From: Cytophagaceae bacterium
GTDB lineage: Bacteria > Bacteroidota > Bacteroidia > Cytophagales > JAIYAX01
Direction of reading: 5' to 3'
Assembly: GCA_027488815.1 (NCBI GenBank)
Contig: JAIYAX010000025.1
Span: 62,001-126,000, forward strand
DNA: 64,000 bases
Below the pieces are notes generated by a model. It ran no database searches, was not told the origin of the DNA, and worked only from the letters and a program-made list of their open reading frames with translations. Position numbers and translations under genes: made by a program. Shown in pieces: positions 1-64,000 of this stretch. Numbering within the stretch: the first letter of the stretch is position 1; each line of letters starts with the position of its first letter.

Positions 1-944
1 TAGTGCTGATGTGGGCGGCACATAAGATTGACTACAAATACTATTCAAAGCTTAGTCGATATGCTTTGATCGCTTCTGTGCCATTGTTATTGTATGCCTG
101 GCTCTTTGGTACCAGTGTGAACGAAGCCTCCCGTTGGATTAACATTCCCTTCATCAATCAGTCCTTTCAGCCTTCGGATCTTGCAAAACTGGCCCTGATC
201 GCAAATCTGGCCAGTATGCTCGCCAAGCGACAGCAAAACATTGAGGATTTTAAAGAGAGCCTGATCCCTGTATTGGTATGGTGCGGACTTATCTGCGGAT
301 TGATTGCACTGACAAACATTTCTACGGCCGTATTGCTTTTTGCCACCTGCATGCTGCTGATGTTTATCGGAAGGGTGCCTGTTCGTTATCTGGCCATGTT
401 GGTATTGGTCGGTTTGCTCTCAGGAAGTGTTGCACTAAGCATAGGCCAAAGATTAAATACTGCCATCTCCAGGGTGACAGCTTTTCTGGATAAAGACCAG
501 TTGCCCTACCAACTGCAACAAGGCTACATCGCCATGGCAACAGGCGGTGTCGTAGGTAAAGGTCCCGGTCAAAGCGAACTAAGGAACTTTTTACCCTACC
601 CACATTCTGACTTTATCTATGCCACCATTATTGAAGAGTATGGAATGGTAGGAGGAGTTTTGGTTGTTTTTCTATACCTCGCCCTGCTCTACCGGGGCAT
701 GGTTACCGTTGCCAACAGTGACCGTGCATTTGGTGGCCTGCTTTCAGCCGGGCTTAGCTTTGCCTTGGTCGTGCAGGCATTTATCAACATGGGAGTTGCC
801 GTTGGATTAGGACCGATCACCGGTCTTTCCCTTCCACTGCTTAGCATGGGAGGCACTTCAATTCTGTTCACTTGTCTCACCCTGGGCATTATTCTATCGG
901 TAAGCCGTGGAGACCAGGAAGATCTTGACACTTCCAAAGGATAA
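1..944 (+). CDS. ftsW: FtsW, lipid II-polymerising SEDS division protein (5' truncated by window edge)
   Basis: This is the C-terminal 313 residues or so of an integral membrane SEDS glycosyltransferase, which polymerises lipid II into septal peptidoglycan together with a class B PBP. Several long hydrophobic segments are visible, along with the SEDS segments NEASRWINIP and QPSDLAKLALI and the C-terminal signature LPYPHSDFIYATIIEEYG. Full-length relatives are about 370-390 aa, so roughly 60-75 N-terminal residues lie upstream of the window. FtsW rather than RodA is inferred from its place directly before murG in the division cluster. One base separates its stop from the murG start, so the two are surely co-transcribed. 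Confidence 0.95.
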   Translation, partial: VLMWAAHKIDYKYYSKLSRYALIASVPLLLYAWLFGTSVNEASRWINIPFINQSFQPSDLAKLALIANLASMLAKRQQNIEDFKESLIPVLVWCGLICGLIALTNISTAVLLFATCMLLMFIGRVPVRYLAMLVLVGLLSGSVALSIGQRLNTAISRVTAFLDKDQLPYQLQQGYIAMATGGVVGKGPGQSELRNFLPYPHSDFIYATIIEEYGMVGGVLVVFLYLALLYRGMVTVANSDRAFGGLLSAGLSFALVVQAFINMGVAVGLGPITGLSLPLLSMGGTSILFTCLTLGIILSVSRGDQEDLDTSKG

Positions 945-945
945 G

Positions 946-2067
946 ATGCAGGCCCGGGAGAACTATCGCTTTATTTTATCAGGGGGAGGTACCGGAGGTC
1001 ATATTTTCCCGGCCGTAGCTATTGCCGATGCATTGCGGGAAAAGTACAAAGCTGAAATTTTGTTTATCGGTGCAGAGGGTCGCATGGAAATGGATCGTGT
1101 CCCGGAAGCTGGCTACCCCATCATCGGTTTGCGAATGGCAGGGCTGCAACGTAAGCTCGATTGGAAAAACCTCAAACTTCCATTTTTATTGATGATCGCA
1201 GTATGGAAAGCTGTAAAAACAATCCGGGAATTTAAGCCCCATGCTGTTGTAGGAGTGGGAGGATATGTATCAGCTCCGGTGATGATTGCAGGTGTTTTTA
1301 CAGGGGTTCCTGTTTTTATTCAGGAGCAGAATGCATTTGCAGGACTTACCAATAAGGCTTTAGGACGGTTTGCACGCCGTATTTATGTCGCTTTTGATGG
1401 CATGTCTCGGTTTTTTCCAGCATCAAAGCTGTCCTTAAAAGGCAATCCTATTCGCAAAGAACTTATGAAACCATTGGCTGATCGGGTACAATCCCTGGCA
1501 CATTTTGGTTTAGCTGTTGACAAACCTACGCTACTCGTTGTCGGTGGTAGCCTGGGGGCACCTGCCATCAACAGGGCAATGGGGGATGCGATTACAGGCT
1601 TGTCAAAAACGGGGATCCAGGTCATTTGGCAAACAGGAAAGGGAGGCATTGATCTGGCCATTCAAAAAACACAAGAATTAAGTGGTGTGGTAGTCAAGGC
1701 CTTCATCAGAGAGATGCCTCAGGCGTATGCTTCTGCCGATGTAGTGGTCTCAAGGGCCGGTGCATTGGCTTGTTCAGAGATTTGCGCTCAGCATAAAACC
1801 GCTCTGCTTATTCCTTCCCCCTTTGTTGCTGAAGACCATCAAACAGTCAATGCCAGAAATCTCGAAAAACACGGGGCAGCAGTCGTGTTGGCAGAGTCAC
1901 ATCTCTCTAAAAGTTTTGAGAAAGAAGTTCATCGGTTGCTGACAGACCCGGAATTACGTCAAAAACTTGCCCATGCAGCTACCAGACTTGCCCTACCCGA
2001 TGCGGCTGTTTCCATTGCGGATGACATGATCCAAACCCTTCAAGGAAATGAGCAAGCCCATCCTTAA
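946..2067 (+). CDS. murG: MurG, lipid I N-acetylglucosaminyltransferase
   Basis: MurG transfers GlcNAc from UDP-GlcNAc to lipid I at the inner face of the cytoplasmic membrane, making lipid II. The N-terminal GT28 domain starts with the glycine-rich loop GGGTGGHIFPA at about residues 13-23, and VGVGGYVSAPVM and QEQNAFAGLTNK follow. The C-terminal UDP-binding domain begins at VVGGSLGAPAINR (about residue 195) and carries SRAGALACSEI. The length of 373 aa is normal. I chose the ATG at 946 rather than the in-frame start at 907, because 907 lies inside ftsW and adds residues not usual for the family. The 3' end overlaps murC by 20 bp. Confidence 0.96.
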   Translation: MQARENYRFILSGGGTGGHIFPAVAIADALREKYKAEILFIGAEGRMEMDRVPEAGYPIIGLRMAGLQRKLDWKNLKLPFLLMIAVWKAVKTIREFKPHAVVGVGGYVSAPVMIAGVFTGVPVFIQEQNAFAGLTNKALGRFARRIYVAFDGMSRFFPASKLSLKGNPIRKELMKPLADRVQSLAHFGLAVDKPTLLVVGGSLGAPAINRAMGDAITGLSKTGIQVIWQTGKGGIDLAIQKTQELSGVVVKAFIREMPQAYASADVVVSRAGALACSEICAQHKTALLIPSPFVAEDHQTVNARNLEKHGAAVVLAESHLSKSFEKEVHRLLTDPELRQKLAHAATRLALPDAAVSIADDMIQTLQGNEQAHP

Positions 2068-3430
2068 AGCCTACTTTGTTGGGATTGGAGGCATTGGAAT
2101 GAGTGCCCTTGCCCGCTGGCTCCGAACCACAGGAGTGCAGGTGGCAGGCTACGACCGTACTCCCAGCCCTTTGACAGACCAACTTCAGCAAGAAGGTATG
2201 GTGATCAGTTTTGACGAACATCCGGATCGGATTCCAGCTAACTTTCGGGTAGCTCATCCACAAACGATAGTGGTGTATACCCCCGCCATACCTGCTGATC
2301 ATCAAGGGCTTGCTTATTTCAGACAGAATGGATTTGAGATACTTAAAAGATCACAGCTTCTAGGCCGTATCGCCGCAGAGTATCAGACATTAGCGGTAGC
2401 CGGCACTCATGGTAAAACCACTACCAGTGCCATGCTTTCCTGGTTATTGCATGCCTCCGGTATACCAACAGGTGCATTTTTGGGCGGCATTGCCAACAAC
2501 TTTGGCTCCAACTTGCTAGCACCGGACTCAAGGGAAAACAGCCGATTGGTCGTTGAGGCCGATGAGTTTGATCGCTCTTTTCTAAGCCTTTATCCCAATA
2601 CCGCCATTGTTACGTCAACCGATGCTGATCATCTTGATATTTACGGAGACCATGATCAGGTTTTGTCGGGTTTCAATCAGTTTGTCAGCCAGATCAGATC
2701 GGGTGGCAGCCTGGTGATGAGAAGTGGTTTGCCCTTGAAAGCTCCTGAAGGAGTGCAGACCATCACCTATGGATTTGGCCCGGAGGCTATGGTCAGGGCA
2801 ACGCATATCAGAGTGGAAGAAGGCTTCTTCACTTTTGACTATGAAGCTGCGGATAGTCAAATTCGAGGGCTTCGACTAGGCATGCCCGGTCTTCATAATA
2901 TTGAAAACGCTTTGGCTGCACTCACAGTATCCCTGGCTCAAGGAGCTGATCATGAGGCGCTTCGCAAAGCACTGTCAGGTTTTACTGGTGTTCAGCGCAG
3001 GTTTGACATCCGTTTCCGAAGCAAAGATGTCGTTTACATTGATGATTATGCGCATCATCCCACAGAGATAGAAGCATGCATCCAATCAGTCCGGTTCATG
3101 TTCCCGGGGCAGAAGCTGACCCTTATTTTTCAGCCCCATTTGTTTACCCGTACCCGAGATTTTTCCTCTGGTTTTTCAAAGGCACTTAGCCTAGCTGATG
3201 AGGTTTGGCTAATGGAAATTTATCCGGCCAGGGAGCTGCCCATACCCGGAATAGATAGCGGTATTATTTTCGATCAGATTCAATTAAAGGATAAAATCAG
3301 GATCAATCATGAAAAAGTGATGGATCAGATTCGTTTTTTTCAAGGCGGTGTCTTACTGACCATGGGCGCCGGAGATATTGACAAATGGGTTAATCCCATT
3401 ACCGGATTTTTAAAAGAATCGTACAAATGA
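2048..3430 (+). CDS. murC: MurC, UDP-N-acetylmuramate--L-alanine ligase
   Basis: MurC is the cytoplasmic ATP-dependent ligase that adds the first amino acid, L-Ala, to UDP-MurNAc. The N-terminal Rossmann domain has GIGGIGMSALARWL at about residues 10-23. The Mur-ligase P-loop GTHGKTTTSAM is at about 118, the central domain carries the EADEFDRSFL and HNIENALAALT segments, and the C-terminal domain begins with DDYAHHPTEI. Length is 460 aa. It overlaps murG by 20 bp at its start and ftsQ by 4 bp (ATGA) at its end, which points to translational coupling in the cluster. Confidence 0.96.
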   Translation: MSKPILKAYFVGIGGIGMSALARWLRTTGVQVAGYDRTPSPLTDQLQQEGMVISFDEHPDRIPANFRVAHPQTIVVYTPAIPADHQGLAYFRQNGFEILKRSQLLGRIAAEYQTLAVAGTHGKTTTSAMLSWLLHASGIPTGAFLGGIANNFGSNLLAPDSRENSRLVVEADEFDRSFLSLYPNTAIVTSTDADHLDIYGDHDQVLSGFNQFVSQIRSGGSLVMRSGLPLKAPEGVQTITYGFGPEAMVRATHIRVEEGFFTFDYEAADSQIRGLRLGMPGLHNIENALAALTVSLAQGADHEALRKALSGFTGVQRRFDIRFRSKDVVYIDDYAHHPTEIEACIQSVRFMFPGQKLTLIFQPHLFTRTRDFSSGFSKALSLADEVWLMEIYPARELPIPGIDSGIIFDQIQLKDKIRINHEKVMDQIRFFQGGVLLTMGAGDIDKWVNPITGFLKESYK

Positions 3431-4191
3431 AAAAGATTCCTTACCTCAAAGCAATACTCATTTATGGATTCAGTCTGGTACTTATTCTGATTCTTTTTGC
3501 ATTCGTAAGCCATCGTCAGGATGCCCGGATTTGCACTAAAATACAGGTACAGATTGAGCAAAAACCGGGTATTTATTTCATCACGGAGTCCGATATTATT
3601 GACCAGTTGACACAAGGAGGAGCCGACCCGATTACCGGTAAGCTAAGGCCGGAATTTGACCTCATCCAATTGGAAAAACGCCTTTTGAAGTCCCCATTTA
3701 TTGAAGATGCACAGGTCTCTCTTGACCTTGCCGGAAACCTTGTCGTAGCCGTTACTCAACCTGAACCCTTGGTCCGTTGGATTGAACCCGGAGGACGCCA
3801 GGGATACCTCTCCATGAGGGGTGAAAAAATACCATTGTCCGAACGGTACAGTGCCAGGGTTCCCTTGTTTTTTGGCTCACTTCCATGGGATGAGAATAAC
3901 AATTTGAAAACAAGTGATACGATTTTCAGCGATTTAGTACAGATGTTGATATTTATTAAAAAAGATAAGTTTTGGAATGCGCAAATTGCAGAGATAGAAA
4001 TGGATAGGAACAAAAATTTATTCTTAACTCCTCAGGTCACCGCTCAAATCATTGAGTTTGGTGATGCAGGTAATTTTGATGACAAATTCAAGAGATTGAA
4101 AGTCTTCTACAAGCAAATTTTGCCTCAAAAAGGATGGAATGCCTATCAAAGAGTCAATGTGAAGTTTAAAGACCAAATCATCTGTAACTAA
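3427..4191 (+). CDS. ftsQ: FtsQ/DivIB-type cell division protein
   Basis: This is a bitopic membrane protein of 254 aa with a short cytoplasmic N-terminus, one transmembrane helix at about residues 8-26, and an extracytoplasmic part. The section from about residue 38 to 110 looks like a POTRA domain (YFITESDIIDQL, then RLLKSPFIEDAQVSLDLAGNLVV). In the divisome FtsQ links FtsB/FtsL to the synthases. Sequence conservation of this family is low, so the call leans on topology, the POTRA-like segment and the position between murC and ftsA, which is the standard place for ftsQ. It overlaps murC by 4 bp. Confidence 0.88.
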   Translation: MKKIPYLKAILIYGFSLVLILILFAFVSHRQDARICTKIQVQIEQKPGIYFITESDIIDQLTQGGADPITGKLRPEFDLIQLEKRLLKSPFIEDAQVSLDLAGNLVVAVTQPEPLVRWIEPGGRQGYLSMRGEKIPLSERYSARVPLFFGSLPWDENNNLKTSDTIFSDLVQMLIFIKKDKFWNAQIAEIEMDRNKNLFLTPQVTAQIIEFGDAGNFDDKFKRLKVFYKQILPQKGWNAYQRVNVKFKDQIICN

Positions 4192-4215
4192 GCTTAACTG
4201 AATCAAAAAAAGAAT

Positions 4216-5529
4216 ATGGAACAGCAAAAAATAGTTGTAGGCCTTGACATCGGGACCACCAAGATTTGCGCTATTGTAGGGGTGAAAAATCAGTTTGGCA
4301 AACTCGAAGTTATCGGTATGGGCAAAGCTCCATCAGATGGTGTACGTCATGGTATGGTCATCAATATTGACAAGACAACCAACGCCATTAAGAAAGCCAT
4401 TGCAGAAGCGGAAGAAATGGCCAACATCAATATTGGAGTGGTAAACGTGGGTATTGCAGGACAGCATATCCGTAGCTCCATTTACCACAACAGCATCACC
4501 CGCCAATCACATGAAGGCCTCATTTCTGTTGAGGATGTCAATAACCTGACCAACGATACCTACAAATCCGTAACCCCTCCCGGTTCCAAGATCATTCATG
4601 TGATGCCACAGGATTATATCATTGATTTTGAGCCCGGCATCAAAGATCCGGTAGGCATGCAAGGCACCAAGCTGGAGGCAGATTTTCATGTCATCACCGC
4701 TCACACCACTGCCATTGACAACATCAGACGCTGCGTAAACTATGCTGGCCTCGAAGTGGATAACCTCATTCTTGAGCCTCTGGCCAGCAGCCTATCCGTG
4801 CTTACTGAGGAAGAAAAAGAAGCCGGTGTAGCACTTATCGACATTGGAGGAGGTACTACGGATATTGCTATTTTCTACGACAATATCATTCGACATACCG
4901 CCGTGATTCCGTTCGGGGGCAATGTAATAACCGAAGATATTAAAGAAGGCTGCAATGTCATGCTCAATCAGGCTGAGCAGCTAAAAGTGAAGTTTGGAAT
5001 GGCCATCGCTGAAGAAGCCGATCACAACAAAGTAATTGTGATTGATGGCTTTCGTAACAGGGCACAGAAGCATATCTCTGTGAAAAACCTGGCCCATATC
5101 ATTGAGGCACGAATGGAGGAAATCATCGAGCTGGCCTATGCCGAAATACTGAACTGCCGTTTCTCCAAAAAGTTGTCAGCAGGGCTGGTGATCACCGGCG
5201 GAGGCTCACAGTTGCAATTCCTCAAGCAAAAAATTGAACATCAAACCGGTATGGAGACCCGCATCGGATTGCCCAATGAGCACTTGGGTAAATCAAAGGT
5301 GGAGGAAATCAAAAGTGCGATGTATGCCACTTCCGTAGGGCTGGTGCTCTCCGGATTTCGGGCACTTGACTACCGTGAGAATGCCTACGCTGAAATTAAT
5401 GCTAACAACAGCCAGCGTATGAACCGCAAAAGCGGAGTGCGTGAGACATCAGGTGATTTTTTCTCCAAGCTGTTGGCCAAGACCAAAAGCATCCTGACCG
5501 ATGATCTTGACGATAAGAAAGGATATTAA
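4216..5529 (+). CDS. ftsA: FtsA, actin-like membrane tether of the Z ring
   Basis: FtsA is a 437-aa actin-fold ATPase that anchors FtsZ to the membrane and recruits later division proteins. Phosphate-1 is seen at VVGLDIGTTKICAIVG (about residues 6-21), the phosphate-2 region at ALIDIGGGTTDIAIF (about 206), and the adenosine motif at GLVITGGGSQL (about 320). The SHS2 1C subdomain lies in the segment around residues 85-165. The C-terminal end is charged, and the usual amphipathic membrane-targeting helix is plausible around FFSKLLAKTKSIL. It follows ftsQ by 24 bp and precedes ftsZ by 23 bp. Confidence 0.96.
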   Translation: MEQQKIVVGLDIGTTKICAIVGVKNQFGKLEVIGMGKAPSDGVRHGMVINIDKTTNAIKKAIAEAEEMANINIGVVNVGIAGQHIRSSIYHNSITRQSHEGLISVEDVNNLTNDTYKSVTPPGSKIIHVMPQDYIIDFEPGIKDPVGMQGTKLEADFHVITAHTTAIDNIRRCVNYAGLEVDNLILEPLASSLSVLTEEEKEAGVALIDIGGGTTDIAIFYDNIIRHTAVIPFGGNVITEDIKEGCNVMLNQAEQLKVKFGMAIAEEADHNKVIVIDGFRNRAQKHISVKNLAHIIEARMEEIIELAYAEILNCRFSKKLSAGLVITGGGSQLQFLKQKIEHQTGMETRIGLPNEHLGKSKVEEIKSAMYATSVGLVLSGFRALDYRENAYAEINANNSQRMNRKSGVRETSGDFFSKLLAKTKSILTDDLDDKKGY

Positions 5530-5552
5530 CAACGAAATCAAAACGAAGGAAC

Positions 5553-7058
5553 ATGGAATTTGAAAGAGGATACGCTTTTAACCTCCCCAAGGCCAACCAA
5601 TCCATCATCAAGGTGATCGGAGTCGGTGGGGGAGGAAGCAATGCCGTCAACCACATGTACAATGAGGGCATCAAAGATGTAGAATTCATCGTGGTGAACA
5701 CGGACTCTCAAGCCCTACAAAGCTCACCGGTACCGAGTAAGCTACAGATCGGGGTGAACCTTACCGAAGGTCTAGGAGCTGGAGCCAACCCTGAGCGTGG
5801 TCGCAATGCCGCCATTGAAAGCAAGGAAGAAATCAGAGAACTACTTAGCCACAATACCAAGATGGTCTTCATCACCGCTGGGATGGGCGGAGGAACCGGT
5901 ACAGGGGCAGCACCAGTGATCGCACGCATCGCCAAAGACCTGGGCGTCTTAACCGTAGGTATTGTAACTACACCATTCGAATGGGAAGGTAAAAAGAAGA
6001 AAGCACAGGCGGATATCGGACTTGAAGAACTGAAAGCCAACTGCGATACTGTGTTGGTCATTCTAAATGACAGGCTTTTTGAAATATTTGGGCAGCTTAC
6101 TCTGCGCCAGGCCTTCGCTGAGGCTGATAACATTTTGACCACAGCAGCCAAAAGTATCGCCGAAATCATTACAGTGAACACCGATGTGAACGTTGACTTT
6201 GAAGATGTGAAGACGGTCATGAAAGATTCAGGTGCTGCTGTGATGGGCTCAGCCAGTACCTCCGGAGAGGGTAGGGCATTACGTGCCGCACAAGAAGTAC
6301 TTTCTTCACCTTTGCTGAACAACACGGACATCAACGGAGCTCAGAAAATTCTACTCTCGATCATGTATGGTGAGGATGAGCAACTGCGCATGGATGAGCT
6401 TAACCAGATCACCCAATACATCGAGGAGCAGTCTGGTGGAGATGCTGACATTATTTTCGGTTCCGGCTGCGACAGCACACTTGGCAGTCATGTACGTGTC
6501 ACCCTGATTGCAACCGGTTTTCAGCTAAGTGCCGGAAGCAGACAGGAGAAAGTTCATATTGCCCTAAACTCAGGCAAACAGACTTCCCTGTTCCCATCTG
6601 TTGAGCCCGCAGCTCCCGGTACACGGACGATGGATCTGTTCCCAACCAACCCGGGACCTGCCAAAGAGCAGGAGAAACTAAGAACCCCAAGCCTTGCCCC
6701 TGAGCTTATCCCTCTGGAAGGTAAGTATGAGGTTACTTATGTGAACAAGGCCGAAGAACCTAAACCTGTGGTAGAAAAGAAAGAACCACATGTCGAGAAA
6801 GACAAAGCCGAAGACCTGCGTCAGCAGCGGATCAAAATGTCAAAGGAGTATAGTGACCGCATCCGTAAGCTGTATCAGTTAAGTGCCAGTCACGAGGGAG
6901 CCCTTGATGAGTTGTACAAAGTGCCGGCCTACCAGCGCAACCAAACCAGCCTGGACGATGTGCCCAACCCGGACGACCATGAGACTTCCCGTTACAACCT
7001 GAACGAGGACAAAGGACTGCTGGGAAACAACCGCTTCCTGCACGACAACGTTGACTGA
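5553..7058 (+). CDS. ftsZ: FtsZ, tubulin-like division GTPase
   Basis: FtsZ polymerises into the cytokinetic ring. The 501-aa protein has the first glycine loop GVGGGGSNAVN at about residues 24-34, the tubulin signature GGGTGTGAAP at about 111-120, and the T7 synergy-loop segment NVDFEDVKTVM. The GTPase core ends near residue 320. After it comes a long, charged, proline-rich linker of roughly 150 residues and the C-terminal tail NRFLHDNVD, a form I associate with Bacteroidota FtsZ. Its stop codon abuts the stop of the convergent reductase gene (TGA at 7056-7058, TTA at 7059-7061), so no intergenic terminator exists here. Confidence 0.97.
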   Translation: MEFERGYAFNLPKANQSIIKVIGVGGGGSNAVNHMYNEGIKDVEFIVVNTDSQALQSSPVPSKLQIGVNLTEGLGAGANPERGRNAAIESKEEIRELLSHNTKMVFITAGMGGGTGTGAAPVIARIAKDLGVLTVGIVTTPFEWEGKKKKAQADIGLEELKANCDTVLVILNDRLFEIFGQLTLRQAFAEADNILTTAAKSIAEIITVNTDVNVDFEDVKTVMKDSGAAVMGSASTSGEGRALRAAQEVLSSPLLNNTDINGAQKILLSIMYGEDEQLRMDELNQITQYIEEQSGGDADIIFGSGCDSTLGSHVRVTLIATGFQLSAGSRQEKVHIALNSGKQTSLFPSVEPAAPGTRTMDLFPTNPGPAKEQEKLRTPSLAPELIPLEGKYEVTYVNKAEEPKPVVEKKEPHVEKDKAEDLRQQRIKMSKEYSDRIRKLYQLSASHEGALDELYKVPAYQRNQTSLDDVPNPDDHETSRYNLNEDKGLLGNNRFLHDNVD

Positions 7059-7583
7059 TTAAAACTGGATCAGTTGGTCGGCATGCCGCTCGAGCAATTG
7101 CACAAACTGCGGGTCGGCCACCTTGCCGTCCTGCAGCTTGTCTTCAATCTTGTACAGTTTTACCCTGTTGGCCATCACATGCATGCCCAGGTAGTTAAAC
7201 ACATCATTGATATGACTGAGCGCCAGAGCTCCTCCCTGTATGCCGGAAGATACCCCGATCAAGCCGGCTTTTTTGTTTCTGAGCGTGCCTGGAAACTTCA
7301 GCCCATCGATAAACAGCTTCAGTACTCCTGGGAATGATCCGTTGTACTCCGGTATGATAAAGGCAAATTTCTGCGCTTCCTCCACTTGGCTGCGCAGGAG
7401 GTTAAAGTGCTCATTTTTACCGCTATTATGATACAAGGCCGTTCCCAGAAAATCATCCGGCATCGCTTCAAGGCTAATGATCTGGGTGCTTTCGCCCCGC
7501 TGTTCAAGCATGTGGGCGTATTGTTGGGTGACCATGAGGCTTACTGAGTTGGGCCTGTTGGTCGAAGAGATCAGGGTGATCAT
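7059..7583 (-). CDS. NADPH-dependent FMN reductase family protein
   Basis: This is a 174-aa flavodoxin-fold oxidoreductase of the FMN_red (PF03358) type. Visible features are the phosphate-binding start ITLISSTNRPNSVS, the flavin-contacting PEYNGSFPGVLKLFIDGL at about residue 97, and the GLIGVSSGIQGGALAL segment. Members reduce FMN, quinones or azo dyes using NAD(P)H in the cytoplasm; the substrate cannot be told. It is convergent with ftsZ and divergent from the TIGR02757 gene, so it is probably transcribed alone from the short region near 7590-7670. Confidence 0.88.
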   Translation of the reverse strand: MITLISSTNRPNSVSLMVTQQYAHMLEQRGESTQIISLEAMPDDFLGTALYHNSGKNEHFNLLRSQVEEAQKFAFIIPEYNGSFPGVLKLFIDGLKFPGTLRNKKAGLIGVSSGIQGGALALSHINDVFNYLGMHVMANRVKLYKIEDKLQDGKVADPQFVQLLERHADQLIQF

Positions 7584-7673
7584 ATACCATCAAACATACA
7601 AATGAAAGAGTTGTTTGGATGGGGAGGGGTCAACTCATACCACCTTCCTTTTATTTCCCGTACTTCGCCCCGC

Positions 7674-8453
7674 ATGCCATACGATCCGGATTCTATTAAA
7701 GCCCTTCTAGACGACCGAGTAGCCCGATACAACAGTCCGGAGTTTATTGAGAGCGACCCTATCCGCCTGCCACACCGCTACACTGCCCTGCAAGACCGTG
7801 AGATCATGGGACTGCTATCTGCTACTCTGGCCTGGGGTCATCGCAAGTCCATCCTGCGAAGCGGGGAACGTCTGCATGAGCTGTTTGCCGGGGAGCCCTA
7901 TCGTTTTGTGCTGGAGCACCGGGAGCAGGACCTGCGCTCTCTGGAAAGCTTTGTGCACCGGACCTTTCAGGCCACCGATTTGTTGTATTTCATAGCGTTC
8001 TTCAAGCAATACTATAGTGAACACCACAGCCTGGAGCAGGCCTTCAGCCGATGGATAAGGCCGGAAGAGGAGGCGGTAGCGAAGGGCCTTATTGGTTTTC
8101 ACCGTTTGTTTTTCTCACTGCCCTACGCACCTGAACGTACCCGAAAGCATGTGGCAACTCCGGAGCGGAAAAGTGCCTGTAAGCGGCTGAACATGTTCCT
8201 TCGCTGGATGGTAAGAAAGGACAACGCAGGAGTTGACTTTGGCCTTTGGAACAGCATTCGTCCCTCCCAGCTGATCTGTCCTTGTGACCTGCATGTGGGT
8301 AGGGTGGCCCGAAAGCTGGGCCTGATCAGCCGACATCAAAACGATTGGCAAACTGCCCTTGAGCTGACAAGCCGCCTGAGGGAGTTTGATCCGGCTGATC
8401 CTGTGAAGTATGATTTCGCCCTGTTTACTATGGGGGTATCCAATGAATTTTAA
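7674..8453 (+). CDS. TIGR02757/DUF2400 family protein
   Basis: This 259-aa cytoplasmic protein is of unknown function. It matches the TIGR02757 (DUF2400) family by the N-terminal RYNSPEFIESDPIRLPHRY, the LLSATLAWGHRKSI segment, the KRLNMFLRWMVRKDNAGVDF block and the carboxyl end DPVKYDFALFTMGVS. The family is thought to be distantly related to helix-hairpin-helix DNA glycosylases, which is a family-level idea and not something seen here. An in-frame start at 7602 would add 24 residues; I prefer the ATG at 7674 because relatives begin shortly before this conserved block. The end overlaps the lycopene cyclase start by 11 bp. Confidence 0.88.
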   Translation: MPYDPDSIKALLDDRVARYNSPEFIESDPIRLPHRYTALQDREIMGLLSATLAWGHRKSILRSGERLHELFAGEPYRFVLEHREQDLRSLESFVHRTFQATDLLYFIAFFKQYYSEHHSLEQAFSRWIRPEEEAVAKGLIGFHRLFFSLPYAPERTRKHVATPERKSACKRLNMFLRWMVRKDNAGVDFGLWNSIRPSQLICPCDLHVGRVARKLGLISRHQNDWQTALELTSRLREFDPADPVKYDFALFTMGVSNEF

Positions 8454-9642
8454 ACCCTCTGCCTCTGCTTTGGGTTTAGTTGCTGTGGATCACTTTGATT
8501 ACATCATCGCAGGTGCAGGGGCTGCAGGGCTGAGCCTTGCCTGGCAGATCAGCCAGTCTCCTCAACTTGCAGATAAAACCGTTTTGTTGCTGGATCAGGA
8601 GCAGAAAGTAAAAAATGATCGAACCTGGAGTTTCTGGGCTGAAAAGGGAATGGAGATTTTTCCTGATCTGCTGTACCGCAGTTGGGATCAAATACAATTT
8701 TTGACGCCGGAAAGAAACCTGAACCTGCACATGGGCAACTACCGCTACCATTTGATCAGGGGAGAGGATTATCATCGTCAGTTAAGGGAAAAGTTAGGCC
8801 AGGAGGAGCGCTTTGTGTTTCGACAGGCTCGGATTGAAGACCTGGGATCTGATGCGCAGGGTGGCTGGGTAAAGTCAGAGGCAAAGACTTACACTTCTTC
8901 TTATGTATTTTCTTCCCTTTATGAAAAGCCTTCGGCGGAACGTCTGAAAGGTCATATTTACCTGCTTCAGCATTTTGTAGGGCATGTAGTTCGCAGCAAA
9001 GAGGCAGTTTTTGACATACACCGCCCCGTCATGATGGATTTCCGGGTCCCTCAGTTGAATCACCCCACGTTCATGTACCTGATGCCTTTTTCTGCACATG
9101 AGGCTTTGGTGGAATACACCCTTTTCTCTCCTCAGACACTTGAGCCCTCAGCTTATGAAGAAGCCATAAGAGCCTATTTGAAAACGTATTATGCACTGGA
9201 GGAATATGAAGTCCTTCACGAGGAAAGAGGGGCCATACCTATGACGGATTATGCCTTTCCTTCAGGTGATGACCAAGCGGTGGTGAATATCGGAACAGCG
9301 GCGGGCATGTCCAAAGCAAGTACGGGATATACGTTCTACCGGATTCAGAAACACAGCAGAAACATAGTGCATCAGTTGGAGCGAGGTCAATCTCCAGCTC
9401 TGGCCCAGCAGCAATCTTCCTGGAAGTTGAAAATGGATAAGCTGATGCTTCACCTGATGCTCAAGGAAGGTAACGATACCTGGAAGATTTTTCAGGAGCT
9501 TTTTGAAAACAACCCTATCCACCGGGTCTTATCCTTTCTGAATGAGGAAACCGGGTATTTCGAGGATTTGCTGATCATGAACAGTGTACCCTCTGCGCCA
9601 TTTATCCGAGCAGTTATAGAAACCGGCTGGAAGTTCAGCTAA
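8443..9642 (+). CDS. crtY: Lycopene beta-cyclase (CrtY/CrtL type)
   Basis: This flavoprotein of 399 aa cyclises the ends of lycopene to give beta-carotene. The N-terminal dinucleotide-binding motif is DYIIAGAGAAGLSLAW (about residues 19-34), and the cyclase-characteristic NDRTWSFWAEKG follows at about 60. Further family segments are FMYLMPFSAHEALVEYTLFS and AGMSKASTGYTFYRI. The start at 8443 overlaps the TIGR02757 stop by 11 bp, so the two are translationally linked. An in-frame start at 8410 adds residues with no family counterpart. No other carotenoid gene is in the window, so the rest of the pathway must lie elsewhere. The 3' end overlaps the convergent kinase gene by 8 bp. Confidence 0.93.
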   Translation: MNFKPSASALGLVAVDHFDYIIAGAGAAGLSLAWQISQSPQLADKTVLLLDQEQKVKNDRTWSFWAEKGMEIFPDLLYRSWDQIQFLTPERNLNLHMGNYRYHLIRGEDYHRQLREKLGQEERFVFRQARIEDLGSDAQGGWVKSEAKTYTSSYVFSSLYEKPSAERLKGHIYLLQHFVGHVVRSKEAVFDIHRPVMMDFRVPQLNHPTFMYLMPFSAHEALVEYTLFSPQTLEPSAYEEAIRAYLKTYYALEEYEVLHEERGAIPMTDYAFPSGDDQAVVNIGTAAGMSKASTGYTFYRIQKHSRNIVHQLERGQSPALAQQQSSWKLKMDKLMLHLMLKEGNDTWKIFQELFENNPIHRVLSFLNEETGYFEDLLIMNSVPSAPFIRAVIETGWKFS

Positions 9643-12600
9643 GGGTAGTATCTTTTTTGATTTCCTTCAACACGTTTTCAAGCTCTTCACGAAGGTGTTG
9701 GAGCACTTTTTTCCCTTCTTCCAGATCAGGCAGGTTTTGTTGGTCCAACTCGGCAGCCAGCGCCGCCATACGTTCCAGGCCGGCATTGAGAGAGGTTCCT
9801 TTGATGGTGTGCGCCAGTTTTTGTACCTGACCAGGAGAATCATTGGAGCTGAGCAGATCGGATAGTTGACTTAAGTACTTTTCAAAAACGCCCGAGCAAA
9901 TCAGGCGTTCAACTTCTGCAATCAACTCTTCATTTCCTGAAAACAGGCTAAACAGTCGCTCCCGGTGATAAGTGTTCAGTCCTTGGGTACCCGTACTTTG
10001 CAAAGAAGTGGAAACGCTTTTTTTCTCTTCAAAAAAGGGCAGCAGTATAGCATGTAAGAACTCAATCGAGACAGGCTTGGCAAGGTAGCCGTCCATCCCA
10101 GCCCGAAGGCATTTTTCCCGTTCACCTGAAAGGGCTCCTGCGGTGATGGCGATCATAACGCATTTTTGAGTCTTGTTTTTTTCGAGCATACGAATGCGTT
10201 GCGCTGTCTCATAACCACTCCAGAGGGGCATTTGAAGATCAAGAAGTAAAAGGTCCGGGCATTCCTTAATGAATTCGTCCAGTGCATGAGGGCCATTTTC
10301 CACCTCTCTGATCTCAACTTTTTCAAATAACTCGGTCAGCATATGTCTGGCCAGGCTTCGGTTTAGAGAATGATCGTCAGCAACGATTACCTTGAGCAGC
10401 CTTCCGACTGCCAGCTTGTTCCATTTGGGTTTGATTTCCTCTATTTTTGATGTTGACAGAAGCCCGAGCAACTTGAGTTGAAAATAAAAACAACTGCCTT
10501 TTCCTTCTTCGCTTTCCAGTTCCAGTTTGCTTCCCATCAACAGAAGCAGGCTGGAAGCGATCGCCAGTCCCAGACCTGTCCCTCCGTATTGCCGAGTTGT
10601 GGAATTGTCAGCTTGAACAAAGGCCTGAAATATTTTCTCATGGTTCTCCTTTGCGATGCCAATACCTGTATCACGCACCTTGAAAGTAACATGCAGGTAG
10701 TTATCCATTTGTTCAGAGATCAGTTCGAGTTGTATGGCACCTTCAGCGGTAAATTTGGTCGCATTGATCAAAAGGTTCATCAAGATCTGCTGAAGCCTCA
10801 TCTCATCTGCAAATACTTGAAGTGAACCTGTTTCGGGCAAGGTCAGGTGGCATGTCAAACCTTTTTCAGAAGCCTTGAGGCGCACATCTTCCAACAATCG
10901 GGAGCAGAAGTCCCGCAAGTCAAGTCGGACGGGGTGAAGCTCCAGCTTTCCGGCTTCGATTTTTGAAAAATCAAGAACATCGTTCAGCAGTTCCATCAGG
11001 CTTCTTGATGAACTGAGAATGGCTGCCATGTATTCTTTCTGTTTCTCGTTCAAAGGACTTTGTCCCATCAACTCACTGAAGCCCATCACGGAGTTTAGTG
11101 GAGTCCGAATTTCATGGCTCATGTTGGCAAGGAAGCTCGACTTGATTCGGCTAGCTTCCTCCGCCTGCTCACGGGCAGCCACAAATGCGGCTTCGTCCAG
11201 CTTTTGCCGGGTGATGTCACGCAAAATGCCATCGACCCGGAGAGGAGCCCCAAACTCATCTCGTATCACTTTTGCCTTGTTGTTCACCCACTTAAACCTT
11301 CCTTTCCGGGTCTGTATCCTAAACGAACGGTCAAAGCCTTTTCCTTGTTCAATGTCTCGGTTCATTTGAGCTATAAGGACTTTGTCCTCCGCCAAAATAA
11401 AGTTCCTCCAAAAGCCGGGAATTTTCATCAGGTCTTCCTCATCGCTTTCCAGCATCACTTTGGCAGAAGGAGTAAAAAATAGGGTTTGATGATCAGGTAG
11501 CCGTTCAGACCATACTACATCGGACATCTCGCTAAAAATATTTTCAAGCCGCTTTCTGGCATAGTCAGTTTCCCGTTGCTGGATCTGAAGCTCTTCTTGT
11601 GACTTGCGGCGTATTCGATTGATTTTCAATAAAAATAGCACTAGCAACAAAAGAAGCAGGATGATCACAACCGCCAACAGTAACAGTTGAGTGCTGAATC
11701 GTTTGTCCTGTAGCACCAACTCCTTTCGTTTTTGCTCGATGTTTCTTTGCAGTTCTTTGTTTTCCAACTGGTAGCTTAGGCTTTTCTGAACCACTTCCTG
11801 CTTGCTTTGGAGATTGTTGATACTGTCATTAAACTGACGAGCTTGAACGAGGTAGCCGTAAGCCTTCACATAGTCACCGGACTGCTCATAGATTTGTGCA
11901 TACAGTTCCAGGATTTTGAAGTAGCCATCCGAAATGCCCAGCTCCATCACCAGGTCTTCTGCCATCCGGTTGTATTTCACAGCGTAGGCTATTTGTTTTT
12001 TTCTAAGGCTGACCGATGCCAATCCAGAATAAATGGTAATGAGCCCTTCCTGATCCCCTAACTCTTTCAAATGAGTCATAGACTGGTAAAAGTAGGCCTC
12101 CGCCTGATCAACGGAATCGTTGGAAAGAGCAATGAGCCCCTTGTAATTCAGGCATATACTAATTCCTTTTTTATCACCTATCTCCTGCTTGATTCTCATA
12201 CCCTCGTCAAAAACCCTCAAGGCATTGGCAAATTCACCTGAACCAAAGTATACCGTGCCAATGGACAACAAGGATCCTGCGAGGATTTCCTTGTTCCCTG
12301 ACTGTCGTGCCAATTGCAAGGCTTCTTGAAAATAGGGTATGGCAGGTTCATAAAGCTCCAGCTTGGTAAAGATCAATCCGATATTGCTCAGGCATTTGCT
12401 CATCAAGACGGTATCCCCTAACTCCCTGTTGATTTTGAGACTTTGGAGGAAATAGTCCATCGAATTGATAAACTGGCTGCTGCGGGCATTGCATATGGCC
12501 TTGTCATTGTACAGTTTTGCGAGAAGTGAACGGTCTTCGATTTGTAGAGCGAGGTTAGTGGCTCGGTCGAAGAAAATGTTGGCAGAGTCAATCTTTCCCT

Positions 12601-12919
12601 GCATCAGGAAAAAGTTGCCGACAAGCTTTGTTGAGTAGGCCATGCCCTTGAGGTAGCTTAGCCGGATCGATTGCCGTAGCGCTACCTCTGCCAATTTGCG
12701 GGTACTGTCCGGTGCCCTCAAAAACAAGGAAGCTGCGGTCTTGTTCAGCCAATTGACCGAAACCGTATCCGGATGACGGTCAGAATGAATAAAAAGCCAC
12801 AAACTGTCACTTTTACCCTGAGCGGATAACTCCCCGCCGAGCAAAAAAAACACTAAAAGCAGAAACCTTCCTATACAAAAAATGGCCCGCAAATGACTGC
12901 ACACCCTCTTTAAAAACAT
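9635..12919 (-). CDS. Hybrid sensor histidine kinase with periplasmic TPRs, PAS, REC and Hpt
   Basis: The 1094-aa protein has a signal peptide (residues 1 to about 34, ending ELSAQ) and about 370 residues of TPR helices, which would be periplasmic. One transmembrane segment follows at about 406-433, then a coiled linker and a PAS domain from about 455 (SEMSDVVWSERLPDHQ). HisKA has the H-box LANMSHEIRTPLNSVMGFSE with His near 600. The ATPase G-box GTGLGLAIASSLL is near 785, the receiver LLLLDLQMPLWSGYE has Asp near 895, and the Hpt domain LAHTIKGTSLNAG has His near 1035. It thus holds all four phosphorelay sites in one chain. The input and output are not shown by neighbours; a separate effector must exist. 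It is divergent from nothing close and follows no obvious operon. Confidence 0.95.
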   Translation of the reverse strand: MFLKRVCSHLRAIFCIGRFLLLVFFLLGGELSAQGKSDSLWLFIHSDRHPDTVSVNWLNKTAASLFLRAPDSTRKLAEVALRQSIRLSYLKGMAYSTKLVGNFFLMQGKIDSANIFFDRATNLALQIEDRSLLAKLYNDKAICNARSSQFINSMDYFLQSLKINRELGDTVLMSKCLSNIGLIFTKLELYEPAIPYFQEALQLARQSGNKEILAGSLLSIGTVYFGSGEFANALRVFDEGMRIKQEIGDKKGISICLNYKGLIALSNDSVDQAEAYFYQSMTHLKELGDQEGLITIYSGLASVSLRKKQIAYAVKYNRMAEDLVMELGISDGYFKILELYAQIYEQSGDYVKAYGYLVQARQFNDSINNLQSKQEVVQKSLSYQLENKELQRNIEQKRKELVLQDKRFSTQLLLLAVVIILLLLLLVLFLLKINRIRRKSQEELQIQQRETDYARKRLENIFSEMSDVVWSERLPDHQTLFFTPSAKVMLESDEEDLMKIPGFWRNFILAEDKVLIAQMNRDIEQGKGFDRSFRIQTRKGRFKWVNNKAKVIRDEFGAPLRVDGILRDITRQKLDEAAFVAAREQAEEASRIKSSFLANMSHEIRTPLNSVMGFSELMGQSPLNEKQKEYMAAILSSSRSLMELLNDVLDFSKIEAGKLELHPVRLDLRDFCSRLLEDVRLKASEKGLTCHLTLPETGSLQVFADEMRLQQILMNLLINATKFTAEGAIQLELISEQMDNYLHVTFKVRDTGIGIAKENHEKIFQAFVQADNSTTRQYGGTGLGLAIASSLLLLMGSKLELESEEGKGSCFYFQLKLLGLLSTSKIEEIKPKWNKLAVGRLLKVIVADDHSLNRSLARHMLTELFEKVEIREVENGPHALDEFIKECPDLLLLDLQMPLWSGYETAQRIRMLEKNKTQKCVMIAITAGALSGEREKCLRAGMDGYLAKPVSIEFLHAILLPFFEEKKSVSTSLQSTGTQGLNTYHRERLFSLFSGNEELIAEVERLICSGVFEKYLSQLSDLLSSNDSPGQVQKLAHTIKGTSLNAGLERMAALAAELDQQNLPDLEEGKKVLQHLREELENVLKEIKKDTTLS

Positions 12920-13138
12920 GCCGAAAGATAATGATTTGAAAAGCCAGCCTTGGATGAATAAAACAGTAAAACTTACTTGTATCCAGAAAAATCAAAATCT
13001 GAATAAACTTTCAGAAACAGTTGGAAATCAACAATTGATGCCGATTGCTGAAAAATTCAAGGGGAAATCAGCATTTAAGTGAGTATGCCTGCCGGCAACT
13101 ACGGATAAAGACTAAAAAAGTAACCTGAAAAATTGTTG

Positions 13139-13221
13139 TGCGCAGAGGGGGACTCGAACCCCCACACCAAAACGGCACTACCCCCTCAAAGTAGCGTGTC
13201 TACCAATTCCACCACCTGCGC
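13139..13221 (-). tRNA. tRNA-Leu (anticodon GAG)
   Basis: Read on the minus strand, the 83 nt fold as a class II tRNA. The acceptor GCGCAGG pairs with TCTGCGC, the D-loop segment is GGTGGAATTGGTAGACAC, the anticodon stem CTACT/GGTAG encloses the loop TTGAGGG (anticodon GAG), and there is an extended variable arm. The T-arm is GGGGG TTCGAGT CCCCC and the discriminator base is A at 13139. CCA is not encoded. The gene stands alone between the kinase and the YD-repeat protein. I saw no integrase or duplicated 3' end, so it is not serving as an attachment site here. Confidence 0.95.
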
Positions 13222-13391
13222 TCAAATGGGATTGCAAAGTTAATTTACTGTGACTGATTCACCAAAGACAGGTCCATTTTCATTCATGCATCCTAATTTC
13301 CGGTTCATGACATTCGTCTTCGGGTTCATGCCAGATCATTTATAAGTGGCTAGCTGTGTTTCTAGTTTTGGTCAACAAAAAAATCAGAAAC

Positions 13392-14843
13392 ATGAAAACA
13401 AACCATTACCTCTTTTTCCTTACGTTCCTGTATTTGGGATTTATGGATTTCGCACTTGCCCAACCATCGTTTCGCAAGCATCCCATGGTGGATAAACTCT
13501 TTGAGAAAAGAAGAAGAATAATCCCCAGTGAGCAGAGCCCCCGTATTGCCATGACTTCACCCTTGCCACGTTCCATCAACTACTATTGGGATCCGGCACT
13601 CATCAACTGGCAGGTAACGGATACCACAGATTATCAATACGATGCTCAAGGAAGAGTAATTGAAGAAGTTACTTTTAATGGATTTAGCAATCTGAGAATT
13701 ACCTATTTGTACGATGCTCAGGGCAGAATAACTGATGAATCTTATTATTCACCTGTTCCAACCGGATGGCAAGTCACTCAGAAAGCCAGTACAGTTTACA
13801 ATGCCGATGGAGAGGTGGAGCTTTTACTTGAACTGGGCTACAATGCCGGGCAGGTAGTGGATACAACTTTTGCCTCCCGCTTGGTCACAACGATGAATCC
13901 AATGTTGAACAAGCCTGCCAAAAAAACCACTCAAAGTTATAACACCATGACAGACAGTTGGGAGAACGTATCAGAAGTAGTATTTGAATACAACGCCAAT
14001 GGACTTGTTCGACGTTCAGTTGAGTCCAACTGGGGATTTAATAAATGGGATACCATTGGACAGATTGTCAATACATGGTCAGCAAACAACCGCATCAGTT
14101 CTTTCATTCTGAGCCTTTATGATACCATCATTGGCCATGAGCAGTACCTGCGGTTGAATGGAATACAATATCAGACCTGGAACGGTACCTTTGACAACTC
14201 CCAAACCACCTTTTATCTGACTTCGATATTCTTCAATAACAGCTGGATACCTACACAAAGGACCCGCACTACTTACAATGCCAACGGCGGATTTGTGCAG
14301 ATCGACTCATCTGCCTTTTTCAGTCCCACTTTTGAGCCCGATATGAGGTACAGCTTTATTGTAAATGCTCAAGGTGATTTTGAAGGCGAGAAAAGTGAAA
14401 GCTGGCAAAACAATGCCTGGCAGTTGGACTCTCATGATGAACTGCAGTATACTTACAATACTCAGGGCCAGGTAGAAGAGATCATCAGTCGGTATTATGA
14501 CGCTCAGTTAGCTGCTTATATCAATGAAACCAGAAAAGATTTTGTACCCGGAATCGTACAGGGCCTAGAGCCCGGGTTTGAGGCTCAGGAGGTTAAAATC
14601 GAAGCTTTCCCAAATCCTACTTCTGAATTTACTACCCTGCGCTTGAAGGTACCTCAAAAAGAGCTTTTGCAAATCATGCTGATCGATATGAATGGCCGGG
14701 TCATTTATCAGCGTTCAGAAAATAGTTTTGAGAAGGGTGTACATGAAATTCTAATGCCCATGTATGAATTACCGAAGGGCAGCTACATCATGCGGGTGCA
14801 GGGCAGCAAGCGCTCCTCTTACCTGCGTGTTTTGAAAAATTAA
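13392..14843 (+). CDS. T9SS-secreted protein with YD/RHS-like repeats
   Basis: This secreted protein of 483 aa has an N-terminal signal peptide (MKTNHYLFFLTFLYLGF... ending DFALAQ). Several tyrosine-containing repeats of the YD/RHS type are spaced through it: YQYDAQGRVIEE, YLYDAQGRITDE, VYNADGEVE, FEYNANGLVRR, TYNANGGFVQ and YTYNTQGQVEE. The last 75 or so residues are a type A T9SS sorting domain (EAFPNPTSEFTTLRL, DMNGRVIYQ, LPKGSYIMRV). It is probably exported and attached to, or released from, the cell surface. No toxin domain is present, so it is not a typical RHS toxin. I chose the ATG at 13392 over 13356 because the signal peptide starts there. A strong terminator follows. Confidence 0.9.
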   Translation: MKTNHYLFFLTFLYLGFMDFALAQPSFRKHPMVDKLFEKRRRIIPSEQSPRIAMTSPLPRSINYYWDPALINWQVTDTTDYQYDAQGRVIEEVTFNGFSNLRITYLYDAQGRITDESYYSPVPTGWQVTQKASTVYNADGEVELLLELGYNAGQVVDTTFASRLVTTMNPMLNKPAKKTTQSYNTMTDSWENVSEVVFEYNANGLVRRSVESNWGFNKWDTIGQIVNTWSANNRISSFILSLYDTIIGHEQYLRLNGIQYQTWNGTFDNSQTTFYLTSIFFNNSWIPTQRTRTTYNANGGFVQIDSSAFFSPTFEPDMRYSFIVNAQGDFEGEKSESWQNNAWQLDSHDELQYTYNTQGQVEEIISRYYDAQLAAYINETRKDFVPGIVQGLEPGFEAQEVKIEAFPNPTSEFTTLRLKVPQKELLQIMLIDMNGRVIYQRSENSFEKGVHEILMPMYELPKGSYIMRVQGSKRSSYLRVLKN

Positions 14844-14862
14844 ATCGAAACAGCCTAAAAGT

Positions 14863-14895
14863 AAGCCCCGGCCGTGTCCGGGGCTTCTTTTTTTA
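14863..14895 (+). terminator. Rho-independent terminator after the YD-repeat gene
   Basis: A 9-bp perfect stem AAGCCCCGG/CCGGGGCTT with the 6-base loop ccgtgt is followed by a T-rich run (TTCTTTTTTT). It lies 20 bp after the stop at 14843 and separates this gene from the LOG-family gene. Confidence 0.93.
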
Positions 14896-14936
14896 TAGCA
14901 ATAGTCGGCCACTAACGTTAACTTGCCTCTAAGTAC

Positions 14937-15689
14937 ATGAGTATGGAGCAGAAAAACGGCTGGGATGCCAAGGCCCTCGAAGGTCCCAAATCAAGGTGGA
15001 AAGAATTTGTATTTACCCTTCAGGTGATGAGGGAGTTTATCAAGGGCTTTCGGGCATTTCATTTTCTGCCCCCCTGTGTGACCGTCTTTGGCTCAGCACG
15101 ATTTGCTGGTGAACATGACTACTATCAAAAGGCACGCAGGATGGGTGCCGGGATCAGCGAATTGGGCTATACCGTGATGACAGGTGGTGGGCCGGGTATC
15201 ATGGAAGCCGCTAACCGGGGGGCCAAAGAGGCAGGAGGACTTTCAGTTGGCTGCAACATTATACTGCCTCAAGAGCAGGGACATAATGCCTACATGGATC
15301 ACTTCACCACATTTCACTACTTTTTTGTACGGAAAGTAATCATGTTTAAGTATTCCTATGCTTTTGTCATTTTCCCAGGAGGGATGGGAACTATGGATGA
15401 GATGTTTGAAGCATTAACCCTGATCCAGACCGGCAAAATATCCGGCTTTCCTGTGATTGTCATGGGAGGGGAATATTGGCAAGAGCTGAAGTTGTTTCTG
15501 GACAGAATGGTACAGGTAGGGACTATTTCCAAACAGGATTTGTCACTGTTGTTGTTTACGGACAGTGAAGAGGAAGCTCTGCAATATCTTAGGGAACATT
15601 CGGTAAACAAGTTCCAGCTTGGCCGTAGCGGAAGGTTCACTCCATTACGCTGGCTTGGGGAGCGTTTGGGGGTGGGTAAAGCTGCTTAA
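14937..15689 (+). CDS. LOG-family nucleoside-monophosphate phosphoribohydrolase
   Basis: This 250-aa Rossmann-fold protein belongs to the TIGR00730/LOG group, which cleaves the N-glycosidic bond of (often N6-modified) AMP. The diagnostic motif PGGMGTMDE is at about residues 146-154, and the upstream segment VMTGGGPGIMEAANRGA is at about 80. The N-terminal extension of about 40 residues and the FRAFHFLPPCVTVFGSAR start fit the longer bacterial subgroup. Whether it makes cytokinin-like bases or only degrades AMP cannot be told. It is convergent with the DUF2452 gene and overlaps it by 4 bp. Confidence 0.92.
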   Translation: MSMEQKNGWDAKALEGPKSRWKEFVFTLQVMREFIKGFRAFHFLPPCVTVFGSARFAGEHDYYQKARRMGAGISELGYTVMTGGGPGIMEAANRGAKEAGGLSVGCNIILPQEQGHNAYMDHFTTFHYFFVRKVIMFKYSYAFVIFPGGMGTMDEMFEALTLIQTGKISGFPVIVMGGEYWQELKLFLDRMVQVGTISKQDLSLLLFTDSEEEALQYLREHSVNKFQLGRSGRFTPLRWLGERLGVGKAA

Positions 15690-16147
15690 ATAGTCAGGTC
15701 TTCGTCAGCTTGCAACACATCCCAGGTATGGTCAGCAAGTAGTTTTACGGTTGCCATAAAATGCCTGTCACCTTTGCTTCGTCCCCATTCACCGGGCCCA
15801 ATCAGCGATAGAAAATAGCTCCCTTCGGATCTGGAATAAAGATGATATACCTGTCCAATAAGTGGTTCAAAACCAATCGCAGCTTCATAAATCCGGTAGG
15901 AGAGGGCCGTACGCCTTTGAATAGCTCTGGCCTGAGAGGCCAATAGCTCAATCTGTTGCTGGATTTGAAGCAGTTGCATATCCGTTTGCTGCTCCATAGC
16001 CTTCACCGCTCGGCCTTTGATCTTACCGGTATCTTCAGGGCGGATTACGACACCACCTACGGTATGTGCATAGGGCAAAAGCCCCGGCATGTCGGTGATT
16101 TTACTGGCATCTATAGGATTATGGAGTTCTTCCAACTGCTCTGTCAT
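15686..16147 (-). CDS. DUF2452 domain protein
   Basis: This 153-aa cytoplasmic protein is of unknown function. I recognise it as DUF2452 by the N-terminal NPIDASKITDMPGLLPYAHT, the RAVKAMEQQTDMQLLQIQQQ helix and the carboxyl segment SLIGPGEWGRSKGDRHFMAT. The middle is helical and glutamine-rich, perhaps a coiled coil. It lies 26 bp downstream of the KdsC-like gene on the same strand and could be the last cistron of the KDO operon, but that may be only proximity. Confidence 0.85.
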   Translation of the reverse strand: MTEQLEELHNPIDASKITDMPGLLPYAHTVGGVVIRPEDTGKIKGRAVKAMEQQTDMQLLQIQQQIELLASQARAIQRRTALSYRIYEAAIGFEPLIGQVYHLYSRSEGSYFLSLIGPGEWGRSKGDRHFMATVKLLADHTWDVLQADEDLTI

Positions 16148-16172
16148 AGCCAGTAGAACAGCAAAAGGGGGA

Positions 16173-16898
16173 TTATTGTTCTTCAGGTACCTGAATCAGG
16201 CCTTCTTCGGTGACTTGATGAAGGGTACAGGCAACTTGTTTTCTCCTGCTGAAGTAGTCTTTAAAGTCTGTATCCAAATTCATGCGTGAGCTGATGGCAC
16301 GATCGTATTGCCCGGCTACTCCCAGCAACATTTCACAGCCTTCACGCAGGCCACCATGGTAGCCGCTGAAGCCGGTGATATAGTCTGCCCATCCGCTTTG
16401 CCTGACTTTTCGGCTAAGCAAGGGGCTGCCGCCTCTTCCGATCATGACTCTTACTCCAACCATCGAAGCTACTCTCAAGTCAAGAATATCGTCAAAGAAG
16501 TAGGCCACATGACGAGGCTCTATTTTGTAATGGTAACAGAGGTGGTGGATCGCCTGCATTTTATCGGCACAACGAACATAAATCGAATTCAGGTTTTCTC
16601 TGTTGGCCCAATGAATGGCTGAAGGGTTACGCTCACCGGTGATGATGGCCGTTACCGGAAGTTCTCCATATTTGAGCCAATGCCCAAACCGAAGCATATT
16701 GGTTCCCATACTGTCCACTTCTGAAAATGGACTGCCCTCTTCTCCACCCTTAAACCCGGCATTAAATACACCGTCCCAGTCAAAGACGTAGGCCTTAACT
16801 TCTGACAGTTTCTCCAAAATCACAGAAGGAGAGTTGACCCATTCCCCTCCTACGTTTTTAAAGACCTGTTCGATCTCAAACAGATGGGCTGAAGTCAC
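16173..16898 (-). CDS. KdsC-like HAD phosphatase (probable KDO-8-phosphate phosphatase)
   Basis: This 241-aa HAD-superfamily phosphatase has all four catalytic motifs: DWDG with Asp40 and Asp42, the motif II threonine in ITGER (Thr87), the motif III lysine in DKM (Lys113), and the motif IV acidic group FFDDILD (Asp136, Asp137, Asp140). The overall spacing, and the late segment YHGGLREGCEMLL, resemble KdsC and acylneuraminate 9-phosphatases. Compared with plain KdsC it has about 30 extra residues at the N-terminus and a 40-residue tail, and the usual Gly of GDDxxD is Phe. Its start overlaps the transaldolase-CBS stop by 4 bp and kdsA is two genes upstream, so dephosphorylation of KDO-8-phosphate is the natural inference. 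Confidence 0.85.
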   Translation of the reverse strand: MTSAHLFEIEQVFKNVGGEWVNSPSVILEKLSEVKAYVFDWDGVFNAGFKGGEEGSPFSEVDSMGTNMLRFGHWLKYGELPVTAIITGERNPSAIHWANRENLNSIYVRCADKMQAIHHLCYHYKIEPRHVAYFFDDILDLRVASMVGVRVMIGRGGSPLLSRKVRQSGWADYITGFSGYHGGLREGCEMLLGVAGQYDRAISSRMNLDTDFKDYFSRRKQVACTLHQVTEEGLIQVPEEQ

Positions 16899-17914
16899 AC
16901 CGAGGTCTTGTTCATGTCCTGAATATCCAATACTCCGGCAAGCTTGCCGTGTTCCATCACGAGGATATTGTCAATCTGATGTGTTTTGAAAGCCTGCTGA
17001 GCTTCATAAAGCAAGGCATCGGAGTCGATGGTTACCGGTGTGCGGTAGTTGAATTCGGTCATTTTTCTGGACAAGGCCTCTTTACCGGATTCCTGGATTG
17101 CTCTCCTGAGGTCTCCATCGGTAAACACACCCATGACCTCGCCATTTTCGTTGAGAACAGTAACGCAGCCAAAGCCACCCTCCGTCATTTTGATGATCGC
17201 ATCTGTTAAGGTTTGCTGTACCCCAACAGTTGGATTGCCTTTGCCCATCACCTGCTTCACTTTTACGGTCATCAGCTTGGTATGCTCAAAGAACTGCTCA
17301 GTACCGAGGGTAGTGAAATTGTTTTCGGTCAACTGACGAATAATTTTGTAGGGTGCTGTTATGGTATGCACTCCTATGTTGATGGCATTGCGCACATGCT
17401 CCACATTTCTCACGGAAGAGAACATGATTTTGGTATTGTAACCATAATAGTTGACTGCCTGAACACACTGCTCTACCAGCGTAAGGGCATCATGACCCTG
17501 ATCTTGTAGTCTGCCTACCAATGGACAAACGTAGGTAGCTCCCGCTGCCATCGCCATGTACGCTTGTTGAAGCGTGTAAACCAGGTGCACATTGACCATG
17601 ATCCCTTCATCCGTGAGCTTTTTGCAAGCCTTTACTCCTTCTAGGGAAACGGGGATTTTAAAAACGGACTTTTTAATGTCAAGACCCATTTGGATTTGCC
17701 GATGGGCTTCTTTGTAGATTTCATCGGCTGTTTCTCCAAGGGCTTCGACCTGCAAAACGGGTACAATTCCAGCCAGCTTGAGGATAAGTGAGTCCACATC
17801 AGTCACTCCTTGGCGATGCATGAATGTGGGAGTAGTTGTAAGTCCGGCTAAAAAACCGAGTTGAAAGGCCTCTTCGATTTCTTTGAGGTCGGCTGAGTCA
17901 AGATATAACTCCAT
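16895..17914 (-). CDS. Transaldolase/fructose-6-P-aldolase-like protein fused to a KdsD-like CBS pair
   Basis: The chain is 339 aa. Residues 1 to about 215 are a TalC/FSA-type transaldolase barrel (LYLDSADLKEIEEA, AGATYVCPLVGRLQDQGHD) with Asp6 and the Schiff-base lysine kept (Lys86 in FKIPVS). Three active-site positions differ from the family: the conserved Asn of TTNP is Thr28 (TTTP), the Thr of the NVT strand is His110 (NVHLVY), and the Tyr/Phe after the PxV strand is Leu. Residues from about 220 to 335 form two CBS motifs with VMGVFTDGDLRRAI and AGVLDIQDMN, very like the CBS tail of arabinose-5-phosphate isomerase KdsD. The gene sits between kdsA and the KdsC-like gene. Domain identities are clear; the reaction is unknown. 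See the findings. Confidence 0.9.
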   Translation of the reverse strand: MELYLDSADLKEIEEAFQLGFLAGLTTTPTFMHRQGVTDVDSLILKLAGIVPVLQVEALGETADEIYKEAHRQIQMGLDIKKSVFKIPVSLEGVKACKKLTDEGIMVNVHLVYTLQQAYMAMAAGATYVCPLVGRLQDQGHDALTLVEQCVQAVNYYGYNTKIMFSSVRNVEHVRNAINIGVHTITAPYKIIRQLTENNFTTLGTEQFFEHTKLMTVKVKQVMGKGNPTVGVQQTLTDAIIKMTEGGFGCVTVLNENGEVMGVFTDGDLRRAIQESGKEALSRKMTEFNYRTPVTIDSDALLYEAQQAFKTHQIDNILVMEHGKLAGVLDIQDMNKTSV

Positions 17915-17935
17915 AAGAAGGGTTTTGCGGTTGAA

Positions 17936-18772
17936 TTAAGCTCTGTATTTTACTTCTACCTGATGAATTTCAATCAGGGGTTTTAAAAATTCTTCCAGGT
18001 CATAGACGCACAACTGACTTGCCGCATCGCATAGTGCTTTTGCGGGTTCAGGATGCGTTTCGATGAACACTCCGTCCACACCTGCTGCAACTCCTGCTTT
18101 GGAGATGGCCGGAAGGAATTCTCTGGCCCCACCTTTGGCATCGGCGGAGGGTATCCCATACTTACGGATGGAGTGGGTAATGTCAAACACCACAGGGTAG
18201 CCTATGTTTTGAAGATGGTAAAAACTTCTAGGGTCAACAATCAGGTCGTTGTATCCAAAAGTGTAGCCACGTTCAGTCAGGATAATATTTTCGTTAGCGC
18301 TGGTTTCCAGCAACTTTTGCACCGGGTGTTTCATGTTTTCCGGAGCGAGGAACTGACCATGTTTCAGGTTGACTACCTTACCGGTGTTTCCGGCTGCAAC
18401 CACCAGTGTCGTTTGCATGCATAGGTAGGCAGGGATCTGCAAAACATCAACCACCTCAGCCGCTGCTGCTGCCTGATCGGGATAGTGAATATCTGTAAGT
18501 AAAGGGAAGCCAAATTGTTTCTTGACCTTCTCCAGCATCTTCAAACCTTCGTCCAATCCCGGCCCATCGTAGTACTTCACGGAGCTACGGTTATCTTTTT
18601 GAAAAGATGATTTGTAAATGACCGGGATGCCTAGTTTTAGAGAGACCTCTGCAAGTGTTTCAGCAGTACGCATCATCACCTGCTCTTCTTCCACCACACA
18701 AGGTCCTGAAATGAGAAAGAGCTGGTCAGCGCCGCAATTTACCTGGCCTACTTGTACCTTTTTTTTCGACAT
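17936..18772 (-). CDS. kdsA: KdsA, 3-deoxy-8-phosphooctulonate synthase
   Basis: KdsA condenses phosphoenolpyruvate with D-arabinose 5-phosphate to form KDO 8-phosphate for the LPS inner core. The 278-aa barrel has the PEP-site segment KSSFQKDNRSSVKYYDGPGL, followed by LTDIHYPDQ, LVVDPRSF-like (LIVDPRSFY), VVFDITHS and the late FIETHPEP. The N-terminal GPCVVEE motif holds the cysteine expected of metal-dependent KDO8P synthases, as opposed to the Asn of the metal-free enterobacterial type. I start it at the ATG at 18772; an upstream in-frame start at 18820 adds 16 unlikely residues. It is the first gene of a three-gene operon with the transaldolase-CBS and KdsC-like genes. Confidence 0.95.
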   Translation of the reverse strand: MSKKKVQVGQVNCGADQLFLISGPCVVEEEQVMMRTAETLAEVSLKLGIPVIYKSSFQKDNRSSVKYYDGPGLDEGLKMLEKVKKQFGFPLLTDIHYPDQAAAAAEVVDVLQIPAYLCMQTTLVVAAGNTGKVVNLKHGQFLAPENMKHPVQKLLETSANENIILTERGYTFGYNDLIVDPRSFYHLQNIGYPVVFDITHSIRKYGIPSADAKGGAREFLPAISKAGVAAGVDGVFIETHPEPAKALCDAASQLCVYDLEEFLKPLIEIHQVEVKYRA

Positions 18773-18825
18773 GGGTCTCGATTTTGCAGCGCAAATATCG
18801 GAATTTAACCCATTGTGCAAAGGTC

Positions 18826-20067
18826 TTATCCTTGCTGATGCTTTAGTACTAATCTTACTCTTGTTCCTTTACCCGCTTCACTTTCGATATCCAATGAGCC
18901 ATTGTTGGCTTTCGCAAACTCTCTGCTCAGGCTCAGGCCAATGCCGGTACCTTTTTCCAACTGGGTGCCCGGAGTAGTGATGCTCACCCCTTCCTGCATC
19001 AGTTGGTTTAACACATCACTTGAAACCCCTACACCATCGTCTTTAATCACCAGTTCAATTTGACCCTCAGTTTGTCTGGCTTGAAGAAGTATGCTTCCTC
19101 CGGGTCGGGTGAACTTGATGGCATTGGAGAGTAAATTTCTCAAGATGATGCGCAACATATCTGCATCGGCATAGGCGATCAAATCCTGAGCAACATGTAC
19201 TTCATAGTGAATTCCTTTTTCCAATACCTGAATATGGAACAGATGATACACCTCTTCAAGCATCTCCCGTATCATAACTTTGCGAGGGTAAACCTTGAAG
19301 CCTTCCATCTGCATCCGGCTCCAATAAAGCAGATTGTCGAGCAAGGCAAGCGTATGGCTCAGGTGATCGTCAAGGCTGGAGATGACCTGTTTGCGCTCTT
19401 TCTCATCGAGCATATCAGCGTTTAGCAGGCTTACATAACTTTTAAGCTGCGTTAGCGGGCTTCTGAAGTCATGCGTAATGATGGAAATAAGCTTGTCCTT
19501 AACACTGTTAAGTTTATCAAGTTTTTGTTTTTGCTCCAGAGAGTAGGCAAATTCCTTCTTATAGTTACGGCTCATCACCCTGCTTTCAATCAGCTTAACG
19601 ACTTGATGTGAAAGGGCTAAAAGTGCCTTTCGCTTTAGTGCGTTTAGCTTGTTAGGTTTGTAGTCGATCAGACAAATGGAACCTATAGATACTCCACGGC
19701 TGGTAATCAGAGGTGCTCCTGCATAAAAACGGATATGGGGCGGACCGGTCACCAAAGGGCTGTATCTGACCAGACTGCTCAGCAAGGAGTCTTCAATTTC
19801 AAAAATATCATCTTGCCGGATGGTGTATTGGCAAAATGACCACTCAATGGGTGTCTCTTCAACATCCAAACCCACTGTTGATTTAAACCATTGGCGTCTA
19901 TTGTCCAACAGAGAAATCAAACAGGTAGGCACCTCTGCTATTTCAGCCATCAACTGAGTGAGTTCATCAAACTCCAGCTCAGGGCCAGTATCCATAATGT
20001 CCAGGTAATCGAGCTCATGGACCCGAATATCTTCCTCGTTCTTCATTAAAAAAATCTCACTCATCAT
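18826..20067 (-). CDS. GAF-domain sensor histidine kinase
   Basis: This soluble kinase of about 413 aa has an N-terminal GAF domain (about residues 30-165), with the well-known segment PTCLISLLDNRRQWFKSTVG and the later GAPLITSRGVSIGSICLID. The HisKA helix carries ITHDFRSPLTQLKSYVSLL with the phosphorylated His. The HATPase domain has LRNLLSNAIKFT (N-box), IKDDGVGVS and GTGIGLSLSREFAK. There is no receiver and no transmembrane segment, so it senses something in the cytoplasm. No response regulator is next to it. I use the ATG at 20067 (or 20064); the longer start at 20094 has no clear counterpart. It is upstream of and on the same strand as kdsA, 53 bp away. Confidence 0.92.
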   Translation of the reverse strand: MMSEIFLMKNEEDIRVHELDYLDIMDTGPELEFDELTQLMAEIAEVPTCLISLLDNRRQWFKSTVGLDVEETPIEWSFCQYTIRQDDIFEIEDSLLSSLVRYSPLVTGPPHIRFYAGAPLITSRGVSIGSICLIDYKPNKLNALKRKALLALSHQVVKLIESRVMSRNYKKEFAYSLEQKQKLDKLNSVKDKLISIITHDFRSPLTQLKSYVSLLNADMLDEKERKQVISSLDDHLSHTLALLDNLLYWSRMQMEGFKVYPRKVMIREMLEEVYHLFHIQVLEKGIHYEVHVAQDLIAYADADMLRIILRNLLSNAIKFTRPGGSILLQARQTEGQIELVIKDDGVGVSSDVLNQLMQEGVSITTPGTQLEKGTGIGLSLSREFAKANNGSLDIESEAGKGTRVRLVLKHQQG

Positions 20068-20352
20068 TCTATGTCGTCCGATAAACGCAGCCAAGGTATT
20101 GGAGTTGTTTCTGGCTTCTTATTGATATGTAGTAGTCGGGTAGTTAGCGATGTTATATGCCAAATACTATTCCAGTTTACCTTCTTCACTTACATGTCTT
20201 GAAGACAAAGCTGGTATTTTATATCCTACTTGAACATAAAACATATTGAAATAATCAAATTTTTGACTAAGTCTCATGCCGGAGATTGAGGAAGAGGAAT
20301 TTTCATAATTTCAAGACTTGAATAGTTGTTGATGAGCATAAACCGGACTTAA

Positions 20353-21063
20353 ATGGCAAGCAGCACCAAGCATTTGATACTACTTCATGGCGCACTGGGT
20401 TGTGCAAAAGACCTTCAGCCCTTGAAAGACCGGCTGCAAGACAGGTATATCTTACATGTGTTTGATTTTCCAGGTCATGGTGACTTTTCAAGCTCCGATA
20501 CAGAGTTTGGGATCCCTGCTTTTGCCCATTCGCTAGACCACTATTGCAAAGATGTAGGTCAGGCCCCGATGGTCTTTGGCTACAGCATGGGAGGCTATGT
20601 GGCGCTTTACGCCAAGGCTTATCTGAAAACCCCTATGAAGGGGGTCATTACCTTGGGCACCAAGTACGCATGGGATATCCCTACCGCAGAAAAAGAGACA
20701 GCCCTACTGAATGCTGAACGCATTATTTCCCAATACCCGGATTGGGCAATGCAACTAAAAAAGGCCCATGGTGACCAATGGGCTGATCTGCTTGATCAAA
20801 CAGCCTCGATGATGAAAGACTTGGGAAAGCACCCTTTACTCGGAGCAGAAATTCTGAAATCTTTGTCTTGTCCGGTAACAGTATTAAGAGGCGAAAAAGA
20901 CCGAATGGTAAGTGCCGAAGAAAGTCAAATGATGGCAGAAGCTATTCCAAATGGACACTTTGTTGAACTGCCGGGCCAGCCACATCCGCTAGATCGGGTT
21001 GATCTGGAGTTGCTGATCCCATTTTTCGATCAGGGCCTGGCTGAGGCCGGTTCATCAGCATAA
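20353..21063 (+). CDS. Alpha/beta-hydrolase
   Basis: This 236-aa alpha/beta-hydrolase has the oxyanion segment LLHGALG at about residues 10-16, the nucleophile elbow GYSMGG with Ser78, an acid in LRGEKDRM and a histidine in GQPHPLDRV. It resembles small esterases or the MenH-like group, but the substrate is not evident. There is no signal peptide. Its 3' end overlaps the convergent isoaspartyl-peptidase gene by 34 bp. Upstream, 20068-20352 is an AT-rich gap of about 285 bp in which I see no gene; it presumably holds the divergent promoters for this gene and the sensor kinase. Confidence 0.88.
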   Translation: MASSTKHLILLHGALGCAKDLQPLKDRLQDRYILHVFDFPGHGDFSSSDTEFGIPAFAHSLDHYCKDVGQAPMVFGYSMGGYVALYAKAYLKTPMKGVITLGTKYAWDIPTAEKETALLNAERIISQYPDWAMQLKKAHGDQWADLLDQTASMMKDLGKHPLLGAEILKSLSCPVTVLRGEKDRMVSAEESQMMAEAIPNGHFVELPGQPHPLDRVDLELLIPFFDQGLAEAGSSA

Positions 21064-22031
21064 ATGGCGGTGACAGGCGGCTTTGAAGGGTATTTATAAC
21101 CCCTATACATCCCCTCTGAGTTAAAGGGCATGGCAATGTGTCCATTTCGGTCGATGGCAACCAAGCCACCTTCTGCACCGAATTGCTGAAGCTCTTTCAT
21201 GACCAGAAGCTCTGCCGCTTGAATCAGGGGCATTTTGGCATACTTCACTTTAGCTGCCAGATCGTGGGCTGCTGCTTTACGGATGAACAATTCTCCATGA
21301 CCCGTGCATGAAACTGCGCAGGCTTCATTGTCGGCATACGTGCCCGAGCCGATGATGGGGCTATCGCCGATCCGGTTCCATCGCTTTCCGGTCATTCCTC
21401 CTGTGCTGGTGGCGACTGCCAGATTTCCCTTTGAGTCAAGCACCACTGCCCCAACAGTACCTTTGGGCAAAGAGTCAGCTGACCGGTTGCCTGTAGGCTT
21501 CAAATAGTTACGTAACTGATTTCTGCGCCGCTCTGTGTCAAAGTAGGATGGCTCGATGGGCTCGAAGGATCGTTCCCAGGCGAATTGCTCAGCACCTTCA
21601 CCATACAAAAACACATGAGGGCTTTGCTCCATGACCTCTCTCGCCAGACGCACAGGGTTTTTAATTCGTTTGAGCCCGGCAACAGCACCTGCCCTGAGGG
21701 TATGGCCTTCCATAACGGCTGCATCGAGTTCATGCCCACCATCAAACGTAAATACAGAGCCTTTACCGGCATTAAAAAGCGAATCGTCCTCCATTAACGC
21801 CACTACCTGTATGGCTACGTCCAGTGCCTCATGTCCTGCGGAGAGTAAGGAGTCTCCAAGCAGGAGAGCCCTTTCAAGTGAAGCCCTATAGGCCTGTTCC
21901 TGTGCCTTGCTGAGCATTTTTCTGGAAATGGTACCTGCTCCACCGTGTATGGCAATCGCATAGGCGGGTGGTTGGGCAAATGTCTCAACAGAAGAAGAAA
22001 GCATCAGCCAGCAAATGAAAAGGATACGCAT
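21030..22031 (-). CDS. Secreted isoaspartyl peptidase / plant-type L-asparaginase
   Basis: This Ntn-hydrolase of 333 aa has a signal peptide (MRILFICWLMLSSSVETFAQ). The family segments are AIAIHGGAGT, NAGKGSVFTFDGGHELDAAVM and the autoprocessing site KGTVGAVVLD, where the Thr near residue 191 becomes the nucleophile after cleavage into alpha and beta subunits. IGDSPIIGSGTYAD and CTGHGE complete the active site. It would hydrolyse beta-aspartyl dipeptides or asparagine in the periplasm. It lies 3 bp downstream of the ABC-F gene on the same strand. Confidence 0.93.
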   Translation of the reverse strand: MRILFICWLMLSSSVETFAQPPAYAIAIHGGAGTISRKMLSKAQEQAYRASLERALLLGDSLLSAGHEALDVAIQVVALMEDDSLFNAGKGSVFTFDGGHELDAAVMEGHTLRAGAVAGLKRIKNPVRLAREVMEQSPHVFLYGEGAEQFAWERSFEPIEPSYFDTERRRNQLRNYLKPTGNRSADSLPKGTVGAVVLDSKGNLAVATSTGGMTGKRWNRIGDSPIIGSGTYADNEACAVSCTGHGELFIRKAAAHDLAAKVKYAKMPLIQAAELLVMKELQQFGAEGGLVAIDRNGHIAMPFNSEGMYRGYKYPSKPPVTAIYADEPASARP

Positions 22032-22034
22032 GGA

Positions 22035-23690
22035 TCAAGAGTGAAGCTCTTCCAACTCCCTTTTGACCGGGGTATAGCGGGAGTACAAGTCTTCACGTTG
22101 CTTTTTCACCGCATCATTCGCCAGGTATTCTTCATAGGTCATGGACTTGTCGATGAAGCCCACAGGGGTGATTTCAATGACCCTGTTGGCAACGGTTTGG
22201 TTCAGTTGGATATCGTGTGACTTGAGCAACACGATGCCTTTGAATTCGCTAAGGGCATTGTTCAGGGCAATGATCGACTCCATATCAAGGTGATTGGTGG
22301 GTTCATCCAGCAGCAAAGCATTCGCATTGGTCAACATCATTCGGCTGAACATGCAGCGCACTTTTTCACCCCCGCTCAGTACACGGGCACTTTTGAGTGC
22401 TTCATCGCCACTGAAAAGCATTCTGCCCAGGAAGCCACGAATGAAGCTTTCATCTTTCTCTGTGGAATATTGTCTGAGCCAGTCCACCAGGTTGAGGTCT
22501 TCGCTGAAAAAGCTAGCATTATCGTTTGGCAACATCGCTCTGGTGATGGTGGTGCCCCATCTATAGCTTCCCTTATCTGGCTTTAATTCATCGCTTAACA
22601 CACTGAACAAAGCAGAAACGGCCACATCGTCTCTCCCGATAAATGCAATTTTATCACCCTTGTTAATCCTGAAGCTGAGCTTGTCGAAAAGGGTGACACC
22701 ATCCAGGCTCAAGCCAAGTCCATCCACCTCCAGCAATTGATCGCCGGGCTCACGCTCCGGTTTGAAATGGATGAAAGGGTACTTTCGGTTGGAAGGTCTG
22801 ATCTCCTCGATAGTGAGTTTTTCAAGAAGTTTTTTTCGTGAAGTGGCCTGTCTTGATTTGGAGGCATTGGCGCTGAATCGGGCCACAAAGTTTTCAAGCT
22901 CTTTACGCTTATCCTCTATTTTTTTGTTTTGATCGGCTCTTTGCTTGAGTGCCAGCTGCGAGCTCTCGTACCAAAAGGTGTAGTTGCCGGTGTACTGGTT
23001 TATTTTGCCAAAATCAATGTCGGCAATATGGGTGCAAACGGTATCTAAAAAGTGACGATCGTGAGACACGACAAGCACCAGATTTTTAAACTCAGCGAGA
23101 AAATCTTCCAGCCACAAGATACTCTCAGCGTCAAGGTGGTTGGTAGGCTCATCGAGCAGCAAAATATCGGGGTTACCAAAAAGAGCCTGAGCAAGGAGAA
23201 TTTTTACTTTTTCAGAGCCGCCCTGATCTTTCATCAGCTGGTGATGCAGCTCTTCCCTGATGCCCAAAGCACTTAGCAGGGCAGAGGCTTCGGACTCGGC
23301 ATCCCAACCGTTGAGTTCAGCAAACTCAGCCTCCAACTCTGAAGCCTTCACTCCGTCTTCTTCTGAGAAATCCGGCTTGGCATAAATCGCATCTTTTTCC
23401 TGAATGAGGTCATAGAGGCGCTTATGGCCCATGATGACGGTTTGTAAAACAGGAAAATCATCGAAGGCGAAGTGATTTTGCTTCAAGACCGCCATGCGGG
23501 CTCCTGTTGCGATGCTTACTGAGCCGGTGTTGGGGTCAATTTCACCTGAAAGTATTTTCAAAAAAGTGGATTTGCCGGCACCATTGGCTCCAATTAGTCC
23601 ATAGCAGTTGCCGGGGACAAACTTAATGTTGACATCTTCAAAAAGGATACGCTTGCCATAGCGTAGGCTTACATTGGAGGTACTCAGCAT
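22035..23690 (-). CDS. ABC-F ATPase, YbiT-like, with one degenerate composite ATP site
   Basis: This 551-aa soluble protein has two ABC domains and no transmembrane part, so it is an ABC-F translation factor. NBD1 has a normal Walker A (GANGAGKSTFLKIL, about residue 30) and Walker B ILLLDEPTNHLD, but its signature is QGGSEK instead of LSGGE. NBD2 has a normal signature LSGGEKVRCMF and Walker B LLLDEPTNHLD, but its Walker A reads GRDDVAVSALF (about residue 350), with no Lys or Ser/Thr of the P-loop. The inter-domain linker (about 240-300) is basic and helical. It precedes the isoaspartyl peptidase by 3 bp. The function is inferred from the family only. Confidence 0.93.
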   Translation of the reverse strand: MLSTSNVSLRYGKRILFEDVNIKFVPGNCYGLIGANGAGKSTFLKILSGEIDPNTGSVSIATGARMAVLKQNHFAFDDFPVLQTVIMGHKRLYDLIQEKDAIYAKPDFSEEDGVKASELEAEFAELNGWDAESEASALLSALGIREELHHQLMKDQGGSEKVKILLAQALFGNPDILLLDEPTNHLDAESILWLEDFLAEFKNLVLVVSHDRHFLDTVCTHIADIDFGKINQYTGNYTFWYESSQLALKQRADQNKKIEDKRKELENFVARFSANASKSRQATSRKKLLEKLTIEEIRPSNRKYPFIHFKPEREPGDQLLEVDGLGLSLDGVTLFDKLSFRINKGDKIAFIGRDDVAVSALFSVLSDELKPDKGSYRWGTTITRAMLPNDNASFFSEDLNLVDWLRQYSTEKDESFIRGFLGRMLFSGDEALKSARVLSGGEKVRCMFSRMMLTNANALLLDEPTNHLDMESIIALNNALSEFKGIVLLKSHDIQLNQTVANRVIEITPVGFIDKSMTYEEYLANDAVKKQREDLYSRYTPVKRELEELHS

Positions 23691-23771
23691 GGGTGGGTGG
23701 TGGTTTTAAAAAGAAATGCAAATTAAGCCAAAAAGCATCAACTTGCATGAGCATACCCTCTACATCTCTCC

Positions 23772-24203
23772 ATGAGAACGATCCTCGCTTTTCTATTTTC
23801 GTTGAGCACTTTGGTCACGCTTGCGCAAATCGATACCACATCTGCCAGTTTCCTGGCGGAGGCACAACTCAAAGCTTACAACAGCAGAAACCTGGAAGCT
23901 TTTTTGGCTCCCTACAGCGATACCGTGAAGGTATATCTGGCTCCCAATAAGCTGATGTATCAGGGGAAAAAGCGCATGTCGGATACCTATGAATATCTTT
24001 TCAAAACCTATCCTGAGCTTCATTGCAAAGTGATCAACCGGATGGTTGAAGGAAATGTGGTTATTGATCAGGAAAGAGTTACTTTTTCGAAGGATGCCCC
24101 AATCGTTGAAGCCATTGCCGTGTACCGTGCGCATGGGGGCAAAATCACGGAAGTGATGTTTATTTACAAAGACATGCCTGCTCCTTCAACACCGAAAAAG
24201 TAA
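23772..24203 (+). CDS. Secreted NTF2/SnoaL-like protein
   Basis: This small protein of 143 aa has a signal peptide (MRTILAFLFSLSTLVTLAQ). The mature part looks like a cone-shaped SnoaL/NTF2 fold: QLKAYNSRNLEAFLAPYSDTV near the start is the characteristic helix-strand opening, followed by the strands KVINRMVEGNVVIDQERV and AIAVYRAHGGKITEVMFIY. Such domains bind small ligands or act as isomerases, and the role here is unknown. It is divergent from the ABC-F gene. Confidence 0.83.
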   Translation: MRTILAFLFSLSTLVTLAQIDTTSASFLAEAQLKAYNSRNLEAFLAPYSDTVKVYLAPNKLMYQGKKRMSDTYEYLFKTYPELHCKVINRMVEGNVVIDQERVTFSKDAPIVEAIAVYRAHGGKITEVMFIYKDMPAPSTPKK

Positions 24204-24345
24204 TCCCACGATAAACCTTCCATTTTTTTTCATCGCCGGGTTAGTTTGTAGAAAACGCACTTAGCGATTATTGGGAAAAGGGCCTAAGGAGCCTGCAAAG
24301 ATCATTTTTATCATCTTTTTAAGCCGAGCAAAAAAGGGAAAAGCC

Positions 24346-24364
24346 TGCCGAAGTCCCTTCGGCA
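24346..24364. other. Perfect 8-bp hairpin in an intergenic gap
   Basis: TGCCGAAG tcc CTTCGGCA forms an 8-bp stem with a 3-base loop, in the 288-bp gap (24204-24491) between the NTF2-like and YjgN genes. No T-run follows on either strand, so it is a weak candidate for a terminator. I see no open frame in the gap. Confidence 0.6.
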
Positions 24365-24491
24365 AGAGGTCGCAAGACTTACACCAAGTCAACATCTAAT
24401 TTTTTATGAATCAATGTGATTAGCAGTGTACTGAAAGAATCAGCTGCTATATTTAAACGCTAACTCATGCCTCTACCCAAAACCCTTCACT

Positions 24492-25436
24492 ATGGAGAAA
24501 AGAAGTTATTCCCTGAGATACACCGGCAATGGTGGTGACTTTTTTAAGATCTGGTTTGTGAATGCCTTCATTCAGGTGATCACATTGGGTCTATACTACC
24601 CCTGGGCCAAAGTGGCCAATCTAAAGTACCTGTACAGCCAGACAGAGTGGGAGGGCAGCCCTTTTCAGTTTTTAGGTACGGGCAGGGAGCTCTTCATTGG
24701 TTTTATCAAAGCCATCTTGTTGGTCGGAGCTCTTTATGGTGCATTTTTTTATTTAGCCTTTTTGCAAATGCCCATTTATGCCTTTTTAGTGTTTTTGACC
24801 GGTTTTGCATTGTTGATTCCATTGGCCTTGCATGGCACGTTTAAATATAGGATGTCACGCACTTCATGGAGAGGAATTCGGGCAGGCTACCGAGGAGACC
24901 GTGGTGAGTTGTTTAAACTCTTCATCACCGGCTTTTTCTTAACGATAGTCACGCTGGGCATCTACGGAGCCTGGTTTGTAAACGATTTACGTACCTACAT
25001 CATTGGAAACCTACGACTGGGAAATTCAACCTTTCAGTTCAAAGGAAAAGGCACTGATTTTTTCCTGGTTAATTTTCTAGGCTATTTGCTCACGCTAGTC
25101 TCGTTGGGTATTTATTTTTTCTGGTGGCAGAAGGACCTTTTTGAGTTTTTTGTAAACAACCTGAAAATGAAATATGGAGATCAGGAGTTGAGCTTCAAGT
25201 CAAAGGCCACCGGCGGAGGATTTTTCAACCTGATTTTCATCAACCTTCTGTTGATTATTTTTACCCTTGGCCTAGCTACGCCCTGGGTGGTAACACGTAC
25301 GATGGAGTTCGTAACGAGCAATATTGAGCCTACCGGAGATGTGGATTTCGATGCGCTGATCCAAACGGAGGGCAGCTATACCGACGCAACCGGAGAAGAT
25401 ATGGCAGATATTTTTGATCTGGATATCGCCTTCTGA
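24492..25436 (+). CDS. YjgN family (DUF898) multi-spanning membrane protein
   Basis: This 314-aa integral membrane protein is built from three repeats of the DUF898 type: a soluble strand (for example YTGNGGDFFKIWFVN), then a hydrophobic helix ending in a TLGLY-like turn (VITLGLYYPWAKV; VTLGIYGAWFV; LVSLGIYFFWW; FTLGLATPWVV). Such repeats define YjgN. The C-terminal 40 residues are acidic. The gene is followed after 12 bp by a membrane M48 metallopeptidase on the same strand, a pairing that I believe recurs in other bacteria, so the two may act together. The biochemical function is not known. Confidence 0.9.
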   Translation: MEKRSYSLRYTGNGGDFFKIWFVNAFIQVITLGLYYPWAKVANLKYLYSQTEWEGSPFQFLGTGRELFIGFIKAILLVGALYGAFFYLAFLQMPIYAFLVFLTGFALLIPLALHGTFKYRMSRTSWRGIRAGYRGDRGELFKLFITGFFLTIVTLGIYGAWFVNDLRTYIIGNLRLGNSTFQFKGKGTDFFLVNFLGYLLTLVSLGIYFFWWQKDLFEFFVNNLKMKYGDQELSFKSKATGGGFFNLIFINLLLIIFTLGLATPWVVTRTMEFVTSNIEPTGDVDFDALIQTEGSYTDATGEDMADIFDLDIAF

Positions 25437-25448
25437 TAACGGAGTGAC

Positions 25449-26522
25449 ATGAAATACCCTGCCCGCTATTTTGACGGTAAATCAGCCCGCCCTCAACAGG
25501 TACAAGTTGAAGTCACCCGTCAGGGCCTGAACATCCATCTTGAGGATGATCAGCAGGTGGTTTTTTGGGAACAGGAATCCATCAGAGAGGTGATGGCCAA
25601 CTCCAGTTCGGTCAACCGTATTCATCATCGGGACGGTGCATTGCTTGAAGTAGAAGACCCCGACTTTCTTAAAACCATCAGGATTACATTCCCCGAACAA
25701 GCCGGACAATCCATTGCTGACCGGCTTTCTGCCATGAAGTGGCAAACCATGGTTTCCATTGTGGTCATCGTAGGGGTGGCGGTATTTTTACTCGCCTGGA
25801 CAGTAATCCCCTGGATGGGTGAGCAGGCAGCGGGATATGTGCCTCAGTCTTATGAAGAAGATCTGGGAGAATCCATTTATGAGGCCATGCTGCCGGGCAT
25901 GGAGGTTGATAGCCAACGAACTGAACTTCTGGAGCAAATGGTCAGCCGGGCTGATTTTAAGAGTGGTTATCCCCTTCGCTTTGTGGTCGTAAAAGATGAG
26001 CAAAAGAACGCCTTTGCTTTACCTGGTGGCCGAATTGTTGTTTACAGTGGCATACTCGAAGTCATGAACGATCATGCTGAACTCATGGGATTGCTTTCTC
26101 ATGAGGTGTCACATGTCAACCATCGCCATTCCCTCAGAGCGATCTTCAGGCAGCTATCGACTTACCTTTTTGTGTCTTTGATTTTCAATGACCTGAGCGC
26201 CGTTAGTTCCATTGTAGTGGATCAGGCTCAGCAGCTACAATCCCTTTCCTACTCCCGGGAGCTTGAAAAAGAGGCCGATCTGGAAGGTCTTGAGTTAATG
26301 ATTCACAACCGGTTTGATCCTATGGGAATGCCTGATTTGTTCAAAAACATGCTAGAGAAAGAAGACGAGTTCACCGGATCTATTCCTGAATTTCTCAGTA
26401 CCCATCCGGTAAGCACAGAACGAATTGATTATCTGAAAAAGGAAATCAAACGAAGCAACTACCAGGTTGCTGATCATGCTGAGCTGGATGAAGCCTGGGA
26501 AAAGCTCAAATCCCTTCCCTAA
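25449..26522 (+). CDS. Membrane-anchored M48 family metallopeptidase
   Basis: This zinc endopeptidase of 357 aa has a cytoplasmic N-terminal strand-rich domain of about 95 residues. One transmembrane helix follows at about 100-120 (MVSIVVIVGVAVFLLAWTVI), then the catalytic domain. The zinc motif HEVSH is at about residue 218 within LLSHEVSHVNHRHS, and the third ligand is in the ELEKEADLEGLE segment. Upstream, FALPGGRIVVYSGIL is typical of the M48 BepA/YfgC-Oma1 branch. The active site would face the periplasm. It is co-transcribed with the preceding yjgN-like gene. Confidence 0.93.
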   Translation: MKYPARYFDGKSARPQQVQVEVTRQGLNIHLEDDQQVVFWEQESIREVMANSSSVNRIHHRDGALLEVEDPDFLKTIRITFPEQAGQSIADRLSAMKWQTMVSIVVIVGVAVFLLAWTVIPWMGEQAAGYVPQSYEEDLGESIYEAMLPGMEVDSQRTELLEQMVSRADFKSGYPLRFVVVKDEQKNAFALPGGRIVVYSGILEVMNDHAELMGLLSHEVSHVNHRHSLRAIFRQLSTYLFVSLIFNDLSAVSSIVVDQAQQLQSLSYSRELEKEADLEGLELMIHNRFDPMGMPDLFKNMLEKEDEFTGSIPEFLSTHPVSTERIDYLKKEIKRSNYQVADHAELDEAWEKLKSLP

Positions 26523-26539
26523 GAAGAAAAGTCTGAGGA

Positions 26540-27874
26540 TTAAACCTCCGTATCCATGTCAAACTGCTCCAGGTAATCAGCAACCCTGCGAACAAAGCTA
26601 CCTCCCAAAGCGCCATCCACTACCCTGTGGTCGTAACTGTGGCTGAGGAACATCATATGACGGATGGCAATGACATCACCTGTAGGCGTTTCGAGGACCG
26701 CTGGCTTTTTATTGATGGATCCGGTGGCTAAAATGCCGACCTGAGGTTGCACGATGATCGGGGTGCCCATCACGTTGCCAAATGAACCTACATTGGAAAT
26801 CGTAAATGTGCCGTCAGCCAGATCATCCGGGCTGAGTTTGTTGATCCTCGCCTTATTTGCCAGTTCATTTACTTTTTTGCTCAGACCCACCAGATTGAGG
26901 GTGTCGGCATTCCGTATCACCGGCACGATCAGGTTGCCGGTAGGCAAAGCGACCGCCATACCGATATTGATGTCTTTTTTCACAATGATGTTATCTCCAT
27001 CTACAGAGATATTGATCATGGGAAAATCTTTGATGGCTTTGACAATGGCCTGGATAAATACGGGAGTATAGGTCAGATTTTCACCTTCTCGCTTTTTGAA
27101 AGCATCTTTTACTTTGTTTCTCCAAAGGACAATGTTCGTGACGTCAGCTTCTACAAAGGAGGTCACATGAGGAGAAATGCGCTTGGATTCCACCATCCGC
27201 TGGGCGATCATCTTACGCATACGGTCCATTTCGATGATGTCCGCTTTGCCAGAATAGGATACCGCTGCAGGTGTAGGGCTTGGTGTAGGGCTGGATGCAA
27301 CAGGGGCCTGAGAAACAGCAAGAACTGGTGCAGCAGCCTGAGTTACAATTGGAGCCACTTTACCGGATTTCTTTTGCTCAACGTAAGCCAGAATGTCTTT
27401 TTTGGTGACACGGCCTTCTTGTCCTGTGCCGGGCAGGTTTTCAAGCTCAGCCATTGCGATGCCTTCTTCTCTGGCGATATTGAGTACCAGGGGAGAGTAG
27501 AATCTGCCTGCTTCCGGCTTGGCAGCAGGGGCAGCCTGAGCCATGGGAGCTGCTGAGGCTACAGTAGCAACTGCTTTGGCAACGGTTTCTTCTATCAAAG
27601 CTGTTGTTGCAGGAGCGGGAGTGCTTTCTTCTGCACCCGTTTGAATAATGGCGATGGTTTTGCCCACACCAATTACCTCTCCCTCTTTAGCCAGGATTTC
27701 TTTTAGCACTCCGGCATGAGTAGCAGGTACCTCAGTATCAACCTTATCAGTGGCTACTTCCAACACACTTTCATCTTGCTCGATGCGGTCACCGACTTTT
27801 TTAAGCCAGTTGAGGATGGTCCCCTCCATGATACTCTCACCCATTTTGGGCATCACCATTTCCACTAATGCCAT
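26540..27874 (-). CDS. Dihydrolipoamide acyltransferase (E2 of a 2-oxoacid dehydrogenase)
   Basis: This 444-aa E2 component has a lipoyl domain (residues 1 to about 78, with the lipoylated lysine in ATDKVDTE), an alanine/proline-rich linker and a peripheral-subunit-binding domain (about 128-165, YSPLVLNIAREEGI to GRVTKKDIL). A second linker leads to the catalytic domain with SHSYDHRVVDGALGGSF (His and Asp of the HxxxDG motif) near residue 415. The domain order suits branched-chain or pyruvate complexes; the substrate cannot be chosen from sequence alone. No E1 or E3 gene is adjacent. It is convergent with the M48 gene. Confidence 0.93.
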   Translation of the reverse strand: MALVEMVMPKMGESIMEGTILNWLKKVGDRIEQDESVLEVATDKVDTEVPATHAGVLKEILAKEGEVIGVGKTIAIIQTGAEESTPAPATTALIEETVAKAVATVASAAPMAQAAPAAKPEAGRFYSPLVLNIAREEGIAMAELENLPGTGQEGRVTKKDILAYVEQKKSGKVAPIVTQAAAPVLAVSQAPVASSPTPSPTPAAVSYSGKADIIEMDRMRKMIAQRMVESKRISPHVTSFVEADVTNIVLWRNKVKDAFKKREGENLTYTPVFIQAIVKAIKDFPMINISVDGDNIIVKKDINIGMAVALPTGNLIVPVIRNADTLNLVGLSKKVNELANKARINKLSPDDLADGTFTISNVGSFGNVMGTPIIVQPQVGILATGSINKKPAVLETPTGDVIAIRHMMFLSHSYDHRVVDGALGGSFVRRVADYLEQFDMDTEV

Positions 27875-27918
27875 AGCAGCTTTATTTAATTCGTTTTATG
27901 AGGGCGCAATTTAGTTAA

Positions 27919-29184
27919 TCAAGGTCTTGATTCAAGTTTGCCGGTCAGGTGCAGCCGAACAAGGTTGAGGGCAGCGAGTGTCGTCGCCCTGATGATGTTT
28001 TCCCGGCTCGCACCACTTAGATTTAGTTTTCTAGGATATACAGCTTTTTCATCAGCTAAGGCGATCCACACGGTTCCTACCGGCTTTTCATCAGAGCCTC
28101 CTTCCGGTCCGGCGATACCACTGCTGGCAAGTGCAAGGTCTGTTCCTAATCGCCGTCGCAGTCCTTTGGCCATTTCACCTATACACGCCTCACTCACAGC
28201 GCCATGATCAGACAGCGTTTGATCTGAGACACCCAGTTGATTTTTTTTAACCTCATTCGAATAGGCTACCACACTTCCCATGAAAAAACTACTGCTGCCG
28301 GGCAGACTACTCAGTTGCGCTGCAATATGTCCACCGGTGCAACTTTCAGCACTGCCAATGGTTTTGCCTTGCTCCTTCAGCAAGCGGTAAACGATTTCTA
28401 TGGGTTCCACATCTTCAAGGGCATAGACATGGTCGCCCAGCCGCTCTTTGACAAGTGCTATTTGTGCATCGAGCTCTCTTGCCAAAGCCTCAGGGTTTTG
28501 TCCCATAGCGGTCAGCCGCATTTTTACCATAAATACAGAAGGCAAATAAGCCAACCTGATGTGTGCAGGCAATTGCTCTTCCCAGTCTTTAATTTTATCG
28601 GCAATAAAACTTTCGCCAAGCCCAATGGTGCGCATATATCGGTGAAGGATCACAGGCAAGGAGAACCGCTCTTTTATTCTGGGCATCACATGCTGTTCCA
28701 TGAGGTACTTCATTTCATATGGAACACCCGGCAATGAGACGACGGCCCGTTGATTCCCGGCATCAAACCACATTCCCGGTGCTGTGCCCATTTTGTTTTG
28801 GAGGTACTCCGCTTTGAGCGGAATCATGGCCTGTAGTCGATTGACTTCCAGAAGTACCCTTCCCCGCTTTTCAAAGAACCCTTTGATCAAGCCCAATGCA
28901 TCTTCATTGATGGCCATTTCACTATCAAAATACTCAGCAAGAACGGGTTTGGTGATGTCATCCAGGGTGGGGCCGAGGCCTCCTGTCAGGATCATCAGCG
29001 AGGCCCTACTCAAGCCCTCATCTAATGCCTTTCTCAGGTCTTCTGAACGGTCGGCTATGGAGGTTTTGCGGATTACCTGTACGCCTATTTCAGTCAGTTT
29101 TGCGCTGATCCATTGACTGTTGGTGTCCAGAATTTGGCCATAAAGAATTTCATCCCCTATGGTCAGGATTTCAGCCCTGATCAT
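27919..29184 (-). CDS. cinA: CinA, competence/damage-inducible protein with NMN amidohydrolase domain
   Basis: This 421-aa two-domain protein has an N-terminal MoeA/MogA-like (MoCF) domain with EILTIGDEILYGQILDTNS and MILTGGLGPTLDDITKPVL. The C-terminal pyridine-nucleotide deamidase domain (about 260-415) has GSAESCTGGHIAAQLSSLPG, SSFFMGSVVAYSNEVK and ASSGIAGPEGGS. The latter hydrolyses nicotinamide mononucleotide to nicotinate mononucleotide. The start overlaps the end of the subtilase gene by 4 bp. Confidence 0.95.
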   Translation of the reverse strand: MIRAEILTIGDEILYGQILDTNSQWISAKLTEIGVQVIRKTSIADRSEDLRKALDEGLSRASLMILTGGLGPTLDDITKPVLAEYFDSEMAINEDALGLIKGFFEKRGRVLLEVNRLQAMIPLKAEYLQNKMGTAPGMWFDAGNQRAVVSLPGVPYEMKYLMEQHVMPRIKERFSLPVILHRYMRTIGLGESFIADKIKDWEEQLPAHIRLAYLPSVFMVKMRLTAMGQNPEALARELDAQIALVKERLGDHVYALEDVEPIEIVYRLLKEQGKTIGSAESCTGGHIAAQLSSLPGSSSFFMGSVVAYSNEVKKNQLGVSDQTLSDHGAVSEACIGEMAKGLRRRLGTDLALASSGIAGPEGGSDEKPVGTVWIALADEKAVYPRKLNLSGASRENIIRATTLAALNLVRLHLTGKLESRP

Positions 29185-32100
29185 GGAGCAGACTTGATCA
29201 ATTTATACATCATTTTTAGCTGTTTTCCTTCCAGACGAAGTAGGTACAAGCCGGGAATAAGGTCTGTTGGCAAATGGATGATGAGGCGATTCCCACTCTG
29301 TTCTGAGGCCCTCAGGTTCCACGTTGTTCCGGAAGTATTGACCAAAATCAATCGCTGAAGCTCTTCGGGGGGTAACCCATCCACATAAAGCCGGTTTTCA
29401 AAAGGATTTGGGTAAATCTTAATGGTTTCTGTGTCCTCTAAACCCTTCCATCCCAACAATTTTATCAAGGTGATGCTAACGGAGGTTGTGTCATAGCAAC
29501 CCAGGCTATCTACTGCAAAAAGGGTTATCCGGGCACTGTTGGTCATAGAAGAGTCTGCCAGTTGCGAATAGCTGATTTGCACCGGACTGCCTGAAAGGGT
29601 ATCACCTGACGGCAAGGTCCAACGATTGTAGACCGATTGACTTTGAAGAATGAGCAAAGTATCTGCACCTTCAATGAGGGTGTCTTTTGACGAGAAAATA
29701 AACGCAAATGGTCCCTTTCGATCGACCCTGACCGACAGGAGAGGGCTAGGGAAAATGCTGTCCTGATTTGAAATCCAGAAGCGTTTGGGAAAAGGGCCTC
29801 CTGTGGAAGCAAACGAAGGGCCCAGATAAATCAGCTGTTGCCCCAGACTATCCTGGTAAACAGCCAATTGCTGGGTGTTTGTCGAAGAGATTGTGAAACT
29901 GCTATCTGTTTGACACAAGAGAATATCCGAAACCTGAGGAACAGGCCCTTGCCTGACCTTTCGGTAAAGCGAATTGGCATGTGTGGCCGCCTGCCTTAAG
30001 GCCGCTAAAGAAGTATCTGCGAGGTAGGCGAAGGCTACCCTCTTCCTGCTTCCGGGAGCAAGAGAGCCTACGTTGATGGAGGTGACTTGTTGAATATCTG
30101 TGACCAAATTGCTGCCCATTCCGGAAAAAGCAATACCGGAGGACAAGGATTGAAACTTTTCTGATTTGCTGAACTGATCGGTCAGATTGAGCCCACCGGG
30201 AGTTTGGTTGAATCCATCAATCCCATAAAAACCGGGATTGCCGCCATACAGCCATGATATACCGGCTAAACGGCCAGCAATCTGATTGTGCCGTGCATAG
30301 GCCAATCGATAAGCACTATCCCAAAAGGTCGAATTGTCATAATAGTTGTAGATGTCCCAATCGTTGAATTGCCCCAGGTACAAAGAACTCAGAGTGTCAT
30401 TTCCGATGTTTTCCAGGGTAAACTCCATAACAATGACCTGATCGGCAGTATCCCACCTCATAGCTCTCTGAGTAACGGCCAATTTGAGTGACTGGGCGGA
30501 GAGACTGCTGTCTTCAAACCTGCAAATCGCTTCTTCGTCGGCGATTGGCTGGGCTATGCGCCTGATTCTATGGGTAGTATTGAAATCGTTGGAACGGTTA
30601 AAAAAGTCAATCCTTATCACATCACTCGTTTTGACGGCACTGCTCCCGATCATCAAACCTGATTCATAGGCCAGTTGGTTATCGTCAAAACTGATCCCCC
30701 AGCCTTGTGTATTCAAACGATCATTATGACCATTTCTCCCTCTTGAAGTAAGGGTCACCTGTAGCCTTCCGGCGTCAAACCGTATAAAATCGGGATGAAG
30801 AAAGAGTTTATGATGCGCAAAATCAGCATAGCCCGGGCCTGTGAGGTCAAATCGGAGAATTGCAGGTTCATTGGTGGGAGTATTGGACAAGACCACCATT
30901 CGCAAGGCTTGTCCGCTGTGTTGAGCCGTTCCGCCCGTTGCTGTAGGGTTTAAGGTCACGCTATCGTGTAATAACTGAAGCCTTGGGGATGCTGTGCTCA
31001 GCTTTAGACTTAGCGCTCCGCTGGCCTTGAGCCGATTGATCCATCGGGTGAAAATGAGAACCGTATCGCCTGCTTGCAAATCAGAAGGCGAGCCTTGAGG
31101 ATTTTTTAAGCTGACTTCCAAAAGTTCATACCCCGGCAGGCTGCTATCTGCCAAAGCCTTGAACATATTGAGCCGGCCCTTGCCCAGTTTGCCACGGTAG
31201 GCTTGATTGGCAGTAATGGTGTCAATGACATCAGCTGTAATTCGAACCTGAGCCGCTGCCTGAAGTGCATTAAGATGTGGTCGGTAAGAGCGAAGGAGGA
31301 GGGCTGCTGCTGCCACTTGTGGTGCACCGAAAGAAGAACCCTGATCGTATTGAAAGCTTCCGTTTGCTGAAAGCACCGGGAGGCCAAAAGAGGGAGCGGA
31401 AAGGTCTATCGAAGTGCTCCAGGTAGAAAAGGGAGCGATGTGATCCTGAAAATTCGTTTGGCCAACAGACAGCACATGTTGATAAGCGGCAGGGTAAAAA
31501 TCGAGTTCAGCAGCGGTATTGCCGGCAGCTGCAACCACCACTACATCTCGATTGATAGCGGCATAATTGATGATATCCTGCTCATACTGAAGGAAACCGA
31601 CCAGCTCAGAACCCCAGGAAAGGTTGATGACTTTTGCACCACGGTCAGCAGCATAAACGATTGACTCGAAACCTGTAAACGGAGCACCGTTGAAGGGTCC
31701 GTAGATCTTTACCGGCAGGTACTTGCACTTAAAGGCATTGCCGGCCATAAGGGTTACGTTGTCCGTTTTGGCAAAAGCAGCCCCAATCACCCTAACCCCA
31801 TGTGAGTTCCAGTTCCAACTGGGGTTGTTGTTGTTTTCAGAGTAATTCCAGCCCCTGAAATCATCAACAAAGCCATTTCCGTCATTGTCCAGGCCATCAA
31901 GGGTATCCAGCTCATTGTACTTTTCATTTCCTTTCAGGTCGATATGGTCAAAGAAAGTGCCCGTATCCAGTATGCCTCCAAACAAGTTTGAGTCACCCTG
32001 ATGAATATTCCATGCCTGATAGGCCCTTACCGCTCTCAACTGCCACTGTAGCCCGTTCAGGCTGTCAGCGAGGGTATCGCTGGGATTGTAAAGTGGAGGA

Positions 32101-32507
32101 TGAAGAATTTTAGGCTCGGCATAAGCAACCAACTTATGCTTTTTTAATGCAGCACAAAGAGCGGGTATCTCAGCAACACTTGTCACTTTGATCTGGTACA
32201 TCAGGCTCAGGTCGACCGGAGGCAAGCCGGACCGACTGATAAACTCTTGATTAGGGGGTAGGTGCCTGGGAAACCATCGGCCCAGCCAGGAGGCTCCTTT
32301 GGCTTGAAGGATGTCTTTCAGCTGTGCGTCATTTACCTGATCAGGCAGGCAAATGTGACGGGCATCGGGTTTCATTTTTAAGATGATTTCACCGGTGTAC
32401 AAAGACAGCTCAGCCGACTGAGTATAGCCTGAGTAGCTTGTGCAGCCGTAATAAGCCAGCAGAACAAAAACAAAACGCATGGAGGCAAGTGATTTACTGC
32501 TGAACAT
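29181..32507 (-). CDS. Secreted S8 (subtilisin-like) peptidase with T9SS sorting domain
   Basis: This 1108-aa exported protease has a signal peptide at the N-terminus (MRFVFVLLAYYGCTSYS region) and a prodomain to about residue 150. The S8 triad is Asp in GGILDTGTFF (about 181), His in NSHGVRVIG (about 234) and Ser in QGSSFGAPQVAAAALL (about 391). A calcium-type loop DTLDGLDNDGNGFVDD lies between them. A long beta-rich region of about 500 residues follows, and the end is a type A T9SS sorting domain (KIYPNPFENRLYV, LIPGLYLLRLEG). It would act at or outside the cell surface. It is translationally coupled (4-bp overlap) to cinA downstream, which is functionally unrelated. Confidence 0.93.
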   Translation of the reverse strand: MFSSKSLASMRFVFVLLAYYGCTSYSGYTQSAELSLYTGEIILKMKPDARHICLPDQVNDAQLKDILQAKGASWLGRWFPRHLPPNQEFISRSGLPPVDLSLMYQIKVTSVAEIPALCAALKKHKLVAYAEPKILHPPLYNPSDTLADSLNGLQWQLRAVRAYQAWNIHQGDSNLFGGILDTGTFFDHIDLKGNEKYNELDTLDGLDNDGNGFVDDFRGWNYSENNNNPSWNWNSHGVRVIGAAFAKTDNVTLMAGNAFKCKYLPVKIYGPFNGAPFTGFESIVYAADRGAKVINLSWGSELVGFLQYEQDIINYAAINRDVVVVAAAGNTAAELDFYPAAYQHVLSVGQTNFQDHIAPFSTWSTSIDLSAPSFGLPVLSANGSFQYDQGSSFGAPQVAAAALLLRSYRPHLNALQAAAQVRITADVIDTITANQAYRGKLGKGRLNMFKALADSSLPGYELLEVSLKNPQGSPSDLQAGDTVLIFTRWINRLKASGALSLKLSTASPRLQLLHDSVTLNPTATGGTAQHSGQALRMVVLSNTPTNEPAILRFDLTGPGYADFAHHKLFLHPDFIRFDAGRLQVTLTSRGRNGHNDRLNTQGWGISFDDNQLAYESGLMIGSSAVKTSDVIRIDFFNRSNDFNTTHRIRRIAQPIADEEAICRFEDSSLSAQSLKLAVTQRAMRWDTADQVIVMEFTLENIGNDTLSSLYLGQFNDWDIYNYYDNSTFWDSAYRLAYARHNQIAGRLAGISWLYGGNPGFYGIDGFNQTPGGLNLTDQFSKSEKFQSLSSGIAFSGMGSNLVTDIQQVTSINVGSLAPGSRKRVAFAYLADTSLAALRQAATHANSLYRKVRQGPVPQVSDILLCQTDSSFTISSTNTQQLAVYQDSLGQQLIYLGPSFASTGGPFPKRFWISNQDSIFPSPLLSVRVDRKGPFAFIFSSKDTLIEGADTLLILQSQSVYNRWTLPSGDTLSGSPVQISYSQLADSSMTNSARITLFAVDSLGCYDTTSVSITLIKLLGWKGLEDTETIKIYPNPFENRLYVDGLPPEELQRLILVNTSGTTWNLRASEQSGNRLIIHLPTDLIPGLYLLRLEGKQLKMMYKLIKSAP

Positions 32508-32570
32508 GTATGGGAGAGTTTTGGTTTTTAAGGGTGCTTAGCCTTATTTCGCTAAAAATACGGAGAAAAC

Positions 32571-34235
32571 ATGGAGTTATTCAAAAAGCACGAGCAGACC
32601 CTTCAGAAGGCCATCGAAGCCAACCACCACAGGGGATTTTTTGCACAGTTTCCGGAGCATCCCTCCCCGGCAGTTTATGGCGAGACTGCCGATGCTGATG
32701 GCTTAAATGCCTTCGAAAGCCGATTGAACCAGGCCTACAAAGGCCTTGAGCATAGCAAAGCTACCGGATGGGCTGGTGCTGAGGAGAGTCCCTACAGCCG
32801 ACAAGCTTTGGGAGTGACATACCCAGTTTTTTCGTTAGAAACCCTTATCGACGAGGCAGGTGCAGCGGGAAAAATATGGAAAAAAGTTTCTACTGCTGAC
32901 CGTGCTGCCTTGCTGGTAGAAAGCCTAGAGCGGGTAAGCAAGCGTTTTTTTGAAGTCGCTTATGCCACCATGCATACCACAGGTCAGGGGTACATGATGG
33001 CCTTTCAAGCCAGCGGTCCACATGCTGCTGACCGGGCATTAGAAGCAATTGCTGAAGGATATGAGCAACTAAGCTCCGTACCCCAACAGGTATTGTGGAA
33101 CAAGCCAGCCGGGAAGATCAACCTTCAAATGAATAAATACTGGAGAGCAGTACCCAAAGGCATCAACCTGGTCATCGGATGCTCGACATTCCCGACCTGG
33201 AATTCAGTTCCGGGAATATATGCAGGCCTCATCACAGGTAATCCGGTGATCGTGAAGCCACATCCAATGGCGATCTTACCGATTGCTATCTTTGTAGAGG
33301 AGCTTCAACAGACCTTCAAGGCCGCAGGATTGCCTTCTAATATTGTCCAACTGGCGATTGATACCCCTCAGCAACTGATAAGCAAGCAGTTGGCTGAACA
33401 TAAGTCTGTAAAAATTATTGATTTTACCGGGAATGCTGTATTTGGTAATTACCTGGAGGGCATTGCTGGAAAAACCGTCTTTACAGAAAAGACTGGGGTA
33501 AACTCGATTATTTTAGACTCAACAGAGGACCTCGATAAAGCATTGGGAAATCTGGCATTTTCGGTCAGTCTCTATTCGGGCCAGATGTGCACCGCTCCAC
33601 AAAATATCTACATTCCTGCTGCTGGTGTTGGAACGCCGGGCGGAACAGTACCTTTTGATGAAGTGGTCAATCGCTTTGCTGCTGCTGTCAAAGGTTTGTA
33701 TGAAAATCCCAAAGCAGGACCATTTGTGTTGGGAGCTATCCAAAGTGAAGCGACCCATCAGCGAATTCAGGCAACGGCAGCTGCTGGAGCGAAAGTCATT
33801 TTGCCTTCTGTAGGCATTGTAAACCCGCAGTTCCCTCAGGCACGCACAGCCAGTCCATTGATCCTGGAGCTGTCAAGCAGCGAAAAACAGATGTATTCTG
33901 CTGAATGTTTTGGGCCCATCGTGTTTATCGTTAAGACGAAGGATACGAATGAGTCAATCCGACTAGCCTCTGAACTGGCAGAGCAGCACGGAGCACTTTC
34001 CTGCGGGGCATATACCACTAATCCCGAGACCAAAGAAGCCATTATTGAAGCCATGACAGATGCAGGCACTACCTTGTCCTTCAACTTATTGGGAGGAGTG
34101 TATGTAAACCAGAATGCGGCTTTCTCTGATTTTCATGGCACAGGAGGAAATCCGGCTGCAAACGCTTCTTTCACCAACTCAGAATTTATCAGCAAAAGGT
34201 TTACCTGGGTGGGCTATCGTGAGCCTGCTGCCTGA
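32571..34235 (+). CDS. paaN: PaaN-type aldehyde dehydrogenase
   Basis: This 554-aa aldehyde dehydrogenase superfamily protein has NAD-site segments INLVIGCSTFPTWNSVPG and GNPVIVKPHP, and the catalytic cysteine in SLYSGQMCTAPQNIY (about residue 340). Its long, ALDH-atypical N-terminal section (EQTLQKAIEANHHRGFF, FESRLNQAYKGL) matches the stand-alone phenylacetic acid degradation protein PaaN. That type lacks the MaoC hydratase domain found in the PaaZ fusion. It would oxidise an open-chain aldehyde of phenylacetate breakdown. No other paa gene is in the window. It is divergent from the subtilase gene. Confidence 0.85.
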   Translation: MELFKKHEQTLQKAIEANHHRGFFAQFPEHPSPAVYGETADADGLNAFESRLNQAYKGLEHSKATGWAGAEESPYSRQALGVTYPVFSLETLIDEAGAAGKIWKKVSTADRAALLVESLERVSKRFFEVAYATMHTTGQGYMMAFQASGPHAADRALEAIAEGYEQLSSVPQQVLWNKPAGKINLQMNKYWRAVPKGINLVIGCSTFPTWNSVPGIYAGLITGNPVIVKPHPMAILPIAIFVEELQQTFKAAGLPSNIVQLAIDTPQQLISKQLAEHKSVKIIDFTGNAVFGNYLEGIAGKTVFTEKTGVNSIILDSTEDLDKALGNLAFSVSLYSGQMCTAPQNIYIPAAGVGTPGGTVPFDEVVNRFAAAVKGLYENPKAGPFVLGAIQSEATHQRIQATAAAGAKVILPSVGIVNPQFPQARTASPLILELSSSEKQMYSAECFGPIVFIVKTKDTNESIRLASELAEQHGALSCGAYTTNPETKEAIIEAMTDAGTTLSFNLLGGVYVNQNAAFSDFHGTGGNPAANASFTNSEFISKRFTWVGYREPAA

Positions 34236-34239
34236 TAAG

Positions 34240-36444
34240 CTATTTGAAAGGGTTTAGTTGATCTGCCCGTTCAGGACTGAGCCCCAATTGGTTGAAGACC
34301 ATTTGAACAAGTTGTTCAGTTACTTTGTCATGGAGGCTCATGCTGAGGTTCCACTTCATCCGCTCCAGACCGTTGAGACCCTTTTCCTTGAGTTGAATGA
34401 TGTTTCGAAGCCAGATTTTTTCTTCGGGCTTCAACTCAAAACTCAAGTCGGCGATGGCTCTGGCTTTGTCAACAGCACCTTCATGAATAAAGCAAAGGGC
34501 TGCCTTGAGCTTGTTTTGTCTCAGTTTGCTTTGATTGAACCATTCACCGGCTTTGAGAAGATTATGTTGGTCCCAAAAGAAATCAGCCATTCGGGCGGCT
34601 TCGGTATCGACTTTTCCGCAGGCCTGAATGAAAACTTCTAATTGCTCCAGGGCGGTGTCTGAGCTTGCGCAGCTGGGCATGATTTCCTCCCAGGCTAACA
34701 CCTGATTGCATGTTTGAGCCATTAGTGTGATGGCTTCAGGCTTACGATTTTGGTCTGCCAGCCATCGAATGTAGAATTCCTGAAGCTCAACAAGGTCTGC
34801 GTTTTTGTTGAGGGCTTCCTTGAGATCTTCTTCGATATTCGAGTCAAAACCAAGGGTGTCTCGCAGTTTGGCTCTAAGCAGATAATCTTCTGCCTGAGGC
34901 TCCCGTCGAATGGCATCATCAATGGCTGTAAGAGAGCGGTTGAAAGAAGATCTATTGAAAAGGGCTTGAGACAGCAGGCGATAAGGATTAGCATTTGCCG
35001 GATTAAAACTCAAGCATTTCTCCAAAGCCTCAATACCAGCTACGCTATCTCCTATGCTTAGCAGATAAGCCCCATACTCATACCATATAAGACCCATATA
35101 AGGGCTCAGTTCTAAGGCTTTTTTGAAGTTGGACAATACCTCTGCTGTATCCTCTTCCATTTTGTAATACTGCGCATTCAGGTAATAAGCTTCTCCGTAA
35201 TTTAGTCCATACTCAATAGATCTTTTCAAGAAATAATGAGCCGACTCATGGTCCTCTTTTAGATTGTAAATGGTCATTACGAAGAAGTTGAGAAAGGGCG
35301 ATAAAGTGTCGCATTTGTAAGCCCATTGCAAGTGAAAAAGGGCATGTCTGTTTTTCTTCATCGAGTGATTGGCAGCTGTTAACAGGAACCATTTCGATTT
35401 GTCACAATAGTCCCTATCTCGCAGACTGCGTCTTGCAAATGGGTACTGTACTTCATGGTCATAATACATGGTTTGTGCCCAAACGAAAAGAAAAGGTTTA
35501 GCCTCTGCGATCGGTAAGTCCTTTACTTCTTTGTATAACTCTTTAAGGCCGACAATTCGGAGATTGAGATCTTGAATTGTATTCAAAAGAGAATCTGCCA
35601 AATGAAGAGATTGAGAGGCTTGCTCTAACTGGTTTAATTGAAAGTGAGCCATTGCCTTTAAAGCAAGCGGGCCGATATGTGTAGCTGGCTGTTTATGAAA
35701 CTGATCGAGGTAGTTCAGGCAAGTATGGTATTCCTTAACCTCATAGGCAGCATAGGCCAGTGGGATCGTAAGATCATATGTTGGAGCAAGCTCAGCTGCA
35801 ACTTTGAGCAGTTTGAAAGCTTTTTTCCAGTTTGGGTTTGGGGAGTTTATTTCTAATAGACCATTGAGTCTGTAAGCTTCTGCCAAATGATCTTTACTTT
35901 GCTTCAACATGCTCTTTCCTAGCCGTTTTGCTTTATTTATGTTGCCCATTCCAAAGTGATACAGAGCGTAATAATGATAAAGATAACTGCTTTGAGGCTC
36001 TCTTTTTTTAGCCTGATCCAAATAGACAACCATCTCTTCAAGCCGACCCGAGTGGTACGCAATCAATGCCTCGATCAGGTAGGGAGCAGCTGATAAGGGG
36101 TTTGATCTTTTGATCTGCTCAATGTACTGTGCGGCTTTCCCGAAGTCATTTAATAACCGGGAGGCCTCCGCTGCAAATGTCAGAGGCTGCTCCAGAGTGC
36201 TGTCCAGCTTTAGAAGTTCCTCACTTTTCTTGAGTGCAAGGGCATATTCGCCTTCTCTTAACCATTCTTCTATCACTTTTAATTGGGCCTCAACATCATC
36301 CGGAGATAGATTGCGGTTGAGATACATCTCTTTAGCAGATTTAGCAGGCTGAACAGGTTGAATAAACCGCCCCAGGTCAGGGTTTTGCTGAGCTAATAGA
36401 CCAAAACAATTTAATAGGATATAGAGAATTAAAACTGACCTCAA
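34240..36444 (-). CDS. Exported tetratricopeptide-repeat protein
   Basis: This 734-aa protein has a signal peptide (MRSVLILYILLNCFGLLAQ) followed by helical TPR units over nearly its full length, for example EEWLREGEYALALKKSEELL, DSLLNTIQDL and NFKKALELSPYMGLIWYEYG. There is no catalytic domain that I can see and no sorting domain at the C-terminus, so it is probably a periplasmic or outer-membrane-associated scaffold. Partners are unknown. It is convergent with paaN, with 4 bp between the stops. Confidence 0.88.
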   Translation of the reverse strand: MRSVLILYILLNCFGLLAQQNPDLGRFIQPVQPAKSAKEMYLNRNLSPDDVEAQLKVIEEWLREGEYALALKKSEELLKLDSTLEQPLTFAAEASRLLNDFGKAAQYIEQIKRSNPLSAAPYLIEALIAYHSGRLEEMVVYLDQAKKREPQSSYLYHYYALYHFGMGNINKAKRLGKSMLKQSKDHLAEAYRLNGLLEINSPNPNWKKAFKLLKVAAELAPTYDLTIPLAYAAYEVKEYHTCLNYLDQFHKQPATHIGPLALKAMAHFQLNQLEQASQSLHLADSLLNTIQDLNLRIVGLKELYKEVKDLPIAEAKPFLFVWAQTMYYDHEVQYPFARRSLRDRDYCDKSKWFLLTAANHSMKKNRHALFHLQWAYKCDTLSPFLNFFVMTIYNLKEDHESAHYFLKRSIEYGLNYGEAYYLNAQYYKMEEDTAEVLSNFKKALELSPYMGLIWYEYGAYLLSIGDSVAGIEALEKCLSFNPANANPYRLLSQALFNRSSFNRSLTAIDDAIRREPQAEDYLLRAKLRDTLGFDSNIEEDLKEALNKNADLVELQEFYIRWLADQNRKPEAITLMAQTCNQVLAWEEIMPSCASSDTALEQLEVFIQACGKVDTEAARMADFFWDQHNLLKAGEWFNQSKLRQNKLKAALCFIHEGAVDKARAIADLSFELKPEEKIWLRNIIQLKEKGLNGLERMKWNLSMSLHDKVTEQLVQMVFNQLGLSPERADQLNPFK

Positions 36445-36516
36445 GGAATCTATCGTTGTAAAGCCAAAGTAGGTTTTCTATTGCAAACTTAGGAAAGGGA
36501 ATTTTAAGAATTTATG

Positions 36517-36524
36517 TATATTTG
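36517..36524 (+). promoter_or_regulatory. Possible Bacteroidota -7 promoter element pointing away from any near gene
   Basis: TATATTTG followed by CACC fits the TAnnTTTG consensus of Bacteroidota sigma-A promoters. I do not find a good TTTG -33 element at the right distance. On the plus strand no gene follows for about 1 kb, because the DUF3800 gene lies on the other strand. It may mark the promoter of a small transcript or one displaced from the GT2 gene at 37567. Confidence 0.35.
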
Positions 36525-36562
36525 CACCGGAGGCTTTGTTGAGAAATCGGCATTGCCTTTTT

Positions 36563-37411
36563 TTATTTTACATAAGTCACACTCCAGATTTTCATTTCAG
36601 GTATATCCCGAATATCTCTTGTTGTGAGATACCTAAGAGGTTTGATTAATTCTACAAACTCATTTAATTCGGCTCTGCCCGGTTTCGTCATTCCTTTTAA
36701 ACGTAGTCCCCAGGAAATGATGTAAGCAACTATATCTGCAATCTGAATACCAGTTGTTAAGTCACTATGCACGAAGAAGGGCTCAGGAATGACTAAACCT
36801 GACCTTTGACGCCCTTTAGATGTTCGCTTAAAATAGTTTTCAAGTTGAGAAATAAGGACATGACTTTTTGACTTTTCAAGTTCATCGAATACGATAATTC
36901 CCTGCTCATCATTTTTCTTATCCTCAAGGTAGTAATACATTCTCTCGAATGCATAAACATAATCCCTTCTTAGCAATCCATCCGCCTCATCATCTGTCTC
37001 TCGTATTGGTTCTGTTGATATGGTAGCAAATATTTTAATCCTGAATTGTGAGCAGAGTTCAAGCAGTTTTCTTACATATTCCAATTTCGATTGTGATAGG
37101 GCTATCATATGTCTAGGTGTTGCTTGAGAGCCATTTACTATGCATTCTTTTGAGAGTTGCGTTCTTTCACCTTCTGGTATTGGCTCTTCAAGAGCAGCCT
37201 GTTTGAAGACCTTCTTCTTTAAGAACTTTCGTCCCTTTATTTCTCTATCATGGCCGCTATATCTTATACCAAACAATTGTAACTCAATGGTTTTTAACTG
37301 CGAAACAATATTCCACAAATCGCTATCCTTTATCGCAACTCCGCAAAGCACTTCATAAAGAGAGTCTTGCCTATCCGTCCCGCTTTCATCGATAAAAAAG
37401 AAATATGCCAT
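36563..37411 (-). CDS. DUF3800 domain protein
   Basis: This 282-aa protein opens with YFFFIDESGTDR, the signature IDESG of DUF3800. It also has the later acidic positions EQGIIVFDELEKSKSH and SDLTTGIQIADIVAYIISWG, which together suggest an RNase H-like nuclease fold, as proposed for this family. The role is not established; family members are often found in accessory and mobile regions. The gene and its flanks are visibly richer in A+T than the neighbours, and it is unrelated to them, which suggests horizontal gain. No integrase, repeat or partner gene is next to it. Confidence 0.85.
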   Translation of the reverse strand: MAYFFFIDESGTDRQDSLYEVLCGVAIKDSDLWNIVSQLKTIELQLFGIRYSGHDREIKGRKFLKKKVFKQAALEEPIPEGERTQLSKECIVNGSQATPRHMIALSQSKLEYVRKLLELCSQFRIKIFATISTEPIRETDDEADGLLRRDYVYAFERMYYYLEDKKNDEQGIIVFDELEKSKSHVLISQLENYFKRTSKGRQRSGLVIPEPFFVHSDLTTGIQIADIVAYIISWGLRLKGMTKPGRAELNEFVELIKPLRYLTTRDIRDIPEMKIWSVTYVK

Positions 37412-37566
37412 TGAACACTATGAAATGGTGTTTATCAACTGAAGATAAGTTTTCAAAAGCTAAATTAACCTTAAATTCGAGATGCACCTCATCCAGGTTT
37501 CTCTGTTCGCCTCTCGATGAGAATCAGCTGATTTTCCCGTTCTTTGCCGGAATATAGATTTGGCTT

Positions 37567-38307
37567 ATGTACAATGCAAAGAAAGTCGTGGTGGTATTGC
37601 CGGCCTACAATGCCTCACGCACACTGGAGCAAACGTATCGGGAAATCCCAATGGACATCGTCGATGAAGTGGTGCTGGTGGATGATGCTTCGAAAGATGA
37701 TACTGCTGATTTGGCTCGCTCCCTGGGGATACACCATGTCATCCGGCATGAGGCCAATAAAGGCTATGGAGGAAACCAAAAAACCTGCTATGCCAAAGCG
37801 CTGGAGATCAAAGGAGACATTGTTGTAATGCTTCATCCGGACTATCAGTACACCCCCAAGCTGCTCCGGGCTATGATTTCCATCATTGGAGAAGGGCTGT
37901 ATCCTGTGGTTTTTGGTTCCAGAATTTTGGGAAAAGGAGCGCTCAAAGGTGGAATGCCGATGTACAAATACATCGCCAATAGGTTTCTCACCCTCGCACA
38001 AAACCTTATGATGGGTCAGAAACTATCGGAGTACCATACCGGCTACAGGGCATTCTCTGCAGAAGTGCTTCATGCCATTGACCTTAGCCCTAATTCAGAT
38101 GATTTTGTATTTGACAATGAAATGATCGCTCAGATCTTTTACAAAGGGTTCGACATTGCAGAAGTCACCTGCCCCACCAAGTATTTTGAAGAGGCAAGTT
38201 CGATTAATTTTTCCCGCTCGGTCACTTATGGCCTTGGGGTTTTAAGCGTCAGTTTTTATTACATGCTGCTGCGCTTTGGCCTTTACAAGCACCGTATTTT
38301 CACCTGA
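37567..38307 (+). CDS. Family 2 glycosyltransferase, polyprenyl-phosphate mannosyl/glucosyltransferase-like
   Basis: This 246-aa GT-A fold enzyme has VVVVLPAYNASRTLEQTY at the N-terminus, DEVVLVDDASKDDT for the nucleotide-binding DD, and an acceptor-side motif with HPDYQY in place of DxD. It most resembles dolichol-phosphate mannose synthase and related enzymes that put a sugar on polyprenyl phosphate. There is no C-terminal transmembrane pair. A GT39 enzyme, which uses such lipid-linked sugars as donors, lies convergently 8 bp into its 3' end, so the two plausibly form a donor-maker and donor-user pair. Confidence 0.88.
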   Translation: MYNAKKVVVVLPAYNASRTLEQTYREIPMDIVDEVVLVDDASKDDTADLARSLGIHHVIRHEANKGYGGNQKTCYAKALEIKGDIVVMLHPDYQYTPKLLRAMISIIGEGLYPVVFGSRILGKGALKGGMPMYKYIANRFLTLAQNLMMGQKLSEYHTGYRAFSAEVLHAIDLSPNSDDFVFDNEMIAQIFYKGFDIAEVTCPTKYFEEASSINFSRSVTYGLGVLSVSFYYMLLRFGLYKHRIFT

Positions 38308-39946
38308 TAGGCTCCCTGAGGTAGTACAAAAACCCGTTTTCTTCCCTGAGTAATACAAACTGGTGAAGCTCTTCCATTCGCTTTCGGTCGTTGATCTTGA
38401 CTGAGAGGTATACCGGCCTGTCAATTTCACCATAAAGCAGCCAAGCCTCCTGCCTGCTTTCTTGTCTTAAACCCGGCTGACGAAGGCCATAAAAATAGGG
38501 GGCATAGCTTTTGTACCATAGCGATCCGCAATACACTTCTTTGCCTGCCAGAGACTTAAAAAAGCGCACATTAGCCCCCTGTGTATATTCAGAAATTTTG
38601 GGAACTACAGCAGAAGTATACAAGACCATGGTGGCAGCAACCGCCCCAAAGAGCCAATAAGATCCTTTAAGGTAAGCCCCTTTGCTGAAGTAGTACCAGC
38701 CCAGGCAACTAAGTCCGATGAACATCAGCCCTATGCTCCATTCCCAACCACCCCATTCCGGGTTTGCCTGAAGATTACCTACTGCAAACGCATCTTTGAT
38801 ATAAGGGATCAATTGCTGTTTGAACATGGGTACCAACGGAAGAGCGGTGAGCAAAATGCCCAACACAAGTCCCAGTCCTATCCCCAGCCAGGCAAAGGCT
38901 TTGTGCCAGAGCCAACGACCTTTGCTAAGGTTGTAGACATGGTAGGCCGCTAAAAAAGACAATGGGTAATAGGCCATGCTGGAGTAATGAACGATTTTGG
39001 TCGTACTGATGCTGAATACCGTAAGCACGACGATAAACAGCGAAATCATCCAATGACGAAACAAAGCGATCTCTGAGCCGGGGAAGGGACTTTTGGCGAA
39101 AAAGCCTTTTAAGGAGAGCACTGAAATAGGAAAACAGCCGATGAGCAAGACCACAAAATGATAATAAAAGGGTTTGCCATGACCTGCATCGCTGGTGCTG
39201 AAAATCTCAACCTGGCGTATCACAAACTGCTCAAGAAAGGTGAAGCCATGTTTATAGGTCTCAACTCCATACCAGGCCATAGTGACCAGCAATGTGCTAA
39301 CGGCATAGAGCACTACTTCTTTCCATCCGCTCAGGCGATTAAATCTTCTGTAGGCCCAATAGCCCAGGAAGCTGAGAAAAACCAGTAAAAAACCCACAGG
39401 CCCTTTGGTCAACACCGCCAGCCCTGTAAAAAGTCCAGCCAGCGCAGCAGCCGTGAACCGACCTCTCATTTTATGGAGGTAAACCGTTCGGGCCAGAAAG
39501 CCAACCCCCAGAAACATGAAAAAATTGAATACCGGATCGATAATCCCACTTCGGAAATACAAATGAGGGAGGATAGAGCCCAGGTAGGCCAAGGCCCAGA
39601 TCAGCCCAAACCGCTCATCCATTAGGCGCTTACCGGTGTAGTACAGGCTGAGCAGAACCAATATGCCGAAAACTGCATTGGGGAAACGTGCAGCAAATTC
39701 ATTAACCCCCCAAAGTTGCATGCTCAGCGCTTGTAACCAAAAAAACAAAGGTGGCTTTTCGGTGAAGGGTACAAAGTCAATATACACCCGGAAATAATCT
39801 TTGGTGATCAGCATTTCCCGGGCACTTTCGGCAAAATTGATCTCATCCCAGTCAAATAAAGGAGCACTGCCCAACATGGGGAAAAAGCAAACCAGTCCAA
39901 GCAGGATCAATAGGGCAGGGTAACGAAGAGGTGGGATATAGGTCAT
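38300..39946 (-). CDS. GT39/ArnT-like membrane glycosyltransferase
   Basis: This polytopic protein of 548 aa has about 11-13 hydrophobic segments and a soluble C-terminus. The first loop holds FDWDEINFAESAREML, whose acidic Asp/Glu pair is the catalytic hallmark of PMT/ArnT enzymes. PFTEKPPLFFWLQALSM is the second conserved loop motif. Such enzymes move a sugar from polyprenyl phosphate to lipid A or proteins on the periplasmic side. It is the last gene of a minus-strand set with the PAP2, glycosyltransferase and LpxH-like genes, and overlaps the PAP2 gene by 4 bp. Confidence 0.9.
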   Translation of the reverse strand: MTYIPPLRYPALLILLGLVCFFPMLGSAPLFDWDEINFAESAREMLITKDYFRVYIDFVPFTEKPPLFFWLQALSMQLWGVNEFAARFPNAVFGILVLLSLYYTGKRLMDERFGLIWALAYLGSILPHLYFRSGIIDPVFNFFMFLGVGFLARTVYLHKMRGRFTAAALAGLFTGLAVLTKGPVGFLLVFLSFLGYWAYRRFNRLSGWKEVVLYAVSTLLVTMAWYGVETYKHGFTFLEQFVIRQVEIFSTSDAGHGKPFYYHFVVLLIGCFPISVLSLKGFFAKSPFPGSEIALFRHWMISLFIVVLTVFSISTTKIVHYSSMAYYPLSFLAAYHVYNLSKGRWLWHKAFAWLGIGLGLVLGILLTALPLVPMFKQQLIPYIKDAFAVGNLQANPEWGGWEWSIGLMFIGLSCLGWYYFSKGAYLKGSYWLFGAVAATMVLYTSAVVPKISEYTQGANVRFFKSLAGKEVYCGSLWYKSYAPYFYGLRQPGLRQESRQEAWLLYGEIDRPVYLSVKINDRKRMEELHQFVLLREENGFLYYLREPIR

Positions 39947-40605
39947 TTCATGCCGGATAAAAGAGAACGATCAGCCCAATGAGGCTGGTGTTTGCTAAAG
40001 GTAGCTTCAATCAATTGATAGCTCAGGAAGGAGCAGCCCAGACCGGCGAAAGAACCAACCCAAACATCAACCGGGAAGTGCTGTGCCAGATATACCCTGG
40101 AGTAGGCAGCCAAAAGGGCAAGGATCAGCATAGCGATACTCCATAAGGGCTGGGGCCTCCAGGCGGCAAGCAAAGCAAACACTGAAAAAGCCGTGAGTGT
40201 ATGGCCGGAAGGGAAGCTGTTGTAAGAATGCACCGTAACCCCCTCGATGAACTGAATGGGAATGCCGGCCTGTTCAAAATAGAGCTTTGGCCGGGGCCAG
40301 CCCTTAAACCACCACTCCTTACAGAGCACCGAGAGCAATGAACTTAAGGCAAATCCACCCAGGAAATGCAAAGCCCATCGGTAAGAGATCGCCAGAAAAA
40401 GCAAGGTGATTCCGAGATTAAACAATCCGTCCCCTACATGTGTGAAATAGGGGAAAAGTACATCTGCCCAGGATTGCCGATGGCTGTTGACCCAAAGAAA
40501 AGAGTCGGTTTTCCCAGCCTGTAAAATCACCCATCCCGCCACTGAAAAAACCAGAAAATAAGGCACCAGAAAAAAGACAGGGAAACCCCGGTATGTGCGG
40601 ATCAT
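39943..40605 (-). CDS. PAP2-family membrane phosphatase
   Basis: This six-helix membrane phosphatase of about 220 aa has the three type 2 phosphatidic acid phosphatase motifs: the KGWPRPK segment (motif C1), PSGHT (C2, with the active-site His) and SRVYLAQHFPVDV (C3, with the nucleophilic His). Likely substrates are undecaprenyl diphosphate or the lipid A phosphates (LpxE/LpxF-like). The neighbouring GT39 and LpxH-like genes fit either. I start it at the ATG at 40605; 40614 is an alternative. A 4-bp overlap links it to the GT39 gene. Confidence 0.9.
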   Translation of the reverse strand: MIRTYRGFPVFFLVPYFLVFSVAGWVILQAGKTDSFLWVNSHRQSWADVLFPYFTHVGDGLFNLGITLLFLAISYRWALHFLGGFALSSLLSVLCKEWWFKGWPRPKLYFEQAGIPIQFIEGVTVHSYNSFPSGHTLTAFSVFALLAAWRPQPLWSIAMLILALLAAYSRVYLAQHFPVDVWVGSFAGLGCSFLSYQLIEATFSKHQPHWADRSLLSGMK

Positions 40606-40644
40606 AAGACACAAACATAGGTTTTTTGTGAAATCATTAGCAAG

Positions 40645-41748
40645 TCAGGCCTTGACCTTCCTTGCCGCCCTCAGGCCTTCGAGCAGCCTGAGAAAGCGGT
40701 TGGGGGCACTGTCTGCCCATTCTCTGAACCATGCTCCCGTTGGTTGATGTTTGGGGATGTAGTCCAGAAATTCATCCAGATTAAAATTTTCTCTTGTGAT
40801 GCCCGCTCCTGAGGCCACGGCATCCAAAGCATTGCAGGCCTGCTCAAACTGGTTTTCGGTAGGCACCAGGCATACAGGCTTGCCCAGATACATGGCCTCG
40901 CAAATACTCTCAAAACCGGCCGTGCTGGCATAGCCCATGCAGCCTTCCATTTTCTCCAAAAACTTACGGTCGTTTAGCTGATGAAAAGTAAGGTTGGGAT
41001 GCAGCTCATGGCTTTCAGGCATGCCTTTTTTGTCGTAGAAGCAGTGCATCGGAACCTCCTGTCTGTTCAGATGCCAATGGGTGATCTCCTCGCTGTAGCC
41101 ATCGTTGACCATATAGCCCAGCAAGTAATCCCCTTCCTTAGGCTGTAGCTCAGCCACCTCTTTACGGAGAAGGGGAGGCACCACAGCCAACTTAATGCCC
41201 GGTTGATCGGACATAGGTCGAAACGAGAGCCCAAGCAACAAAGTAGCTCTGGAGGCTGTAATCTTTGTATTTGTGTTTAAGAAAAAGCGCTCCATTGCCC
41301 TTCCTCTGGGCCAGGTAAACTCCGGGTGCAACAGCAAATATTGATGGCCAATGCAAACATAAGGGATGCCCGGAGCATAGAACAGGAAGTAAAGGCCTCC
41401 CAGCAAATCATAAAAATTGACCACCACATCTGCCTCAGCCGATTTAATGCGTCGGTGCATGTGGGCCATTTGCTTAAAGAACCCCGGGCTTTTCAACAGG
41501 TTTTGCCAAAGGGTGGCCCCCAGTCGTATGGATTTATTTTTACTGTCCGTGACAAAGTTGGGGCTTTCAAATACCTCAATGGGAGCTTTTAACTTTTCAT
41601 ACAGAAAGGCAGGAATTTCCCGTCGGGCACTTTTTCCAACCAACACAAGTGCTACCTCATGTCCGGCTGCTTTGAGCATGTCGTGAAGAGAGATGGCCTG
41701 AGTCATATGCCCACGACCTTCCCCTTGAATGATAAACACAAATCTCAT
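40645..41748 (-). CDS. MurG-like GT-B glycosyltransferase
   Basis: This 367-aa GT-B protein starts with the glycine-rich donor-domain loop FIIQGEGRGHMTQAISL and has the C-terminal nucleotide-sugar site GYASTAGFESICEAMYLGKP (about residues 270-290), as in MurG, MGT and related enzymes. The substrate is unknown. It is co-directional with, and between, the LpxH-like and PAP2 genes: 3 bp from the LpxH-like stop and 39 bp before the PAP2 start. It may therefore glycosylate a lipid at the inner face of the membrane. Confidence 0.88.
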   Translation of the reverse strand: MRFVFIIQGEGRGHMTQAISLHDMLKAAGHEVALVLVGKSARREIPAFLYEKLKAPIEVFESPNFVTDSKNKSIRLGATLWQNLLKSPGFFKQMAHMHRRIKSAEADVVVNFYDLLGGLYFLFYAPGIPYVCIGHQYLLLHPEFTWPRGRAMERFFLNTNTKITASRATLLLGLSFRPMSDQPGIKLAVVPPLLRKEVAELQPKEGDYLLGYMVNDGYSEEITHWHLNRQEVPMHCFYDKKGMPESHELHPNLTFHQLNDRKFLEKMEGCMGYASTAGFESICEAMYLGKPVCLVPTENQFEQACNALDAVASGAGITRENFNLDEFLDYIPKHQPTGAWFREWADSAPNRFLRLLEGLRAARKVKA

Positions 41749-41751
41749 GGC

Positions 41752-42600
41752 TTAGACAGGGGGATTGGAGGCTGAACCGCTATGATCCTTAAGTTTTAGC
41801 TTTTTCGCCCGCTTGAGTTTAAGCTCAATATCCTCGGTTTGCAGGTATTTGTCCTTTTGCAGATCAGTGTAGAACTTAAGCTCCCAGTTGCCGGCATAGT
41901 CTTCCACCAAAGCGCTAAGTGACTCTACCCAGTCACCGGAGTTGAGGTACATCACCCCGTCATAGTTGGCGATGGCCGGCTGATGGATATGCCCGCAAAT
42001 CACCCCATCGAAGTTTTTGAGTTTGGCCAGGCGGGACAGTTCCTCTTCGTATTTTGAAATGTAGCTTACCGCTGATTTCACTTTTGCCTTTACCGCCTGA
42101 GAAAGAGAGTAGTAGGGTAACCCTCTTTTGATACGTTGGTTGTTGTAGTGTTTGTTGATCCACAGCAAAAAAGTATATCCCACATCGCCGAGAAGTGCCA
42201 CCCAGCGTAGGTTGGTTGTGATGCTATCAAAAACATCCCCGTGCACCACATAGAACTTTTTGCCCTTACTTTCATAAACATAATCCCTCAGAAGGCTGAA
42301 GCGCCCGAAGGTGATGGGCAGTACCTGGTCCAGAAAGTCATCGTGGTTGCCCCGAAGGTAGATCACCTCCGTATCGTAATGGGCCATCAGCTTCATCACC
42401 AGCCTGAAAAAACGGGTATGCTTTTTTTTCCACCTGCCGGATTTGCGTAACTGCCAGCCATCGATGATATCCCCGTTCAGGATGAGCGTATCGCATGTAT
42501 TGTGACGTAGAAAGCGGATGAGTTCCTTGACCTTGGATCCGCTCGTGCCCAAATGCACATCCGAAATCACTATGGTTTTATGGTGCTGTTTGTCGGACAT
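41752..42600 (-). CDS. LpxH-like UDP-2,3-diacylglucosamine diphosphatase family metallophosphoesterase
   Basis: This calcineurin-type phosphoesterase of 282 aa has all metal-ligand motifs in order: DVHLG (about residue 14), NGDIIDGW (about 42), RGNHDDF (about 80), VHGDVFD (about 118) and CGHIHQP (about 200). The family includes LpxH, which makes lipid X in lipid A synthesis. The C-terminal 70 residues are basic and rich in lysine and could contact the membrane. It is the first gene of the minus-strand envelope set and is divergent from the lipid kinase gene, 44-65 bp away. Confidence 0.88.
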   Translation of the reverse strand: MSDKQHHKTIVISDVHLGTSGSKVKELIRFLRHNTCDTLILNGDIIDGWQLRKSGRWKKKHTRFFRLVMKLMAHYDTEVIYLRGNHDDFLDQVLPITFGRFSLLRDYVYESKGKKFYVVHGDVFDSITTNLRWVALLGDVGYTFLLWINKHYNNQRIKRGLPYYSLSQAVKAKVKSAVSYISKYEEELSRLAKLKNFDGVICGHIHQPAIANYDGVMYLNSGDWVESLSALVEDYAGNWELKFYTDLQKDKYLQTEDIELKLKRAKKLKLKDHSGSASNPPV

Positions 42601-42665
42601 GAGTACAAAAGTACGTTTCCCAAAAGGGATGCTATGTTAAGTTTATGTTGGCTCAAGGTAGTTCA

Positions 42666-43622
42666 ATGTTAACAAATTGTAAACAGGGCCCCTTCAAACG
42701 TTCCCTTTCTGCATTTTCACGCTCCCAAACCCATGCTTATCCCTTGAAGCAGCCCATTCGATTTATCATCAACCCTGTAGCAGGTACCCGAAGCAAGCAC
42801 CGTATCCCCGACCTGATCCGTGCCGGCCTTGAGCCCGGTAAGTTTGACATTGAGATCGTCACCTCCATGCACATGGGCCATGCTACCGCCCTGGCAGCGG
42901 AGGCCGTCGAAAAGGGTTATCGATTTGTAGCGGCAGTCGGGGGAGACGGTACGATGAATGAGGTGGCGCAAGCTTTGGTCAACACCCATACCCGCATGTG
43001 TATTGTGCCTTTTGGATCAGGAAACGGGCTCGCCCGCCACCTGGGGATCCCCATGCAGCCGGCAGCAGCGATTAAAGTGATCAATGGCATGAAAAGCATT
43101 CTCATGGACGCATGTACCATCGATGATCAACTGTTTTTTTGTACCTCAGGGATGGGATTTGATGCCCATATCGGTAAGCTGTTTGCCGAGGCGGTGAACA
43201 GAGGATTTAGCACCTATGCCAAAACGACCTTGAAAGAGTTTGCCAGCTTTAAGCCCTCTCCCTACCGCATTTTGGTGCCGGGCAAGGAAGCAGAGGAGGT
43301 CGAAGCCTTTATGATGACTTTTGCCAATGCGGGTCAGTATGGCAACAATGCCTGGATCGCCCCGCAGGCCGATGTGCAGGACGGCTATTTTGACCTATGC
43401 GTGCTCAAGCCTTTTCCCCTTTGGGCGGTGCCACTGATTGCGCTGAGGGTGTTTAACCGAACTGCCCATAAGTTGCCCTGGTGGAGAGGTATGAAGTTAA
43501 ATGAGGTAACCGTTCAAAGAAAAGCACCGGAGGTCATCCACCTGGACGGTGAGCCGGGCATGGCCGGAGAAGAGGTACATGTACACTGCTTACCCTCATG
43601 CCTGCACGTGGTGGTGCCCTAG
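42666..43622 (+). CDS. Diacylglycerol-kinase/sphingosine-kinase family lipid kinase
   Basis: This 318-aa kinase of the DAGK catalytic superfamily has the phosphate-binding segment RFIINPVAGTRSKH, the signature VAAVGGDGTMNEVAQALV (about residue 90), CIVPFGSGNGLARHLGI and the late EVIHLDGEPG. It phosphorylates a lipid alcohol at the membrane. The N-terminal stretch of about 35 residues before RFIINP is poorly conserved; an alternative start at 42645 exists. It is divergent from the lpxH-like gene and fits the membrane-lipid theme of this cluster. Confidence 0.9.
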   Translation: MLTNCKQGPFKRSLSAFSRSQTHAYPLKQPIRFIINPVAGTRSKHRIPDLIRAGLEPGKFDIEIVTSMHMGHATALAAEAVEKGYRFVAAVGGDGTMNEVAQALVNTHTRMCIVPFGSGNGLARHLGIPMQPAAAIKVINGMKSILMDACTIDDQLFFCTSGMGFDAHIGKLFAEAVNRGFSTYAKTTLKEFASFKPSPYRILVPGKEAEEVEAFMMTFANAGQYGNNAWIAPQADVQDGYFDLCVLKPFPLWAVPLIALRVFNRTAHKLPWWRGMKLNEVTVQRKAPEVIHLDGEPGMAGEEVHVHCLPSCLHVVVP

Positions 43623-43738
43623 GCTTTGGATTGACATTTTCCGGTAAGCATTAAGATGAAATGCACAGGAAGCGGACTTTCTGTTGGGTAGTAACTATCT
43701 GAGATAAAAAAGGGTGGGATAGGTGATGAAGTAGTCGA

Positions 43739-43780
43739 TGTCACCCTGAGCTTGTCGAAGGGGACAGGCTCAGATTGACA
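43739..43780. repeat. REP-like hairpin containing the CACCCTGAGCTTGTCGAAG core
   Basis: TGTCA, CTGAGC and TGTC on the left arm are mirrored by GACA, GCTCAG and TGACA on the right arm around a small loop, giving an imperfect stem of about 16 pairs. The core resembles a dispersed repeat that I recall from many bacterial genomes. A half copy (23 bp of the right arm) is found at 46941-46963. Confidence 0.75.
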
Positions 43781-43794
43781 AGCCTAGGTACGAG

Positions 43795-43801
43795 CTACAA
43801 G
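43795..43801. repeat. Left target-site duplication CTACAAG
   Basis: A 7-bp direct repeat identical to 45446-45452 directly abuts the left inverted repeat of the insertion element. Confidence 0.8.
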
Positions 43802-43817
43802 TGGCTGTTGCACAACT
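43802..43817. repeat. IS left terminal inverted repeat
   Basis: TGGCTGTTGCACAACT is the perfect reverse complement of 45430-45445. Confidence 0.92.
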
Positions 43818-43915
43818 CAATCTCAGTTTATTAAGAATGAGCTGATTGTTGATAAAGTATTTGTAAATATCAGTATATCAGTTGTGTATATTTATTTTGA
43901 TTGCTATTTTCAGGT

Positions 43916-45363
43916 ATGCAAGGCAGAAAAAACTATCAAGAGAAATTATTCACTTCCTTTCAATTATCCGACAGGGTGCCGGAAGAAAACATCTATCGCC
44001 AAATCTTAAATCTGATAGATTTTCAGTTTTTATATCCGGCAACATTGGCATACTACGGCAGAGAAGGGCAATCTAGTGTTGACCCAGTTGTCTTTTTCAA
44101 ATTGATGCTTTTTGGGTATCTAGAGAATATACCCTCAGACCGTAAGATCATCCATTCTGCATCTATGAGGATGGATTTATTGTTTTTTATCGGGTATGAC
44201 ATTGATGAGCCTTTGCCGTGGCATAGTACTTTAAGCAGAACAAGAAAATTATACGGTGAGGACGTTTTCCTGAGCCTGTTTCAGCAAGTATTAAAACAGT
44301 GTATCCAAAAAGGGATGCTATCAGGAAGGCGACAAGCAGTAGACAGTATGCTTATCAAGGCAAATGCTTCTATGGAGAGCTTATGTGAAAAGGAAATCCT
44401 TTCAGATGCTATCGCCTACAGTGCCGAATTAAAGGAAAATGAAGATGACAATGAGGCAAAAACCCGAAGATTACCCATTGAAAAGTCAAAACAAGAACGC
44501 TTTGGTAAAGGACAAAAACGGAATAACATAACGCATTACAGCCCCTCTGATCCTGATTCTCGAATAGCAACAAAGCCGGGCAAACCCTTTATGTTGAGCT
44601 ATTTAGGACAGGTTAGTGTCGATACAGGTAGCCATATCATTACACATGCGCAGGCGTTTCACGCTGATAAAAGGGATAGCCAATGCTTAGGGGAAATGCT
44701 TAGACAGACCAAAAACAACCTTGGTAGGGAGGACTTGAAAATGGAAGAAGTTTTAGCAGATACTAACTACAGCAGTACAGAGACGCTCGAGATGTTGGAA
44801 AGGATGAAGCTCAAGGGCTTATTCCCAACTTTGGAGGCTTCAAAGCAGATAGAGAGGGGTTTACCTACAATCAAGAACATGACCACTATGTATGCTCCCA
44901 GGGTAAATATCTGAAATACAAAGGATTAAAGAACAATCATTCATTAAGTAAGCAATACTTGAGTAACGGAGCTGACTGTAAAAATTGTCCGATACGGGTT
45001 TCTTGTATTGGCAAGTCAAGCCAAAAGATGATTACCGAAACCCTGTCAAGGCCATTGTTTATGCAAATGGAAAAACGGGTTAAAAGTAAAATAGGTCAAA
45101 GGATGAAAAACCTACGCCACAGCACTGTTGAGCCGGTTATAGGCACTCTCGTTAATCATTTAAACCTGAAAAAGTTAAATACTAGAGGGTTACACAGTGC
45201 TACAAAGAGTTTGCTCATGGCTGCAATAGCTTACAACCTTAAAAAACTTGTCAAATTCAAGATGCCGCCTTTGCCAAATTGGGGAACCAACACCTTGAGC
45301 AGAGAGGCTATAGCCTTAAGATATAGCTTATTAATAAACATTCGTTCACTAGAATCTTTTTAA
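43916..45363 (+). CDS. IS1182-type DDE transposase, two frames joined by a -1 shift
   Basis: Frame A runs from the ATG at 43916 to a stop at 44914 and frame B continues to 45363; joined at the heptamer 44857-44863 they give about 482 aa. The N-terminal part has DPVVFFKLMLFGYLENIPSD and a first catalytic Asp in RQAVDSMLIKANAS, and a second Asp lies in VLADTNYSSTETL. Frame B gives EHDHYVCSQGKYLKYKG, the cysteine pair CKNCPIRVSC and the third acidic residue in HSTVEPVIGTL. The catalytic Glu therefore needs frame B. It is either a programmed -1 frameshift or a recent disabling mutation. TTG at 43901 is an alternative start. Confidence 0.85.
44857..44863 (+). promoter_or_regulatory. Candidate -1 ribosomal slippery heptamer G GGT TTA
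   Basis: In the frame of transposase part A the sequence reads AGG GGT TTA, that is X XXY YYZ with X=G, Y=T and Z=A. Slipping back one base gives GGG TTT ACC and continues directly into part B, with good agreement to the family. GGAGG stands about 20 bases upstream at 44833-44837. I see no strong stimulatory stem-loop downstream. Confidence 0.55.
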
Positions 45364-45429
45364 ACTACGATTAGACCTTGAACTAAAAACATGAAGTAAT
45401 GAACAAGAAATTCAACGCAGAAGAAAGAC

Positions 45430-45445
45430 AGTTGTGCAACAGCCA
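45430..45445. repeat. IS right terminal inverted repeat
   Basis: AGTTGTGCAACAGCCA, the perfect reverse complement of the left terminal repeat at 43802-43817. Confidence 0.92.
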
Positions 45446-45452
45446 CTACAAG
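45446..45452. repeat. Right target-site duplication CTACAAG
   Basis: The second copy of the 7-bp direct repeat that flanks the insertion element. Confidence 0.8.
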
Positions 45453-45577
45453 CTCGCACCAGCTTAGGATGTAGATTTTGGAAGAAAGAAAAGATGGATA
45501 TGATTATAGCTCAAATCAAGAAGTTTTCTTGTAATTTGTCAGAAAATATAGGAGCTCAATCATTGAAAGTTGTGAAA

Positions 45578-46909
45578 ATGCAAGAACAAGTATGTATAAA
45601 TGGAGCCACGATCTACAAACTCTCATTTTCAAGAATTTTTAGGAAAAGATTGCTTTTCTTTTTAGTGATAATGCATTTTAATTGTGCAGCACAAGAAAGC
45701 ATTAAACCGATAGTGCCCATTAATTGCGAAGGTGATTTTACTTTAGAGGAACAAGCATTGTTAAAAAGTTACCTGAACGGAAAAAGAATTATTGCTCTTG
45801 GCGAGGCAACACATGGTACTCATGAGTTTTTTAAGATGAAGCATACTTTCATCAAGTACCTGGTGAAAGAACATGGTTTCAGACTTTTTGGTATGGAGAC
45901 AGTCTTTAGTGCATACCTCATCAATGACTATATAAACAGAAGAGAAAGTGATACGTCTAAAGCGATGAAGCATATATACCTTATCTACCATACCCAGGAA
46001 GTTCTAGATATGATCAATTGGATGCGGGAGTATAATGACTCAGTTGAAGCAGATAAAAAGATTATTTTTTATGGAATTGATAGCCAGTTTTTTACATATC
46101 TCATTCCTGAATTGACCGGGTACATTCAAAAAGTTGATCAGAAATATTCAACGGAACTTGAGAAACGACTAAAGTCCTTGAAAGGGAAAATGAGGTTTTA
46201 TAAAAGGCTAGGGTATCTAAGAAATTTAAAAAAGATAGAAAAGCATATTGAGGCTTCAAGAGAAAAATATACTGCGCTCTCATCCAGTAAGGAATTTGAT
46301 CTTGCGCTAAAGTCAGTACGTGTTATGAACGATGCTGTAAGAGAAAATGCTGTTATTAATAAATATAGTAATAAATCAGGTACAATCAGGGACGTCGCTA
46401 TGGCCGAAAATGTGAACTGGTTGCTCGACTACGAGGGTGAAGAGAGTAAAATAATTTTATGGGCCCATAATGCTCATATTCAAAAAACCAAGTTTGATAA
46501 GACGAGGAGAGATTATTATCGCATGGGTATGGAACTTCAAAAGAGATTTGGAGATAAATATTATGCAATAGGTTTTGACTTTGATAAGGGTTCATTTAAT
46601 GCCGTCAATTATCTAAATGGAGCAATAATGCAAGCTTGCACTGTTTCAAATGAGAATGCTAATTCATTTTCAGCACAATTCAGAGATGTTAATTCTCCCT
46701 GCTATTTCATTGACTTTTATTCAATCCAAAATACAGACTATTACAAGAAATTAGAAAACAGCAAGTATATGAGAGGTTCTGGAGTAGGTTTTTCGGGGGA
46801 GCATTTCACATTTGTAAAAATGGATATTAAGAAGGCCTTTGATGCCATTATATTTATGAAGAGCACTACACCATCCAAATTTATATTTGATGCAAGTAAA
46901 ATTAAATGA
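45578..46909 (+). CDS. Erythromycin-esterase-like protein, exported
   Basis: This hydrolase of about 443 aa belongs to the erythromycin esterase (PF05139) superfamily. The hallmark GEATHGTHEFFKMKHTF is at about residues 71-87, FRLFGMETVFSAY follows, and ILWAHNAHIQKTKFDK holds the later histidines. A hydrophobic signal sequence (RLLFFLVIMHFNCAAQ) comes after about 22 residues; its cysteine could also serve as a lipoprotein site. In-frame starts at 45494 and 45434 exist, but 45434 lies within the IS right end. The gene is very rich in A+T and is bounded by the IS and a partial REP-like copy, so it looks acquired. The substrate, and any macrolide link, are unknown. Confidence 0.87.
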   Translation: MQEQVCINGATIYKLSFSRIFRKRLLFFLVIMHFNCAAQESIKPIVPINCEGDFTLEEQALLKSYLNGKRIIALGEATHGTHEFFKMKHTFIKYLVKEHGFRLFGMETVFSAYLINDYINRRESDTSKAMKHIYLIYHTQEVLDMINWMREYNDSVEADKKIIFYGIDSQFFTYLIPELTGYIQKVDQKYSTELEKRLKSLKGKMRFYKRLGYLRNLKKIEKHIEASREKYTALSSSKEFDLALKSVRVMNDAVRENAVINKYSNKSGTIRDVAMAENVNWLLDYEGEESKIILWAHNAHIQKTKFDKTRRDYYRMGMELQKRFGDKYYAIGFDFDKGSFNAVNYLNGAIMQACTVSNENANSFSAQFRDVNSPCYFIDFYSIQNTDYYKKLENSKYMRGSGVGFSGEHFTFVKMDIKKAFDAIIFMKSTTPSKFIFDASKIK

Positions 46910-46940
46910 TGCGATTGATGGAGTCTAGCAACAGTATCAG

Positions 46941-46963
46941 TCTTCGACAGGCTCAGACTGACA
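46941..46963. repeat. Half copy of the REP-like repeat
   Basis: TCTTCGACAGGCTCAGACTGACA matches the right arm of the hairpin at 43739-43780. It lies just after the esterase-like gene, so the two copies bracket the IS and that gene. Confidence 0.65.
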
Positions 46964-47023
46964 TAGGGAGTTCTAGAAGCCTCCTAACTAGATTTTCACA
47001 CAAAACCAGACATGCACTTTAAC

Positions 47024-47052
47024 CAAAAAAAAGCCGGATAAACCGGCCTTTT
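47024..47052 (-). terminator. Terminator of the haem-uptake operon
   Basis: Read on the minus strand, GCCGG and CCGGC form a stem around TTTAT, followed by TTTTTTTTGG. It is 13 bp after the HmuY stop. The run of A's on the other side lets it serve weakly in both directions. Confidence 0.88.
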
Positions 47053-47064
47053 GATGTTGATGGA

Positions 47065-48192
47065 TCAGGGTTTTAGTTCAATCAGCTCGAACTTGGGATA
47101 GCCCCGCTCGCCTTGGGTATTCAAGAGGCGGATAAACCTAAGCTTGAAATACCTCGCTCCCGCAGAAGAAGAGGCATCGTTGCTGCGGATAATCCAATAG
47201 CGATTGGCCCGTATGGAAGGAGGCGTGCTGCCAAACTGAGAAATAGACCTCCAACCGCTGCCAATCAGCAGACGGTTATTGACCAAACGGTTGTTTTCAA
47301 TATCGCTGTAGTCAAAGTCAGCATACTTGATCACAGAAGTATCTTGTTGATAACCTTGGGTTTCTGCTGTATTCAATATCACATAGTCTGAAAAGCGATA
47401 AGGAATCACAGGTAGAGAGCCGGGTCCCTGTGGGCCTGAGAGGGTAGTGAAAAAGGTAAAGCAAAGATGCCAGGTAGCTGGAAAAACACTGCTGGTATTT
47501 CCATTGCTCAGGTTCATGTAGCCAAACCCACTGCTTCCTTGCTTGGTGTAGGTGTAGGTTCTGATGCCGGAAACTGTTGCAGCCGTATCGGCAACCTGAA
47601 CGATATAGCCATTGCTCTCCCTGTTGATTTTGATCAATACCATTCCTCTTGAAGTGCCATCAGGGTTACTGCCTCTGTTCATTAGAAAAACGAAATTGTT
47701 TGCATTGGCCGGAGATATTTCAGGAATGGCGGTAGAGTCAAGTCTACCATTTGGATTGTCAATCCAGGCCGGTGAGCCATTCAACCAGGGAGGTGTAGGG
47801 TTTTGAATACCGGCATTCAGCAACGCACTGATATCCAGTTGGGAGCTAAAGGCTGTCCAATCGCCTCGCTTAACACTATCCAGCAAGGATTGATTAAGTC
47901 GACGAACGAGTACTCCATTACTAAAGTTCAGTGTCACCCTGAACTCCGGTCCATTGCTGAGAGCGATATCCCAACTGTTTCGGGCAGAAGAAAACTGGCT
48001 TTTGGTATTCAGGTCAATAAATGCATGGTTGGGTTGTTGTGGGCCTCCAACATTGGGGCTGAACTCTGTTGTTCCCGGTGGGGGAGGGGTAACCGGAATG
48101 GGGTCTTCTTTAGACTCTTCACAAGCACTCAGGATGCAAAGTCCTAAAATTCCGGTCAGTAAGGTGTTCTTTCTGATCAATTTAAAATTCAT
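47065..48192 (-). CDS. hmuY: HmuY-family haem-binding lipoprotein
   Basis: This 375-aa lipoprotein has the signal peptide and lipobox LSAC (Cys24), followed by a proline-rich spacer. The body has the HmuY-like openings SWDIALSNGPEFRVTLNF and YVILNTAETQGYQQ, and the terminal ARYFKLRFIRLLNTQGERGYPKFEL typical of the family. HmuY captures haem at the cell surface and passes it to a TonB receptor. Here the receptor gene lies 11 bp upstream in the same operon. I place it in the family with confidence, but haem ligands are not conserved enough to prove haem binding. Confidence 0.85.
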   Translation of the reverse strand: MNFKLIRKNTLLTGILGLCILSACEESKEDPIPVTPPPPGTTEFSPNVGGPQQPNHAFIDLNTKSQFSSARNSWDIALSNGPEFRVTLNFSNGVLVRRLNQSLLDSVKRGDWTAFSSQLDISALLNAGIQNPTPPWLNGSPAWIDNPNGRLDSTAIPEISPANANNFVFLMNRGSNPDGTSRGMVLIKINRESNGYIVQVADTAATVSGIRTYTYTKQGSSGFGYMNLSNGNTSSVFPATWHLCFTFFTTLSGPQGPGSLPVIPYRFSDYVILNTAETQGYQQDTSVIKYADFDYSDIENNRLVNNRLLIGSGWRSISQFGSTPPSIRANRYWIIRSNDASSSAGARYFKLRFIRLLNTQGERGYPKFELIELKP

Positions 48193-48203
48193 CTTGTAGA
48201 TTA

Positions 48204-50471
48204 TTAAGGATGTAACTGAAAGCTGGCCCGGACAAAAGCGGAGCGTCCGTAGCCGATTAGCATATTGGGGCCTGCACTATGGATGGCCCCGGCAAGTAGT
48301 CCGCTGGCTACTTGTGTGACATTGAACAGATTGCGAAGGCCTGCCGTAAGCTGCAACCTATTTTTCATGAATCCTTTGCTGATGCTCAGGTCGGATTGAT
48401 GCCAGTCCCCTGAGCGCCTGGTTTCAAAACTACCGTCAGGGTTGCTGACCAGGTAGGGAGCCTTTCCTGTGAATTTGTAAAACAATTGAACCGATAACTG
48501 ATGCTTCTGCCAGCGGTAACTCAGGCTGGAGTTGAGTTCAGGGCTGTACAGCATTTTATTGTTTTGCGGATGTGCATTTCCCTGAATACTGTTGTTCAAG
48601 CCAATGACCATGGCACCGATATTCAGGCCGATGGATTTGTAATTCATCTGACTTTGGAGGCTGAGGCCCTGGGTGCTCAGCTGGTCTATGTTGCTGAAGG
48701 TAAGCACAGAAGCCTGCCGAGGGTCGGTGGCAAAGCCGATCCTGTCCTGTATGCGGTTGTAAAATCCACTCAGCTCCAGTCTGAAGTTTCGGCTGCTGTG
48801 AGGTGTCCAATTGCGGTTGATGCTACCACTCAGGTGGGTACTTTGCTCAGGTTTCAGGTTCTCATTGCCCCTGATGCTGTGGTTGGCATCAAAAAATACA
48901 AAATACAACTCCCTGAGGCTGGGGGCACGGTAGCCTCTGGCGATGCCAAAACGGAGGTCTGAGCGGTCATCCAGAGCGATGCGGGTATGAAGGGCTGGTA
49001 CCCAGGGTGGGCTGCTGAAGCGGTTGTTATACGCTATCCTGATCCCCGGCTTGATTTTGATGGCCGGGCTTAACTTGATTTCTGCAGAGGTGAAAAAGGC
49101 ATAGTCCGACATCTCTTTTAAGCCGCCTGAGATACGTCCACCCCCACGCTCTTCCATTTGTATGTCATAGCCTGCCTCATAGTTGATCCAACGGCTGTGT
49201 TTCAGCCGGGTGAGGGTACCTCTTAAGTTGAGGGTATTAAATTCAACCAATCGCTGGGGGTCTTCTTCGTTCAGAATTTCCTTGCTTCGGTCAAACAGAT
49301 CGTTTCTGTAAAAATCAGTTTCTCTTTTGAATCTAGTGTAACCTGCCAGAACCTGATAGCGATGATTTTCAAAGATTTTACCTTCGCTGACCAACTGCTG
49401 CATCAGTCGCTTGCTGTGGTAACGGGTATCAAATGCGTAGGTCTGGTTGAACTCCTGAGGCCCGTTTACTCTGATTTTTTCATCCATCACATCGACAAGG
49501 TAATGCAGGCTGCGACTCCCCTGATTGTAACGAAGCAGTCCGTTGCCTACCCATTGATTTTTAGGTTGCCATTCGAAGGTACGGTCTGTGCGTAGCCCTT
49601 TGTAGCCTCCAAAAAAATGGTGGTTCATGCTCCCCTGCACATACCAGCGTGGATTGATCTGATAGCCGGCAAGCAGACTTTGGTTATGGATACCCTCCGA
49701 GCGACCATAGCTTTTGCCAACGCTTTCGGTCTGAAGATCAGCCCTTACACTCCATTTGTTGGGGATGGATTTCTTTGTGATCAAGTTAATGACCCCGGCC
49801 AGTGCATTTGCCCCAAAATTGATGGCCATAGGCCCTTCCACAATCTCAATGCGCTCAATATTGTTCAGATTGATCTGATTGAGGTCTACGTTGTTGCCTT
49901 CCCGCCCGGTCATGGGCACTCCGTCCAGCAGTATTTTCACGTTCTGTCCGCTGATGCCTTGTAGGCTCATGCCACTTTCTCCCAGTGCACCATCATAGCT
50001 CAGCCTGATGTTCAATTCCTGACTTAGGACCTGCTGTAGATTAACGGCTCCCAAAGCCCTGATGCGATCTTCCTGTATCGATTTGACCCTGTAAACAGAA
50101 TTATGGGCTGAGGCTGCTTCGTATTGCCCGGTCACCACCACATCTTTCAGTTGTTTGGATTTCTCCTGAAGGGTGACATAGTGATTTTTGCTCAGATCAT
50201 CCAGCGTATCGAAGCGGGGTTCAAATGACAGATGGGAGAGTTTTAGCAACAAAGGCCCTTTTTGTGCCGGCAATTGCAACTCTCCTGAGGCACCACTGAT
50301 GGCGGTACTGCTTGATCCGTTTTCTGACCTGATCTCCACCAAAACCCCTTCAACCGGATGCTGTCCATCGCTGATGAACAACATGGGCTGAGCCATGGAG
50401 AAAATACCGCAAAACAAAAATGCGGTAACGAGCAAGAGGGTAGGGCGTAAAAACGCAATGCTGCAATTCAC
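48204..50471 (-). CDS. TonB-dependent haem receptor (HmuR-like)
   Basis: This 755-aa outer-membrane receptor has a signal peptide, an N-terminal carboxypeptidase-regulatory-like domain, a plug domain (about 110-230, SQELNIRLSYDGALGESGMS, RIEIVEGPMAINFGANALAG) and a beta-barrel ending in an aromatic-rich C-terminus. The motif YRAPSLRELYFVF (FRAP-like), then NHSIRGNENLKPEQS with a His and a NENL (NPNL-like) box, is what haem receptors such as HmuR show. It is upstream of hmuY. A divergent AraC-type regulator is 95-122 bp away, which suggests iron or haem control. Confidence 0.88.
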   Translation of the reverse strand: MNCSIAFLRPTLLLVTAFLFCGIFSMAQPMLFISDGQHPVEGVLVEIRSENGSSSTAISGASGELQLPAQKGPLLLKLSHLSFEPRFDTLDDLSKNHYVTLQEKSKQLKDVVVTGQYEAASAHNSVYRVKSIQEDRIRALGAVNLQQVLSQELNIRLSYDGALGESGMSLQGISGQNVKILLDGVPMTGREGNNVDLNQINLNNIERIEIVEGPMAINFGANALAGVINLITKKSIPNKWSVRADLQTESVGKSYGRSEGIHNQSLLAGYQINPRWYVQGSMNHHFFGGYKGLRTDRTFEWQPKNQWVGNGLLRYNQGSRSLHYLVDVMDEKIRVNGPQEFNQTYAFDTRYHSKRLMQQLVSEGKIFENHRYQVLAGYTRFKRETDFYRNDLFDRSKEILNEEDPQRLVEFNTLNLRGTLTRLKHSRWINYEAGYDIQMEERGGGRISGGLKEMSDYAFFTSAEIKLSPAIKIKPGIRIAYNNRFSSPPWVPALHTRIALDDRSDLRFGIARGYRAPSLRELYFVFFDANHSIRGNENLKPEQSTHLSGSINRNWTPHSSRNFRLELSGFYNRIQDRIGFATDPRQASVLTFSNIDQLSTQGLSLQSQMNYKSIGLNIGAMVIGLNNSIQGNAHPQNNKMLYSPELNSSLSYRWQKHQLSVQLFYKFTGKAPYLVSNPDGSFETRRSGDWHQSDLSISKGFMKNRLQLTAGLRNLFNVTQVASGLLAGAIHSAGPNMLIGYGRSAFVRASFQLHP

Positions 50472-50527
50472 GTGGCAAATCTAGGGTTCTGTACCTTGTT
50501 TGAAGTATCGGGGTAAGTATTAAAAAT

Positions 50528-50552
50528 GCCCTGATCTGTATTTTTGCCCTGA
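50528..50552. promoter_or_regulatory. Direct repeat GCCCTGA, candidate regulator-binding site
   Basis: GCCCTGA occurs at 50528-50534 and 50546-50552, 18 bp apart, each preceded by a T- or A-rich run (AAAAAT, TATTTTT). It lies between the divergent receptor and AraC-type regulator genes, where an AraC-family dimer could bind. Confidence 0.4.
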
Positions 50553-50593
50553 GTTTCGGTATTTTTATGACTTTTGTCAGTTATATACCAATC

Positions 50594-51562
50594 ATGCAGA
50601 ACACTCATGCTCATGGAGTACCCGGTCAGGGCGATCTTATCCTTGATCAACTCCTGCAATCACACTTAAGTTCGCTATGTGCTCAATTGCCACATGAGCT
50701 CACCCGTTTGGAGGAAGGGCTGATTGTTATGCATTACAGGCCCGATAAAGTAGAAGAAACCATTGTCTTGCCAATGGCAAGGGAAGTGGTATTGTTTCTA
50801 TTTTGCATGGAAGGGTCAGTCAGCTATCGGCAGGCAGGAGGGGAGGAGCATGGCCTGCTGGATACCCGCAACCTGATGATGGTTTCCTATCCATTTGAGA
50901 TCTGGGAACTGGAACTGAAACCTGCACCTGCGGCCTCCTTGTTTTTTGTTTGGTTCAGTCTGGAAAAACTCCATGCGCTCTTTGGAAGCAGTTTCGCTAC
51001 GAATAGGGAGAGTTTTGAGGTACTGCTAAAAAGCTACCGATTGAAAAAGCATTTCAGCCTTTCGGAAATGACACCCGCTTTGAGTGTATGCATCTATCAA
51101 CTGTTCAACAATCCCATCACTGAGGGTTTGAGGAAGTTTTACCAAAAAAGCAAGGTGATGGAGTTTCTGACGCTCTACCTCAACAAACCCAAAAAAGACA
51201 ATGAGCTAGAAGCAGCCTGCCCTTTTGTGAACGATGAAGATGAGATCGCCAGGATCAAAAAAGCCAGAGAAATTATAGAGGAACAACTGGAGCAACCCCC
51301 CGGCCTTAAAGAGTTGGCCCGTATGGTGGGGACGAATGAATTTAAACTGAAAGTTGGGTTTAAAAACCAGTATGGTACCACCGTGTTTGGCTACGTAAGC
51401 GATTTGCGGATGCAAAAAGCAAGGGAATTGCTGGAGGTGAAAAAGCTCCAGATACAGGAAGTGGCCCATCAGGTGGGCTACACCAACACCAGCCATTTTA
51501 TTGCTGCCTACAAAAAGAAATTTGGCGTAACCCCTAAGAAATACCTCAAAAGCACCCGCTGA
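50594..51562 (+). CDS. AraC-family regulator, PchR-like
   Basis: This 322-aa regulator has an N-terminal cupin-like sensing domain (MAREVVLFLFCMEGSVSYR and neighbours) and two C-terminal helix-turn-helix units. The units are PGLKELARMVGTNEFKLKVGFKNQYGT and LQIQEVAHQVGYTNTSHFIAAYKKKFGVTPKKY, the second being the classic AraC signature. The first-helix form LARMVGTNEFKLKVGFK resembles PchR-type regulators of iron and siderophore uptake. It is divergent from the haem receptor operon and likely controls it. The ATG at 50567 is an alternative start, extending it by 9 residues. Confidence 0.88.
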   Translation: MQNTHAHGVPGQGDLILDQLLQSHLSSLCAQLPHELTRLEEGLIVMHYRPDKVEETIVLPMAREVVLFLFCMEGSVSYRQAGGEEHGLLDTRNLMMVSYPFEIWELELKPAPAASLFFVWFSLEKLHALFGSSFATNRESFEVLLKSYRLKKHFSLSEMTPALSVCIYQLFNNPITEGLRKFYQKSKVMEFLTLYLNKPKKDNELEAACPFVNDEDEIARIKKAREIIEEQLEQPPGLKELARMVGTNEFKLKVGFKNQYGTTVFGYVSDLRMQKARELLEVKKLQIQEVAHQVGYTNTSHFIAAYKKKFGVTPKKYLKSTR

Positions 51563-51624
51563 TCCGCTCTCTGAACCGATCTGATGGGCTGATTTTAGGA
51601 TGATTAGCTTTGGTAAACAGTCTG

Positions 51625-52530
51625 CTAATGCATTCGGTTACGCTTTACCAGAAAAGGGAGCAGGATCTGATCCATTCCCTGAGCCACATCAGCTTCTACG
51701 AGACTGATTTTGTATTGGGCACAGCGAAGTTTTAATTCATGGTAAAACGAACCCATCGCTTCCCGGTACATGTCACGGAAGTCAGAAGGCCTTAGTTTCA
51801 CACGCTCACCTGTCTCGCTGTCAACAAATTCATAAGGCCGGTCCTCAAAATCAAAGTCCCGTTCGGTCTTAAAGTCGGTGGTATGAAACACAATTACTTC
51901 ATGCTTGTTGTGCTTCAGGTGTTGAAGGGCTGAGAAAAGGGCCTCCTGATTTTGACTGCTTTCAAACAAATCGGAAAAAATCACGATCAATGCCCTGCGT
52001 TTCATCAGGTCAGCGACCTCGTGCAACACCTGAGCGGATGAGGTCTTTTCCAATTGCGCTGGTTGATCCGTCAGCCTGCCAAGTTCTTGCAAGATCGATT
52101 GCAAATGTGCGGGAGTGGACCGTATGGCTGATTTGTACCTGATATGATCTGAAAAAGTACAAAGCCCAATGGCATCTCGTTGCCGCTGAAGCAGATAAGC
52201 GAGGCAGGCAGCAGCAGTGATGGAAAATCCAAGTTTTTCAAAACCGGGCTTGGGATAATACATGGACGAAGAAGTATCCAGCACGATCATGCAGCGAAGG
52301 TTGGTTTCCTCCTCGTACCTTTTGGTGTACAGCTTTTCAGTCCGGCCATATACTTTCCAGTCCACATGCCTGATGCTCTCACCAAAATTGTACTGCTTAT
52401 GCTCGGCAAACTCCACAGAAAAGCCATGGTAGGGCGAGCGGTGAATACCGGTAATAAATCCCTCTACCAACTGCCTTGCAAGCAACTCCAGGCTGCCAAA
52501 GCGCCGTATCTGGGCCATGTCAAATTTCAT
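51625..52530 (-). CDS. DUF58 protein (vWA-like)
   Basis: This 301-aa cytoplasmic protein has the family segments HRSPYHGFSVEFAEHKQYNFGE and RHVDWKVYGRTEKLYTKRYEEE, then a von Willebrand A-like domain with a MIDAS motif DTSSSM (about residue 90) and IVIFSDLFES. DUF58 proteins usually work with MoxR AAA+ ATPases and are linked to aerotolerance and stress operons. No moxR is adjacent here, although one could lie elsewhere. Confidence 0.9.
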   Translation of the reverse strand: MKFDMAQIRRFGSLELLARQLVEGFITGIHRSPYHGFSVEFAEHKQYNFGESIRHVDWKVYGRTEKLYTKRYEEETNLRCMIVLDTSSSMYYPKPGFEKLGFSITAAACLAYLLQRQRDAIGLCTFSDHIRYKSAIRSTPAHLQSILQELGRLTDQPAQLEKTSSAQVLHEVADLMKRRALIVIFSDLFESSQNQEALFSALQHLKHNKHEVIVFHTTDFKTERDFDFEDRPYEFVDSETGERVKLRPSDFRDMYREAMGSFYHELKLRCAQYKISLVEADVAQGMDQILLPFLVKRNRMH

Positions 52531-52642
52531 TCGACAAAATTGGAAGGTTTTTGGGGTGGACGATGTTTTTTAGCCCTGAAATTTTTTTTGTTTTTGAAAA
52601 CTATTCATTTTTACAGGATAAAGCGATAAAAACGAACAGCTT

Positions 52643-52993
52643 GTGAAAGGAAATTACAGAGACAGAGATCAGGAAAACGAAAACTCCGAGATTTACTCCA
52701 ACAAAGTCAGGGCAGGAAAAAGAACTTATTTTTTTGACATAAAATCCACCCGCTCCAACGATTACTACCTTACCATTACGGAAAGTAAAAGAAGGTATAA
52801 TCCTGATGGTGAAGGGTTTGTGTATGAGAAGCATAAAATTTTCCTTTACAAGGAAGATATGATGAAGTTTATCCAAGGGCTGAACGACACCGTAGACCAC
52901 ATGAAGAATGAACTCATGCCGGGCTATGACTTCAACGCCAGCCCGGTGGCTGAAGAAGGTGAAGATGGGCAGAACATCGGTAACCGCTGGTAA
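52643..52993 (+). CDS. DUF3276 (PUR-alpha-like) nucleic-acid-binding protein
   Basis: This 116-aa protein starts at a GTG, with no ATG upstream. It matches DUF3276 by the opening EIYSNKVRAGKRTYFFDIKS, the YLTITESKRRY strand and the segment KHKIFLYKEDMMKFIQGLND. It is a Bacteroidota relative of the PUR-alpha fold, whose members bind single-stranded DNA or RNA. It ends in an acidic tail. A strong terminator follows. Confidence 0.9.
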   Translation: MKGNYRDRDQENENSEIYSNKVRAGKRTYFFDIKSTRSNDYYLTITESKRRYNPDGEGFVYEKHKIFLYKEDMMKFIQGLNDTVDHMKNELMPGYDFNASPVAEEGEDGQNIGNRW

Positions 52994-53017
52994 TGTTCCT
53001 ATTTAAGGGATTTTCAG

Positions 53018-53050
53018 AATCCTACCTGAGCAGGTAGGATTTTTTATTTT
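53018..53050 (+). terminator. Rho-independent terminator after the DUF3276 gene
   Basis: An 11-bp perfect stem AATCCTACCTG/CAGGTAGGATT with the loop ag, followed by TTTTTTATTTTT. It separates DUF3276 from the AI-2E-type permease gene. Confidence 0.93.
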
Positions 53051-53056
53051 TACTCC

Positions 53057-54175
53057 GTGAGAAATCGCCTTTTCGTATTTCTGGCCATCCTGTTGGCAGC
53101 CATTGCCTTCATGGCTTTGTTCTTTGGCGATTTCGTTGCTTATGTGATTTTGGCGCTGGTGATTTCCTCCCTATTGTCCCCCATTAGCCGCTTGTTTCAC
53201 CGATTTAGCATTTGGGGCCTCGTTTTACCACGCAGCCTGGGGGTGATACTTACTTTGTTAATTTTCCTGAGCCTGATCCTGCTGGTCATCATGGTGTTTG
53301 TCCCTTTGGTCAGTGATCAGATTGATTTGATCAGCCAGTCAAATTTTAACGAGCTGCTGGCCCTGGCTGACCGCCCAATCTACCGTTTGGAGAATTTCAT
53401 GATCAGCTATGGCCTCACGGATAATAACTACGGCTTTTTGAAAGGTGAATTGCTGAAGGCTCTGATTGATTTCACCAAAAATATCCAGTTTGATGCCCTT
53501 ATCGGAAATTTGATTTCCATCACCGGAGATGCTTTTGTGGCCGTATTGTCGGTCGGATTTATCACTTTTTTTCTTTTGCTGGAGAATGGCTTGCTCAAAA
53601 ACCTGCTCCTTATGCTGGTTCCCAACGCCTATTTTGAAGTTTCAGCCTCGGCTGTTTACAAAATAGAACGCCTTCTGGGAAATTACCTGCGTGGCCTGAT
53701 GATCGAGGTATCCATCGTCTTCATCCTGGTTGCGATTGGGCTCAACCTATTGAACGTGGAGTATGCTTTTACATTGGCGGTTTTTGCCGGGCTTACGAAC
53801 CTGGTGCCTTATTTGGGTCCATTGGTAGGGACGGTATTCGGTGTGGTGGTCTGTTTGGCCAATGCGCCTACCGAATTAGTGGATACCCAGGAATTTTTAT
53901 GGTATGGCAGCAAGGTTTTATCGGTGTTCCTGTTTACCCAATTGGTTGATAATGTAGTTTTGCAGCCGCTGATTTACAGCCGTAGTGTCAAGGCTCACCC
54001 TTTGGAGATATTCACCGTGATTTTTATGGGAGGAGCTCTTGGTGGTGTGCTGGGCATGGTTTCCGCTGTGCCGGCCTATACGGTGCTCAGGGTCTCAGTA
54101 ATTGAATTTCGCATGGGTCTGAAAGAGTACCATGTGTTTAAAACCAAAACAAAACCGGCTATAGAAGCCTATTGA
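53057..54175 (+). CDS. AI-2E family transporter
   Basis: This 372-aa membrane protein of the AI-2E/PerM (UPF0118) family has about 7-8 hydrophobic helices. The family landmarks are LVISSLLSPISRLFHRF near the start, ITFFLLLENGLLKNLLL in the middle and GLTNLVPYLGPLVGTVFGV and VLQPLIYSRSVKAHPLEI at the end. The substrate is not shown. Translation starts at a GTG right after the terminator of the DUF3276 gene. ychF follows 3 bp after its stop. Confidence 0.9.
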   Translation: MRNRLFVFLAILLAAIAFMALFFGDFVAYVILALVISSLLSPISRLFHRFSIWGLVLPRSLGVILTLLIFLSLILLVIMVFVPLVSDQIDLISQSNFNELLALADRPIYRLENFMISYGLTDNNYGFLKGELLKALIDFTKNIQFDALIGNLISITGDAFVAVLSVGFITFFLLLENGLLKNLLLMLVPNAYFEVSASAVYKIERLLGNYLRGLMIEVSIVFILVAIGLNLLNVEYAFTLAVFAGLTNLVPYLGPLVGTVFGVVVCLANAPTELVDTQEFLWYGSKVLSVFLFTQLVDNVVLQPLIYSRSVKAHPLEIFTVIFMGGALGGVLGMVSAVPAYTVLRVSVIEFRMGLKEYHVFKTKTKPAIEAY

Positions 54176-54178
54176 AGA

Positions 54179-55279
54179 ATGAGTTTACAATGTGGAATAG
54201 TGGGCTTGCCCAATGTGGGAAAATCAACCCTCTTTAATGCCATTTCAAGTGCCAAGGCAGAGGCAGCCAATTATCCTTTTTGCACGATCGAGCCCAATGT
54301 AGGTGTGGTCACCGTGCCGGACAAGCGGCTCGACCAACTGGATGAGCTGGTGAAGCCTCAGAAACTGATCCCTACCGTGATTGAGTTTGTGGATATCGCC
54401 GGGCTGGTGAAAGGTGCCAGTCAGGGGCAGGGCCTGGGTAATCAGTTTTTGGCCAACATCAGGGAGGTAGATGCCATCGTGCATGTGGTGAGGTGCTTTG
54501 AAGATGGCAACATCATCCACGTAAATGGCTCAGTCGATCCAGTTTCGGACAAGGAAATCATTGATACCGAATTGCAGCTCAAAGACCTTGAAAGCGTGGA
54601 TAAGAAAATCTCCAGGCTGGAGAAAACAGCCAAATCGGGGGATTCCAAGGCCAAGAAAGACCTGATGGTGCTTCAGGATTGCAAGCGATGCCTCGAAGAG
54701 GGCAAAAATATACGCAGCCTGAGCCTGGATGAAGAAGCCATGGAAGCCATTCTGGACATCCATTTGCTCACGGTAAAGCCTGTCATCTATGCAGCTAATG
54801 TGGATGAAAAGTCGATGCAGCAAGGAGGTAATGCGCTGGTGGAGACCTTCAAGAAATCAGTAGCGGCCGAGCGTGCCGAAGTAGTGGTGATTTGTGCCGC
54901 TCTGGAAGCTCAGATAGCCGAGTTTAGCGATCCTGAGGAAAAAACCATGTTCCTTGCTGAGTATGGACTGGTAGAAAGTGGCCTGGATAAGCTCATCCGG
55001 GCATGCTACTCGCTCCTGAGCCTGATCACCTACTTCACCGCCGGTGAAAAAGAAGTCAAGGCCTGGACGATCACACGAGGATGGAAAGCACCACAGGCCG
55101 CAGGAGTGATCCATACCGATTTTGAGAAAGGATTTATACGGGCTGAGGTCATCAAGCTGGAAAACTACCTCAAATACAAAACGGAAGCGGCTTGCCGTGA
55201 GGCTGGTAAAATTGCAGTGGAAGGGAAGGATTACCTGGTGCAGGATGGAGATATTATGCATTTCAGGTTTAATGTGTGA
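54179..55279 (+). CDS. ychF: YchF/OLA1 ribosome-binding ATPase
   Basis: This 366-aa Obg-like P-loop NTPase with ATP preference has G1 GLPNVGKSTL, the early YPFCTIEPNVG, G3 DIAGLVKGASQGQGLGNQFL and the C-terminal TGS domain with VKAWTITRGWKAPQAAGVIH. It binds ribosomes and is linked to oxidative stress responses. Full length, no oddities. It is 3 bp after the AI-2E-type permease gene and 120 bp before cas6. Confidence 0.96.
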   Translation: MSLQCGIVGLPNVGKSTLFNAISSAKAEAANYPFCTIEPNVGVVTVPDKRLDQLDELVKPQKLIPTVIEFVDIAGLVKGASQGQGLGNQFLANIREVDAIVHVVRCFEDGNIIHVNGSVDPVSDKEIIDTELQLKDLESVDKKISRLEKTAKSGDSKAKKDLMVLQDCKRCLEEGKNIRSLSLDEEAMEAILDIHLLTVKPVIYAANVDEKSMQQGGNALVETFKKSVAAERAEVVVICAALEAQIAEFSDPEEKTMFLAEYGLVESGLDKLIRACYSLLSLITYFTAGEKEVKAWTITRGWKAPQAAGVIHTDFEKGFIRAEVIKLENYLKYKTEAACREAGKIAVEGKDYLVQDGDIMHFRFNV

Positions 55280-55399
55280 TGGGTTTTTCTGAACAGGTGT
55301 TGTTGATCAGCAGCCCTCCTCAGAGGAATTCTTAAAAAAAACTGGCAGGCTTCAAACAATTCAAAAGCCCTGTAGTTTCACTCTCAAGACACTGCAATT

Positions 55400-56227
55400 T
55401 TGAGGATACGTGCTGTTTTTTTGCTGAATAACCGGGGAGCGGTTGTTCCTTTTCATCACCAGTACTTGATTTATGAGAAGCTGCGTGAATGGATTTATGA
55501 TTTTGGGCAGCAGGACAGCCTGACCCATGATTTTTGCTTTTCAGGGATCAAAGGGCAGACCAGGGTTTCCAAGTTTGGATTGCAGTACTTCTCATCTAAG
55601 ATCACCATCGTATTTTCCAGTACCAATGATTTTCTGATCAGGCAATTGGTCGATAAGATATTTGCGCATCAGCAGGTCACGATAGGCAATTTGCACCTAA
55701 GTCCGGAGTCCATCGAAGAAGAAATGCTTCCTGAACTTAAGGAGAGTAACAAGTACCTAAGCCTTTCGCCCATCGTCCTCAATTTGCCGGAGTCAGGAGA
55801 TGCCCATAAACGCTTCATAAGTCCTGAGACCGATGAGTTTTCAGATCTGGTTTTTGATGCTACCATCAAGCGTATGGAGGCAAGTGGTAAGTTTTCACAT
55901 CATGAACTGGAGCGGTTCACCCGTTTTCAACTGGTGCCGGACAAGGTTTATCTTCATCGAATGAAGGAAGAGGAAAAGAAATTTTCCCGCATTTACCCGA
56001 TCATGACCGATGGATTGAAGCAGGAGGTAAGAGGGTATACGTTTCCGTTTGAATTACATGCTGCCCCACAAGTACATCAGTTCGTTACAAAGGCAGGTCT
56101 TGGGGCATTATCAGGACGTGGATTCGGTATGATGGACTTTGCTAATACAAATATACCCATCAAATCTCTGAAGCAACAGACAGCACCCGCTGTACATGTT
56201 ACTGTTCCTCAGTTTCTTCCCAAATGA
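55400..56227 (+). CDS. cas6: Solitary Cas6-type CRISPR endoribonuclease
   Basis: This 275-aa protein has two ferredoxin-like halves of the Cas6 RAMP fold. N-terminal VPFHHQYLIYEKLREWI matches the VPYNHQY region of known Cas6 proteins. A possible catalytic His is His43 in LTHDFCFSGIKG with Lys51 nearby. The LSLSPIVLN strand sits at about 120, and the C-terminal glycine-rich loop GLGALSGRGFGMMDF (about 235-250) is the family hallmark. The likely start is the TTG at 55400, since an in-frame stop lies just upstream at 55373. No CRISPR repeat array and no other cas gene is in the window. The 3' end overlaps the T9SS plug gene by 19 bp. Confidence 0.86.
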   Translation: MRIRAVFLLNNRGAVVPFHHQYLIYEKLREWIYDFGQQDSLTHDFCFSGIKGQTRVSKFGLQYFSSKITIVFSSTNDFLIRQLVDKIFAHQQVTIGNLHLSPESIEEEMLPELKESNKYLSLSPIVLNLPESGDAHKRFISPETDEFSDLVFDATIKRMEASGKFSHHELERFTRFQLVPDKVYLHRMKEEEKKFSRIYPIMTDGLKQEVRGYTFPFELHAAPQVHQFVTKAGLGALSGRGFGMMDFANTNIPIKSLKQQTAPAVHVTVPQFLPK

Positions 56228-57495
56228 CTGATCAGCCTGTAGCCAATGAGTTCATCATTGCGTTTACCTAAAAATCGGGTGTAGACAAAAATCTCGTAGT
56301 TATTGGTGGTTTGGCTATGGTTGCCCTCGATGATATGAGGTGCTCTTTTGTCAGCAGCAAACGGGTCAAGCAGGTAGTTGTAGTTGTAAAATCCCTGTTT
56401 CAATTGAAGAGTGGCAGTATATCGCTTGGATTCAGGCAGATAACTCATACGGCAGTTAAGGTCTTGTCTCCAATCCGAAAGCCCACCAAAAATGTACACT
56501 TTCCCTTCATAAGGTTTCTCTGCCAACAAGGTAAAAGTAACCCAAACGTAATCCGGGTCAAGGCTAGTGCGCTTGGTATCGCTGCTTTCTATGGCAAAAG
56601 CTCCGTTGATGTCGGGCAATTGGGTGTAAGGAGCACCCCAGCGAGGCTGGTCCTCCTCTAAAATCAATTGAGGTTGAGAGCCTTTCAGGTTGACCTGAGC
56701 CACATGCAGGCCAAGGTACAGCAGGCTGCGGGCATCAAAGGTGCGGAACTCATTCCAACCCATGAAGGTGTTTTCTCCGTCAAAGTAATTGTACTCCAGT
56801 ATCTGATCCGATTCGTTGATAAACAAAGGCTTCAGGCTTTTCTGGGTTTCTGTCCGGTAGTTTTGCCGTATGAGTACTTTTAGCTCATCTCTGGGATTAT
56901 AGATGGTGAGGCCTGAATACCTAATGGCCATGTTCAACTGCTGGTCTTCATTGCGGTATTGCACCACATCTGAAAAGTTAATGTTGGCGTTGATGTTGAC
57001 CAGGCTGCTGTAAACCATGAATTTACGGGTGATGACCACGTCCTTTTCGTTGCCTTCACGGTAGACCTTGGCGATAAAATTCCCACTGACTTTTACAGGA
57101 GGCAACACAAAACGATAGTGTATGTAGGGCACATTGGTCGCCGAGGCGATGTTATAGCGATCGGTCAGGTATTCATTGTATTCAAACAAAAATTCCATAT
57201 CAGCCAACATCGATTTACTCCAGTCGGCATTGCAATGGATGATTTTGAGGTAATAATTATGGTACTCCGTCACCAGTTCATCAAACTCCAGCACCAATGG
57301 GTTGGCTGAACCCAAAGGAATAATGGGAGGGTAGATCATGTCGGTGTTGGCATTCTCCTTTTCCTGGTAAAACAAGACCGTTTTGAACTGGTACTCATAA
57401 ACATGGTCATCAAGACGGAGCACTTTTTCATCCGGACCTTTGCCAAAGCCATGATGAAAACCTAGAAGGATAAGGATGAATGCTACTTTTCTCAT
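56209..57495 (-). CDS. T9SS plug protein (DUF5103)
   Basis: This exported protein of 428 aa has a signal peptide (MRKVAFILILLGFHHGFG). The conserved start DDHVYEYQFKTVLFYQ and PPIIPLGSANPLVLEFDEL, the middle IHCNADWSKSMLADMEFLFEY, and the C-terminal DYVWVTFTLLAE, FGGLSDW and KQGFYNYNYLLDP fit the DUF5103 family. That family was renamed after the plug protein, which seals the SprA translocon of the type IX secretion system. It suits the two T9SS cargo proteins in this window. It is translationally coupled (4-bp overlap) to the upstream ABC-F gene. Confidence 0.86.
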   Translation of the reverse strand: MRKVAFILILLGFHHGFGKGPDEKVLRLDDHVYEYQFKTVLFYQEKENANTDMIYPPIIPLGSANPLVLEFDELVTEYHNYYLKIIHCNADWSKSMLADMEFLFEYNEYLTDRYNIASATNVPYIHYRFVLPPVKVSGNFIAKVYREGNEKDVVITRKFMVYSSLVNINANINFSDVVQYRNEDQQLNMAIRYSGLTIYNPRDELKVLIRQNYRTETQKSLKPLFINESDQILEYNYFDGENTFMGWNEFRTFDARSLLYLGLHVAQVNLKGSQPQLILEEDQPRWGAPYTQLPDINGAFAIESSDTKRTSLDPDYVWVTFTLLAEKPYEGKVYIFGGLSDWRQDLNCRMSYLPESKRYTATLQLKQGFYNYNYLLDPFAADKRAPHIIEGNHSQTTNNYEIFVYTRFLGKRNDELIGYRLISHLGRN

Positions 57496-59408
57496 GAATG
57501 GCCTTCTTCGAGGGTCATGATCGTTTCGGCCAGCTCTTCCCAGTTTTTGTGAAGTTGCTGCACTTCTTTTTGCAAGGTGGAGTGTTTCTTTGAAAGTGTT
57601 TCCAGACTGTTCCGATCGTTTTTCAAGCCTTGTTCAGAAAGTTCCTTTTCTATGGACTTCAGTTGGTCCTCCTGTTTTTGAATTTGCAGTTCCAATTGCT
57701 CCAATTGCTTCTTCGCTTTTTGTAGTTCCTGAGAAGCTACTGCAGGTTGCTCCTTTGTCTGGACCGGTTCAGATTTCGGCTTGGGCGAGCCGGGGTTAGC
57801 TTTTTCTTCCTTTTCCCTGCGGCTCATCCAAAGATCGTATTCATCGTAAGTACCCGGATATTCTTTGACTTCCTGATCTTCGATGTACCATATTTTATTG
57901 GCGATCTGGCTGATAAAGTGACGGTCGTGAGAAACAACGAGGTAAGTGCCTTCATATTGTTGCAAGGCCTGAATGAGGATATTCACCGACACGTAGTCCA
58001 GGTGGTTGGTAGGTTCATCCAGCAGGAGAAAGTTAGCCTCCGAAATCAGTACCTTGGCCAAAGCTACCCTGGACTTTTCACCACCTGAGAGCACTTTAAT
58101 CTTTTTGAAAACATCCTCATTCGAAAACAGGAAACAGCCTAGGATACTGCGCAATTCCATTTCATTTTTATCGGTACCGCTGCTTTTGAGCTCTTCCAGC
58201 ATGTCCGCATTCACATCAAGTGACTCAAGCTGGTGCTGAGCATAAAATGACATGCGTACGTTATGTCCGAGTTCACGCTTACCATCCAGGGATTCTGTGC
58301 CGGCCGTAATCCTCAAGAGGGTTGATTTTCCTTTTCCGTTAGCTCCGATCAGTGCGATTTTATCACCTCGTTCGATCCGGGCTGTGGTGGATTTTAAAAT
58401 TTGCAGACTCCCATAAGCCTTGCTGATATGGTCCAGATGAAGGACATGCCTGCCGGGTTGGGTTTTGAAGTTAAACTTAAAATTGATCCGGGCGGTCTCA
58501 TCCACTACATCATCAATCAGATCAAGTTTTTCCAAGGCTTTTACCCTTGATTGTACCTGACGGGCTTTGGAGGCTTTGGCTTTGAAACGCTCAATAAACC
58601 GCTCTGTTTGCCTGATTTTGGCCTGCTGGTTCTCAAATGCACCTTTTTGAATGGAAGAGCGTAGGGCTTTTTCTTCTTCGTAAAAGCTGTAGTTGCCACT
58701 GTACAAATTGAGTTGCATGCCGCTAACTTCCACAATGCTGGTCACTACCCGGTCAAGGAAATAGCGGTCGTGTGACACAACGATGATTGCCCCTTCATAG
58801 CTTTGGAGATACGACTCCACCCATTTGATGGAGGGCAGGTCAAGGTGGTTGGTCGGCTCATCAAGCATAAGCAGGGAAGGCTTTTGCAGCAGCAACTTGG
58901 CCAGCATCACCCTCATGCGCCAACCTCCTGAAAAGGTACGCAAAGGCCGCTGCAACTCTGCCGTGCTGAAGCCCAGACCTTCTAGAATTTCTTCCGCTTT
59001 TGCTTGAAGGCTATAGCCATCGAGAGCTTCAAATCGCTCTTGTAGTTTGGTCATACGGTCCAGCAGGGCATCGGTATATTCATGCTCCATCTGATGAAGC
59101 ACTTCCTCTAATTCATGTTGGATTTTCAAAGCCTCGGCAAAAGCCATCATGGCCACATGCACAATGCTTTCGTCCGACTCATAGGAAAGCAGGTCCTGGT
59201 TAAGGAAACCTATGCTTACCTCATTTGACATACTTACTTCCCCGCCATCTACCCGGTATTCTCCATCGATGATTCTGAGCAGGGTTGATTTGCCTGTCCC
59301 GTTTTGGCCAATGAGCCCTATTCTGGACTTGGGTTTGATATGCAGGCTGGCGTCCTCATACAATGTTCGACCACCAAAATGAAATGAAATGTTGTTAATG
59401 GATATCAC
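57492..59408 (-). CDS. ABC-F ATPase with C-terminal coiled coil
   Basis: This translation-type ABC-F protein of about 638 aa starts at the GTG at 59408 (VISINNISFHFGG); the longer frame from 59456 is unlikely. Both domains look intact: Walker A GQNGTGKSTLL (NBD1) and GANGKGKSTLL (NBD2), signatures FSGGWRMRVML and LSGGEKSRVAL, and two Walker B LDEPTNHLD. The linker between the domains is basic. A C-terminal tail of about 90 residues (QKAKKQLEQLELQIQKQEDQ) is a coiled coil. It lies directly upstream of the T9SS plug gene. Its intact sites contrast with the other ABC-F at 22035. Confidence 0.93.
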   Translation of the reverse strand: MISINNISFHFGGRTLYEDASLHIKPKSRIGLIGQNGTGKSTLLRIIDGEYRVDGGEVSMSNEVSIGFLNQDLLSYESDESIVHVAMMAFAEALKIQHELEEVLHQMEHEYTDALLDRMTKLQERFEALDGYSLQAKAEEILEGLGFSTAELQRPLRTFSGGWRMRVMLAKLLLQKPSLLMLDEPTNHLDLPSIKWVESYLQSYEGAIIVVSHDRYFLDRVVTSIVEVSGMQLNLYSGNYSFYEEEKALRSSIQKGAFENQQAKIRQTERFIERFKAKASKARQVQSRVKALEKLDLIDDVVDETARINFKFNFKTQPGRHVLHLDHISKAYGSLQILKSTTARIERGDKIALIGANGKGKSTLLRITAGTESLDGKRELGHNVRMSFYAQHQLESLDVNADMLEELKSSGTDKNEMELRSILGCFLFSNEDVFKKIKVLSGGEKSRVALAKVLISEANFLLLDEPTNHLDYVSVNILIQALQQYEGTYLVVSHDRHFISQIANKIWYIEDQEVKEYPGTYDEYDLWMSRREKEEKANPGSPKPKSEPVQTKEQPAVASQELQKAKKQLEQLELQIQKQEDQLKSIEKELSEQGLKNDRNSLETLSKKHSTLQKEVQQLHKNWEELAETIMTLEEGHS

Positions 59409-59498
59409 GCTGCAAGTTAATACTTCAAGGCCGCATCTTGTTGGAGAGCTGAGCAATATCAGTGGATAGCCTTCGTTTTCAGGTCAAAACTTTGCCAT

Positions 59499-59738
59499 AT
59501 GAAGACGATGCTCAGCATTTTCAGATCGGCCTTTGGGCGTATATTTCTTGCCTCACTTTCGATCACTATGTTTCTTTTCTTCATTGACGAGGGTTACTAT
59601 GACTTTCGCTGGATGAAGCGAGCTGGCAATTGGATACCCTTTGTCATTTACCTGAGCTTGATTTTTGGACTCATCACCGGAATCTGGCAGTTGATTCGCT
59701 TGACTAATCGACTGATCACTTTATTGAAAGGGCAGTAA
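59499..59738 (+). CDS. Small two-helix membrane protein
   Basis: The protein is 79 aa with two hydrophobic helices (IFLASLSITMFLFFI and WIPFVIYLSLIFGLITGIW) joined by a loop with the acidic/aromatic DEGYYDFRWM. I do not recognise a family. It is transcribed away from the ABC-F gene and convergent with the fusion gene; the stops are 1 bp apart. Confidence 0.7.
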   Translation: MKTMLSIFRSAFGRIFLASLSITMFLFFIDEGYYDFRWMKRAGNWIPFVIYLSLIFGLITGIWQLIRLTNRLITLLKGQ

Positions 59739-59739
59739 A

Positions 59740-61242
59740 CTATTGCTTACCGGTGACGTACATTGAAGTGCTCATCGATACAAAACGTTTCCATTTATTC
59801 TGGCTGCCATAGCGGTAAAAATGCTCTGAACCCGGTACAGGCATTTTGATCGGTAAACCCAGATAATTCCCTTTAACCGATTGTCCTACCCACTCAACAG
59901 CTACGATAAAGTTATCTTCCAGTGCCAGTTGATAGCTGCTCAAGTCTACTTTGACCCAGCCTTTTTTGACTCCAACCAATGAGAAAACCTTGCCTTGTGG
60001 CAACAACGTTTTGCCTGGCTTGCCCCACTCTGCTTCGTATACCTGAACCCTAAAAACAACCGTATCGAACGTGTTGTATTGTAGGTAGAAAGCAAAACTG
60101 TCAAGATAAAACGGCTTGCTTCCTGGAAAGAATTTTTTACCGATAGATGCACCTAAATTCATGGATGGTTTTTTGGAAATGGCAAGGTTGGTGGTCATGA
60201 AGGCATTGCTCTTGGTCATCCCCAGGCTTTTGGCTCTTAGCTTTCCGGGTCTTACCACTACTTCAGGCAGTGATGTGGACTGACTGATCAGACGAATTCG
60301 AGCGCCAGGAGAAAGCGCCTTTTGCGTTTTCCATACGGGAGTGTAGCCCAGGCAGCTAAACAGAATGGAGTCATTCGGTTTAAGTTCGGAAGCATCCAGA
60401 ATAAACTGACCTTCCTCGTTACTTACGGTCCCGATACTGCTTCCCGGCAGTCCAATAGAGACATAGGGTATAGGTTGCATCTCCTGATCAACTGTTTGCC
60501 CTGTGATCATCGCCTGCTGATCCTTAGCCTGTATTTGGCCGCTCATAGCCGTCAAGATCAAAATCAGAAGTGCTGCTTTAGTCGCTTTCGGTTTTATCTT
60601 TTTTTGCCACTTGATATTGGCCAGTGTGATGATAAGGGTACCTATCAGGGTTGGCATCAACCAGGGGAGCCAGGAAGGGCCAAAAGCTAAGTTGGTGACT
60701 GCGAAAGCTGTGAAGGCTGAGATGTAAGACCCTCCCATGTAATTGATATGCCTGAACAGGTAAGAACGGTCTTTAACCTGAATCTCTTTGGAAACATACA
60801 TAGTCCGTAGGGTTCGGGAGCTTAGTATGAACATGACCAGACCAAAAACAGAAAGTACCGGCACATAGAACATCTTTCGATCCACCATATCAGCCACCGG
60901 TTGTGCCAGCATAAAGATGGATGTGACCCAGGCCAGTACATGGGGCAGTTTTTCTCTCCAACTCAGCAGCATTGGTTTTCTCAAAGTCCAAAACCGGATG
61001 CTCTGCCAACCACCAAAAGCGAGGTATAAGGCGAAAAGCCCTATCGAGAAAAGAAATGGGCTGGGATTGATAAAGGATAGGATCAGGGCTGTAAACCCTA
61101 CGACATACATGCAGTAGAGATAAACCCGCCCACTGTTGCTATGTAGGGCAGAACCTTTTTTTGCCAGCATAGCCGGTATACCTGCTGCCAGCGCTATGGA
61201 GCCTGCAGCAATGTGAATGATGAGGAAAATGGTCTGTGTCAT
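59740..61242 (-). CDS. Fusion: DUF2306-like membrane domain plus exported CarboxypepD_reg-like protein
   Basis: The 500-aa chain begins with about 210 residues holding seven hydrophobic helices, of the DUF2306 type (QTIFLIIHIAAGSIALAAG, SNSGRVYLYCMYVVG, RHINYMGGSYISAFTAFAVT). Next comes what looks like an internal signal peptide, KATKAALLILILTAMSGQIQA, and then a beta-rich region. The latter opens with a carboxypeptidase-regulatory-like domain (ITGQTVDQEMQPIPYVSIGL, GTVSNEEGQFIL) that often occurs in Bacteroidota surface proteins. The reading frame is unbroken. I start it at the ATG at 61242. The function is unknown. Confidence 0.82.
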   Translation of the reverse strand: MTQTIFLIIHIAAGSIALAAGIPAMLAKKGSALHSNSGRVYLYCMYVVGFTALILSFINPSPFLFSIGLFALYLAFGGWQSIRFWTLRKPMLLSWREKLPHVLAWVTSIFMLAQPVADMVDRKMFYVPVLSVFGLVMFILSSRTLRTMYVSKEIQVKDRSYLFRHINYMGGSYISAFTAFAVTNLAFGPSWLPWLMPTLIGTLIITLANIKWQKKIKPKATKAALLILILTAMSGQIQAKDQQAMITGQTVDQEMQPIPYVSIGLPGSSIGTVSNEEGQFILDASELKPNDSILFSCLGYTPVWKTQKALSPGARIRLISQSTSLPEVVVRPGKLRAKSLGMTKSNAFMTTNLAISKKPSMNLGASIGKKFFPGSKPFYLDSFAFYLQYNTFDTVVFRVQVYEAEWGKPGKTLLPQGKVFSLVGVKKGWVKVDLSSYQLALEDNFIVAVEWVGQSVKGNYLGLPIKMPVPGSEHFYRYGSQNKWKRFVSMSTSMYVTGKQ

Positions 61243-61386
61243 GTTCGTTTTTTTTGGGTGTGATAACCGACACAAACGTAGAGGGTCAAGAATTTACCGA
61301 CGGGTTAAATGGGGTAAACAGAGTGTTTTTGTGGTTGATGACAAGCTTTGTGGCGAATGGCAAAGCCGGAAGGGTGAATGACAAAG

Positions 61387-62280
61387 CTAAGCTTGCAGAT
61401 GCTGGCGAATCAAGGGTACCATTGCCCTAGAAACAGGGACTTCTGAAGATAGATTTTTCAGCCTTAGCCGGAGGCCTTGGGCATTGCCACTTACTTCCTC
61501 CAGTTGGTTGAGGTTGATCAGGTATTTTCGGTGGCATCTCACCAGGTTTGGCCAGGTCGAGCAGTTTTGCTCCAGCTTGCTTAGGGTGTAGCGAAGGGTA
61601 TGTTTTTTCGTTTTTTGACCCTCTGTCAAATACAGATCAAGGTAGTTGTCATCAGCAATGACACAAAGAAGTTGCTCAGGGTCAATGGCAATCAGCAATT
61701 GACCGTTTTCATCCATTAACTTTAAAGCCTCCTGATGAATTTGTGACAACTCCTGATGTTGCTCATGGATTTTTAAGTCTGCTTGCAATTGCTTCGCCTC
61801 TTCCAAGTTCTTTCTCAATAAATGGTTATGCTTTACCAACACCATCATCGTTACCGGGAAGATACCCAGTGCTCCGGTGGCGATAAGGAAGAAGATCAGG
61901 CTTTCCCATGATAGTTCAAAGCCAAAAACCGCTATGGAGTAAATGAAATTAGCAACGGCAATGCACAAGATATTCAAGCTGGAAAAGGCAAGATGCCGTC
62001 CCAGGGTCCAGCGTGATTCATCAAAATAGGAGTTAAAGGCTTTTATACCCGGCAATACGAGTGTGCTGATGAACATGATCCCTCCGGTGATCAGGCCATA
62101 GCCCAGCAAATAGCCCTGCTTGATCCAGCTGGCAGGGATCTCATCAATGCCAAAGGGCTCAAAAAATGCCAGAAAAAGATAAACAAAGAGACCTGTCAGC
62201 GGAGGCGTCCAGTAGGACTGATCAGGCTCTTTAACCGGATAGGGGCGATCAAGGAATCGAACGGAAACAGAGCTCATCAA
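61387..62280 (-). CDS. LytTR-domain transcriptional regulator with membrane N-terminus
   Basis: This 297-aa protein has an N-terminal membrane part of four hydrophobic helices (about 28-150), a short coiled coil (RKNLEEAKQLQADLKIHEQHQ) and a C-terminal LytTR DNA-binding domain (about 195-295, ADDNYLDLYLTEGQKTKKH, VRCHRKYLINLNQLEEVSG). LytTR factors of this type usually sense through a partner or directly through the membrane part. It overlaps the preceding Mpo1-like gene by 4 bp and is the last gene of that set. Confidence 0.88.
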   Translation of the reverse strand: MMSSVSVRFLDRPYPVKEPDQSYWTPPLTGLFVYLFLAFFEPFGIDEIPASWIKQGYLLGYGLITGGIMFISTLVLPGIKAFNSYFDESRWTLGRHLAFSSLNILCIAVANFIYSIAVFGFELSWESLIFFLIATGALGIFPVTMMVLVKHNHLLRKNLEEAKQLQADLKIHEQHQELSQIHQEALKLMDENGQLLIAIDPEQLLCVIADDNYLDLYLTEGQKTKKHTLRYTLSKLEQNCSTWPNLVRCHRKYLINLNQLEEVSGNAQGLRLRLKNLSSEVPVSRAMVPLIRQHLQA

Positions 62281-62747
62281 TAAGCGATTCCCAGTTGTTT
62301 ATAGATGAAATGCAAAAGCCAGGCAGGGCCAACGAGAAGGAACTGAAGGTCTTTTAGAAAGCTAGGTTTTTTGCCTTCAACCCGATGCCCATAAAACTGT
62401 CCCAACCAGGCAGCGATGAACAGTGCCAGACTGCTTGCCCACAAAGGTACATCCATAGAGGCCAAGCCCAATACAGCTAAATACATCAACAGGCTCACCA
62501 CCAGCATACCCAGGAAAATGGAAGTGGAAAGAGAAAAATAAAACACCAAAGCCAAGGCTAACAACAGATGCACAGGCCTGATCTGCACAAATCCCAAATC
62601 CGTTTGAACAGGTATGGCATAAACCAAACCCAACAGGCTAAGCATGAGGATGGGCACACAAATCCAATGGATCAGTTTGTTGGTAGGGTTTTGATGGCTT
62701 TCGGCATACTCATCAAACCACTGCTGTGCGCTTTTCTTATTTGCCAT
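62277..62747 (-). CDS. Mpo1-like (DUF962) membrane protein
   Basis: This 156-aa membrane protein has the family motif ESHQNPTNKLIHWICVP near its start (His residues are metal ligands in the yeast homologue) and AWLGQFYGHRVEGKKPSF in the second half. Four hydrophobic segments are visible. Yeast Mpo1 is an iron dioxygenase of 2-hydroxy fatty acid alpha-oxidation; whether that applies here is unknown. I start it at 62747 (MANKKSAQQW), since the longer start at 62795 would overlap the DUF4442 gene and add basic residues. Confidence 0.86.
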   Translation of the reverse strand: MANKKSAQQWFDEYAESHQNPTNKLIHWICVPILMLSLLGLVYAIPVQTDLGFVQIRPVHLLLALALVFYFSLSTSIFLGMLVVSLLMYLAVLGLASMDVPLWASSLALFIAAWLGQFYGHRVEGKKPSFLKDLQFLLVGPAWLLHFIYKQLGIAY

Positions 62748-62752
62748 ACGTC

Positions 62753-63274
62753 TTAAGATTTTGTTTTTACTTTTTGCCAGCTTTTGATTTGCCACTCAAC
62801 AGTTCCTGTACAGAGGTGACGTCCTTCTTTATCTTTGATGATCACTTCAGGCTTGATCAAAACACTGTCAGTATTCTCCAGAGGCATAAATATCTCGGAT
62901 TTCATCCAATCATCTGACAGGGAAAAGGTCGCAAATGCTGACTCTTTGGCCTGGTAAAAATAATCCATATGAAGGCTTTTCAATATGATCCTATAGCGGG
63001 CGGGGTCAAGTTTGGACAGCAGAAGAACCCCGCTGCATAGCTCGGCAAGTGTGGCCAGAGCACAGGCATGTAAGCCCTGGATATGGTTTAAATTACCTCT
63101 TTTATAGGGCAATGATAAGCTCAGGCTGTTTTCACTTACCTGTATGACCTGGAAGCCATGGGCACGGTTGAACGGAACCATCCAGCCTAGGCCCCAGCCA
63201 AGTGCTTTTCTATAAAATGCTGAGTGGCAGGCCTTTTTGTAAAGGGTGGGTAGATCCTTGAAAAACATGGTCAT
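62753..63274 (-). CDS. DUF4442 hotdog-fold protein (thioesterase-like)
   Basis: This 173-aa protein is from the YiiD_C/DUF4442 family with a hotdog fold, as in PaaI-type thioesterases. Conserved blocks are LGWGLGWMVPFNRAHGF, LPYKRGNLNHIQGLHACALATLAELCSGVLLL and MDYFYQAKESAFATFSLSD. The histidine-rich loop would contact an acyl-CoA. The start overlaps the methyltransferase stop by 4 bp. The set with Mpo1-like and methyltransferase genes hints at fatty acid or quinone chemistry, which is only inferred. Confidence 0.85.
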   Translation of the reverse strand: MTMFFKDLPTLYKKACHSAFYRKALGWGLGWMVPFNRAHGFQVIQVSENSLSLSLPYKRGNLNHIQGLHACALATLAELCSGVLLLSKLDPARYRIILKSLHMDYFYQAKESAFATFSLSDDWMKSEIFMPLENTDSVLIKPEVIIKDKEGRHLCTGTVEWQIKSWQKVKTKS

Positions 63275-63903
63275 TGCAGGGGTTTACGCAATTTGACAAG
63301 CAAAAAAGTGCCTCTGAAATCCGCAGTCTCTTTGCTTATCAATTGCAGGGAACTGTGACGGATGATTTCCTCCAGGTTTCTGGTGATATCAGAGAAAAGC
63401 AGGTTGGTGACAGGGTTGAGCATTTTTCTCCAGATGGAAAGTTTCTGATTTCCGGGAACAAACTTATCAAATATGACCACTTCTCCACCCGGTTTTAACA
63501 CTCGCTCCACCTCTTTGATGCAAGCCACAGGATCGGGGATTACGGCCAGGATCAGGTGAAGCACTACGGCATCGAATTGTTCATCTTTCAAAGGCATCGC
63601 CTGTGCATCCATTACCTGCGCATCTACTTGCAGGCCCAATCGACTGGCACGCTTGCGCAGCTTATTGACCATAGCCGGAGTTAGGTCTGTTGCCACAATG
63701 GATACCTCTTTCGGTAGGAAAGAAAGGTCAAGGCCGGTACCAGCGCCGGGGATCAGCACCTTCATTCCTTTTTTAAGATTCAGTTGATCAATCGAACGCT
63801 TTCTGGAACCGGAAAACAGTCCCGCCACCCCATCATAAATAGGAGTATAAAGGGTGTATCGGATACGATTCCAACGATTGGTATTGATCTTCATCTTCAA
63901 CAT
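63271..63903 (-). CDS. Class I SAM-dependent methyltransferase
   Basis: This methyltransferase of about 210 aa has the S-adenosylmethionine-binding motif VLIPGAGTGLDLSFL (about residues 47-61), DAQAMPLKDEQFDAVVLHLIL and RVLKPGGEVVIFDKFVP, as in UbiE-like and other small-molecule methyltransferases. I start it at the ATG at 63903 rather than 63927, because the extra residues read through a terminator hairpin at 63909-63926. It is the first gene of a four-gene minus-strand set. The substrate is unknown. Confidence 0.9.
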   Translation of the reverse strand: MLKMKINTNRWNRIRYTLYTPIYDGVAGLFSGSRKRSIDQLNLKKGMKVLIPGAGTGLDLSFLPKEVSIVATDLTPAMVNKLRKRASRLGLQVDAQVMDAQAMPLKDEQFDAVVLHLILAVIPDPVACIKEVERVLKPGGEVVIFDKFVPGNQKLSIWRKMLNPVTNLLFSDITRNLEEIIRHSSLQLISKETADFRGTFLLVKLRKPLQ

Positions 63904-63926
63904 AAAAATGGCCGGATGCCCGGCCA
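63903..63926 (-). terminator. Terminator after the cyclophilin gene
   Basis: On the minus strand TGGCCGG, loop gcat and CCGGCCA form a 7-bp stem followed by TTTTTATG. It follows the cyclophilin stop at 63932 and lies directly before the methyltransferase start. Confidence 0.8.
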
Positions 63927-63931
63927 CTTAC

Positions 63932-64000
63932 TTAACTTTCTATGATTTTGATGGAATTGATCACATCGCCTTGTTTGATCTCATCCAAAACCTCCAAACC
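63932..64000 (-). CDS. Cyclophilin-type peptidyl-prolyl isomerase (only the last 22 residues)
   Basis: The reverse strand ends with 22 codons and TAA reading GLEVLDEIKQGDVINSIKII, a typical cyclophilin C-terminus (compare GxxVVDKIxxGDxIxSVxI). The gene continues beyond the window. The call rests on this short tail only. Confidence 0.65.
   Translation of the reverse strand, partial: GLEVLDEIKQGDVINSIKIIES

Follow-up and report, generated by a model that had tools for sequence, protein, structure and literature searches.

A transaldolase-CBS fusion protein as a likely replacement for KdsD in the KDO pathway of Bacteroidota

We suggest that a protein combining a transaldolase-family barrel with a CBS pair takes the place of KdsD as a non-homologous enzyme under CBS control, likely supplying D-arabinose 5-phosphate (A5P) for KDO synthesis; the product A5P, the chemistry, the CBS ligand and the activity itself are all inferred. 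In most Gram-negative bacteria the outer membrane cannot do without KDO, and textbooks give the formation of A5P by KdsD as the step that opens the pathway. The fusion gene was detected in a Cytophagaceae bacterium, in a window of 64,000 nucleotides (the whole stretch of DNA analysed, from contig JAIYAX010000025.1). The minus-strand gene order is kdsA, fusion, kdsC-like (Table 1). The gap between kdsA and the fusion gene is 21 bases, and the fusion stop codon overlaps the start codon of the kdsC-like gene by 4 bases (GTGA); the three genes form a tight operon. The kdsA open reading frame is 17936-18820 on the minus strand when counted from the TTG at 18820, with the likely start at the ATG at 18772.

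Table 1. Features of the KDO operon, with positions in the window
Feature	Position	Strand	Evidence
kdsA (KDO8P synthase, distinct subtype)	17936-18772	-	TIGR01362 match; subtype signature; separate clade
Transaldolase/FSA-like barrel and CBS pair fusion, 339 aa	16895-17914	-	ORF, Pfam, TIGR00393, AlphaFold model
Fusion barrel domain, residues 3-220	17255-17908	-	Pfam boundaries; alignment with E. coli FsaA and own transaldolase
Fusion Lys86 codon	17657-17659	-	Same alignment with FsaA and own transaldolase
Fusion CBS pair, KdsD type, residues ~215-339, FTDGDLRR motif	16898-17272	-	TIGR00393, PDB CBS pairs, CBS profile
kdsC-like gene (divergent KdsC-like HAD phosphatase, 241 aa)	16173-16898	-	Profile scores, nearest structures, catalytic residues

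The preliminary description had placed a KdsD-type CBS pair on a transaldolase/FSA barrel between kdsA and a KdsC-like phosphatase, and this held by Pfam, TIGR00393, the PDB CBS pairs and the open reading frames. The domain make-up is shown directly: within a single open frame, Pfam detected TAL_FSA at residues 3-220 (4.7e-37) and two CBS domains (1.4e-16). TIGR00393 (KpsF/KdsD) is the best model for the CBS pair, with 73.7 bits over residues 215-329, exceeding any other CBS-containing family by far. The nearest solved CBS pairs are three from KdsD proteins (4o9k, 3k2v, 3fna), and the fusion CBS profile scored KdsD proteins at 42-85 bits; this kinship was judged from profile scores only, without a tree. 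The C-terminal part thus meets the KdsD description. The SIS isomerase domain required of KdsD is not met, the Pfam scan finding none and TIGR00393 covering the CBS part only. The AlphaFold model of the fusion has a mean pLDDT of 90.3, and the nearest folds to its barrel are the transaldolases 1vpx (T. maritima; TM 0.92 by target) and 3r8r (B. subtilis). Membership of the PF00923 superfamily is met by the Pfam match and the presence of the Schiff-base Lys and Asp6. The narrower assignments are not met: the FSA model TIGR00875 gave 155.5 bits vs a cut-off of 245.95, and the transaldolase equivalog models gave 58 vs 396 (TIGR00874) and 68 vs 282 (TIGR02134). Full-length fusions with 56-75% identity are present in many independent genomes, and the fusion is therefore neither chance nor an assembly artefact; conservation is higher in the barrel than in the CBS part.

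The active site was compared in 110 fusion sequences (some being the same genome reached twice), aligned with E. coli FsaA and the organism's own transaldolase. Asp6, Glu57, Lys86, Arg135 and Ser167 were invariant in 110/110. Glu57 aligns with the transaldolase Glu and with Gln59 of FSA in two alignments; Asn108 and Arg169 were also marked, and Asn108, like Glu57, is as in transaldolase. Three positions were invariantly changed (110/110), Asn28 to Thr28, FSA Thr109 to His110, and FSA Tyr131 or transaldolase Phe to Leu132, while FSA Ala129 or transaldolase Ser was replaced by Cys130 in 105/110. The earlier claim that Asp6 and Lys86 are kept and that Thr28, His110 and a Leu replace Asn, Thr and Tyr/Phe was confirmed. 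In FSA, the DHA donor is bound by Asn28, Asp6 and Ala129, protons are shuttled by Tyr131, and Gln59, Thr109 and Tyr131 keep the catalytic water in place (PMC13259622). This water triad is not met by the fusion, which has Glu57, His110 and Leu132, and only Glu57 is kept from the transaldolase donor-site set Asn28/Glu57/Thr110/Phe132. The invariant replacement of these donor-site residues (N28T, T109H, Y131L) makes DHA transfer an improbable chemistry for the fusion. With the Tyr131 shuttle and the water-holding Thr109 replaced, efficient aldol chemistry would need a new acid/base, for which His110 is proposed. Imine chemistry has thus likely been kept and the DHA site rebuilt, as inferred from sequence alone.

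The fusion and KdsD were found to be largely mutually exclusive. We searched 98 genomes of the order, each with the fusion, KdsD and KdsA; 80/98 have kdsA, with the fusion only in 34, KdsD only in 44, both in 2 and neither in 0 (Fisher p 1.4e-20, with no correction for phylogeny or relatedness). The two genomes with both belong to one genus, and each has two kdsA genes, one adjoining the fusion and the other near kdsD. Both states were detected within each of seven families (f4, f5, f8, f10, f18, f19, f20), so several independent swaps are needed. Further fusion genomes were reached through the named loci (n=50, few overlapping with the 98), and 42/50 are without KdsD. Six of the remaining 8, which have the fusion and KdsD, carry both KdsA types; the other two, G506 and G528, have the fusion-type KdsA only, at the threshold used. 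An assembly gap as the reason for the missing KdsD was rejected, because the same pattern recurs in the 34 fusion-only genomes of the order, almost all of them >=93% complete, and in those 42 fusion genomes. Across the phylum, only a minority of genomes have the fusion (6/395 sampled). At least 549 loci with fusion relatives are present in the GTDB species collection, mostly in Bacteroidota and some in Desulfobacterota; the top 80 were retrieved, each of them fusion-like, with 64-75% identity.

The source genome (assembly 99.6% complete) needs A5P yet lacks KdsD, the absence being shown by sequence. It encodes one KdsA over the cut-off, KdsB over the cut-off and WaaA. No KdsD was found in it, by inspection of its SIS proteins and by TIGR00393, whose best match is the CBS pair of the fusion itself; a normal kdsD in this genome was among the outcomes set beforehand as refuting the idea, which therefore stands on this point. 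The SIS proteins comprise GlmS (with both SIS domains in a single frame), two small GmhA-type proteins, a phosphoglucose/phosphomannose isomerase and a MurQ-like protein. One of the GmhA-type proteins is over the GmhA cut-off, and the other is below it and encoded beside a GHMP-type kinase gene. A CBS-less isomerase of the Bacteroides fragilis type was considered among them and rejected, since both small SIS proteins match GmhA and the best TIGR00393 match is the fusion CBS pair. An ordinary transaldolase is encoded on another contig. We found no canonical KdsC in the source genome, the operon phosphatase being its sole KdsC-like match, and no KdnB at E<=1e-70.

The neighbourhood of the fusion was analysed in 80 named loci, the denominators being loci with enough flank. 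The gene immediately upstream of the fusion is kdsA in 57/75 loci, and the one immediately downstream is the kdsC-like gene in 62/74; kdsB is near the fusion in 19 of the 80, and homologues of kdnA/kdnB adjoin the operon in ~19/80. The latter were matched to the PDB sequences of KdnA (5k8b, 3.5e-137) and KdnB (5k8c, 5.5e-127), which, by the names of these entries, we take to be the enzymes converting KDO to 8-amino-KDO (Kdo8N), acting on KDO itself. The recurrence of kdsA, the kdsC-like gene, kdsB, KdnA and KdnB places the operon in KDO synthesis. A fusion lying mostly away from kds genes would also have counted against the idea, and this is not what was observed. Canonical kdsB (by its cut-off) is present in all fusion genomes and WaaA in nearly all, and KdnB was detected in 27/37 fusion genomes of the order vs 3/45 KdsD-only genomes. 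No glycolaldehyde- or pentose-phosphate-producing partner recurs among the neighbours of the fusion loci.

The fusion has co-diverged with its two partners, as the sequences of both show. The fusion-type KdsA passes the KDO8P-synthase cut-off (TIGR01362, 327.6 vs 314 bits), has the K-x-N-R-S motif (as KDNRS) and forms a separate, well-supported clade in the tree. Its subtype signature, D-N-R-S at 76-79, Y132, M135, R219 and Y221 (numbered from the TTG at 18820), is invariant in fusion operons. The changes relative to E. coli KdsA are A61D, F117Y, R120M, K139H and Q205R, invariant or nearly so, and thus A61, R120 and Q205, which we take to be A5P-contacting sites, are replaced by D, M and R. 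No confirmation of A5P contact by R120 and its neighbours was found in the open-access literature searched, where we also found no KDO8P-synthase Arg106 papers and no Kdo8N/KdnA papers. The KdsC-like phosphatase is below the KdsC cut-offs (63.8 vs 208 for NF007019; 36.1 vs 106.95 for TIGR01670); its nearest solved structures are KdsC. It keeps the HAD catalytic Asp pair, Lys and DDxxD as D40, D42, K113, D136, D137 and D140, matching D32, D34, K102, D125, D126 and D129 of E. coli KdsC, respectively.

Two genomes of one genus, G028 and G058, bear on the substrate of this KdsA. Both have kdnA-kdnB followed by the fusion-type kdsA and kdsC-like genes without the fusion, and encode elsewhere a KdsD that retains the five residues assumed, by reference to E. 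coli KdsD, to be catalytic. kdsB is next to this cluster in G028 and ~5 kb away in G058. The KdsA proteins of both fall inside the fusion-type clade and occur together with KdsD in the absence of the fusion, which makes A5P the most likely substrate of the fusion-type KdsA. The simplest account of these genomes, considered likely, is that one and the same compound is supplied by KdsD and by the fusion. The claim of the preliminary description that a CBS-regulated source of A5P is possible is supported by these two genomes and by the complementarity of the fusion and KdsD, the activity remaining inferred.

In the proposed pathway, the transaldolase-family barrel would supply A5P to the adjacent KdsA, the KdsC-like phosphatase would then remove the phosphate, and KdsB would use the resulting KDO, which in many relatives may also go via KdnB/KdnA towards Kdo8N. 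The CBS pair would give feedback control, the most likely ligand, by inference, being a CMP-sugar end product. As a committed guess, Lys86 would form an imine with C1 of an aldose, not with C2 of DHA, and His110 would fill the vacated hydroxymethyl pocket and act as acid/base. The enamine derived from the aldose may be reprotonated on the opposite face, converting ribose 5-phosphate to A5P with Asp6, His110 and Glu57 as putative acids/bases. Alternatively, an enamine from glycolaldehyde may be added to glyceraldehyde 3-phosphate, giving A5P. We can hardly decide between the inferred epimerisation and aldol routes; the former is slightly favoured because free glycolaldehyde, which is limited in ordinary cells, is scarce. 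A Lys imine on a ketose C2 cannot directly yield A5P, and a route from ribulose 5-phosphate would therefore have to proceed non-covalently through an enediol. The aldol route, put forward in the preliminary description, has a precedent, FSA having been used as an A5P aldolase with glycolaldehyde and glyceraldehyde 3-phosphate in an engineered pathway (PMC9947464), but it is one of several possibilities and its physiological glycolaldehyde source is problematic. Several points speak against the A5P role: there is no biochemical evidence, the glycolaldehyde supply is not obvious, and G506 and G528 have both enzymes but the fusion-type KdsA only. The changes of KdsA at the sites taken to contact A5P also suggest that the acceptor might not be A5P, though G028 and G058 argue for A5P.

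In a rival reading, the barrel makes some aldose other than A5P, KdsA is specialised for that aldose, and the product of the operon is a KDO-like ulosonic acid. It is supported by concerted change at three steps, the five KdsA substitutions, the barrel donor site and the phosphatase. We regard it as unlikely: G028 and G058 have this KdsA, the KdsC-like phosphatase and KdsB alongside an intact KdsD but lack the fusion, and the canonical kdsB and the WaaA of the fusion genomes, together with KdnB/KdnA acting on KDO itself, also speak against it. A5P could otherwise come from a side activity of GlmS or a GmhA-type isomerase, leaving the fusion as a regulatory or side-reaction protein. Rescue of an E. 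coli A5P-isomerase mutant has been shown for GFAT, the eukaryotic homologues of GlmS (PMC11301363), and GlmS and the two GmhA-type proteins are present in the source genome. However, nearly all bacteria have GlmS, and E. coli is one of them, yet its A5P-isomerase mutant still depends on A5P; GlmS therefore does not explain why KdsD loss tracks fusion gain. The barrel, moreover, keeps an invariant catalytic Lys and is better conserved than the CBS part, so this explanation also appears improbable.

The least credible explanation sees in the fusion merely an ordinary transaldolase or FSA that carries a CBS pair and lies in the operon by chance. The fold and Schiff-base residues are of the transaldolase type, but the equivalog cut-offs were failed and the donor site is invariantly changed, ruling out ordinary transaldolase as the family assignment. 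A normal transaldolase coexists with the fusion, and the fusion tracks KdsD absence and the kds neighbourhood across Bacteroidota and Desulfobacterota. The replacement of KdsD thus remains our preferred reading.

Compared with KdsD/KpsF/GutQ (SIS and two CBS; TIGR00393), the fusion has the same type of CBS pair, a similar length (~340 aa) and, judged by complementarity and by the neighbouring kds genes, the same role in the genome, whereas its catalytic domain is an unrelated transaldolase-family TIM barrel in place of SIS. With FsaA and the small transaldolases (PF00923; 1l6w, 1vpx, 3r8r) it shares the barrel fold, the Schiff-base Lys, Asp6 and the phosphate-site Arg/Ser, and differs from them in the Thr, His, Cys and Leu described above, the C-terminal CBS pair and the location in a KDO operon. 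The Bacteroides fragilis API, which is without CBS, and eukaryotic GFAT (PMC11301363) also depart from the standard SIS-CBS KdsD, but these are still SIS-domain enzymes. The Shewanella Kdo8N pathway (KdnB 5k8c, KdnA 5k8b) is similar in the kdnA/kdnB homologues recurring beside the fusion operon, and differs in that KdnB was not detected in the source genome. No report of a transaldolase-CBS enzyme in KDO synthesis was found in the open-access literature searched, subscription papers being outside its scope. What is new here is likely a known KDO pathway with a new enzyme at the A5P step, the activity of which is inferred.

A bolder reading, which taken as one joint claim could as well fail as hold, is that the redesigned Schiff-base site either epimerises an aldose at C2 or forms one by an aldol reaction. 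This would be the committed first step, under CBS control, of a KDO/Kdo8N pathway that runs in parallel and has KdsA and phosphatase subtypes of its own; the enzyme would have displaced KdsD repeatedly in Bacteroidota and moved as a cassette to Desulfobacterota. If the aldol route is right, the fusion would be a natural A5P-forming catalyst useful for synthetic glycolaldehyde pathways. If the replacement of KdsD is true, a second, unrelated enzyme family would act at the A5P step in hundreds of species, filling a hole in pathway reconstruction for many genomes that now seem to be without the first KDO enzyme. It would also be a new reaction for the transaldolase family and a case of the regulatory domain being retained while the catalytic domain was swapped.

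The fusion, the transaldolase-type barrel carrying a KdsD-type CBS pair that was proposed from sequence to replace KdsD, is absent from two genomes of one genus (G028, locus L159; G058, locus L160), which have the gene order kdnA-kdnB-kdsA-kdsC with kdsA and kdsC of the fusion-operon type. The kdsB gene adjoins this group in G028 and lies ~5 kb off in G058, and KdsD is encoded elsewhere in both genomes, providing a natural test for the substrate of the fusion-type KdsA. In one genus (G068, G095; loci L171, L172, L012, L013) two complete alternatives co-occur, canonical kdsA with KdsD and fusion-type kdsA with the fusion.

The entire cassette was detected in Desulfobacterota or 'Deltaproteobacteria' genomes (loci L129, L155, L121, L134, L097, L108) with proteins 65-69% identical to the window protein, which suggests inter-phylum transfer. 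Mis-binned contigs could alternatively explain the copies in MAGs; L155 is a complete chromosome record. Neither of the two proteins flanking the window operon, of the DUF2452 and LOG families, was seen again beside the fusion elsewhere in the neighbourhood comparison.

KdsD-like CBS pairs were also observed in ~346-aa frames of G006 and G008 beside a DAHP/NeuB-like synthase and a KdsC, likely representing a putative nonulosonic-acid cluster with a CBS-bearing protein. Seven small genomes (G006, G012, G025, G041, G070, G083, G097) have no kdsA above the cut-off, despite kdsB and WaaA matches.

Coordinates of the features discussed
Feature	Location	Strand
DUF2452 protein, operon flank	window 15686-16147	-
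LOG-family (lysine decarboxylase-like) protein, operon flank	window 14937-15689	+
KdnA/KdnB homologues	L138:1778-3013	
KdnA/KdnB homologues	L153:294-1385	
Region with KdsD-like CBS frame	G006 C2:85157-87002	
Region with KdsD-like CBS frame	G008 C1:342775-344623	

Homologues of KdnA and KdnB, the enzymes converting KDO to 8-amino-KDO (Kdo8N), adjoin the fusion operon at the tabulated and further loci. KdnB presence follows the fusion-type KdsA across the order, suggesting that Kdo8N may be common among Cytophagales-type bacteria.
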